Made by a program: the position numbers and the translations under genes. Below the pieces are notes generated by a model that was given only the letters and a program-made list of their open reading frames with translations, ran no database searches and was not told the origin of the DNA. From Roseospira goensis (GTDB taxonomy: Bacteria; Pseudomonadota; Alphaproteobacteria; Rhodospirillales; Rhodospirillaceae): a DNA stretch of 34,806 nucleotides. Shown here piece by piece: positions 1 through 34,806 of the stretch (the first letter of the stretch is position 1; each line of letters begins with the position of its first letter). The stretch is from NCBI RefSeq assembly GCF_014197795.1, contig NZ_JACIGI010000036.1, positions 1-34,806 on the forward strand, given 5' to 3'.

Positions 1-326
1 GCCATGAGCTGTACGCCGACCGGTTCGCGCACCTCGGCGCCGGCGGCGATGGCCTCGGCGATGCGGATGGCGTGGCCCAGGGCCTCGCCGCCCACTGCGC
101 ACCAGCCGGCGTCCGTGCGCTCCACGATCAGCGAGACCAGCTCGCCCTCCGGGTGGCGGGCGTGCGGCGTGGGCACGCGCAGGCCCCACACTTGCCGGCC
201 GCCGCGCAGCTCCCGCGCCGTCTTGAGGCGGCCGCGCAGTGGCTTGAGGTCGGCCGGCAGGTAGAGGTCCACCTGGGCCTCGAACGGCGGCCGGGCCGGC
301 GGCGGGTGGGCGGCCGCCGGGGTCAT
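1..326 (-). CDS. Phage protein of unknown function, partial at window edge
   Basis: The frame starts at an ATG at 326 that overlaps the stop of the upstream zinc-ribbon gene (ATGA), so it is the next gene of the phage early operon. It runs open for 108 codons to the left edge, so its C-terminus is missing. The visible part begins with a Pro/Ala-rich stretch and then has an ordinary mixed sequence including VDLYLPADLKPLRGRLK and ELVSLIVERTDAGWCAVGGE. I do not recognise a family. The stop-start coupling and in-frame GC pattern support it as real. Confidence 0.7.
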   Translation of the reverse strand, partial: MTPAAAHPPPARPPFEAQVDLYLPADLKPLRGRLKTARELRGGRQVWGLRVPTPHARHPEGELVSLIVERTDAGWCAVGGEALGHAIRIAEAIAAGAEVREPVGVQLM

Positions 327-673
327 GCCGCACCGTCCCGGGCATCGGCGCCCTCGGGCCGGTCGTGATCGGCCGGGGTGGGTATCGGGCACCGGCAGTG
401 CGGGCAGGACCCGGCGTCGGCCGGCACCGGCCCGCCGCAGTCGGGGCAGGCGGTGGGCATCGGCCGCACCGGCACCAGGCACGGCCCGGCATCGGCGGTG
501 TGGCGGGCGATGTCCGGCACCGCCGCCGTCTCCAGCGCCCGGGCCTGGGCGGCGGCCGCGTCCAGCGCGGCGGCCATGTGGCCGCAGTCGGCGCGGGAGA
601 ACATCAGCGCCGCACCGCTGGCGACGGCGGCCATCTCGGCGCGCAGGGCTTCGAGGTCCTGAGACAGCATCAT
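323..673 (-). CDS. Small phage protein with C-terminal zinc ribbon
   Basis: A 116-residue protein. The N-terminal two thirds are helical and Ala-rich. The C-terminal part has two CxxC pairs (Cys76/79 and Cys90/93, plus Cys95), the spacing of a rubredoxin-like zinc ribbon. The start at 673 overlaps the stop of the upstream gene by ATGA; a second Met follows at 670. Its own stop overlaps the start of the next gene the same way. It sits in the post-transposition part of a Mu-like early operon, where small accessory regulators are common. Zinc binding is inferred from the motif; the function is unknown. Confidence 0.75.
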   Translation of the reverse strand: MMLSQDLEALRAEMAAVASGAALMFSRADCGHMAAALDAAAAQARALETAAVPDIARHTADAGPCLVPVRPMPTACPDCGGPVPADAGSCPHCRCPIPTPADHDRPEGADARDGAA

Positions 674-1086
674 CGCTCCTCCTCACTGGGGGTGTCGTGG
701 AAGCGCGCGCACGCCTGGCAGGCGCGGCGCATGTGCATACGGTGGGACGACGTGGCGGCGGCCGGCCCGCGCGCCTTGGCCTGCCAGTCCCAGCAGCTAT
801 CGGCCGTGATTGGCTGGCCCAGGCCGGGGCAGTCCCAGGTGTCGGGGATCAGGGCGGCGGCGACGGCGGCCAGCACGGCGTCCAGGTCGCCGGGGTAGCA
901 GCGCCCCAGCACCTGGTTGATGACGGTGGCGGAGTACGCCCCGCGCCCGTCGCGGCGCAGGATGCGGGCGGCGACGCGCCCCTGGCTCTCGGCGTCGCAG
1001 GCCGCGGCCAGGGCCTCGACGGCCGCCGGCAGGGCGTCGCCCCAGGCGGCGCGGGCGCGGGCGATGGCCCGCCCAGGTGTCGACAT
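670..1086 (-). CDS. Mu-like phage regulator-type protein with Cys cluster
   Basis: A 138-residue protein starting MSTPGRAIARARAAWG. The middle part, with the phrase SATVINQVLGRCYPGDLDAV, resembles the small XRE-like regulators that follow the B gene in many Mu-like phages. The C-terminal part holds a conserved-looking Cys set (WDCPGLG, then SCWDW, then RACQACARFH) that could bind a metal. An in-frame ATG at 1167 exists, but the start at 1086 sits 4 bp after the stop of the preceding gene (1091) and gives the natural N-terminus. The last codons overlap the zinc-ribbon gene start by ATGA. DNA binding is inferred from resemblance, not demonstrated. Confidence 0.7.
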   Translation of the reverse strand: MSTPGRAIARARAAWGDALPAAVEALAAACDAESQGRVAARILRRDGRGAYSATVINQVLGRCYPGDLDAVLAAVAAALIPDTWDCPGLGQPITADSCWDWQAKARGPAAATSSHRMHMRRACQACARFHDTPSEEER

Positions 1087-1090
1087 GCCC

Positions 1091-1768
1091 TCAGCCACGG
1101 CCACCCCCCGAGACGTCCGCCTCGACGTGGCCCGCGAACTGGCCGGTGTTGGGATCCCACACGGCATGCGACAGGCGGACGATCATCGGCGCCCGCGGAC
1201 CGGTGTTGCGGCCTGCGCGCAGGGCGTAGCGGGCCGGCCGGCCGGTGCCCGGCCTGTGCCCGGGCTTCCCGTCCTCGACCACGCGCAGGTACCCGGCCCG
1301 GCATAGGTGACGCAGGTAGCTGGCCGCCGTCCCGCGCGTGACCGGCACCGCCTCGGTCGAGGCCATGACCACCAGATCGTCGGCCGTCACCCCGTCGCGG
1401 CCGATCATGCGCAGGGTGCGCCACATCGCCTCCTGCGCCGTCGGCGGGCTCTCCGTGCCGTCGCGGCGCAGGCGCGGCGCCTCCGGCCCGGCGTCGCGGA
1501 CCAGGCGATACAGGGCCGCCTGCGCGCGGCCGGTCCGGTCGTCCTCGCGCGCCACGTGGCCGGCGCGCTCGACGTAGCCGGCGCGCTCCAGCCGGCGGAC
1601 GTAGTCGCGCACGCTCTCAGGGGCCTGGATGCCGGTCTCCCGCCAGATGTCGCGCACCGACCAGGCCGCGTCGCGCTGCCGCGCGCGGATCGCCTCCCAG
1701 ATGCCCTGGTGCCCGCGCCGCACATGTACGCGGAGCGCCGCCTCCTCGTGACAGGGCCGCCGGCTCAT
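1091..1768 (-). CDS. Double winged-helix DNA-binding protein of Mu-like phage
   Basis: A 225-residue protein that starts at an ATG at 1768, overlapping the stop of the B gene by ATGA. It looks like two tandem winged-helix units. The first spans roughly residues 20-92, with recognition-helix-like SVRDYVRRLERAGYVERAG. The second spans roughly 110-175, with AASYLRHLCRAGYLRVVED followed by a basic wing. The two share the pattern RxLxRAGYxxxxx, which suggests an internal duplication. Its place directly behind transposition protein B suggests a phage-encoded transcription regulator. No catalytic motif is visible. The same frame stays open upstream to 2071, but that part is antisense-like sequence inside the B gene and is not coding. 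Confidence 0.75.
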   Translation of the reverse strand: MSRRPCHEEAALRVHVRRGHQGIWEAIRARQRDAAWSVRDIWRETGIQAPESVRDYVRRLERAGYVERAGHVAREDDRTGRAQAALYRLVRDAGPEAPRLRRDGTESPPTAQEAMWRTLRMIGRDGVTADDLVVMASTEAVPVTRGTAASYLRHLCRAGYLRVVEDGKPGHRPGTGRPARYALRAGRNTGPRAPMIVRLSHAVWDPNTGQFAGHVEADVSGGGRG

Positions 1769-2559
1769 CGCCGGCCTCCCGGCACCGCCGCCAGCCGGGG
1801 CGCGGCGGGGATGCGCTCGCCGGCGCGCAGCGCCGGCACCTGCCCGGTGTAAAGCGCCCGATCGCCCCAGCGCGCCAGGTCGACCGTGTCCCAGCCCTGG
1901 GCCAGGGCCTCCGTCGCCACCCGGTGCAGGTTCACGACCGCGCGGCGGATACGGTGGGCCGAGGCAGCCGTGATCCGCTCGACCAGGTCGGCCGCGATCT
2001 CCAGATCCGGGTAGTACAGGCGGGCCACGGTGGCGACGTCCTCGGGCGTGACCGGCTCCGCCGCCACCCACATCAGCACGCGGTTATGGGTGCGCTCCGA
2101 CCGCGCGGCGATCATCTGTGGCAGGGCTTCCTCGCCCACCAGGACGATGGGCACGCCGGCCCGATCCGCGATCTCGCGCACGGTCTCCAGGTAGCCGCGC
2201 CGCACCACGTGGTCGGCCTCGTCGATGATGACCGGCCGGTCCTGGCTCTCGCAGGCCATGATGATCCGGTCCACCACGTCGGCCGCGCGGCCGCGCCCCT
2301 CCACTCCCACCTCCACGGCGAGCGCCGACAGGAACCGCGCCCGCGTCCAGCTCTCGCCGCACTCGACATACCGCGCGCGGGTGCGATGGGCGGCGTGAAC
2401 GGCGGACCAGGTCTTGCCCAGGCCCGAGTGGCCATAGAACACGCCCAGGCCCGGCAGATGGCGCGGCCGCTGGACGCACGTGTCCACCAGTTCCCCGAAC
2501 CGCAGAACGTTGGTCAGCGGCGCCGTGGTGGCGTTGACGGTGGGCTGTCGATCGGTCAT
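1765..2559 (-). CDS. Mu B-like transposition ATPase (target selection)
   Basis: A 264-residue AAA+ ATPase. Walker A is GHSGLGKT at residues 43-50 and Walker B is VIIDEAD at 110-116. They are followed by a sensor-like region (VPIVLVGEE) and a helical C-terminal lid containing an arginine-rich stretch (ASAHRIRRAVVNLHRV). In Mu the B protein binds DNA non-specifically, captures target DNA, activates the A transposase and gives target immunity. This homologue is shorter than Mu B (312 residues) and resembles the IstB/TniB-like B proteins of other Mu-like phages. It lies 66 bp downstream of the transposase gene. Its stop overlaps the start of the wHTH gene. Confidence 0.93.
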   Translation of the reverse strand: MTDRQPTVNATTAPLTNVLRFGELVDTCVQRPRHLPGLGVFYGHSGLGKTWSAVHAAHRTRARYVECGESWTRARFLSALAVEVGVEGRGRAADVVDRIIMACESQDRPVIIDEADHVVRRGYLETVREIADRAGVPIVLVGEEALPQMIAARSERTHNRVLMWVAAEPVTPEDVATVARLYYPDLEIAADLVERITAASAHRIRRAVVNLHRVATEALAQGWDTVDLARWGDRALYTGQVPALRAGERIPAAPRLAAVPGGRR

Positions 2560-2625
2560 GCTCTCCTCGCTGTGTTTGGTCTGGCCCGTGCCGGAGGTGG
2601 CCGCCTCCGCGCGGGCCGTCTTCGT

Positions 2626-4797
2626 TCAGGCGGATGCCTGTCCGGACGCCTGTCCGGCGGCCTGTGTCAGGCCGTGCAGGAACACGTCGCCCCATTCCTC
2701 CAGCGCCGCCTCGTGGCTCCGGTATTCCGGCGTCGCGGCGTACCCCCGCGCCCAGCGCAGGGCCTCGGCGTCCACCGGCCGGCCGGCGGCATGGGCGGCC
2801 AGCGTCTGGTGGGCGCGCCACCAGCGCTCCTTGGGGGTTTCGTCCTTTGGCTTCGGCGCGGCCATCTCCACCGCCAGCCGCGCCTTCGCCGCCTCTTCGT
2901 CGGCGGTCAGCGCGCGCGGCGCCGGCGCCGGCGGCTCGGCCAGCAGCACCGGCGCGGCGCTCTCGTCGCGCAGGGCCATCGCGTCCATCGCCGTGGCGCG
3001 ACCCTCGCGGGCTTCCTGGACGTCGTCGTCATTGAAGTACGGGCGGACATTGCCGTCCTGCGCCGCCTCGCAGATCAGGCGCCCGTCCAGATCCCGGACC
3101 CACACCCGGCCCATGTCGCGCGGGTCGTATTCGACGCGGACCTCGACACCGTGCAGGTCCAGGTCATCCAGGACCTGCGAGAAGTACTTCCGCCCGCCCA
3201 GATGCACCCAGGCGCGGCGCACCACCCGGATTTCATGCGGCCGGAACAGGTCGCGCGCCTCGTCCGGTGACAGTCGGGTGGGCGCCACACCCAGGTCCTC
3301 CGCCTCCGGCAGCAGGGCGTCCCACTGTTCCGCCGGGGTGCGGTGACGCATCTTGCCGGTCTCGGGGTCGCGAATGCGCGGCAGGGCGGAATGGGGCCGG
3401 GTGTTGTACCGTTCCCGGCATGTCTCGGCCCAGGCCAGGAAGGCGTCCCAGGACTGGATGACGGGGGAGTGGCCGTAGAGCTTGATGTCCTTCCGGGACA
3501 CCTTGAAGGTCAGCTTGCGGGCCTCGGCGTCCATGTCCCGCCCGACATAGGCGTCCAACTCGCGCGCCGGTCGGATCCAGCAGGTCTGGTGGAAGCGCTC
3601 GATGACGCCCCGGGCCTGCGAGTTGTAGGGGAGCGAATTGCGCGGGGTGATGCCCAAACGGGCCATCAGGCCGGTGACCGGGTCGTTATGGGCGCGATTT
3701 CGAAACCCACACCCGTTGTCGACGTACCAGATGGCCGGGACGCCCGCCTGGACGACCGCCACCCGCAAGGCCGCCGCGACCAGCCATTCGGACTCGGCGG
3801 TCCAGGCCGACCAGCCCACGCATTTCCGCGTCCTGACGCACACCACGCCGATGATCTCGGGGCGGAACGGCTTGCCGGTCAGCGGGTGGGCGACTTCGCA
3901 GTCATGGCAATGGCCGTCGGCGGTGTAGACGTCGCCCGGCAGCAGGCCGTCGATGGACCGGATGGTGTAGGCGCGGACCCGCTTCAGCTCGCGCGGGCCG
4001 ACCCGGCCCTTGTGCTTCGCGATCGCGCCCAGGCTCGCCACGAACCGCCGTGCCTGATCGTAGCTGGGCGCCGGCACCGGCGCGTCCTCGGGCCACAGCT
4101 CTAGGCAGGCGGCGATGCTGGGCTCCTGCGGGCGCTGGCGCAGTTTCATGAGGGGATAGACCCACGGCGGCCATTCGCGCGGCATCTCCTCCGCCGGCGC
4201 CAGCGCCACCACATCGCCCGCCGCCCGCGCCGCCAGCCAGCGCTGGACGCTGCGCACCGACAGCACCCGCGAGCCCGAGGTGCCGCGCCGGGCGTTGGCC
4301 CGCGGCACCATGCGCGCCAGAGGCTCGGGCAGTTTTCCGGCCCGCGCCTGGTCCACCAGCGCCTGCACCGCCTGGCGCTGCGACAATCCGAACTCCAGCG
4401 CGATGCGGTCCACCTCCTGGCACAGCGCCGCCCGCGCCGCCATGCACGAGCGCGTCGTGTCCCGCATGTCCGCCGGATCGCGCTGGCCCCGCTCGGCCGC
4501 CACCACCGCCGGCGGCGGCGCCTCGGCCGTCATCTCCCGCCGTGCCAGCACCGCCCGCGCCCGCTCGGGCAGCGCCGAGACCGGATACTCCCGCCCGCCG
4601 CCCCGCCCCTGGCGGGGGCGGTGGAGCCAGGACTGGCGCTTCGCCGTGGCAGTGATGTTCTGTGGCGTCCCCGGCAGCCCGGGCAGCCCCAGCGCCGCCA
4701 GCTCGGCGGCCGTGTACCAGCGGTCGGGGGACGGCAGGGCGGCCGCCCGGCCCGAGGCCGCAGGCCGATGGTCGCCGGGCGGAGGCAGAGAGGCCAT
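2626..4797 (-). CDS. Mu A-like DDE transposase
   Basis: A 723-residue protein from the ATG at 4797; Mu A itself is 663 residues. The N-terminus (about 25-75) has a winged-helix with WYTAAELAAL and TATAKRQSWL, the type that binds the enhancer or ends. The catalytic core holds the DDE triad: Asp294 (TADGHCHD), Asp360 (WYVDNG) and Glu400 (SQARGVIERFHQ). The segment from about 500 to 590 fits the Mu A beta-barrel. The C-terminus (about 625-723) is a helical, Ala-rich tail that would contact protein B. I prefer the 4797 start because it overlaps the previous stop (TGATG) and has a G-rich stretch just upstream. An in-frame ATG at 4821 would add eight residues. The triad is complete, so the enzyme is probably active. 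Confidence 0.95.
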   Translation of the reverse strand: MASLPPPGDHRPAASGRAAALPSPDRWYTAAELAALGLPGLPGTPQNITATAKRQSWLHRPRQGRGGGREYPVSALPERARAVLARREMTAEAPPPAVVAAERGQRDPADMRDTTRSCMAARAALCQEVDRIALEFGLSQRQAVQALVDQARAGKLPEPLARMVPRANARRGTSGSRVLSVRSVQRWLAARAAGDVVALAPAEEMPREWPPWVYPLMKLRQRPQEPSIAACLELWPEDAPVPAPSYDQARRFVASLGAIAKHKGRVGPRELKRVRAYTIRSIDGLLPGDVYTADGHCHDCEVAHPLTGKPFRPEIIGVVCVRTRKCVGWSAWTAESEWLVAAALRVAVVQAGVPAIWYVDNGCGFRNRAHNDPVTGLMARLGITPRNSLPYNSQARGVIERFHQTCWIRPARELDAYVGRDMDAEARKLTFKVSRKDIKLYGHSPVIQSWDAFLAWAETCRERYNTRPHSALPRIRDPETGKMRHRTPAEQWDALLPEAEDLGVAPTRLSPDEARDLFRPHEIRVVRRAWVHLGGRKYFSQVLDDLDLHGVEVRVEYDPRDMGRVWVRDLDGRLICEAAQDGNVRPYFNDDDVQEAREGRATAMDAMALRDESAAPVLLAEPPAPAPRALTADEEAAKARLAVEMAAPKPKDETPKERWWRAHQTLAAHAAGRPVDAEALRWARGYAATPEYRSHEAALEEWGDVFLHGLTQAAGQASGQASA

Positions 4798-5270
4798 CAC
4801 CGGTGCCCCCCGTTTCGCCATGTGCGGCGCGCGGCCCGGCGCTGGGCCTCCAGATGCTCAATCTGATCGGCGGTCATCGCTTCTTCGACGGCCGCCAGAT
4901 ACCGGCGCGGGATCAACGCCAGCCCCAGTCGCTCCAGGTCGATCGACAGCACGCGCGCATCCCCGGTCACCGCCACCAACGCCAGCGCCCGCGCCAGACT
5001 GATCGCGTGATCGGTGCGCGCCGGGCTGGCATAGCCGTTCAGCGTGCTTTCCGGCACCGCCGGGCCGCCCAGCACCGCGCCCATGGCCGCGCCGATCTCC
5101 GCGCGAGACCGGCCGTCGTCCTTCAGCGTCAGGCTCACGGCCTGCGCGATCCGGATATCCAGCTCCGGATGGCGCGGCGCCGCATCGCCCTCGTACCGGA
5201 CACTCACGTCCGGCGGCGTCCAGTCGTCCAGCAGGTCCAGCGTGCGGGTATCGGCGCGGTCTTTGGTCAT
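4797..5270 (-). CDS. Early phage protein of unknown function upstream of transposase A
   Basis: A 157-residue protein with a run of G (GGGGGGTGG) just upstream of its ATG as ribosome binding site. The first 45 residues are acidic. Residues about 45-110 (IAQAVSLTLKDDGRSRAEIGAAMG, then ESTLNGYASPARTDHAISLARALAL) look like a small helical DNA-binding domain in which a conserved regulator motif chooses DNA. The C-terminus is basic (EAQRRAARRTWRNGGHR). Genes of this size and place, directly before transposase A, are common in Mu-like phages; I recall no assigned function. It is the first minus-strand gene after the plus-strand interruption at 5457-5855. Confidence 0.75.
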   Translation of the reverse strand: MTKDRADTRTLDLLDDWTPPDVSVRYEGDAAPRHPELDIRIAQAVSLTLKDDGRSRAEIGAAMGAVLGGPAVPESTLNGYASPARTDHAISLARALALVAVTGDARVLSIDLERLGLALIPRRYLAAVEEAMTADQIEHLEAQRRAARRTWRNGGHR

Positions 5271-5393
5271 GCCACCCCCCGCCCAAAAAGACGGGCGGGC
5301 GCCCCGCGTCCCGCCCCAGTCAGGTCAGGGAGGCAAAGCGCCCGGACGGCCGCCGCGCACCCGCGACGCGGGCGGGGATCGCGTCCCTCGCGC

Positions 5394-5422
5394 GTGACGA
5401 CCGTCCGGACTCCCCCTACACT
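5394..5422 (+). promoter_or_regulatory. Candidate sigma-70 promoter for the plus-strand cargo gene
   Basis: GTGACG at 5394-5399 and TACACT at 5417-5422 are separated by exactly 17 bp. Each matches four of six consensus positions. Transcription would start near 5429, ahead of the GAGGAGG ribosome binding site at 5441. It lies in the non-coding gap between two minus-strand phage genes, which supports independent expression of 5457-5855. Confidence 0.45.
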
Positions 5423-5456
5423 CGGAAGCACCACACCACCGAGGAGGGATTGGGAA

Positions 5457-5855
5457 ATGGAAGGGCAGTTAGCCGTCCTGAAAGCACGGGAAGAGGCCAA
5501 TCGCTGGTTCGCGATATCCGTCGCGATCGCGATCGCAAAACGGGATCCGACGGCCCACCGCGACACCCTGGAGGCGTTGGCCGCCGCCGCCTTCCATCTA
5601 AGAACTGAAGGCAAAGAGGACGCGGCCGAAGCCTTGGACATCACCGCGACGGCGTTCAAGGCGCTGACCCAAGACGGAGAATCGGACCCGGTGAAGGTGT
5701 TGCTCATGAAAGCGTTCCTTCATCTCGACACTCCATCGGATCAGCAGGCGGCTCTTCTGTCTTGGCTTCGATCCGCAACAGCAGACGAGCTATCCGATCA
5801 AATTCACGAGCTTCTCGGGCGCCTTTCGCGAACTCCGCCTCAAGGTGACGCTTGA
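5457..5855 (+). CDS. Unknown 132-residue protein, plus-strand cargo gene inside the phage early operon
   Basis: This gene runs against all its neighbours. It has an excellent ribosome binding site (GAGGAGGGA at 5441-5449), its own candidate promoter, and an 8-bp hairpin just after the stop. The predicted protein is soluble and helical, with no signal peptide. It starts MEGQLAVLKAREEANRWFAI and contains DAAEALDITATAFKALTQDG and QAALLSWLRSATADELSDQI. I recognise no domain. Its codon use is less extreme than the neighbours (CTA, AGA, ATA, ACT, CTT and CTA codons appear), which suggests separate acquisition. The context is that of a phage moron expressed from the lysogen, such as an immunity, exclusion or defence factor, but that is inference. 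The last 152 bp overlap the minus-strand gene 5704-5919 antisense. The same frame stays open upstream to 4662, but that part is not coding. Confidence 0.7.
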   Translation: MEGQLAVLKAREEANRWFAISVAIAIAKRDPTAHRDTLEALAAAAFHLRTEGKEDAAEALDITATAFKALTQDGESDPVKVLLMKAFLHLDTPSDQQAALLSWLRSATADELSDQIHELLGRLSRTPPQGDA

Positions 5856-5919
5856 CGGCCCGGCGTTCGCGGAACGCCGAACGCAGGCGCGGTGTGCGGC
5901 GGGCACGATCCCTGCTCAT
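5704..5919 (-). CDS. Small charged phage protein of unknown function
   Basis: A 71-residue, very basic then acidic protein starting MSRDRARRTPRLRSAFRERR and continuing with a charged helix (VKRHLEAEFAKGAREAREFD). The start at 5919 overlaps the stop of the upstream gene by ATGA, the same coupling used through this operon, and this is the main reason to call it. Its start region repeats 17 bp found at the start of the upstream gene. It overlaps the plus-strand gene ending at 5855 by 152 bp. Both frames look like protein, so this may be a true antisense overlap. The function is unknown. Confidence 0.55.
   Translation of the reverse strand: MSRDRARRTPRLRSAFRERRAVKRHLEAEFAKGAREAREFDRIARLLLRIEAKTEEPPADPMECRDEGTLS
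5861..5879 (+). terminator. Hairpin after the cargo gene, possible terminator
   Basis: CGGCGTTC (5861-5868) pairs perfectly with GAACGCCG (5872-5879) around a three-base loop, six bases after the stop codon at 5855. There is no T-run, so this is a weak or factor-assisted terminator at best. It lies inside the coding sequence of the opposite-strand gene. Confidence 0.35.
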
Positions 5920-6356
5920 GCCGCATACCCCCGGCCGGGCGCGACCTGTCCCGCGCACCGCGCCACCACGGCGGAGGCCGGCGCGCTCTCCAGCCAGTCC
6001 CGCGTCACCGCCACGCCGTCGACGGTGACCGAGGCCGCCCCGTGGCGCGGCGGCGCCGGCGTCACGTCCGGATCCGGCAGCAGCACCGCCAGGTCGCAGA
6101 CCGCCTCGTCCAGCGGAGGCCCGGCCCAGCGCGGCCCGTCGCGGGCCACGTCGCGCGCCGCCCGCAGCACCCGCAGCACCGCCGCCGCCAGCCCCAGCGC
6201 CTGTTCAGCGCTGGCACCCGTGGCCGACACGTGCGGCCCGTGCGACGCCGCGCCGCACAGGTGCACCGTCACGGCGCCATCTCGGCCCAGCGCCACCGCG
6301 CCCAAAGCCATCCCCCCGCCGGCCGTCCGGCCGGCCCCCGTTCGATCCCTGCTCAT
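5916..6356 (-). CDS. Unknown early phage protein
   Basis: A 146-residue Ala-rich protein starting MSRDRTGAGRTAGGG. Its start at 6356 overlaps the Ner stop by ATGA and its stop overlaps the next gene by ATGA. The sequence suggests alternating strands and helices (GRDGAVTVHLCGAASHGPHV, then AEQALGLAAAVLRVLRAARD, then ASVTVDGVAVTRDWLES). I recognise no family and see no signal peptide or membrane segment. The same frame stays open upstream to 6761, but that part is antisense to the Ner reading and is not coding. It belongs to the early operon driven from the Ner promoter. Confidence 0.65.
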   Translation of the reverse strand: MSRDRTGAGRTAGGGMALGAVALGRDGAVTVHLCGAASHGPHVSATGASAEQALGLAAAVLRVLRAARDVARDGPRWAGPPLDEAVCDLAVLLPDPDVTPAPPRHGAASVTVDGVAVTRDWLESAPASAVVARCAGQVAPGRGYAA

Positions 6357-6706
6357 GCCACCCGCTCCTTTTGCCGCTGACCGGCCCCATCGGCCGGTGT
6401 AGGGTCGGAGAGTGAGCGCATCCGATGCCGCGCCGGCGACCGAACCTGGGTCAGGCGGCGACCGGTCGCGGCGCACCAGCGCTCTGGGAACAGCTCCTGG
6501 GCCGTCAGGCCGATCGCCTCGGCGATCACCGGTTCCAGGTGCACATTCGGGCTGAGCAACGCGGCGCCGAGCGCCTGGTGCGACACGCCCGCCACCTTCG
6601 CCAGCGCGCGCAGGGTCCAGCCCCGCGCCCGCAGCTTGTAGTTGACCCACGCCCGGCGCTCCGCCGGGTTTTTCGGGATCACATTGTTTGCCGGTGCCTG
6701 TTCCAT
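6353..6706 (-). CDS. ner: Ner-like DNA-binding regulator of Mu-like phage
   Basis: A 117-residue protein starting MEQAPANNVIPKNPAERRAWVNY. Residues about 15-70 match the Ner/Nlp helix-turn-helix pattern: a basic first helix (AWVNYKLRARGWTLRALAKVAGVS), then a recognition helix (HQALGAALLSPN), then EPVIAEAIGLTAQELFPERW. In Mu, Ner is the first early gene product and shuts down early and repressor transcription. The gene faces the repressor across the control region, as in Mu. The C-terminal 45 residues are basic and probably disordered. Upstream in-frame starts at 6739-6742 exist, but they fall in the promoter region. The 6706 start lies about 8 bases from the candidate -10, so the message may be leaderless. 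Confidence 0.85.
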   Translation of the reverse strand: MEQAPANNVIPKNPAERRAWVNYKLRARGWTLRALAKVAGVSHQALGAALLSPNVHLEPVIAEAIGLTAQELFPERWCAATGRRLTQVRSPARHRMRSLSDPTPADGAGQRQKERVA

Positions 6707-6713
6707 GCCTAGG

Positions 6714-6742
6714 ACGATAAACGCATTTGCGCTGAACATCAA
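6714..6742 (-). promoter_or_regulatory. Candidate early promoter (toward Ner and transposase)
   Basis: Read on the minus strand, TTGATG (6742-6737) and TATCGT (6719-6714) are 17 bp apart. Transcription would start at about 6707, on or next to the Ner start codon at 6706, so the early mRNA could be leaderless. One operator-like half-site (6753-6765) lies just upstream of the -35, where repressor could block RNA polymerase. Confidence 0.45.
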
Positions 6743-6752
6743 TCAGGAAAAG

Positions 6753-6836
6753 CGCATTCAAGTTTGGCTATATCCGCCGCGGCACTTTCAATGTGCTAGG
6801 CCATTGATTTATAAACACTTTTGTAAACTCGAATGC
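6753..6836. promoter_or_regulatory. Pair of repressor half-sites in the early control region
   Basis: CGCATTCAAGTTT at 6753-6765 and, in opposite orientation, AAACTCGAATGC at 6825-6836 match the arms of the palindrome at 6857-6891 with one or two changes. Between them lies AT-rich DNA with TATAAA (6810-6815), a possible -10 for the repressor promoter. The arrangement of inverted half-sites on both sides of the divergent promoters fits a repressor-loop or Ner operator system. Confidence 0.5.
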
Positions 6837-6856
6837 TCTTATTCCGGCGGGGTCAA

Positions 6857-6891
6857 TCGCATTCAGGTTCGGTCATGAAACCTGAATGCGA
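6857..6891. promoter_or_regulatory. Perfect 13-bp inverted-repeat operator spanning the repressor start codon
   Basis: TCGCATTCAGGTT (6857-6869) and AACCTGAATGCGA (6879-6891) are perfect reverse complements separated by 9 bp. The spacer contains the repressor ATG at 6875. The position suggests direct autoregulation of the repressor by blocking its own transcription or translation. The assignment as operator is an inference from symmetry, position and the two related half-sites upstream. Confidence 0.7.
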
Positions 6892-7471
6892 CGCAGGCTT
6901 TCACGCCCGCCTGAACCTGATCCTGGCAGACGAGAAGAGTTCGACCGCCTTTGCGCGTCGTGCGGGCCTATCGCAATCGGGGTTCAGGCGGATCGAAAAA
7001 GGCGGCGAGCCTGGGCTTCAATCGCTCCTCAGTATCGCTCAGGCGGCCGGCGTCTCTATTGAGTGGCTCGCCACGGGCGAAGGGCCGATGCGCCGCGACC
7101 CGGCGCCAGCGCAGGGCCAGGCGCAGGAGCGGGCGCAGGACCAGCCGCGGGGCCAGGCCGCCACCGACGCGGCGACCGCCCCGCCCGAGTCGCGCCCGGC
7201 CCCGCCCGCCCCGCCGGCCCTGGACGGCCGGCTGCTGGGGATGTGTTTTGAAGGGATTAAAAGGACTTACAAGGAGGCGAATGCCCGCATCGACGACCGC
7301 TCGGCCGGCATCATGGCCGCCCGTCTGTACGAGGACGTCCTGGCCGCCACGGCCGATGACCCCGACCCGGAGCCCGCCCGCCGTGCGGCCCTGCGCATGG
7401 GGCTACAGCACCTCCGCCGCGACCTGCAGACGCCCGCATCGCCCGCCGCATCGAGCAAACACTCGGCTTGA
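6875..7471 (+). CDS. Phage repressor, XRE-type helix-turn-helix
   Basis: A 198-residue protein starting MKPECDAGFHARLNLILADE. Residues about 9-67 form a helix-turn-helix of the CI/XRE type (STAFARRAGLSQSGFRRIEKGG, then LQSLLSIAQAAGVSIEWLATGEG). A Pro/Ala/Gln-rich linker follows (about 70-120), then a helical C-terminal domain (LGMCFEGIKRTYKEANARID, then AARLYEDVLAAT) that probably oligomerises. There is no visible S24 peptidase (Ser-Lys) domain, so SOS-type self-cleavage is unlikely. It is divergent from Ner, the standard place of the c repressor. I start it at 6875 because the upstream in-frame Met (6833) precedes the operator. Its start codon lies inside the palindromic operator. Confidence 0.85.
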   Translation: MKPECDAGFHARLNLILADEKSSTAFARRAGLSQSGFRRIEKGGEPGLQSLLSIAQAAGVSIEWLATGEGPMRRDPAPAQGQAQERAQDQPRGQAATDAATAPPESRPAPPAPPALDGRLLGMCFEGIKRTYKEANARIDDRSAGIMAARLYEDVLAATADDPDPEPARRAALRMGLQHLRRDLQTPASPAASSKHSA

Positions 7472-7581
7472 GGTCGGTCACGCTCTCCGCCTACCATAGT
7501 ACGAGCGTCTATTGGTGCGCATGTCAAAGCACGACAACCTTTTGCAGGCGCGCCGCCCGCCCGGTCTGAGGAGACCCCGCC

Positions 7582-8034
7582 ATGCCCCGCCCGCCCGTGT
7601 TTGCCGCCGCCGCCGCCCTGATCGCGGCCCTGGCCGTCACCGCCCTCGCCCTGGTCTCCCCGGCGGCGGCCCAGGACGATCCGGCCTCTGCCCGTGCCGA
7701 GAGCGCGGCACTCCTGGAGATGATGGCCTTTAATGGCGGGAGCTATCTTCGGCTTATGGGCGATGAGGATGATATGATCGACGGCGCGAAAGAAGCTTTG
7801 GTCAAAAAACTGCGCGATCCGGAGAGCGTCCAGTGGCGCAATATTCGCATCGTTGACTATGCCGAAGGGCGGCTTGTGTGCGGCGAGTACAACGCCCGCA
7901 ACGCTTTCGGCGGCTACGTCGGCTTCCAGCCGTTTGCATCGGGTGGCCAAACCGCCCGGATGCTTTTCATCGATCAAGACCCGGCCATTGAAACCGCCCT
8001 CAACGCCCCGCTCCTTGAGGCCTGCGGCGATTGA
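7582..8034 (+). CDS. Small exported protein of unknown function, probable phage accessory gene
   Basis: A 150-residue protein with a clear Sec signal peptide: MPRPP, a long hydrophobic stretch, then cleavage after SPAAAQ near residue 30. The mature part contains LVKKLRDPESVQWRNIRIVD and LVCGEYNARNAFGGYVGFQPF. This resembles small periplasmic proteins with the pattern DPxSxxxRN...VCGExNxxNxxGGYxGxxxF, often seen near mobile DNA; I know no established function. The ribosome binding site is GAGGAGA. The gene lies between the phage repressor and the candidate phage end, so it may be lysogenic conversion cargo, although a host origin cannot be excluded. Confidence 0.8.
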   Translation: MPRPPVFAAAAALIAALAVTALALVSPAAAQDDPASARAESAALLEMMAFNGGSYLRLMGDEDDMIDGAKEALVKKLRDPESVQWRNIRIVDYAEGRLVCGEYNARNAFGGYVGFQPFASGGQTARMLFIDQDPAIETALNAPLLEACGD

Positions 8035-8061
8035 TCGGCGCCGGTCGGACGGCGATCGCCG

Positions 8062-8210
8062 TGTGCCAAATCCCTGCTGATCGCCGGTCATTCCGGCTCA
8101 ATCTGTGCCAAATCGGTTTTCGCCCACCGACCCAAATTTTTCAGTGATCCCAATATGTTCCGGTATGTCCTTCAGTATCCCGCCTGTGCCATACCGATCA
8201 CCCCCTCACA
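8062..8210. repeat. Repeated TGTGCCAAATC motifs at the candidate phage left end
   Basis: TGTGCCAAATC occurs exactly at 8062-8072 and 8104-8114, 42 bp apart, with a variant TGTGCCATACC at 8185-8195. Ordered repeats of this size next to a terminus are what Mu A-type transposases bind. The plus strand reads CTCACA up to 8210, so the minus strand would start TGTGAG, in keeping with the TG...CA ends of this phage group. The rest of the 389-bp gap (8035-8423) holds the leader of the amidohydrolase gene, with a -10-like TAGAGT at 8344-8349. The precise junction needs comparison with an empty site. Confidence 0.45.
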
Positions 8211-8423
8211 ACCGGCCGATTACCATGCAAACGAGGGTCGCCGTTTTCTTTGGTGGCCGTCCGATCGCCTTCAGCCGATGGCGGCCGTGCCCTGCCCTCG
8301 GCACGATGGCGTTGCAGCGTTTCCCACGCGGTCCAAACCGGGCTAGAGTGTGGGGTCCGGCCCTCGAACCGCGCGCTTCGCGACGCCCGGGGCCGGGCGC
8401 GGCGACGCAGCGCGGGACGGACC

Positions 8424-9308
8424 ATGAGCAGTACACCCATCAGCCAGACCCGCCTGGACGATGTCCTGCGCATCCAGCGGCCGGATCGGCAGACGCGTCC
8501 GCTGGTGCTGGCCTCGCCGCATTCCGGCACGGCCTATCCGCCGGCCTTCCTGGCGCTGTCCCGGCTGCCGATGCAGGTCCTGCGGGCCAGCGAGGACACC
8601 CACGTCGACGTCATCTTCGGCGCCGCCCCCGCCCTCGGCGTGCCGCTGCTGTGCGCCCTGCTGCCGCGCGTCTACATCGACGTCAACCGGGAGTCGCTGG
8701 AGTTGGACCCGTCGATGTTCTGTGACGTCCTGCCGCCGCACGCGAACACGGACTCCCCCCGGGTCCGCGCCGGGCTGGGCACGCTGCCGCGGGTGGCCGG
8801 GGAGGGCCAGCACATCTACCGCCGCAAGCTGCCGTTCACCGAGGCCGAGCGGCGGGTCGCCCAGTGCTACGAGCCATACCATGCCGCCCTGCGCGGCCTG
8901 ATCCGGGCGACGCGGGCGCGTTTCGGGCACTGCGTCGTGCTCGACTGCCACTCCATGCCACGGTCGTCGCTGGAAGGCCCGCGCCGAGGCACGGTGCCGG
9001 ATATCGTGCTGGGCGACCGCCACGGCACCACCTGCGACCCCGCCGTCACCGACGCGGCCGAGGCGGCGCTGGCCGGCCGCGGCTTTCGGGTGCACCGCAA
9101 CAAGCCCTACGCCGGCGGGTTCACCACCCGCCACTACGGCCGCCCGGGTCACGGGGTGCACACCTTGCAGATCGAGATCAACCGCGCCCTGTACATGGAC
9201 GAGGCGACCCGCGAGCCGACGGCGGGCCTGCATCGGCTGGCCGCGGCGGTGCCGCCCCTGCTGGATGCCCTGTCGGCGGTGCCGGGCGTCGCCCAGGCGG
9301 CGGAGTAG
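8424..9308 (+). CDS. N-formylglutamate amidohydrolase family protein
   Basis: A 294-residue protein starting MSSTPISQTRLDDVLRIQRP. Family signatures are ASPHSGTAYP near the N-terminus, DTHVDVIF and VLDCHSMP in the middle, and RHYGRPGHGVHTLQIEINRALYMDE near the C-terminus. These provide the His and acidic residues expected of the zinc-dependent FGase fold. HutG-type enzymes hydrolyse N-formylglutamate to glutamate and formate at the end of histidine degradation, but no hut genes are nearby and the family also contains members with unknown amide substrates. The start follows GGACGG. An in-frame upstream extension to 8250 is GC-rich noise. It is probably the first host gene right of the prophage, which may separate it from its original upstream region. 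Confidence 0.88.
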   Translation: MSSTPISQTRLDDVLRIQRPDRQTRPLVLASPHSGTAYPPAFLALSRLPMQVLRASEDTHVDVIFGAAPALGVPLLCALLPRVYIDVNRESLELDPSMFCDVLPPHANTDSPRVRAGLGTLPRVAGEGQHIYRRKLPFTEAERRVAQCYEPYHAALRGLIRATRARFGHCVVLDCHSMPRSSLEGPRRGTVPDIVLGDRHGTTCDPAVTDAAEAALAGRGFRVHRNKPYAGGFTTRHYGRPGHGVHTLQIEINRALYMDEATREPTAGLHRLAAAVPPLLDALSAVPGVAQAAE

Positions 9309-9339
9309 CACGCCCCCCGGAGCCCATCGCGGAGGACCT

Positions 9340-9355
9340 TGGCACGGGGCTTGCA
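9340..9355 (+). promoter_or_regulatory. Sigma-54 (RpoN) promoter
   Basis: TGGCAC-GGGGC-TTGCA matches the -24/-12 consensus (TGGCACG-N4-TTGCA) at every position. Transcription would begin near 9366. That makes the ATG at 9367 leaderless and favours 9412 as the start of the lytic transglycosylase. Sigma-54 promoters need an activator such as NtrC or FlbD/FleQ; I could not identify its site. Confidence 0.8.
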
Positions 9356-9411
9356 TCCAGCGAAGCATGTTGGCGCCATGCGCCGCCCTCGCCGTTCGGA
9401 CCCGAGCCGCC

Positions 9412-10227
9412 ATGACCGTCGCGCCCCGCCCCGTTTGGCTGTTGCCGCCGATCGCCGCCCTGATACTAGCCCTGGCCCTGCTGGGCCGGCCGAGTCCCGC
9501 GGCCGCCGACGCCTACGCCAATGCCTACGCCTACGCCGATGAGCTCTGCTACGATCAGACCTCGACGCAGGAGCAGGTGAACGGCATCCCGGCCCAGGTC
9601 TTGACCGCGATCTCGCTGGTCGAATCGGGGCGCTGGGACGAGGACCGCCAAGCAAGAATTGCCTGGCCCTGGACCGTCAACAACGGCAGCGTCGGCAAGT
9701 TCTTCCCGACCAAGGCGGCGGCCATCGCCCATGTGCGGGCCTTGCAGGCCCGGGGCGAAACCAACATCGACGTCGGCTGCATGCAGATCAACCTGCATTA
9801 CCATGGCGACGCGTTCGCGACCCTCGACAAGGCGTTCGAGCCTCAGGCCAATGTGGCCTATGCCGTCGACTTCCTGAAGCGTCTCCACGCCGAGACCGGC
9901 TCGTGGACCCAGGCCGTGTCCCGCTATCATTCCGCCACCCCCAAATATGCCGCGCGCTACATGAAGAAGTTCCGGGTGGCGTGGCGCGAGGCCAAGGAGC
10001 ATGCGGTCGCCGCCGGCCTGCCGCCGGTGCGCGACATCATCGGGCGGGCCGAGGAAATCGAGGCCGCCTCGCGGGCCGAACGCGCCCGTCTGGAGGCCGA
10101 ACGCGAGGCCGCGCGCCGGGACGCCGCCCAGGTCGCCGATGCCTGGCGCGCGCAGAAGCTGCGGGCCTATCTGGCCCAGCGCGAGGCCCGCGCCCAGGCG
10201 GCGGCGACGGGCTCCGATCCCTCCTGA
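9412..10227 (+). CDS. Lytic transglycosylase-like (SLT domain) exported protein
   Basis: A 271-residue protein with a signal peptide (MTVAPRPVWLLPP, hydrophobic core, cleavage near PSPAAA at about residue 32). The SLT-like fold is marked by the likely catalytic Glu71 in AISLVESGRW, by VGCMQINLHYHG at about 121-132, and by SRYHSATPKYAARYMKK at about 170-186. Such enzymes cleave the glycan strand of peptidoglycan in the periplasm, often to let a flagellum or secretion machine pass. The last 70 residues are a charged helix (EIEAASRAERARLEAEREAA), probably a coiled coil. The perfect sigma-54 promoter upstream fits a flagellar or nitrogen-linked role, but no flagellar gene is in view. Confidence 0.85.
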   Translation: MTVAPRPVWLLPPIAALILALALLGRPSPAAADAYANAYAYADELCYDQTSTQEQVNGIPAQVLTAISLVESGRWDEDRQARIAWPWTVNNGSVGKFFPTKAAAIAHVRALQARGETNIDVGCMQINLHYHGDAFATLDKAFEPQANVAYAVDFLKRLHAETGSWTQAVSRYHSATPKYAARYMKKFRVAWREAKEHAVAAGLPPVRDIIGRAEEIEAASRAERARLEAEREAARRDAAQVADAWRAQKLRAYLAQREARAQAAATGSDPS

Positions 10228-10351
10228 CAGCCCTCCCGACGGCGCCGGCGGCCCCGTTCCCGGCCCCGGCAATTCGTGCTAAAGCGGAGCCCGCGGGGGC
10301 GCCACCCCCCGTGCACGGGCACGAGACCCCCTCGGGAGGAGAGAGCACATC

Positions 10352-11452
10352 ATGAAACGGCGCGACTTCCTGACCGGTGCCGCCGCGGCCGGCGCGGCCA
10401 CCGGTGCCAGCGGTCTGGCGGCCCCCGCCATCGTGCGGGCACAGGACGCCATGGACTGGAAGATGGTGACCACCTGGCCCAAAAACGCCCCGGGGGTGGG
10501 CGTCAATGCCCAGCGGTTCGCCGACATGGTCACCGAGATGAGTGGCGGGCGCCTGAATATTCGACTGTTCGCCGCCGGCGAGCTGGTGCCGCCGTTCGAG
10601 TGCCTGGACGCGGTGCAGGCCGACACGGCGCAACTGGCGCACTCGACGCCGTACTACTGGGTCGGCAAGTCCCCGGCGCTGAACTACTTCACCACCGTGC
10701 CCTTCGGCCTGATGGCGTGGGAGTTGAGCGCCTGGATCCACTTCGGCGGCGGCCAGGCGCTCTGGGAAGAGGTCTACGCTCCCTTCAACGTCGTGCCATT
10801 CTACGCCGGCTCTTCCGGGGTCCAGTCCGGCGGCTGGTTCAACACCGAGATCAACACCCTGGACGACCTCAAGGGCCTCAAGATGCGGATCGCCGGCCTG
10901 GGTGGCGAGGTGATGCGCCGCCTCGGCGTCGCGGTGGTGCTGACGCCGCCGGGTGATATCCAGCCGTCGCTGATGTCGGGCGCGGTCGACGCCGCCGAAT
11001 GGGTGAGCCCCTGGCTGGACATCGCCTTCGGGCTCCAGAAGGCCGCCAAATACTACTATGTGCCGGCGTTCCACGAGCCCGGCCCCGGCCTGGAGGTGAT
11101 CGTCAACAAGGACCGCTTCGAGGCCCTGCCCGACGACCTCAAGGCCATCGTCCGTTACGCCGCCCGCGCCACCAGCGAGACCACGCTGGCCGACTTCACC
11201 TTCAACAATATCGCCGTGTTCGCCGAGATGCGGAAGGCATTCCCGGACATCAACCTGCGCACCTTCCCGGACGTGGTGGTGCAGGCCATGGGCGAGAAGA
11301 CCCGCGAGGTGATCGAGGAGATCGCGGCGGAAGACGCGCTGACCCGTCGGGTGCATGACTCCTTCACGGCCTTCAACCGGCGCGCCGAGGCCTACCAGGC
11401 CCACTTCGACCTGCCCGCCCTTCGGATGCGGCAGCAGGTGTTCGGCAGCTAA
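10352..11452 (+). CDS. TRAP transporter substrate-binding protein (DctP/TakP type), Tat-exported
   Basis: A 366-residue protein. Its N-terminus has the twin-arginine motif KRRDFLTG followed by an Ala/Gly-rich stretch and cleavage near APAIVRAQ, so it is probably folded before export. The mature protein matches the TakP-like branch of DctP proteins: MVTTWPKNAPGVGVNAQRFA, LAHSTPYYWVGKSPALNYFT, LKGLKMRIAGLGGEVMRRLG, then AVDAAEWVSPWLDIAFG. In this family an Arg and nearby residues bind a carboxylate ligand such as a 2-oxo acid. No DctQ or DctM membrane gene lies on either side, so it must work with a transporter encoded elsewhere. The ribosome binding site is GGGAGGAGAG. A 7-bp hairpin follows the stop. 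Confidence 0.92.
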   Translation: MKRRDFLTGAAAAGAATGASGLAAPAIVRAQDAMDWKMVTTWPKNAPGVGVNAQRFADMVTEMSGGRLNIRLFAAGELVPPFECLDAVQADTAQLAHSTPYYWVGKSPALNYFTTVPFGLMAWELSAWIHFGGGQALWEEVYAPFNVVPFYAGSSGVQSGGWFNTEINTLDDLKGLKMRIAGLGGEVMRRLGVAVVLTPPGDIQPSLMSGAVDAAEWVSPWLDIAFGLQKAAKYYYVPAFHEPGPGLEVIVNKDRFEALPDDLKAIVRYAARATSETTLADFTFNNIAVFAEMRKAFPDINLRTFPDVVVQAMGEKTREVIEEIAAEDALTRRVHDSFTAFNRRAEAYQAHFDLPALRMRQQVFGS

Positions 11453-11477
11453 GGCGAATCGCGATCACGCCGACCCG

Positions 11478-11500
11478 GCCCCACAGGATACCGGTGGGGC
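11478..11500 (+). terminator. Hairpin downstream of the TRAP binding protein
   Basis: GCCCCAC (11478-11484) pairs with GTGGGGC (11494-11500) around a 9-base loop, 26 bases after the stop codon. There is no T-run, so intrinsic termination is uncertain. Confidence 0.35.
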
Positions 11501-11566
11501 GGGTCCCCCGGACCGGCTGCGCCGCACCGCCCGGTCGGCCGGGGGGATCGGCTGGGACTCATATAG

Positions 11567-11632
11567 TTAGCGCGGATTCACGCGATCAATCCGAACCACG
11601 CCGTGTTTCCGATTAATCGCGATCCGCACTAA
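11567..11632. repeat. 66-bp long imperfect palindrome in an intergenic region
   Basis: From TTAG (11567) to CTAA (11632) the sequence folds back on itself. Matching blocks from outside in are TTAG/CTAA, GCGGAT/ATCCGC, CGCGAT/ATCGCG, AATC/GATT, GAA/TTC and CACG/CGTG, interrupted only by single mismatches and one 3-base bulge. The centre is at 11601. A -10-like TATAGT (11562-11567) precedes it, so a transcript could begin inside it as a hairpin leader. It may be a structured RNA leader, a small RNA, a REP-like element or a tiny non-autonomous insertion. It is richer in AT than its surroundings. Confidence 0.65.
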
Positions 11633-11686
11633 TGTCCTCTCACGGCGCCCCCTGGGGCACGCCGCGTCATCCCCCGGAGCCCGGTC

Positions 11687-12202
11687 ATGTTCATCACCCT
11701 CGTGGTCACCGCCTGCGTCGCGGCCCTGGTCGCCGGGGTGATCCTGCTGGGCTTTCGCACGGTCGGCCGGCGCCCCCCCAAGTACGTGCTGCCGATGGCC
11801 ATCGCGCTGTCGATCCTGGCCTACGTCACCTACAGCCGTTACACGTGGTCGGACACGGTCATCGGCCGCATGCCCGAAAGCGTCGAGATCATTCACCTGT
11901 ACCGCGAGAGCAGCCCCCTGGAACCCTGGACCTATCTGTGGCCGCGTGTGACGCACTTTGCCGCCATCGACCGCGACGCCGTGGCGGGTCACCCGTCCCT
12001 GCCCGGCGTCTATCTGGTCCCGCTGATCCTGGTCGGCGAGGGGGATCCCACCGTCACGGTTCCCCATGTGCTGGACTGCGTGCAGGGTCGACGCGCCAAC
12101 CTGGGCTACGACGCCAGCCTGAACCCCGCGGACCTGCCCGAGACGGTGACCTGGCAGACGGGCCGCGAGCCGGACTTCCTGTTCGACGCGGTGTGCGACT
12201 GA
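11687..12202 (+). CDS. Membrane-anchored protein of unknown function
   Basis: A 171-residue protein. Two hydrophobic helices lie at residues about 2-23 (ITLVVTACVAALVAGVILLG) and 36-52 (LPMAIALSILAYVTY). A soluble domain of about 115 residues follows, starting YTWSDTVIGRMPESVEIIHL. It contains two Cys (VLDCVQGRR and DAVCD at the very C-terminus) that could form a disulfide if periplasmic. I recognise no family. It stands alone, with the 66-bp palindrome ending 54 bp before its start and EttA behind it. The start is the first Met after CGGAGCCCGGTC. Confidence 0.75.
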   Translation: MFITLVVTACVAALVAGVILLGFRTVGRRPPKYVLPMAIALSILAYVTYSRYTWSDTVIGRMPESVEIIHLYRESSPLEPWTYLWPRVTHFAAIDRDAVAGHPSLPGVYLVPLILVGEGDPTVTVPHVLDCVQGRRANLGYDASLNPADLPETVTWQTGREPDFLFDAVCD

Positions 12203-12211
12203 GCACCCCCA

Positions 12212-12240
12212 TTGCCCCCCGCGTCCCGCTGGGATAGAAG
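12212..12240 (+). promoter_or_regulatory. Candidate sigma-70 promoter of ettA
   Basis: TTGCCC at 12212-12217 and TAGAAG at 12235-12240 are separated by 17 bp and lie just after the stop of the preceding gene. The leader to the ettA start is about 105 bases. Confidence 0.4.
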
Positions 12241-12351
12241 GGGCGCCAATCGTCTCCGATGCAGCATTCGCGGCCCGTGCCCGCCGGCGCGGCGCCGCCC
12301 TGTGCCGTTGGCCCGCCGTTCGACACCCACACGCCCCTCCCGGAGGAGCCC

Positions 12352-14031
<1,680 letters not shown>

Positions 14032-14076
14032 CCGCGGCACCGGCCGCCCGCCAAGGACATCCCCTCCCGATCGAAC

Positions 14077-14105
14077 AAAGGCCGCGCCCACCGGACGCGG
14101 CCTTT
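14077..14105 (+). terminator. Terminator hairpin after ettA
   Basis: AAAGGCCGCG (14077-14086) pairs perfectly with CGCGGCCTTT (14096-14105) around a 9-base loop, 45 bases after the ettA stop. The arm ends in three T, a short tail in the sense direction. Confidence 0.7.
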
Positions 14106-14131
14106 GCGATCCGGAGCCCGCCCGGTAGGAT
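14104..14131 (+). promoter_or_regulatory. Candidate promoter of the hybrid histidine kinase
   Basis: TTGCGA at 14104-14109 and TAGGAT at 14126-14131 are 16 bp apart. The -35 overlaps the end of the ettA terminator arm. A transcript from about 14138 would have a short leader to the ATG at 14161. Confidence 0.35.
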
Positions 14132-14160
14132 TGGACTCCTGCGCGACCGGGTCCGGGACC

Positions 14161-17100
14161 ATGGCCATGACCGACAGCAGAGCCGGGACGGCGCTTGCGG
14201 CGCCCCCACGCCTCGACGGCGCCGGCTGGCGGGCGATCCTGGAGCATAGCCCCTTCGGCATCGCCCTCGTCGACGCCGACGGCCGGACCCTGTTCGTGAA
14301 CCAGCGCCTGGCCGACATGCTGGGGCGCGACCGCGACTCCCTCCAGAGTGTACGCCTGCCCGACCTCTACCCTGACCTTCCCCAGGCCGCCCGCATGCGC
14401 GAGCTCATCGCCGGCCACGCGCACGGCGGCGAGCACGAGGTCCGCCTGGGCGTCCGCACCCCGGGCGGGCAGACCGAAGACCGCTGGTTCCAGGTCTGGT
14501 GCCAGGCGGTGCGCATCGACGGGCGCGACGCGGTGACCTGCTGGCACCAGGACGTCACGCATCGCCACATGGAACCGACGGACCTGGAGGACCTGCACGC
14601 GGAGTTGCAGGTCCGCATCGCGGAACGCACCCGGGCCATGGGCGTCGAGATCACCGAGAGCCGCTACGCCGAGGCGGCCCTGCGGGAGGCCAACGACTTC
14701 CTGGAACGCAAGGTGGAGGAACGGACCCGCCACCTCCGCCGCGAGGTCGACCAGCGCCGCCGCGCCGAGCACGAGCGCGAGCAGACCGAGATGGAGCTGC
14801 TCGAACTGATCGAAAAGGCCCCGATCGCTGTCGGTATCGCCGACCGCGACGGCCGCTTCCTGTTCTGGAACCCGCCGTTCTTCCGGCTCGGCCGTCAGCG
14901 CATGGAAGACACCGGCAAGATCGCCTTCGGCCTCGCGTTCACCGATCCGGAGCTCATGCCCGCCCTTCAGGCCCGGGTCAACGCCGGGGAGGCGGTCGAG
15001 AACGTGGAGGCACACCTTCTGACCGGCGACGACGATCCGCGCTGGGTGCTGGTGTCGATGCGGGGCCTGGCGTTCGAGGGCCAGCCCGCCCTCCTGACCT
15101 GGGTTTTCGACATCACCGACATGAAGGCCCAGGCCGAGGCCCTGGAGGAGGCGCGACAGGCCGCCGAGGCCAGCGCCCGCGCCAAGTCGGCCTTCCTGGC
15201 CACCATGAGCCACGAGATCCGCACCCCCATGAACGGGGTCATCACGATGGCCGAGATGCTCGGCCAGACCGATCTCGACGCCGATCAGCGGCACATGCTC
15301 GGCGTGGTGACGGAATCGGCCAATGCCCTGCTGTCGATCATCGACGAGATCCTGGACTTCTCGAAGATCGAGGCCGGCCGGGTGACGCTCGACGAGGTGC
15401 CGCTGTCGCTCGAACAGATTACAGAACGGGTCGCCGACCTGCTGGGGCCGAAGGCGGACCAGAAGGGCCTGGACCTGCTCTGCCGCGTCGATCCACGCCT
15501 GCCGGACCGCCACCGCGGTGATCTCAACCGGTTGCGTCAGATTCTGGTGAATCTGGTCGGCAATGCGATCAAGTTCACCGAGCGCGGCCACGTCACCATC
15601 GCGGTGGATCCCTGCGCCGGCGACGACCGACCGCAGACCGACGGCCCGGCGGCGCCGCGCCTGGTGCGGCTCAGCGTCGCCGATACCGGCATCGGGCTGA
15701 CCGACGCGCAGATCAACGGTCTGTTCCAGCCGTTCTCGCAGGCCGACAGCTCGACCCAGCGCCGGTTCGGCGGCACCGGTCTCGGCCTGTCGATCTGCCG
15801 CACCCTGGCCGACCTGATGGGCGGCCGGATCGGCGTGGACAGCACACCCGGGCAGGGCTCAACCTTCTGGATCGAGGTTCCGCTGACCCCGGACCCGGCG
15901 GCGGAGGACCGGCCGGCGCCCGACCTCACCGGCGCCCGCGTGCTGGTGGTCGGCGACAGCACCCCCTCGCGCCATCGTCTCGCCGACATCCTGGCCACCT
16001 TCGGCGCGACCGTCGCCACCGCAGCCGACGGCGACGCCCTTCGGTCCGCCCTGATGCAGTCGCTGGTCTCGGAGCGCCCGTTCCATGCGGTGATCCTGGA
16101 TCGCCGCCTCGACGGGCAGGCCGCGATCCACCACCTCGATGCCGTCCTGCGCATCGGTGCCAGCGCCCCGCCACGCGTGCTGATCGTGGCCTCGCGCGGT
16201 CGGCTCGAAACCCGCCAGTACGCGGACCGTGCCGGCGTCGCCGGGGTCATCGGCTGGCCGCTGCACCGCGCCGAGACCGGCACCCTGGTGTCAATCGCCC
16301 TGGGACGAACGACGCCGGCCGCGTCGGCGGCCGGCGCGCGGGACGCGGCGGGACCATCGGAGGGCGGCGCCAGGGGCTACGTGGCGCCAGCCCGGGAGGC
16401 CGCCATGGCGGCCGGATGCCTGGTCCTGGTCGCCGAGGACAACCCCACCAATCAGACCGTCATCCGCATCCTGCTGGACCGGCTGGGTCTGGTGGCCGAC
16501 ATCGCGGGCAACGGTGTCGAAGCCCTGGCCCGGTTCCGCGCGCAGCCCTACGGGCTGGTCGTCACGGACTGCCATATGCCGGAAATGGACGGCTACGAAT
16601 TGGCCGGCCGGATCCGCGCGGTCGAGGCCGAGGAAGCGACCGGCCGCCACACGCCCATCATCGCCCTGACCGCCGACGCCATCACCGGCACGGCTCAGCT
16701 CTGCCTGGACCGGGGCATGGACGACTACCTGACCAAGCCGGTGGCGCTGAGCGATCTGGACGCCGCCATCAGGCGCTGGCTGCCACGCGCCGCCGCGCTG
16801 CGCCGGCCGCGGGAGGCGGCGGATACCCCAGCACCGGCCCCCACACTGGCCCACACACCGGCCCCTACACCGGCACCGGTCGGCGACGATCCGGCCGCGG
16901 CGGCCGACGACGAGCCCATTCTGGACCTGCGCCCGATCGGCGAGTTGGTCGGCGGTGACCGGGACATGATGAGGCAGTTGCTCGCGGATTTCGTCGCCGT
17001 GACCGAGACGGACGTCTCCGCGACCCTGTCGGCGCTCGACCGCGGCGACCTGGACGGCGCCCTCAAGGCCGCCCACTCCGCGGCCGGCGCCGCACGCTCG

Positions 17101-17241
17101 GCGGGCGCCATGCGTCTCGGCACGCTGTGCAAGCGCATCGAGATCGCGGCGATGAAGGGCGATGCCGACACGCCGGCCCGCCTCAAGGGCGATCTCCTGC
17201 CGGCCTTCATCGCGGTGGCCGCCGCCGTACGCGCCCTTTGA
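14161..17241 (+). CDS. BarA-type hybrid sensor histidine kinase (PAS, HisKA, HATPase, REC, REC, HPt)
   Basis: A 1026-residue protein with no obvious membrane segment, so probably cytoplasmic. Two PAS-like domains lie at about 20-135 and 205-325, joined by a coiled coil. The kinase core has the phospho-acceptor His351 (ATMSHEIRTPMNG), the N box near 464-474 (NLVGNAIKFTE), DTGIG near 508 and GGTGLGLSI near 537. The first receiver (about 592-715) keeps Asp647 but has Trp-Pro where the conserved Lys-Pro should be. The second (about 753-878) is complete, with Asp803 (TDCHMPEMDG) and Lys859 (YLTKP). After a Pro/Ala-rich linker comes an HPt domain with His972 (AAHSAAGAARSAG). This is a full internal phosphorelay that must pass phosphate to an unlinked response regulator. 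Start by ATG at 14161 or 14167. Confidence 0.93.
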   Translation: MAMTDSRAGTALAAPPRLDGAGWRAILEHSPFGIALVDADGRTLFVNQRLADMLGRDRDSLQSVRLPDLYPDLPQAARMRELIAGHAHGGEHEVRLGVRTPGGQTEDRWFQVWCQAVRIDGRDAVTCWHQDVTHRHMEPTDLEDLHAELQVRIAERTRAMGVEITESRYAEAALREANDFLERKVEERTRHLRREVDQRRRAEHEREQTEMELLELIEKAPIAVGIADRDGRFLFWNPPFFRLGRQRMEDTGKIAFGLAFTDPELMPALQARVNAGEAVENVEAHLLTGDDDPRWVLVSMRGLAFEGQPALLTWVFDITDMKAQAEALEEARQAAEASARAKSAFLATMSHEIRTPMNGVITMAEMLGQTDLDADQRHMLGVVTESANALLSIIDEILDFSKIEAGRVTLDEVPLSLEQITERVADLLGPKADQKGLDLLCRVDPRLPDRHRGDLNRLRQILVNLVGNAIKFTERGHVTIAVDPCAGDDRPQTDGPAAPRLVRLSVADTGIGLTDAQINGLFQPFSQADSSTQRRFGGTGLGLSICRTLADLMGGRIGVDSTPGQGSTFWIEVPLTPDPAAEDRPAPDLTGARVLVVGDSTPSRHRLADILATFGATVATAADGDALRSALMQSLVSERPFHAVILDRRLDGQAAIHHLDAVLRIGASAPPRVLIVASRGRLETRQYADRAGVAGVIGWPLHRAETGTLVSIALGRTTPAASAAGARDAAGPSEGGARGYVAPAREAAMAAGCLVLVAEDNPTNQTVIRILLDRLGLVADIAGNGVEALARFRAQPYGLVVTDCHMPEMDGYELAGRIRAVEAEEATGRHTPIIALTADAITGTAQLCLDRGMDDYLTKPVALSDLDAAIRRWLPRAAALRRPREAADTPAPAPTLAHTPAPTPAPVGDDPAAAADDEPILDLRPIGELVGGDRDMMRQLLADFVAVTETDVSATLSALDRGDLDGALKAAHSAAGAARSAGAMRLGTLCKRIEIAAMKGDADTPARLKGDLLPAFIAVAAAVRAL

Positions 17242-17283
17242 GGGATCCGGCTGGCGCGGTCCGCGGGGCGAACCGTCGCGGGG

Positions 17284-17469
17284 TCAGCCCGCCGGCTCGT
17301 CCTCTTCGACCCGGCCGCTGGTCAGGATGATGGTGATGACCATGATCAACGCGGTCAACGCCAGCACGACGTAGATGATCCACCACTGCTGGAACACGAA
17401 CACGGCCAGATAGCCGAGCAGGCCGGCCAGCGCGACGGCCATGATGAGGATCAGCTTGACGGTAACCAT
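17284..17469 (-). CDS. Small two-helix membrane protein
   Basis: A 61-residue protein starting [20 protein letters not shown]. It has two membrane helices (about 4-24 and 29-52) joined by a short loop with WW, then an acidic tail ([11 protein letters not shown]). A ribosome binding site (AGGGAG) precedes the start at 17469. It is convergent with the histidine kinase (43 bp between stops) and divergent from the DUF1538 operon. I recognise no family. Small proteins like this often modulate larger membrane complexes, but nothing here proves a partner. Confidence 0.7.
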
Positions 17470-17633
17470 GGGCCTGATCTCCCTGGGGTGTGCTCCGGTG
17501 GCGCTCGCCGCGCCGCGCGGTCCGGTTCCGCGCCCTGTCCCGGAGGCCGGCCCGCGACGCGACCGCAGCCGCACGGGCTTGTTCCGGATACCGGATCCCC
17601 GCCACCCTGTCCAGCATGCGCCGGCCGGCCGCA

Positions 17634-17662
17634 TTGACAGGCCCCGGACCAGCCCCCAAGGT
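17634..17662 (+). promoter_or_regulatory. Candidate promoter of the DUF1538-PII-CBS-antiporter operon
   Basis: A perfect -35, TTGACA (17634-17639), is followed after 17 bp by CAAGGT (17657-17662), a weak -10. It lies in the 253-bp divergent gap, about 60 bases ahead of the first gene. A weak -10 with a perfect -35 would suit an activated promoter. Confidence 0.45.
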
Positions 17663-17722
17663 CGCAGGACCCTGCGCGGGCCGCCGGCCCCGCCCCGCCC
17701 GCCACCGCCCACGGCCGACCGC

Positions 17723-18457
17723 ATGCGCCATGCTCTCCGGTCCTTCCTGATGCTGCTGCTGGGCGCCCTGCGCGACCTGGCCCCGATCATCCTGGTGATC
17801 GGCTTCTTTCAGGTGGTGGTGTTGCAGCAGCCCCTGCCCGACCCGGTGCCGATCGGCGTCGGCCTCGTCCTGGTGCTGCTGGGCATGGCGCTGTTCGTCC
17901 AGGGCCTGGAGATGGGCCTGTTCCCCCTCGGCGAGTCCATGGCCCATGCCTTCGCCCGCAAGGGCAGCCTGGCCTGGCTGCTGGCCTTCGCCTTTGCCCT
18001 GGGCTTCGGCACGACGGTGGCCGAACCCGCCCTGATCGCGGTGGCCGCGGAGGCCGCCGAGGCGGTGGCGGCGGCCGGCCTGATCGCGTCCGACGCCGAC
18101 AGCCGCGCCACCTATGCCCTGGGGCTACGCTACACCGTGGCCCTGGCCGTCGGGATCGCGATCCTGGTCGGCGTGTTCCGCATCATCAAGGGCTGGCCGG
18201 TGCAGATTCTCATCATCGGCGGATATCTGGTGGTGGTCCTGCTGACCTTCGTGGCCCCGCCGGAGATCGTCGGGGTGGCCTATGATTCGGGCGGCGTGAC
18301 CACCTCCACCATCACCGTCCCGCTGGTCACCGCGCTCGGCGTCGGTCTGGCGACGATGCTGAAGGGGCGCAACCCGCTGATCGACGGCTTCGGCCTGATC
18401 GCCTTCGCCAGCCTGACGCCGATGATGTTCGTGATGCTCTACGGCCTGGTTTACTGA
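17723..18457 (+). CDS. DUF1538 integral membrane protein, first copy
   Basis: A 244-residue protein with about seven hydrophobic helices. It carries the DUF1538 signatures: [27 protein letters not shown], then [20 protein letters not shown] and [18 protein letters not shown]. Glu and Asp residues inside otherwise hydrophobic segments ([14 protein letters not shown]) are the kind of buried acids used for cation binding in transporters, but no substrate is established for the family. It is the first of two paralogous copies followed by a PII-like gene, a CBS gene and a cation antiporter. I start it at the ATG at 17723; the in-frame region upstream to 17441 is low-complexity and not coding. Confidence 0.9.
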
Positions 18458-18484
18458 CGGCCCGACCGGGAAGGACGCCCCGCC

Positions 18485-19276
18485 GTGATCCCGCTGATCC
18501 AGCTCGTCGACACACTGTGGACCACGATCCTGGACGTCGCCCCGATCCTGCTCATCCTGGTGCTGTTCCAGGTGCTGGTCCTGCGCCAGAAGGTGCCGCA
18601 CCTGCGCCGCATGGTGCTGGGCTTCGTCTACGTGGTGCTGGGCCTGGACCTGTTCCTGGTCGGCCTGGAAATGGCCCTGTTCCCGCTCGGCGAGATCATG
18701 GCGCGCCAGCTCACGGCGCCGGCCTTCATGGGCATCGACGCCGCCGGGGCTGTACACCTCGGATGGCGCGACTATCTTTGGGTCTACGCCTTCGCAGCGG
18801 CGGTCGGCTTTTCCACCACCATCGCCGAGCCGGCCTTGATCGCGGTCAGCCTGAAGGTGACCGAAGCGTCGGGCGGTTCGGTGCGGGCCTGGGGGCTGCG
18901 CGTGGCCGTGGCGGTGGGCGTGGCCGTCGGCGTCGCGCTGGGGGCCCTGCGCATTGTCACCGGCTGGTCCTTGCCCTTGCTCATCATCATCGGCTATGTG
19001 GTCGTCATCATCCAGACCCTGGTCGCGCCGCGCCAGATCATCCCGCTCGCCTACGATTCCGGCGGCGTGACCACCTCGACCGTGACGGTGCCGCTGGTCA
19101 CCGCCCTGGGGCTGGGTCTGGCCTCCAACATCCCGGGGCGCAGCCCCCTGCTCGACGGCTTCGGCCTGATCGCGCTGGCCAGCCTGTTCCCCATGATCTC
19201 GGTCATGGGCTACGCGCAGGTGGGGCAGATCCTGGCCCGCCGCGCCGCCCGCCGCCAAGCGCGCGAGGAGTCATGA
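18485..19276 (+). CDS. DUF1538 integral membrane protein, second copy
   Basis: A 263-residue paralogue of the preceding gene. It shares [47 protein letters not shown] and SPLLDGFGLIALASLFPM at matching places. An insertion after the second signature (GIDAAGAVHLGWRDYLWVYA) distinguishes it. It starts with GTG behind GGAAGGAC, 27 bp after the previous stop, and its stop overlaps the PII-like start by ATGA. In other bacteria DUF1538 domains occur as tandem fusions, so the two proteins probably form a heterodimer here. The substrate is unknown. Confidence 0.9.
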   Translation: MIPLIQLVDTLWTTILDVAPILLILVLFQVLVLRQKVPHLRRMVLGFVYVVLGLDLFLVGLEMALFPLGEIMARQLTAPAFMGIDAAGAVHLGWRDYLWVYAFAAAVGFSTTIAEPALIAVSLKVTEASGGSVRAWGLRVAVAVGVAVGVALGALRIVTGWSLPLLIIIGYVVVIIQTLVAPRQIIPLAYDSGGVTTSTVTVPLVTALGLGLASNIPGRSPLLDGFGLIALASLFPMISVMGYAQVGQILARRAARRQAREES

Positions 19277-19623
19277 AGTTTAAGCTCATCATCGCCAGCG
19301 TGGCGGACGACATCACCGACACGGTGGTCGAGGCCGCCCGCACCGAAGGCGCCACCGGCTGCACCGTCATCACCAGCGCGCGCGGTGAGGGCCTGCGCAA
19401 GGCCAAGACGTTCCTGGGCCTCGACCTGACGGGGGCCCGCGACATCGTGCTCATCATCGTCGAGCAGCACCTGGCGCGCCGCATCCTGGAGACGATCGGC
19501 CGGGCCGGGTCGTTCGACGCTCACCCCGGGGCCGGCGTCGCCATCGTCGTTGACGTCGAGGATGCCATCGGCCTGGGCAGCCAGATGCACACCATCCAGA
19601 CCGAGATCGAGGACGAGATATGA
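19273..19623 (+). CDS. Divergent PII-family signalling protein linked to DUF1538
   Basis: A 116-residue protein that follows the PII fold order: strand MKFKLIIASV, helix, strand CTVITSARGEG, a T-loop-like segment (LRKAKTFLGLDLTGARD), strand IVLIIVEQH, helix, then GAGVAIVVDVEDAIGL. Compared with the canonical GlnK at 32865-33203 it lacks the GFGRQKG motif and Tyr51 (Asp here), so uridylylation control is not expected, and its T-loop is shorter. PII proteins bind ATP/ADP and often plug or gate membrane proteins through the T-loop; the operon suggests the DUF1538 pair as partner. Start and stop overlap the neighbours by ATGA on both sides. Confidence 0.85.
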   Translation: MKFKLIIASVADDITDTVVEAARTEGATGCTVITSARGEGLRKAKTFLGLDLTGARDIVLIIVEQHLARRILETIGRAGSFDAHPGAGVAIVVDVEDAIGLGSQMHTIQTEIEDEI

Positions 19624-20054
19624 GCGGCAAACCCTATCGGGCGGTCCGCCAGGTCATGTCGGGCACCCCCTACCTGATCGAGGGCATGGCCACCGTCGCC
19701 GAGGCCGTGCGCCTGATGAAGGACAAGGGGGTCAGTTCGCTGGTCATCCGCAAGCGCCACGACGGCGATGAGTACGGCATGGTGGTCATCCAGGACATCG
19801 CCGACAAGGTCATCGCCCAGGACCGCGCGCCGGACCGGGTCAATGTCTACGAGATCATGAGCAAACCGCTGATCGCCGTGCAGGCGGACATGGACGTCAA
19901 GTATGCCATCCGCCTGCTGGGCCGGTTCCGGCTGTCGCGGGCCATCGTCCTCGACCACGGCGCGTTGGTGGGCATCACCACCTTGCGCGACCTCGTCTTG
20001 GCCCACCTCACCGGCGATGAGACGGTTACCCCGGCGCCCGCGGAGACCACCTGA
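19620..20054 (+). CDS. Two-CBS-domain protein
   Basis: A 144-residue stand-alone CBS pair. The first repeat spans about 8-68 (VRQVMSGTPYLIEGMATVAE, then GVSSLVIRKR, then GMVVIQDIADKVI). The second spans about 75-132 (VNVYEIMSKPLIAVQADMDV, then SRAIVLDHGALVGITTLRDL). Such pairs usually bind adenine nucleotides and regulate an attached or partner protein. Together with the PII-like protein, this gives the operon two potential adenylate sensors. The start overlaps the PII-like stop by ATGA. The next gene starts one base after its stop. Confidence 0.92.
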   Translation: MSGKPYRAVRQVMSGTPYLIEGMATVAEAVRLMKDKGVSSLVIRKRHDGDEYGMVVIQDIADKVIAQDRAPDRVNVYEIMSKPLIAVQADMDVKYAIRLLGRFRLSRAIVLDHGALVGITTLRDLVLAHLTGDETVTPAPAETT

Positions 20055-20055
20055 C

Positions 20056-21051
20056 GTGTTCACGGCCATCGTATTCCTGATCGCGGGCGTCGTGCTGCTG
20101 CCGGTCGCCTCCAACACTCTTGTCAGCGGTGCGGTCGCCCTGTCGGAACGCCTCGGCGTCTCGCCGCTTCTGGTCGCCCTGACGGTGGTGGCCTTCGGCA
20201 CCTCGCTGCCCGAACTCGTGGTCTGCCTGGAGGCCGCCCTGAGCGGTTCCCCGGGGATCGCCGTCGGCAACGTCGTGGGCTCCAACATCGCCAACGTCCT
20301 GCTCATCCTGGGCGCCGCCGCGGTGCTCAAGCCCATCGCCTGCGAACCGCGCGCCTTCCTGCGCGACAGCCTCATCATGGTCGTCACCACGGCGCTGTTC
20401 ATCGGGCTGGCGCTCGGAGGGGTGATCCCGCGTTGGCAGGGCCTGACCATGCTGGGCCTGCTGCTGCTGTTCGTGGTTTATTCCTACTGGCGCGAGTCCC
20501 GCGGCGCGGACGCGGCGGAGGCGCATCTGGCGGAGGTGGAGGAGTTCGAGGGCCTCAAGGACCGCCCCTGGGCGGTCATCATCGGGGCCATCGTGCTGGG
20601 CCTGATCGGCGTCGTGGCCGGGGCCCACCTGCTGGTCGAGGGCGCCGTCGTGATCGCCCGCGCCCTTGGGGTCTCGGAAGAGGTCATCGGGCTGACCATG
20701 GTGGCCCTGGGCACCTCGCTGCCGGAACTCGCCGTCGCGGTCGTGGCGGCGCTGAAGGGCCATTCGGACGTCGCCGTCGGCAACGTGGTCGGCTCCAACA
20801 TCTTCAACATCCTGGCCATCGTCGGCGCGACCGCGGCGGTGATCCCGATCGAGATCCCGCCGCAGATCCTGCGCTTCGACATCTGGGCGATGGCCGCCGT
20901 GTCGGTGCTGATGATCCCGGTCCTGCTCAGCGGGCGGCGCATGGGACGAGGGGAGGCCGCGGGCTTCCTGGTCCTCTACGCCGGCTACACCACCCTGCAG
21001 TACGTCGGCGTGGACCGCGTCTTCGGACCCGTCGCGGCCATGGCCGGCTGA
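20056..21051 (+). CDS. CaCA-family cation antiporter (YrbG-like sodium/calcium exchanger)
   Basis: A 331-residue membrane protein with about ten helices in two inverted halves. Each half has the alpha-repeat signature: AFGTSLPELVVCLEAAL with AVGNVVGSNIANVLLI in the first, and ALGTSLPELAVAVVAALKG with AVGNVVGSNIFNILAI in the second. The Glu in each GTSLPE and the Asn in GSN coordinate the cation in this family. A charged loop (RESRGADAAEAHLAEVEEFEG) links the halves. The start is GTG, one base after the CBS stop. It is the last gene of the operon; linkage to DUF1538, PII-like and CBS proteins suggests controlled cation flux. The ion (calcium, or another) is not fixed by sequence. Confidence 0.9.
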   Translation: MFTAIVFLIAGVVLLPVASNTLVSGAVALSERLGVSPLLVALTVVAFGTSLPELVVCLEAALSGSPGIAVGNVVGSNIANVLLILGAAAVLKPIACEPRAFLRDSLIMVVTTALFIGLALGGVIPRWQGLTMLGLLLLFVVYSYWRESRGADAAEAHLAEVEEFEGLKDRPWAVIIGAIVLGLIGVVAGAHLLVEGAVVIARALGVSEEVIGLTMVALGTSLPELAVAVVAALKGHSDVAVGNVVGSNIFNILAIVGATAAVIPIEIPPQILRFDIWAMAAVSVLMIPVLLSGRRMGRGEAAGFLVLYAGYTTLQYVGVDRVFGPVAAMAG

Positions 21052-21111
21052 TCCATCCGCCGTTCGCGTGCGTCCAACGGGTTTCCGCCTCGCAGCCGAT
21101 GGGACCGTCCG

Positions 21112-21906
21112 ATGACCGCCGCCCTGCCCGAAACCGTTCCGCCTTATGCCCTTGTCACCGGCGCTGGCCAGCGCATCGGCCGTGCCCTGGCGCTGGAGCT
21201 GGCCGCCGCCGGCTGCGCCGTCGCGGTGCATTACCGCCACTCCGCAGAGCCGGCCCGGGAGACCCGTGCCCTGATCGAAGCCGCTGGCGGCCGGGCCGTC
21301 ACCGTGGCGGCGGATCTGTCGGACGAGGCCGACACCGGTCCGCTGGTGGCGCGCGCCGCCGAGGCCCTGGGCGGCCCCATCGGGGTGCTGGTCAACAACG
21401 CCTCGACGTTCGAATACGACGCCTGGGACACGGCCACGCGGGAGAGCTGGGACCGCCACCTGGAGCCCAACCTGCGGGCCCCCTTCGTGCTGACCCAGGC
21501 GCTGGCGCGCGCCCTGCCGGCCGAGGCCGAGGGGGTCGTCCTGAACATGATCGACGAGCGGGTGTGGAACCTGACGCCGCACTTCGTCAGCTACACGGTC
21601 AGCAAGGCCGGGCTGTGGGCGCTGACCCAGAGCCTGGCGCTGGCGCTGGCGCCGCGCGTGCGCGTCAACGGCATCGGCCCCGGCCCCGCGCTGCCCAGCC
21701 CGCGCCAGACCCAGGCCCAGTTCGACGCCCAGTGCGCCGCCATGCCGTTGCAGCGCGGCACCGACCCCGACGAGATCCGGCGCGCCGCCCGGTTTGTCCT
21801 TGCGGCGCGGTCGATGACGGGTCAAATGATAGCCCTTGATGGGGGTCAGCACCTGGCCTGGGCCTGGCCGGCACGCGGCGGCCTCGCCGACATGCCCGAG
21901 GAGTGA
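21112..21906 (+). CDS. folM: Pteridine reductase-like SDR (FolM/PTR1 type)
   Basis: A 264-residue short-chain dehydrogenase. The cofactor motif is TGAGQRIG (16-23), the TGxxxRxG form typical of PTR1 and FolM and suited to NADPH, followed by LVNNAS at about 93. In place of the usual catalytic Ser it has Asp148 (NMIDER), with Tyr161 and Lys165 (SYTVSKAG). The Asp-Tyr spacing of 13 equals that of PTR1, which supports pteridine rather than ordinary alcohol substrates. FolM reduces dihydromonapterin or dihydrofolate to the tetrahydro form. The folB-like gene downstream fits the same pathway. The gene symbol is a best guess, since the group is not fully resolved by sequence. Confidence 0.8.
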   Translation: MTAALPETVPPYALVTGAGQRIGRALALELAAAGCAVAVHYRHSAEPARETRALIEAAGGRAVTVAADLSDEADTGPLVARAAEALGGPIGVLVNNASTFEYDAWDTATRESWDRHLEPNLRAPFVLTQALARALPAEAEGVVLNMIDERVWNLTPHFVSYTVSKAGLWALTQSLALALAPRVRVNGIGPGPALPSPRQTQAQFDAQCAAMPLQRGTDPDEIRRAARFVLAARSMTGQMIALDGGQHLAWAWPARGGLADMPEE

Positions 21907-22001
21907 CCCGCCGACACCGCCGCCGGTGCGCACGGCCTCGCGGCCGAGGACGCGGGACCGGCGTCGCCGTGTCACGTCCTCCCTCCGGCATGGATGGTCC
22001 G

Positions 22002-22427
22002 ATGAGCCCTCGCTCCAAGCTGTACACCACGGCCCCGCCCGACCCGCTGGCGGACGCCGAGGCGGGTCTGCGCCATGTGTTCGTGCGCGATCTGGTCCTG
22101 GGCGCCCGGATCGGGGTGCACGCGCACGAGCAGAGCGGGCCGCAGCGCATCCGCCTCAATCTCGATCTGGCGGTGCGCGAGGGGGCGGTCGACCTGGAGG
22201 ACCGCCTGGAGAACGTGGTCTGCTACGAAGCGGTGTTGGACCGGGTCCGCGCCATCGTCGAGGCCGGGCACGTGAATCTGGTTGAGACCCTGGCCGAACG
22301 CATCGCCCAGACCTGCCTGGAGGACTCGCGGGTGCGCCGGGCCCAGGTCAAGGTGGAGAAGCTGGACGTGTTCCCGGAGGCCGCCAGCGTCGGCGTCACG
22401 ATCGAACGTCTCAACCCGTTCGGATGA
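22002..22427 (+). CDS. folB: Dihydroneopterin aldolase (FolB family)
   Basis: A 141-residue protein (from 22002) of the T-fold FolB family. Signatures are HVFVRDLVLGARIGVHAHEQ, a conserved Glu near QRIRLNLDLAV, NVVCYEAVLDRVRAIVEAGH, VNLVETLAERIAQTCLE and a beta-hairpin end (AQVKVEKLDVFPEAASVGVTIER). FolB cleaves dihydroneopterin to 6-hydroxymethyl-dihydropterin and glycolaldehyde, an early step of folate synthesis. It has an N-terminal extension of about 25 residues before the domain. An alternative ATG at 21990 would add four residues. It follows the FolM-like gene by 95 bp and probably shares its transcript. Confidence 0.85.
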   Translation: MSPRSKLYTTAPPDPLADAEAGLRHVFVRDLVLGARIGVHAHEQSGPQRIRLNLDLAVREGAVDLEDRLENVVCYEAVLDRVRAIVEAGHVNLVETLAERIAQTCLEDSRVRRAQVKVEKLDVFPEAASVGVTIERLNPFG

Positions 22428-23038
22428 GGGAGTCCGACCGGAGGCCGGAACGACAGGATGACGCGATCCGCCCACGGGCGGGTCGTCCCCGCGTGCCGAA
22501 CCGGGGACGTGCGCTTGCGGCCCCGAGTCACCGGACACGCGCCCCCCGGTAAGGCCCCGGAATCAGTGGGAGTCGCCGGCCGGCGCGAGTTGTGCACAGG
22601 CGAAACGAGGACCGCGCACCGACATCCCGCTGTCAAGAACCAGGGGCCGTGGCCGGGCCGGGTTCCCCTCGAAAAATCCAAAATCATTGAAAATCAGAGA
22701 GATACGGCTATTGCCCATTTCTTGGTCACCGCGATGAATCGCCCGGAATCCTTGGGAGTCGCGCCAGCCAAGCACACACCTCCCACAAGGTTATCCACAG
22801 CTTCCGTGGATACAAAAGCGCTTGTCACACACCGCCCGATCGTCTTGGCCACCGAGTCGAACCGCCGCATGTCTCCGACCCCTGACAGACACGCGATCAT
22901 GGCCCGTCAGACCGCCGCAACACCCTTGGCTATGCCTCCGGTCGGCCCGCCGGCATCCTCCTTTGGATCCCCACGTCGGCGGACGAGGCCCGAGCCGGCC
23001 GCGCCGACCAACGGCGCCGGCCGAGGACGGATGGTCGC
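22428..23038. other. 611-bp gap before uvrC, AT-richer than the genome around it
   Basis: No convincing gene is visible. The open frame 22458-23042 is antisense-like and poor in protein character, and the two minus-strand frames at 22563-22775 and 22694-22900 lack ribosome sites. From 22672 to 22735 the DNA is unusually AT-rich for this window (GAAAAATCC, AAAATCATTG, GAAAATCAG). Further right are a perfect DnaA box (22791-22799) and several CACA/TGTG elements (22589-22600, 22771-22787, 22824-22832). A GC hairpin-like stretch lies at 22641-22669. The gap may hold a regulatory region of uvrC, a small RNA or a replication-related site. Confidence 0.4.
22791..22813. promoter_or_regulatory. Perfect DnaA box with inverted partner
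   Basis: TTATCCACA at 22791-22799 is the exact consensus DnaA box. CGTGGATAC at 22805-22813 is a weaker copy on the other strand (seven of nine). The two form a 7-bp inverted repeat, TATCCAC and GTGGATA, with a 7-base spacer. A third weak copy, TTGTGCACA, is at 22590-22598. In a genome this GC-rich a chance perfect box in 35 kb is unlikely. Confidence 0.5.
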
Positions 23039-24952
23039 ATGATGGACCCGCTGCCGCCGTCCCCCGGCCAGGGCACCGAGGACATGGCGGACGTCGCCGG
23101 GGACCGCGCCGGCGTCGCCGTCATCGCCGCCACCCTGCGCACGCTGCCCGACACGCCCGGCGTCTACCGCATGCTCGACCGCAGCGGTGACGCCCTCTAC
23201 GTCGGCAAGGCGCGCAGCCTGAAGAAGCGGGTGGTCGCCTATACCCGCCCCGAGCGGCTGCCGGTGCGGTTGCAGCGGATGATCGCCGCCACGGCCCGGA
23301 TGGAGATCGTCACCACCCACACCGAGGCCGAGGCGCTGCTGCTTGAGAGCAACCTCATCAAGAAGCTCAAGCCGCGCTACAATATCCTGCTGCGCGACGA
23401 CAAGTCGTTCCCCTACATCCTGATCGGGACCGATCACGACTACCCGCGCGTGCTCAAGCATCGCGGCCCGCGCACCCGGCCGGGCCAGTACCACGGCCCC
23501 TACGCCTCCGCCGGCGCGGTCAACCGCACCCTGGTGGCCCTGCAGAAGGCGTTCCTGCTGCGCTCCTGCCCGGACACGGTGTTCGCCAACCGCACCCGCC
23601 CGTGCCTGCTCTACCAGATCAAGCGCTGCTGCGCGCCTTGCGTCGGCCGGGTCAGCGAGCCCGAGTACGCCGCCCTGGTGGAGCAGGCCCGCGCCTTCCT
23701 GGAGGGCCGCAGTCAGGACATGCAGCGCGACCTGGCGCACAGGATGGAAGACGCCAGCGCCCGCCTGGCCTTCGAGGAAGCGGCGATCTACCGCGACCGC
23801 ATTCGCGCCCTGACCAGTGTGCAGTCGCATCAGGACATCACCCTGCCCGGCCTTGGCGAGGCCGACGTGGTGGCCGTGCATCAGGCCGGCGGCCAGACCT
23901 GTATCCAGGTGTTCTTCTTCCGCGCCGGCAACAACCACGGCAACCGGGCCTACTTCCCCGCCCACGCCCGGGAAGATGCCGCCGGTACGGTACTTGAGGC
24001 GTTCCTGGGACAGTTCTACGCCCGCCAGATGCCGCCGCGGGTGATCCTACTCAGCGAGGCAATCCCCCATCCGGAGCTGGTGTCCGAGGCGCTGTCGATC
24101 CGCGCCGAACACAAGGTCTCGCTGCACGTGCCCCAGCGCGGCCAGCGCCGCAAGGTGGTCGACCATGCCCTGACCAACGCCCGCGAGGCCCTGGCCCGTC
24201 GGCTGGCCGAGACCTCGGCCCATCGCACGCTGCTGGAGGGTCTGGCCGAGCTGCTGGGGCTGGAGGCCGCCCCGGAGCGCATCGAGGTCTACGACAACTC
24301 CCACATCTCCGGCACCAACCCGATCGGCGCCATGATCGTCTGCGGACCGGAGGGGTTCCAGAAAACCTCGTACCGCACGTTCAACATCCGCCACGCCGAC
24401 GTCACGGCCGACGACTACGCCATGATGCGCGAGGTCATGGAGCGCCGCTTCGCCCGCGCCATGAAGGAGGACCCGGACCGCACCCGCGGCCAATGGCCCG
24501 ACCTGGTGCTGATCGACGGCGGCCAGGGCCAGCTTCGCGCGGCCTGCGGGGTGCTCGAAGACCTGGGCATCGAGGACGTACCCCTGGTCGGCGTCGCCAA
24601 GGGACCGGACCGCGATGCCGGGCGCGAGCGCTTCTTCCTGCCCGACCGGCCGTCGTTCCTGTTGCCGCCCAACCATCCCGTGCTGTATTTCGTGCAACGG
24701 CTGCGGGACGAGGCGCACCGCTTTGCCGTCGCCGGCCACCAGGCCCGGCGCAAGAAAGCGGCCGCCGTCAACCCACTGGACGCCATTCCGGGGATCGGGG
24801 CGGCGCGCAAGAAGGCGCTCATGCACCACTTCGGTTCGGCCAAGGCGGTCGCCGCCGCCGGTCTCGCCGATCTGGAGGCGGTCGAGGGCATCAGCGCCGG
24901 CCTGGCCCGGAAAATCTACGAAACGTTTCATGGTGCGGGCGAGAAAGGATAG
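23039..24952 (+). CDS. uvrC: UvrABC excinuclease subunit C
   Basis: A 637-residue protein with the full UvrC layout. The GIY-YIG nuclease domain is at about 35-120 ([20 protein letters not shown]), which makes the 3' incision. A Cys group follows at about 180-205 ([25 protein letters not shown]) that binds an iron-sulfur cluster. Next comes a UVR helix pair ([20 protein letters not shown]) that contacts UvrB. The RNase H-like domain has [17 protein letters not shown] and [11 protein letters not shown], which makes the 5' incision. Two helix-hairpin-helix motifs end the protein ([20 protein letters not shown], then [16 protein letters not shown]). The start is ATG at 23039; a second ATG follows at 23042. 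The first 30 residues are not conserved in the family. Confidence 0.96.
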
Positions 24953-24985
24953 AGTCCCGACCCCGTGCCCCACAGTGGATCCGTC

Positions 24986-25594
24986 ATGCTCAAGACCCTG
25001 CCCAACGCCCTGACCGTCGCCCGCGTGCTGATGATCCCGGCCATCATGGCAACCTTCTACCTGCCCGGGCCGGAGGCGCGCTGGATCGCGGCCGGGCTGT
25101 TCGTCATCGCTGCGCTGACCGACTACCTGGACGGCTGGCTGGCGCGCGCGCTCAAGGTGGTGTCGGACTTCGGCCGCCTGCTCGATCCCATCGCCGACAA
25201 GCTGCTGGTGGCCGCCGTGCTGCTCATGCTGGCCGGGTTCGACCGCCTGTCGGCGCTGTCGCTGGTGGCCGCGGTGGTGATCCTGTTCCGCGAGTTGCTG
25301 GTCTCGGGCCTGCGCGAGTTCCTGGCCGAACGCGGCATCGCCATGCCGGTGACCACGCTCGCGAAGTGGAAGACGGCGACCCAGCTCGTCGCGCTGCCGC
25401 TGCTGCTGCTGGGCGATACGGCGCGGGTTGCCGGGCTGTCGATGCAGGTCCCGGGCGAGGTGCTGCTGTGGATCGCCGCCGCCCTGACGGCGCAGACCGG
25501 CTACGTCTACCTGCGCCAGGGCTTGGCCCACATGGGCGGGACCGAGACCGAGACCGAGACCGAGACCGACCCGACGACAAAGGACCCGGCGTGA
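24986..25594 (+). CDS. pgsA: CDP-diacylglycerol-glycerol-3-phosphate 3-phosphatidyltransferase
   Basis: A 202-residue membrane enzyme starting MLKTLPNALTVARVLMIPAI. It carries the CDP-alcohol phosphotransferase motif D-x2-DG-x2-AR-x8-G-x3-D-x3-D (DYLDGWLARAL, then FGRLLDPIADK), in which the Asp residues bind metal and attack the diphosphate. The enzyme makes phosphatidylglycerophosphate, the precursor of phosphatidylglycerol and cardiolipin. About five to six membrane helices are visible. The C-terminal tail is an unusual TETETETETD stretch from a 6-bp tandem repeat. An upstream GTG (24965) could add seven residues. The stop overlaps the moeA GTG. Confidence 0.94.
   Translation: MLKTLPNALTVARVLMIPAIMATFYLPGPEARWIAAGLFVIAALTDYLDGWLARALKVVSDFGRLLDPIADKLLVAAVLLMLAGFDRLSALSLVAAVVILFRELLVSGLREFLAERGIAMPVTTLAKWKTATQLVALPLLLLGDTARVAGLSMQVPGEVLLWIAAALTAQTGYVYLRQGLAHMGGTETETETETDPTTKDPA
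25541..25570 (+). repeat. Hexanucleotide tandem repeat in the pgsA tail
   Basis: Four exact ACCGAG units (25541-25564) are followed by ACCGAC (25565-25570). They encode alternating Thr-Glu at the C-terminus of PgsA. Copy-number change would keep the frame and only lengthen the acidic cytoplasmic tail. Confidence 0.85.
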
Positions 25595-26862
25595 CCCAGA
25601 CTCCCACTCCGCCCGACGCCCCGGACTGCTTCGCCGTCGGTGATCGCCTGATGGCGCTGGACGAGGCGCTGGACCTGCTCCAGGCCCGCCTGCGGCCGGT
25701 CGTCGCGGTCGAGCGGGTGCCTCTGCGCGGCGCCGGCGGACGGGTGTTGGCGGCCGACGGGGTGGCCGCCGTCAGCCACCCCGGCGCCGACACCGCCGCC
25801 ATGGACGGCTACGCCGTGCGCCACGCCGACCTGTCGGCCACCGGTCCCGTCACCCTGCCGGTCACCGGCCGGGTCGCCGCCGGTCATCCGCTGGACCGCG
25901 CGCTGGATCCCGGCACGGCGGTTCGCATCTTCACCGGCGGCGTGATGCCCGAGGGCGCCGACACCGTCATCATGCAGGAGGACGTCACGGACACCGGCGG
26001 CGGACGGGTCACCCTACCCGCCGGCGTCCCGGCGGGCCGGCACATGCGCGGCGCGGCCAGCGACTTCCGCGCCGGTACCACGGTCCTGACCGCCGGGCGA
26101 CGGCTGCGCCCGCCCGACATCGCCCTCGCCGCGTCGGCCGGGCTGTCCCACCTGCCGGTGTTCGAGCGCGTCCGCGTGAGTGTGTTCTCGACCGGCGACG
26201 AGGTGGTGGAGCCGGGCACCCCGCTGCCCCCCGGGGGCCTGTATGACGGCAACCGCTACGGTGTCATGGCGCTGGCCGACGGGCTGGGAGCGGCGGTCAC
26301 CGACCTGGGGCGGCTGCCCGACGACCGCGACGCGATCCGGGGCGCGCTCGACGCCGCGGCCGATGACCACGACCTCCTGATCACCTCGGGCGGAGTGTCG
26401 GTGGGCGGCGAGGACCACGTGCGCGACGCCGTCTCGGCGCTCGGAGACCTCCACTTCTGGCGCCTGGCGCTGAAGCCGGGCAAGCCGGCCGCCCTTGGCA
26501 CGATCCGCGACACGGTCTTCCTCGGGTTGCCCGGCAACCCGGTGTCGGCCCTGGTGACCTTTCTGCTGATCGCGCGGCCGGTGATCCGGCGCCTCGGCGG
26601 CTGCGCCGCCTCCCGGCCGCGGCGCTATCCGCTGCCGGCCGGGTTCGCGTTCGAGACCGGCGGCACCCGCCGCGAGTTCCTGCGCGGCTGGGTCGAGGAC
26701 ACCGCGGACGGCCCCGTGGTGCGCTTGTATCGGTCGCAGGACAGCGCGATGATCTCCGCCATGGGCGCGGCGGGGGGGCTGGTCGATGTTCCCGCCGGGA
26801 CGCGCCGGATTGAACCGGGTCAGTCGGTCGACTATCTGCCCCTCAACGAGGTCCTGGCATGA
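25591..26862 (+). CDS. moeA: Molybdopterin molybdotransferase MoeA
   Basis: A 423-residue protein with the MoeA signatures: HPGADTAAMDGYAVRH, TGGVMPEGADTVIMQEDV, VFSTGDEVVEPG, LYDGNRYGVM, LLITSGGVSVGGEDHVRDA, ALKPGKPAALG and FLGLPGNPVSALVTF. MoeA inserts molybdate into adenylated molybdopterin to complete the cofactor. The start is GTG at 25591, overlapping the pgsA stop (GTGA) and behind AAAGGA. The open frame continues upstream to 24493 in the same register, but that is uvrC/pgsA antisense-free noise. Its stop overlaps the moaD start, so moeA, moaD and moaE form one operon. Confidence 0.95.
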   Translation: MTQTPTPPDAPDCFAVGDRLMALDEALDLLQARLRPVVAVERVPLRGAGGRVLAADGVAAVSHPGADTAAMDGYAVRHADLSATGPVTLPVTGRVAAGHPLDRALDPGTAVRIFTGGVMPEGADTVIMQEDVTDTGGGRVTLPAGVPAGRHMRGAASDFRAGTTVLTAGRRLRPPDIALAASAGLSHLPVFERVRVSVFSTGDEVVEPGTPLPPGGLYDGNRYGVMALADGLGAAVTDLGRLPDDRDAIRGALDAAADDHDLLITSGGVSVGGEDHVRDAVSALGDLHFWRLALKPGKPAALGTIRDTVFLGLPGNPVSALVTFLLIARPVIRRLGGCAASRPRRYPLPAGFAFETGGTRREFLRGWVEDTADGPVVRLYRSQDSAMISAMGAAGGLVDVPAGTRRIEPGQSVDYLPLNEVLA

Positions 26863-27110
26863 AGGTCCTGTATTTCGCCTGGCTGCGCGACCGGGTCGGC
26901 ACCGGCGAGGAAACCATCGAGCGCCCGGCCGATGTCGCCACCGTCGGCGACCTGATGGCGTGGCTGGCCGGCCGCAGCGAGGGTCACGCCCGCGCCTTCG
27001 CGGACCCGGCGCTGGTGCGGTGCGCGGTCGACCAGGACTTCGCCGGCCTCGACGCCGCCCTGGACGGCGCGGCGGAGGTAGCCTTCTTCCCGCCCGTCAC
27101 GGGAGGCTAG
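26859..27110 (+). CDS. moaD: Molybdopterin synthase small subunit MoaD
   Basis: An 83-residue ubiquitin-fold protein starting MKVLYFAWLRDRVGTGEETI and ending VAFFPPVTGG. The C-terminal Gly-Gly is the residue pair that becomes a thiocarboxylate and donates sulfur to precursor Z. The start overlaps the moeA stop by ATGA, and moaE begins three bases after the stop. Confidence 0.95.
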   Translation: MKVLYFAWLRDRVGTGEETIERPADVATVGDLMAWLAGRSEGHARAFADPALVRCAVDQDFAGLDAALDGAAEVAFFPPVTGG

Positions 27111-27113
27111 CCG

Positions 27114-27623
27114 GTGATCCGTGTGCAGACCGAACCGTTCGACGTCGGCGCCGAGATCGGCGCTTTCTGCCGCGCCGGCGGCAGTAGCGGCGGCAGTACC
27201 GGCGGCAGTGTCGGGGCCAGTATCGGGGGCGTCGCGACCTTTGTCGGGCTGGTGCGCGATCATCGGGGCGACACGTCCGAGGACGCGGTTCCACTCCAGG
27301 CGCTGACCCTGGAACACTACCCCGGCATGACCGAACGCCAGCTTGAGCGGATCGAGGCCGAGGCCCGGCGCCGCTGGGACCTGCGCGACGTGCTGGTGAT
27401 CCATCGCTACGGTCGCATGGAACCGGAGGAGCCGATCGTGCTGGTGTGCACGGCCGCGGCCCACCGGGGTCCGGCGCTGCAGAGCTGCCAGTTCCTGATC
27501 GACTGGCTCAAGACGCGGGCGCCGTTCTGGAAGTGCGAAGAAACCCCCGACGGCGCCCACTGGGTCGAGGCCCGCGACACCGACGAGGCCGCCACCGCCC
27601 GCTGGGAGGAGAGCCTGCCATAG
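27114..27623 (+). CDS. moaE: Molybdopterin synthase large subunit MoaE
   Basis: A 169-residue protein with MoaE signatures: ATFVGLVRDHRG, LTLEHYPGMTERQLERIEAE, VLVIHRYGRMEPEEPIVLVC, and FLIDWLKTRAPFWKCEETPDG. The conserved Lys residues in the last stretch (KTRAPFWKCE) form the active site that receives sulfur from MoaD. Near the N-terminus there is a Gly/Ser-rich insertion (GGSSGGSTGGSVGASIGG) between the first helix and the VATFVG strand, made by a 12-bp tandem repeat; it is absent from the usual family form. The start is GTG at 27114. Confidence 0.95.
   Translation: MIRVQTEPFDVGAEIGAFCRAGGSSGGSTGGSVGASIGGVATFVGLVRDHRGDTSEDAVPLQALTLEHYPGMTERQLERIEAEARRRWDLRDVLVIHRYGRMEPEEPIVLVCTAAAHRGPALQSCQFLIDWLKTRAPFWKCEETPDGAHWVEARDTDEAATARWEESLP
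27177..27224 (+). repeat. 12-bp tandem repeat inside moaE
   Basis: Four units follow each other: GGCGGCAGTAGC (27177-27188), GGCGGCAGTACC, GGCGGCAGTGTC and GGGGCCAGTATC (27213-27224). They encode the Gly-Gly-Ser-X insertion of MoaE and keep the frame. Confidence 0.85.
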
Positions 27624-27660
27624 AGCAGATCGCGCCGAGTCACGCTCGAAGTCGGCTCTA
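27621..27660. terminator. Weak bidirectional hairpin between moaE and folD
   Basis: TAGAGC (27621-27626) and GCTCTA (27655-27660) are reverse complements and each includes the stop codon of one of the two convergent genes. An inner CGAG/CTCG pair (27636-27639 and 27644-27647) could extend the fold. The stem is interrupted and there is no T-run. Confidence 0.25.
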
Positions 27661-28545
27661 GCCCCCCGGGCGCGCCACCCCGTGGATGCGGCACGCCGCC
27701 GTGATCGTGTTGTCGAGCAGGCAGGCGATGGTCATCGGCCCCACCCCGCCCGGCACCGGGGTGATCGCCCCCGCCACCTCTTTCGCGGCGTCGAAGTCCA
27801 CGTCGCCCACCAGCTTGCCCTTTTGCTGCCCCGGCGCCGGCGGCAACCGGTTGATGCCGACGTCGATGACGGTGGCGCCGGGCCGGATCCAGTCGCCTTT
27901 GACCATGCGCGGCCGCCCCACCGCCGCCACCAGGATATCGGCGCGCCGGCACTCCTCGGGCAGGTCGCGGGTGCGGGAATGGGCCATGGTCACGGTGCAG
28001 TTGGCCGCCAGCAGAAGCTGGCCCATCGGCTTGCCCATCAGGTTGGACCGGCCCAGCACCAGCGCCCGCGCCCCGGTCAGATCCCCCAGCGCGTCGCGCA
28101 ACAGCATCATGCAACCCGACGGCGTGCAGGGCACCAGGGCGGGCGCGCCGATCGCCAGGTTGCCGGCGTTGATCGGGTGCAGGCCGTCGACGTCCTTGGC
28201 CGGGTCGATGGCCAGAACCACGGCCTGCGGGTCCAGCCCCGGCGGCAGCGGCAACTGCACGAGAATGCCGTGGACCGCCGGGTCGGCATTCAGGCTGGCG
28301 ATCAGCGCCAGGAGGTCGGCCTGCGGCGTCTCGGCCGGCAGCCGGTGCACGGTCGAGGCCATGCCGGCCTCCTTCGCCATGCGCTCCTTGCTGCCCACAT
28401 AGACCTGGCTGGCCGGATCCTCGCCCACCAGCACCACCGCGAGGCCCGGTTGCACCCCCTGCCCCGCCAGCGCCGCCACCTCTTCGGCCAGACGCTGGCG
28501 CAGGCCGGCGGCGAAGGCTTTGCCATCAATGATGTGGGCGGTCAT
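27658..28545 (-). CDS. folD: Methylenetetrahydrofolate dehydrogenase/cyclohydrolase FolD
   Basis: A 295-residue protein with FolD signatures: [15 protein letters not shown] (holding the catalytic Lys), [42 protein letters not shown] and [17 protein letters not shown]. It interconverts 5,10-methylene- and 10-formyl-tetrahydrofolate with NADP. The gene is divergent from the cupin regulator (152 bp apart) and convergent with moaE. Together with purU at 31527-32396 it can turn methylene-THF into free formate, which fits a one-carbon disposal role around glnT. Confidence 0.96.
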
Positions 28546-28697
28546 GGCGGCGGGTCTCCCGGCAGCGAACGAAGGGCGGATCGAAAACGGCCGGGACCTT
28601 ACGCCGTCGGCGGCGCGGACGAAAGCCGTTTCCTGGGAGGAAAACCCTGCTACCGTCTGCCCTGAAGCCCGGCGCGTCCGCCGCAGGAGACCCCGTC

Positions 28698-29333
28698 ATG
28701 ACTGCCAAGGGCGACAGCCCCGTCCGCCAGGATCCGCACGCCGTCGGCGGCGCGCCCGAGAACAGCCTGGAAGCCGCCATCGGCCGCCAGGTGCGCGCGT
28801 TTCGCGGCCGCATGGGGATGACCGTGGTCGACCTGGCGAAACAGGCCGGCCTGTCGGCCGGGATGCTGTCCAAGATCGAGAACGGCCAGACCTCGCCGTC
28901 GCTGGCCACGCTGCAACGCCTGTCGGCGGCCCTGAACGTCCCGGTGACGGCCTTCTTCCGCAAGTTCGAGGAGCAGCGCGACGCCACCCACGTGCGCGCC
29001 GGCGAGGGCCTCACCATCGAGCGCCGGGGCACGCGCGCCGGGCACCAGTACCAGCTCCTCGGGCACACCGTCGGCAAGCCGATCATCATGGAGCCGTACC
29101 TCGTGACGCTGACGGAAGACTCTGACGTGTTCCCGATCTTCCAGCACGACGGCCTGGAGTTCATCTATATCCTGGAGGGCGAGGTGGGCTATCGCCACGG
29201 CAGCAAACTCTACGACCTGCGGCCGGGCGACTCGCTGTTCTTCGACGCCGACGCCCCGCACGGCCCCGAGGACCTGCGCATGCTGCCGGTCCGCCTGTTG
29301 TCGGTCATCGTCTATCCGCGCCACGAGTCGTGA
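28698..29333 (+). CDS. XRE-family regulator with C-terminal cupin domain
   Basis: A 211-residue regulator. A helix-turn-helix lies at about 25-82 (IGRQVRAFRGRMGMTVVDLA, then KQAGLSAGMLSKIENGQTSP). A cupin sensor domain lies at about 115-205 (FQHDGLEFIYILEGEVGYRH, then LRPGDSLFFDADAPHGPEDL). The His, Glu and His residues in the cupin could hold a metal or sense a small ligand. Regulators of this SutR/PuuR-like design often control amine, amino acid or sulfur genes. It precedes glnT and is a likely candidate to act on the repeated TCCCGAT motifs at the glnT promoter. The ribosome binding site is AGGAGA. Confidence 0.9.
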   Translation: MTAKGDSPVRQDPHAVGGAPENSLEAAIGRQVRAFRGRMGMTVVDLAKQAGLSAGMLSKIENGQTSPSLATLQRLSAALNVPVTAFFRKFEEQRDATHVRAGEGLTIERRGTRAGHQYQLLGHTVGKPIIMEPYLVTLTEDSDVFPIFQHDGLEFIYILEGEVGYRHGSKLYDLRPGDSLFFDADAPHGPEDLRMLPVRLLSVIVYPRHES

Positions 29334-29575
29334 CCCCGTCGGCGCGCCGCCATCGCGACCGCCTCGTGGCACGGTTTGAAGGCCGGCGTCGCTCCCGCGT
29401 CGCGCCGTTCCGGCAGCGTTGTCCAGCCGGCGCCACTGTCGCTTAGGGCGCCTCCGGCCCGCCCCCGGGCCGCGGCGCGCCTGTTCCGCTGCCATTTTCC
29501 TGCGACAGGCCGGTCTTCGGGAGGTAAGACAGAGGGAACCCCTTGACGACGGGCTCGTGACCGAGAGGGCCGGCC

Positions 29576-29866
29576 ATGGATTCGCGCATGCTCGACCTCA
29601 ACGCGGTGATTCGCGCGCACCTGGGCGCGGCCCTGGCGCAGTGCCGGGCCGCCCGCGGCTGGGCGGTGGAGGATCTGGCCGCCGCCAGTGGCCTCGACCG
29701 CCAGCATCTGCGGGCGGTCGAGGCGGGCTCGGTGCTGCTGGCCGAGGCCGACCAGGCCCGCGTCGCGGCCGCGTTGGGGGTGGAGCCCGACAGTCTGTAC
29801 GACGGCTTCCTGGACACGCTGCGCGGCAGCCTGTGGCCGGCACAGCGCGACGGCCGGCCGGCCTGA
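29576..29866 (+). CDS. Small XRE-type helix-turn-helix protein
   Basis: A 96-residue protein starting MDSRMLDLNAVIRAHLGAAL. The helix-turn-helix covers about 14-70 (AQCRAARGWAVEDLAAASGL, then DRQHLRAVEAGSVLLAEADQ, then LGVEPDSLYDG). There is no extra sensor domain. The start follows GAGAGGG; an alternative ATG is at 29588. It sits between the cupin regulator and glnT on the same strand, so it may be a second regulator of that gene. The 242-bp gap before it (29334-29575) is GC-rich and holds no other gene that I can see. Confidence 0.8.
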   Translation: MDSRMLDLNAVIRAHLGAALAQCRAARGWAVEDLAAASGLDRQHLRAVEAGSVLLAEADQARVAAALGVEPDSLYDGFLDTLRGSLWPAQRDGRPA

Positions 29867-29931
29867 CATACGCCCTGCCTCCCGAGGCCCCCACGGGGGA
29901 CCGCCGCGTTATTCACACCATGAAATCTTTT

Positions 29932-30038
29932 TTCCCGATGGTTGATCGTTCCCGATCCGGGCCGTAGAGTGTTCTGATCAAAAACAGGGCATCGGGACTG
30001 CACTGCCCAAGGCGCGGGCGGCGCGCCGGGTCCCGATC
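29932..30038. promoter_or_regulatory. glnT control region: promoter plus four TCCCGAT motifs
   Basis: TTGATC (29942-29947) and TAGAGT (29965-29970) are 17 bp apart, a good sigma-70 promoter about 85 bases before glnT. TCCCGAT occurs at 29933-29939, 29950-29956 and 30031-30037 on the plus strand, and as ATCGGGA at 29991-29997. They lie upstream of, between and downstream of the promoter elements. This layout fits an operator set for one of the two XRE-type regulators encoded just upstream. Confidence 0.5.
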
Positions 30039-30058
30039 GGAACAGGGGACACCACGGC

Positions 30059-31378
30059 ATGAGCACCGAGACAGACACGGACCTGGCGCGCGTCGCCGGC
30101 GAACGGGGTATCCGCTATTTCCTCATCAGCTACGTTGACCTGTTCGGCGCCCTGCGCGCCAAGCTGGTCCCGGCCGCGGCCATCGGCGCCATGCAGCGCG
30201 ACGGGGCGGGCTTCGCCGGCTTCGCCACCCATCTGGACCTGACTCCGGCCCATCCGGACATGTTCGCCGTGCCCGACCCGGCCAGTCTGATCCAGTTGCC
30301 ATGGAAACCCGAAGTGGGGTGGCTGGCCTCCGACCTGGTGATGGACGGAGCGCCGGTCGCCCAGGGGCCGCGCCAGGTGCTGAAGGCGCAAATCACGCGG
30401 GCCGCCGGGCAGGGCTACCGGATGAAGACCGGGGTCGAATGCGAGTACTTCCTGCTGACACCGGACGGCGAGCACGTGGCCGATCCCCACGACACCCAGC
30501 CCAAGCCCTGTTACGACCAGTCGGCCCTCATGCGCCAGTTCGATCTCATCGAGGAGATCTGCGACTGTATGGGCGCGCTCGGCTGGGGTCCCTACCAGAA
30601 CGACCACGAGGACGCCAACGGCCAGTTCGAGATGAACTGGGACTACGACGATACCCTGGTGACCGCCGACCGGCATGCGTTCTTCAAGTTCATGGTCCGC
30701 ACCCTGGCCGAGAAGCGCGGCATGCGGGCCACCTTCATGCCCAAGCCGTTCAACCAGTTGACGGGCAACGGCTGCCACATGCACGTCTCGCTCTGGAGCC
30801 TGGACGGCACCATCAACCTGTTCCACGACGACGACGGCGAGTTGGGGTTGTCGGATCTGGCCTACGGCTTCCTCGGCGGGGTCATGCATTCGGCTGATGC
30901 CCTGTGCGCGCTGTTCAACCCGACGGTCAACAGCTACAAGCGCATCAACGCACCGATCACCGCCTCCGGGGCCACCTGGGCGCCCAACGCCGTGACCTAC
31001 TCGGGCAACAATCGCACCCACATGGTGCGCATCCCGGACGCCGGCCGCTTCGAATTCCGCCTGATGGACGGCGCCACCAACCCCTATCTGGCGCAGGCCG
31101 GGGTTCTGGCCGCCGGCCTCGACGGCATCGCCCACCGGCGGGACCCCGGCGAGCGGCTCGACATCAACATGTACGAGGACGGCCATACCCTGCACGACGT
31201 CAAGAAGCTGCCGCTGAACCTGCTGGACGCGCTGCGCCTGCTGGAGGGCAGCGACATCCTGCGCGCGGCCCTCGGCAGCCCGTTCCTCGACGCCTACCTG
31301 AAGCTGAAGATGCAGGAGTGGAACGCCTTCATGAGTCACGCCAGCACGTGGGAGCGCGCACACACCCTGGACATCTGA
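30059..31378 (+). CDS. glnT: Type III glutamine synthetase (GlnT), possibly gamma-glutamylmethylamide synthetase
   Basis: A 439-residue glutamine synthetase of the GlnT group (about 435 residues), not the 470-residue GlnA type. The N-terminal part has RGIRYFLISYVDLFGALRAK, and GFAGFATHLDLTPAHPDMFA follows. The catalytic domain has MKTGVECEYFLL, NDHEDANGQFEMNWDYDD, NGCHMHVSLW, NPTVNSYKRINAP and GRFEFRLMDGATNPYL, which supply the metal and glutamate ligands. No adenylylation Tyr loop is apparent. GmaS, the methylamine-using relative, is close in sequence. The presence of folD and purU nearby makes a methylated-amine role possible but unproven. The ribosome site is AGGGGA. Confidence 0.9.
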   Translation: MSTETDTDLARVAGERGIRYFLISYVDLFGALRAKLVPAAAIGAMQRDGAGFAGFATHLDLTPAHPDMFAVPDPASLIQLPWKPEVGWLASDLVMDGAPVAQGPRQVLKAQITRAAGQGYRMKTGVECEYFLLTPDGEHVADPHDTQPKPCYDQSALMRQFDLIEEICDCMGALGWGPYQNDHEDANGQFEMNWDYDDTLVTADRHAFFKFMVRTLAEKRGMRATFMPKPFNQLTGNGCHMHVSLWSLDGTINLFHDDDGELGLSDLAYGFLGGVMHSADALCALFNPTVNSYKRINAPITASGATWAPNAVTYSGNNRTHMVRIPDAGRFEFRLMDGATNPYLAQAGVLAAGLDGIAHRRDPGERLDINMYEDGHTLHDVKKLPLNLLDALRLLEGSDILRAALGSPFLDAYLKLKMQEWNAFMSHASTWERAHTLDI

Positions 31379-31526
31379 GGCCCCGATGCGCGGGTCGGGC
31401 TTCTCCCGGCCCTCGGGAATGCGTTAGACAGCGGGGGTCGCGACCGTCGCGCGCCCCCGTGCTGTCCTCCCCGCACCCTGTCCTTCCTCCTGCCCCTCCC
31501 CTCTCGCCTCGCCGGATGCGCCCGCC

Positions 31527-32396
31527 ATGAACGCCGATCCGACCATCCCCTACGTCCTGACCATTCAGTGCCCCGACGGACTCGGCGTGCAGGCCGCCGT
31601 CATGGGCTTCCTGGCCGGCCACCAGGCCTTCATCACCGAATCCCACAGCTACGGCGATCCCGAGACCGGGCGCTTCTTCATGCGCTGCGTCTACCGCGCC
31701 GGCCACCCGAACATGCCGCCGCTGGAGACAGTGCGGGACCACTTCCGCACGGTGGCCACCAACTTCGGCATGGACTGGTCGATCGACGACGCCGTCCGGC
31801 GGCCGCGCGTGCTGATCGCGGTGTCGCGCTTCGGGCACTGCATGAACGACCTGCTGCACCGGTGGAAGGCCGGACAACTGCACATCGACATTCCGGCCAT
31901 CGTCTCCAATCACGAGGACATGCGCGACTTGGCCGAGTGGCACGGCATCCCCTACCACCACCTGCCCGTCACCAAGGACACCAAGGCCGCCCAGGAACGC
32001 CAGATCCTGGAGCTGGTGGAGGCCCACGACGTCGATCTGGTCGTGCTCGCGCGCTACATGCAGGTGCTCTCCCGCGAGCTGAGCGCTGCCCTCAGCGGCC
32101 GATGCATAAACATTCATCACTCGTTCCTGCCCAGCTTCAAGGGCGCGCGGCCGTACCAGCAGGCCCATGGCCGCGGCGTGAAGCTGATCGGCGCGACGGC
32201 GCACTACGTGACCGAGGCGCTCGACGAGGGGCCGATCATCGAACAGGAGGTGGTGCGCGTCGACCACACCCATACCTCCGAGGAGCTGGTGCGGATGGGG
32301 CGCGACGTGGAAACGGTGGTGCTGGCGCGGGCCGTGCGCTGGCACTGCGAACGGCGCGTCTTCATGAACGACAACAAGACGGTGGTGTTCAAGTAA
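31527..32396 (+). CDS. purU: Formyltetrahydrofolate deformylase PurU
   Basis: A 289-residue protein. An ACT domain covers about 8-90 (YVLTIQCPDGLGVQAAVMGF). The formyl-transferase-like domain follows: VLIAVSRFGHCMNDLLHRWK, then IPAIVSNHEDM, then the catalytic block INIHHSFLPSFKGARPYQQA and TAHYVTEALDEGPIIEQEV. PurU hydrolyses 10-formyl-THF to formate and THF and balances the one-carbon pool. It follows glnT by 148 bp on the same strand. The start MNADPTIPYVLT is at 31527; no strong ribosome site is visible. Confidence 0.95.
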   Translation: MNADPTIPYVLTIQCPDGLGVQAAVMGFLAGHQAFITESHSYGDPETGRFFMRCVYRAGHPNMPPLETVRDHFRTVATNFGMDWSIDDAVRRPRVLIAVSRFGHCMNDLLHRWKAGQLHIDIPAIVSNHEDMRDLAEWHGIPYHHLPVTKDTKAAQERQILELVEAHDVDLVVLARYMQVLSRELSAALSGRCINIHHSFLPSFKGARPYQQAHGRGVKLIGATAHYVTEALDEGPIIEQEVVRVDHTHTSEELVRMGRDVETVVLARAVRWHCERRVFMNDNKTVVFK

Positions 32397-32410
32397 TCCC
32401 ACTGGCGCCA

Positions 32411-32476
32411 GCCTTATGGGGGCCTTATCGGGGCCTTATCGGCACCTCATCGGGGCATCATCGGGGCATCATCGGG
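32411..32476. repeat. Six 11-bp tandem repeats after purU
   Basis: GCCTTATGGGG, GCCTTATCGGG, GCCTTATCGGC, ACCTCATCGGG, GCATCATCGGG and GCATCATCGGG follow one another without gaps from 32411, 14 bases after the purU stop. Eleven bases is close to one helical turn, so every copy faces the same side of the DNA. The last two copies are identical and the copies change stepwise, as expected for expansion by slippage. Confidence 0.8.
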
Positions 32477-32723
32477 CGCGACCGGACGCGGCGGTCGCGC
32501 CCGTTCTGTTGGTGCCGTCTTGCGGGCCGAAGAGCGCCCGCTGCCGGAGCCGGCCGGCGCGGCCGGGCGCCCCGCGTTGTTCTTTGGTCTTACTCGCGAA
32601 AACATCTTTCGCCCAATGTTTGTGCAGCGCGGGACGGCGCCGCCCTGTTTTTGACCATGAAGCGATTGCGCGGGGCGCGTCCAGGGGCGACACAGGCCCG
32701 CCGGTCGATCCCTAAGGTCCTGA

Positions 32724-33203
<480 letters not shown>

Positions 33204-33212
33204 GAGGACCGT

Positions 33213-34592
33213 ATGATGATTCGGACGAAATCCCAGATCGCGCTCGCGGCCGTGGCCGGCGCGGCGGCCGTGGCCCTGGCGGACCCGGCGCTGGCCCAGG
33301 AGGCCGCGGGCGAAGCGGTGGCCGAGCCGGCGGCGCTGCCGGTGTCGGCCGAGACCGCCTACATCTTCAACACGCTCTCGTTCATGATCCACGGCTTCCT
33401 GGTCATGTTCATGGCGGCCGGGTTCGCGATGCTCGAAGGCGGGCTGGTGCGGACCAAGAACACCACCATGCAGATGACCAAGAACATCGGCATCTATTCG
33501 TTCGCCGGCCTGATGTACTGGCTCATCGGCTACAACCTCATGTACAACGGCGTCGGCGACATGGGCGGCTTCTTTGGCATGCCTGGCCCGTGGGGCGCGG
33601 CCGACCCGATCGTCGACGGCGCCTATCAGGGCGACGCCGCCGGCTACGCCGGGGCCTCCGACTGGTTCTTCCAGATGGTGTTCGTCGCCACCACCGCGTC
33701 GATCGTCTCCGGCGTCGTCGCCGAGCGCATCAAGCTGTGGCCGTTCCTGATCTTCGTGATCGTCCTGACCGGCGTGATCTACCCGATCCAGGGCGCCTGG
33801 CAGTGGGGCGGCGGCTGGCTCGCCGACGCCGGCTTCAGCGATTTCGCGGGCTCCACCCTCGTGCACTCCGTGGGCGGCTGGGCCGCGCTGGCCGGCGCCA
33901 TCCTGCTCGGCGCGCGCACCGGCAAGTACGGCCCCGACGGCAAGGTGCACCCGATCCCGGGCGCCAACCTGCCGCTGGCCACGCTGGGCACCTTCATCCT
34001 GTGGCTGGGTTGGTTCGGCTTCAACGGCGGCTCGCAGCTCGCCATGGGCAGCGCCATCGACGTCACCGCCATCGCCACCATCTACATGAACACCAACCTT
34101 GCCGCCGCCGCCGGCGTGACCGTGGCCATGGTGCTGACCCAGGCGATCTACGGCAAGGTCGACCTGACCATGGCGCTGAACGGCGCGCTGGGCGGTCTGG
34201 TCTCGATCACCGCCGAGCCGCTGGCGCCCTCGCCGATCATGGCCATCCTGATCGGCGGCATCGGCGGCGTGCTGGTGGTGCTGGCGGTGCCCACCCTGGA
34301 CAAGCTGAAGATCGACGACGTGGTCGGCGCCATCCCGGTCCACCTGGTGTGCGGCATCTGGGGCACGCTGGCCGTGCCGCTGACCAACAGCGGGGCCAAC
34401 TTCGGCTCCCAGATCCTCGGCATCGTCTCCATCGGCGCCTTCGTCTTCGTGGCCAGCTTCATCGTCTGGTTCGTCCTGAAGATGACCATGGGCATCCGGA
34501 TCTCCGACGAGGAAGAGGCCATCGGCCTCGACAAGGCGGAACTCGGCCTGGAGGCCTATCCCGAGTTCGGACGCGGCTCCCAGGCTCTGTAG
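33213..34592 (+). CDS. amtB: Ammonium transporter AmtB
   Basis: A 459-residue protein. It starts with a signal peptide (MMIRTKSQIALAAVAG... cleavage near ADPALAQ) and an Ala/Glu-rich spacer before the eleven membrane helices. The pore has twin His at about 218 (STLVHSVGGWAAL) and 377 (PVHLVCGIWGTL), and the family motif LGWFGFNGGS. It carries ammonia/ammonium through a trimer, and GlnK binds the cytoplasmic side. The ribosome site is AGGAGGA; the start is one of two adjacent ATG codons. A perfect intrinsic terminator lies 89 bases past the stop. Confidence 0.96.
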   Translation: MMIRTKSQIALAAVAGAAAVALADPALAQEAAGEAVAEPAALPVSAETAYIFNTLSFMIHGFLVMFMAAGFAMLEGGLVRTKNTTMQMTKNIGIYSFAGLMYWLIGYNLMYNGVGDMGGFFGMPGPWGAADPIVDGAYQGDAAGYAGASDWFFQMVFVATTASIVSGVVAERIKLWPFLIFVIVLTGVIYPIQGAWQWGGGWLADAGFSDFAGSTLVHSVGGWAALAGAILLGARTGKYGPDGKVHPIPGANLPLATLGTFILWLGWFGFNGGSQLAMGSAIDVTAIATIYMNTNLAAAAGVTVAMVLTQAIYGKVDLTMALNGALGGLVSITAEPLAPSPIMAILIGGIGGVLVVLAVPTLDKLKIDDVVGAIPVHLVCGIWGTLAVPLTNSGANFGSQILGIVSIGAFVFVASFIVWFVLKMTMGIRISDEEEAIGLDKAELGLEAYPEFGRGSQAL

Positions 34593-34680
34593 GTCGCGCC
34601 GCGCTGATCGATCCGGCGGGCCCGCGGCCCGGACCTGCCGGATCGAACCCCGCGCCGTCGGGCGCGTTCCTCCCTTCACT

Positions 34681-34710
34681 GGCCCGGGGCAGCCGCCCCG
34701 GGCCTTTTTT
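34681..34710 (+). terminator. Rho-independent terminator of glnK-amtB
   Basis: GGCCCGGGGC (34681-34690) pairs perfectly with GCCCCGGGCC (34695-34704) around a 4-base loop, followed directly by six T (34705-34710). It is the cleanest intrinsic terminator in the window. Confidence 0.92.
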
Positions 34711-34717
34711 CGGTTCA

Positions 34718-34806
34718 TCACGGAATTCCGGGGAAGGCGGCGCGGATCTTGAGAAAGAAGTAGGCGTCATCCCGGAAACCGTAGGCCATCCGCTTGATGA
34801 CCTTGA
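34718..34806 (-). CDS. Transposase C-terminal end, partial at window edge
   Basis: On the minus strand the sequence reads open from the edge to a stop at 34718-34720, followed at once by a second TGA (34715-34717). The last residues are KVIKRMAYGFRDDAYFFLKI, then RAAFPGIP. This resembles the extreme C-terminus of DDE transposases, with the form KRxAxGxRxxxYFxLKI that I associate with ISL3-like elements; the family name is uncertain. It begins 8 bp beyond the amtB terminator T-run. The rest of the element lies to the right, outside the window. Confidence 0.7.
   Translation of the reverse strand, partial: KVIKRMAYGFRDDAYFFLKIRAAFPGIP

Follow-up and report, generated by a model that had tools for sequence, protein, structure and literature searches.

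Five joined genes in Roseospira goensis

The window, a stretch of 34,806 nucleotides that makes up positions 1 to 34,806 of contig NZ_JACIGI010000036.1 of Roseospira goensis, carries on its + strand five tightly packed genes in the order DUF1538, DUF1538, PII-like, two-CBS and CaCA. The first encodes an UmpA-like DUF1538 membrane protein of 244 aa (17723..18457; PF07556, 6.9e-66, 222 bits) and the second, with a GTG start, an UmpB-like DUF1538 membrane protein of 263 aa (18485..19276; PF07556, 9.9e-67, 224.8 bits); both pass the Pfam DUF1538 cut-off of 22.6. They are followed by a PII-like protein, hereafter PIIL, which is 116 aa long and lacks the T-loop motif of canonical PII (19273..19623; PF00543, 8.1e-9), and by a protein of 144 aa in which Pfam places two CBS domains (19620..20054; PF00571, 4.2e-16, two stretches). 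The last gene encodes a CaCA-family calcium/sodium antiporter of 331 aa with a GTG start (20056..21051; PF01699 (Na_Ca_ex), 5.8e-65), which also exceeds the TIGR00367 cut-off (235.9 against 179.65 bits). Genes 1 and 2 are separated by 27 bp, ATGA overlaps lie at 19273 and 19620, and 1 bp precedes the CaCA gene; GC3 is 0.93 in each of the five frames. All five open reading frames of the original prediction are thus present on the + strand with Pfam matches. The canonical GlnK-type PII that it placed at 32865 is also there, outside the system (32865..33203, + strand; PF00543, 2.8e-32), and serves here for comparison; an Ammonium_transp gene follows it (33213-34592).

The two membrane proteins are adjacent DUF1538 paralogues, UmpA-like and then UmpB-like. 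Gene 1 finds its best NCBIfam match in UmpA NF041627 (363 bits vs 168.6 for UmpB) and gene 2 in UmpB NF041628 (325.9 bits vs 213.2 for UmpA). These scores stay under the NCBI equivalog cut-offs of 490 for UmpA and 500 for UmpB, and the pair is therefore classed as DUF1538 homologues of UmpAB and not as its equivalogs. UmpAB of Halomonas zhaodongensis consists of two components that form a heterodimer, and in everted vesicles it exchanges Na+(Li+,K+) for H+ in a pH-dependent manner (PMC5484666). The order of the genes, the seven predicted membrane segments and the conserved acidic residues are alike in the two systems; UmpAB, however, was studied as two genes only, the last two of four ORFs in the clone map, and PII and CBS are absent from the text of PMC5484666. 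The TVAEPAL and AYDSGG motifs noted earlier as likely ion-binding sites were both found. In an AlphaFold2 model of UmpB (mean pLDDT 93.9), two helices are broken, one at E115 and one beside D191, and the acids matching these sites are invariant across 14 divergent domains. The expectation that DUF1538 is a transporter agrees with the antiport measured for one pair of the family (PMC5484666); its description as an unknown transporter or channel gives way to that of a Na+(Li+,K+)/H+ antiporter family with a characterised member. Judged by sequence, the pair in the window would share this activity.

A divergent PII protein and a tandem-CBS protein

PIIL belongs to the PII superfamily (PF00543, 36.2 bits against a cut-off of 25), and its profile matches solved PII proteins, with 3o8w the best at 2.9e-5. 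Both the GFGRQKG T-loop and the uridylylated tyrosine are replaced by RGEGLRKAKTFLGLDLTGARD, as read from an alignment by eye with the window's GlnK. The view that PIIL is not the nitrogen-cycle PII also holds, the genome having four P-II genes. The ATP phosphates of canonical PII are held by residues that we take to be K90, R101 and R103; opposite GDGKIF and RIRTGE in the window's GlnK, PIIL has PGAGVAI and GLGSQM, and a similar loss runs through the 61-sequence alignment of the PIIL profile. Going by these alignments, the residues that presumably hold ATP phosphates and 2-oxoglutarate in canonical PII are absent from PIIL. The original prediction of adenine-nucleotide sensing is weakened on this point: the PII assignment stands, while the canonical ATP-phosphate residues are missing. 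Conservation is higher in the T-loop region than in the remainder of the protein (1.24 vs 1.54 bits). The T-loop was considered as proof of docking on UmpAB and rejected, as most of 13 PIILs away from DUF1538, aligned with 190 sequences from DUF1538 loci, keep the same T-loop pattern; the T-loop test therefore cannot single out UmpAB as the target. (The PIIL at 5556-5912 of locus L088 is linked and lies outside the 13.)

For the CBS protein, the best solved relative is CBS-CP12 (5nmu, 2.1e-22), which binds AMP (PMC9406205). Like CBS-CP12 and other tandem-CBS adenylate sensors it has two CBS domains, but it ends soon after the CBS pair, lacks the CP12 part and shares its operon with an antiporter.

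Conservation of the DUF1538-PIIL linkage

The neighbourhood survey of PF07556 covered 202 loci. Eleven were dropped: 7 lacked room on the contig, and 4 showed a single DUF1538 domain, three of these cut by contig ends (L110, L132, L172) and one (L308) encoding UmpA by itself, without PIIL in the 4.8 kb available. The other 191 have both the DUF1538 pair and enough contig; in 185 of them PIIL is found downstream of the pair at no more than 600 bp, and in 188 at no more than 2.5 kb. Removal of three genomes met twice across sets (L123=L261, L116=L120, L062=L163) leaves 182/188 and 185/188, respectively, and the three genomes in which PIIL is missing from this range carry it at another place. Set A (57 loci) served to train the profiles; in the sets outside training, PIIL was found in 134 of 136 loci (77/77, 4/4 and 53/55), the 55 being a draw of one locus per Gammaproteobacteria family. 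The linkage is far beyond chance. It is conserved, mostly with CBS, across many families, as the original prediction had required. The CBS gene comes next in 158 of 181 loci and is missing from 23. Among neighbours within four genes in 104 loci, CBS alone recurs, at position +1 in 90 of them; no other family exceeds 15.

The CaCA gene had been counted as a component of the system, a role now rejected: it occurs in 6 of the 170 loci where there was room for it, and all six come from close relatives, in the genus (G001-G005) or family (G013) of the window. It is a lineage-specific addition to the operon.

UmpA-type matches were found in 108 of 321 sampled Gammaproteobacteria genomes, about a third. 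Beyond the Pseudomonadota, the sampling covered Desulfobacterota, with matches in 6 of 118 genomes. None of the 321 reached the UmpA equivalog cut-off, and no Halomonas genome tied PIIL to the characterised umpAB; with 0 of the 108 matched genomes above it, the cut-off marks near relatives of Halomonas only. Two plasmid records of Methylocystis rosea also match, with the order DUF1538-DUF1538-P-II in the one inspected. Many of the named host organisms are marine.

The arrangement varies in several ways. In all 27 scorable loci of a longer form, with the two DUF1538 domains fused, two PII-like genes are present and CBS is absent. Long-fused pairs also occur in two Desulfobacterota loci (L242 and L243), which encode a single protein with three PII-like segments; these gave 92.2, 97.5 and 95.9 percent in hhalign against 3.8 or less for column-shuffled controls, and the protein is perhaps a covalent PII trimer. 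In family f73, a PIIL-CBS pair and a DUF1538 pair lie on separate contigs. Magnetococcales-like genomes have additional PIILs adjoining ETF-QO or SH3 genes, and one of them (G062) has an extra PIIL with no DUF1538 match in the genome.

A proposed antiporter with a PII protein of its own

We consider it probable, at roughly 0.6, that the locus encodes a cation/proton antiporter under the control of a PII-family protein of its own, much as AmtB is under that of GlnK. The core would consist of four genes, an UmpAB-type heterodimeric monovalent cation/proton antiporter with PIIL and usually a two-CBS protein. Most likely PIIL forms a trimer that attaches to the cytoplasmic face of UmpAB by way of the conserved T-loop region, and docked PIIL would switch or throttle ion exchange according to the small molecule bound. 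The CBS protein would act as a second sensor, probably of the AMP type; in the window lineage, the Na+/Ca2+ exchanger that joined the operon would use the Na+ gradient. PIIL-UmpAB binding, the trimer, its docking, the direction of gating and the ligands are what we infer; linked genes need not encode proteins that touch. Known pairs offer two parallels. As with GlnK-AmtB, of which the window has its own gene pair (32865-34592), a PII-family gene stands beside the transporter that it supposedly controls, but the transporter family and T-loop sequence differ and the ligand site is not conserved in PIIL. SbtB, the PII-like inhibitor of the cyanobacterial bicarbonate transporter SbtA, is likewise a divergent protein dedicated to a transporter, with Na+ involved; SbtA, however, belongs to another family, and SbtB matches the PIIL profile weakly (residues 5-44, E about 0.5).

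PIIL might instead be a constitutive structural or assembly subunit, a fixed PII scaffold and not a ligand-gated switch, beside a CBS protein that may or may not sense nucleotides. The lost ATP-phosphate and 2-oxoglutarate residues, the near-obligatory linkage and the fused transporters accompanied by two or three PII domains each, which fit a fixed stoichiometry, speak for such a subunit. We nevertheless think it unlikely: UmpAB alone restores salt tolerance to E. coli (PMC5484666), so that PIIL is dispensable for transport, and other known PII-transporter pairs are regulatory (PMC10710835). It is more doubtful that PIIL and CBS act on other targets and are expressed together with the antiporter because all serve one stress or energy response. 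The separate PIIL-CBS pair of f73 and the PIILs beside ETF-QO and SH3 genes would suit this, but no further neighbour is conserved and the linkage persists through DUF1538 fusions and duplications. Similarly improbable is a DUF1538 pair that in the window lineage moves a substrate other than Na+, K+ or H+, such as bicarbonate or a divalent ion, under PII control. The best match of either protein is the corresponding Ump subunit, the acidic sites do not vary and many named hosts are marine, and the UmpA cut-off missed here is missed by every matched Gammaproteobacteria genome as well.

Control of the antiporter by PIIL remains our preferred reading. More tentatively, and with the odds somewhat against it, the PII-family protein may gate a monovalent cation/proton antiporter directly and respond to a ligand other than the ATP/2-oxoglutarate pair of canonical PII, making this a third widespread PII-transporter pair that couples salt and pH homeostasis to metabolism. 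The same tentative reading would have several sensor complements tried on one transporter: PII with CBS, two PIIs, or a three-PII polypeptide as a covalent trimer.

The main known role of PII proteins is the sensing of nitrogen and carbon, and our literature searches returned no report of a PII link to DUF1538 or UmpAB. If true, a PII dedicated to a Na+/H+ antiporter would extend the reach of the family to ion and pH homeostasis. An orphan PII branch would gain a concrete target, there would be a candidate regulator for UmpAB, an antiporter that has received little study, and the natural three-domain PII protein would be a tool for studying PII symmetry.

A tightly joined block with a probable UmpAB-type transporter

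As originally predicted, five tightly joined genes occupy 17723-21051: the + strand reading frames overlap or almost touch their neighbours and belong, in order, to the Pfam families DUF1538, DUF1538, P-II, CBS pair and Na_Ca_ex. Upstream of the first gene and divergent from it lies a 61-aa membrane-like reading frame (17284-17469, - strand), kept in 2 of 10 relatives' regions (L102, L103) with 80-81% identity. The transporter, formerly described as unknown, has a characterised counterpart. UmpAB of Halomonas zhaodongensis was found by a screen in E. coli KNabc, UmpA and UmpB form a heterodimer that catalyses pH-dependent Na+(Li+,K+)/H+ antiport, and UmpAB alone restored E. coli salt tolerance; a text search of that paper returned no mention of PII or CBS (PMC5484666). 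More recent papers cite UmpAB in cable bacteria as salt adaptation (PMC12093952, PMC10030654), and PF07556 (DUF1538) is among the key families of a growth-pH model (PMC13255231).

In NCBIfam, the first gene product comes closest to UmpA (363 bits, below the equivalog cut-off of 490), whereas for the second it is UmpB (325.9 bits, below 500). Since the UmpA cut-off was reached by none of the 108 Gammaproteobacteria genomes with an UmpA match (321 searched), it seems to mark only near relatives of the Halomonas protein. The predicted UmpB model (mean pLDDT 93.9, 90 sequences) has seven membrane segments, two of them broken (helices 4-33, 40-76, 94-113 then 116-128, 135-159, 163-180, 186-196 then 201-215, and 221-262), with breaks at E115 of TTIAEPAL and directly after D191 of AYDSGG. 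Their UmpA counterparts, E101 and D188, are invariant across 14 divergent domains. Acids on pairs of broken helices are a frequent feature of ion antiporters, which makes the original proposal of ion-binding sites here a reasonable one.

Linkage of the PII-like gene to DUF1538

PF07556 was found in 126/398 Pseudomonadota genomes (43/213 genera, even draw) and 6/118 Desulfobacterota genomes. Four sets supplied 202 loci altogether. Set A comprises 57 regions, on which the profiles were built; set B has 80 named loci, the best matches only of a genome scan; set C has 5 from Desulfobacterota; and set D has 60 from Gammaproteobacteria, one per family. Among loci that had two or more DUF1538 domains and 500 bp or more of room, the gene for the PII-like protein (PIIL; 19273-19623 in the window) lay on the same strand within 600 bp downstream in 185/191 (A 51/55, B 77/77 among best matches, C 4/4, D 53/55) and within 2.5 kb in 188/191, strongly confirming the expected linkage; outside training set A the 600-bp count was 134/136, B again being best matches. 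Three genomes were met twice, and without duplicates the counts are 182/188 and 185/188. A CBS gene then follows in 158/181 (A 35/50, B 72/74 among best matches, C 1/4, D 50/53), and the calcium/sodium antiporter gene (CaCA; 20056-21051) in 6/170 (A 6/49, B 0/70 among best matches, C 0/4, D 0/47). The original prediction stands in outline, but it was wrong to count CaCA as a member and to treat the transporter as unknown.

The linkage does not come from an inherited neighbourhood: the block is conserved and its surroundings are not. When the four genes on each side were compared in 104 loci of more than 11 kb, CBS was the only recurrent neighbour (90 loci, at position +1 in 89, same strand in all); the second-commonest family occurred in 15 loci at scattered positions. 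Six eligible loci have no PIIL directly downstream. A transposase gene separates umpB from PIIL in L263, PIIL-CBS lies upstream in L314, and in the double locus L086 PIIL stands between the two DUF1538 sets. The other three (L079, L082, L084) have no PIIL nearby; another contig of each genome carries one, beside CBS in 2/3.

Separated and plasmid-borne copies were also seen. In family f73 (L206, L207, L209) the PIIL-CBS and DUF1538 pairs are on separate contigs, the former following a malic enzyme-phosphotransacetylase fusion gene in L207. Magnetococcales-like genomes carry extra PIIL copies away from DUF1538 (L210, L211, L212, L223; also L208, L213-L216), several adjoining electron-transfer flavoprotein-ubiquinone oxidoreductase and SH3-domain protein genes; one genome, G062, has such a copy and no DUF1538 match. 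A DUF1538-DUF1538-P-II trio adjoins transposase genes on a mobilizable Methylocystis plasmid (L226, NZ_CP044330.1).

PIIL, the CBS protein and the fused forms

The genome to which the window belongs carries four P-II genes. Two are canonical, one is PIIL (35.5 bits) and one has an intermediate score (56 bits; G000:C30:29924-30205). Over 190 sequences the PIIL T-loop region (37-57) is less variable than the rest (1.24 vs 1.54 bits). R37, G38, G40, F47, G49 and L50 are each conserved at 93% or more. PGAGVAI and GSQM stand where GlnK (32865-33203) has GDGKIF and RTGE, so PIIL lacks the usual ATP-phosphate contacts (K90, R101 and R103 in PII numbering). In the CBS protein, the S/T-x-x-D pattern is kept in CBS2 of most members and mainly as D alone in CBS1. 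Its nearest solved relative is CBS-CP12 (2.1e-22), which binds AMP (PMC9406205).

In some loci the two DUF1538 parts are fused into one longer protein, most of the open frames having 571-651 codons. Of 29 such loci, two are cut by contig ends; in each of the 27 that could be scored, a pair of PII-like genes lies downstream and CBS is absent. Eight of these 27 were among the loci used to train the second-PII profile. Because most were picked for a PIIL match, selection partly explains the first PII, but it explains neither the second PII nor the lack of CBS. Presence of a second PII where CBS is missing suggests that the two do similar work. In two Desulfobacterota, the fused transporter (706-713 aa) is directly followed by a single protein of 369-381 aa (L242:4327-5433; L243:4391-5533), three segments of which match the PIIL profile by hhalign (92.2, 97.5 and 95.9%; none of 60 column-shuffled controls exceeded 3.8%). 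With single-sequence Pfam, one of the two proteins gave a single weak P-II match and the other gave no match. This protein is possibly a covalent PII trimer in one chain.

A proposed modifier of antiport

Known PII-transporter pairs act by direct contact: GlnK blocks Amt (PMC3198391) and SbtB locks SbtA (PMC10710835). If PIIL follows these examples, it would bind UmpAB, alter its rate and perhaps be gated by a ligand, and the CBS protein would be a second sensor. Since UmpAB alone restored salt tolerance to E. coli, PIIL would be a modifier and not part of the engine. We found no paper joining PII to DUF1538 in the open PMC literature, the scope of our search. As far as our searches reach, a PII-family protein is here paired with a transporter class not previously so paired.
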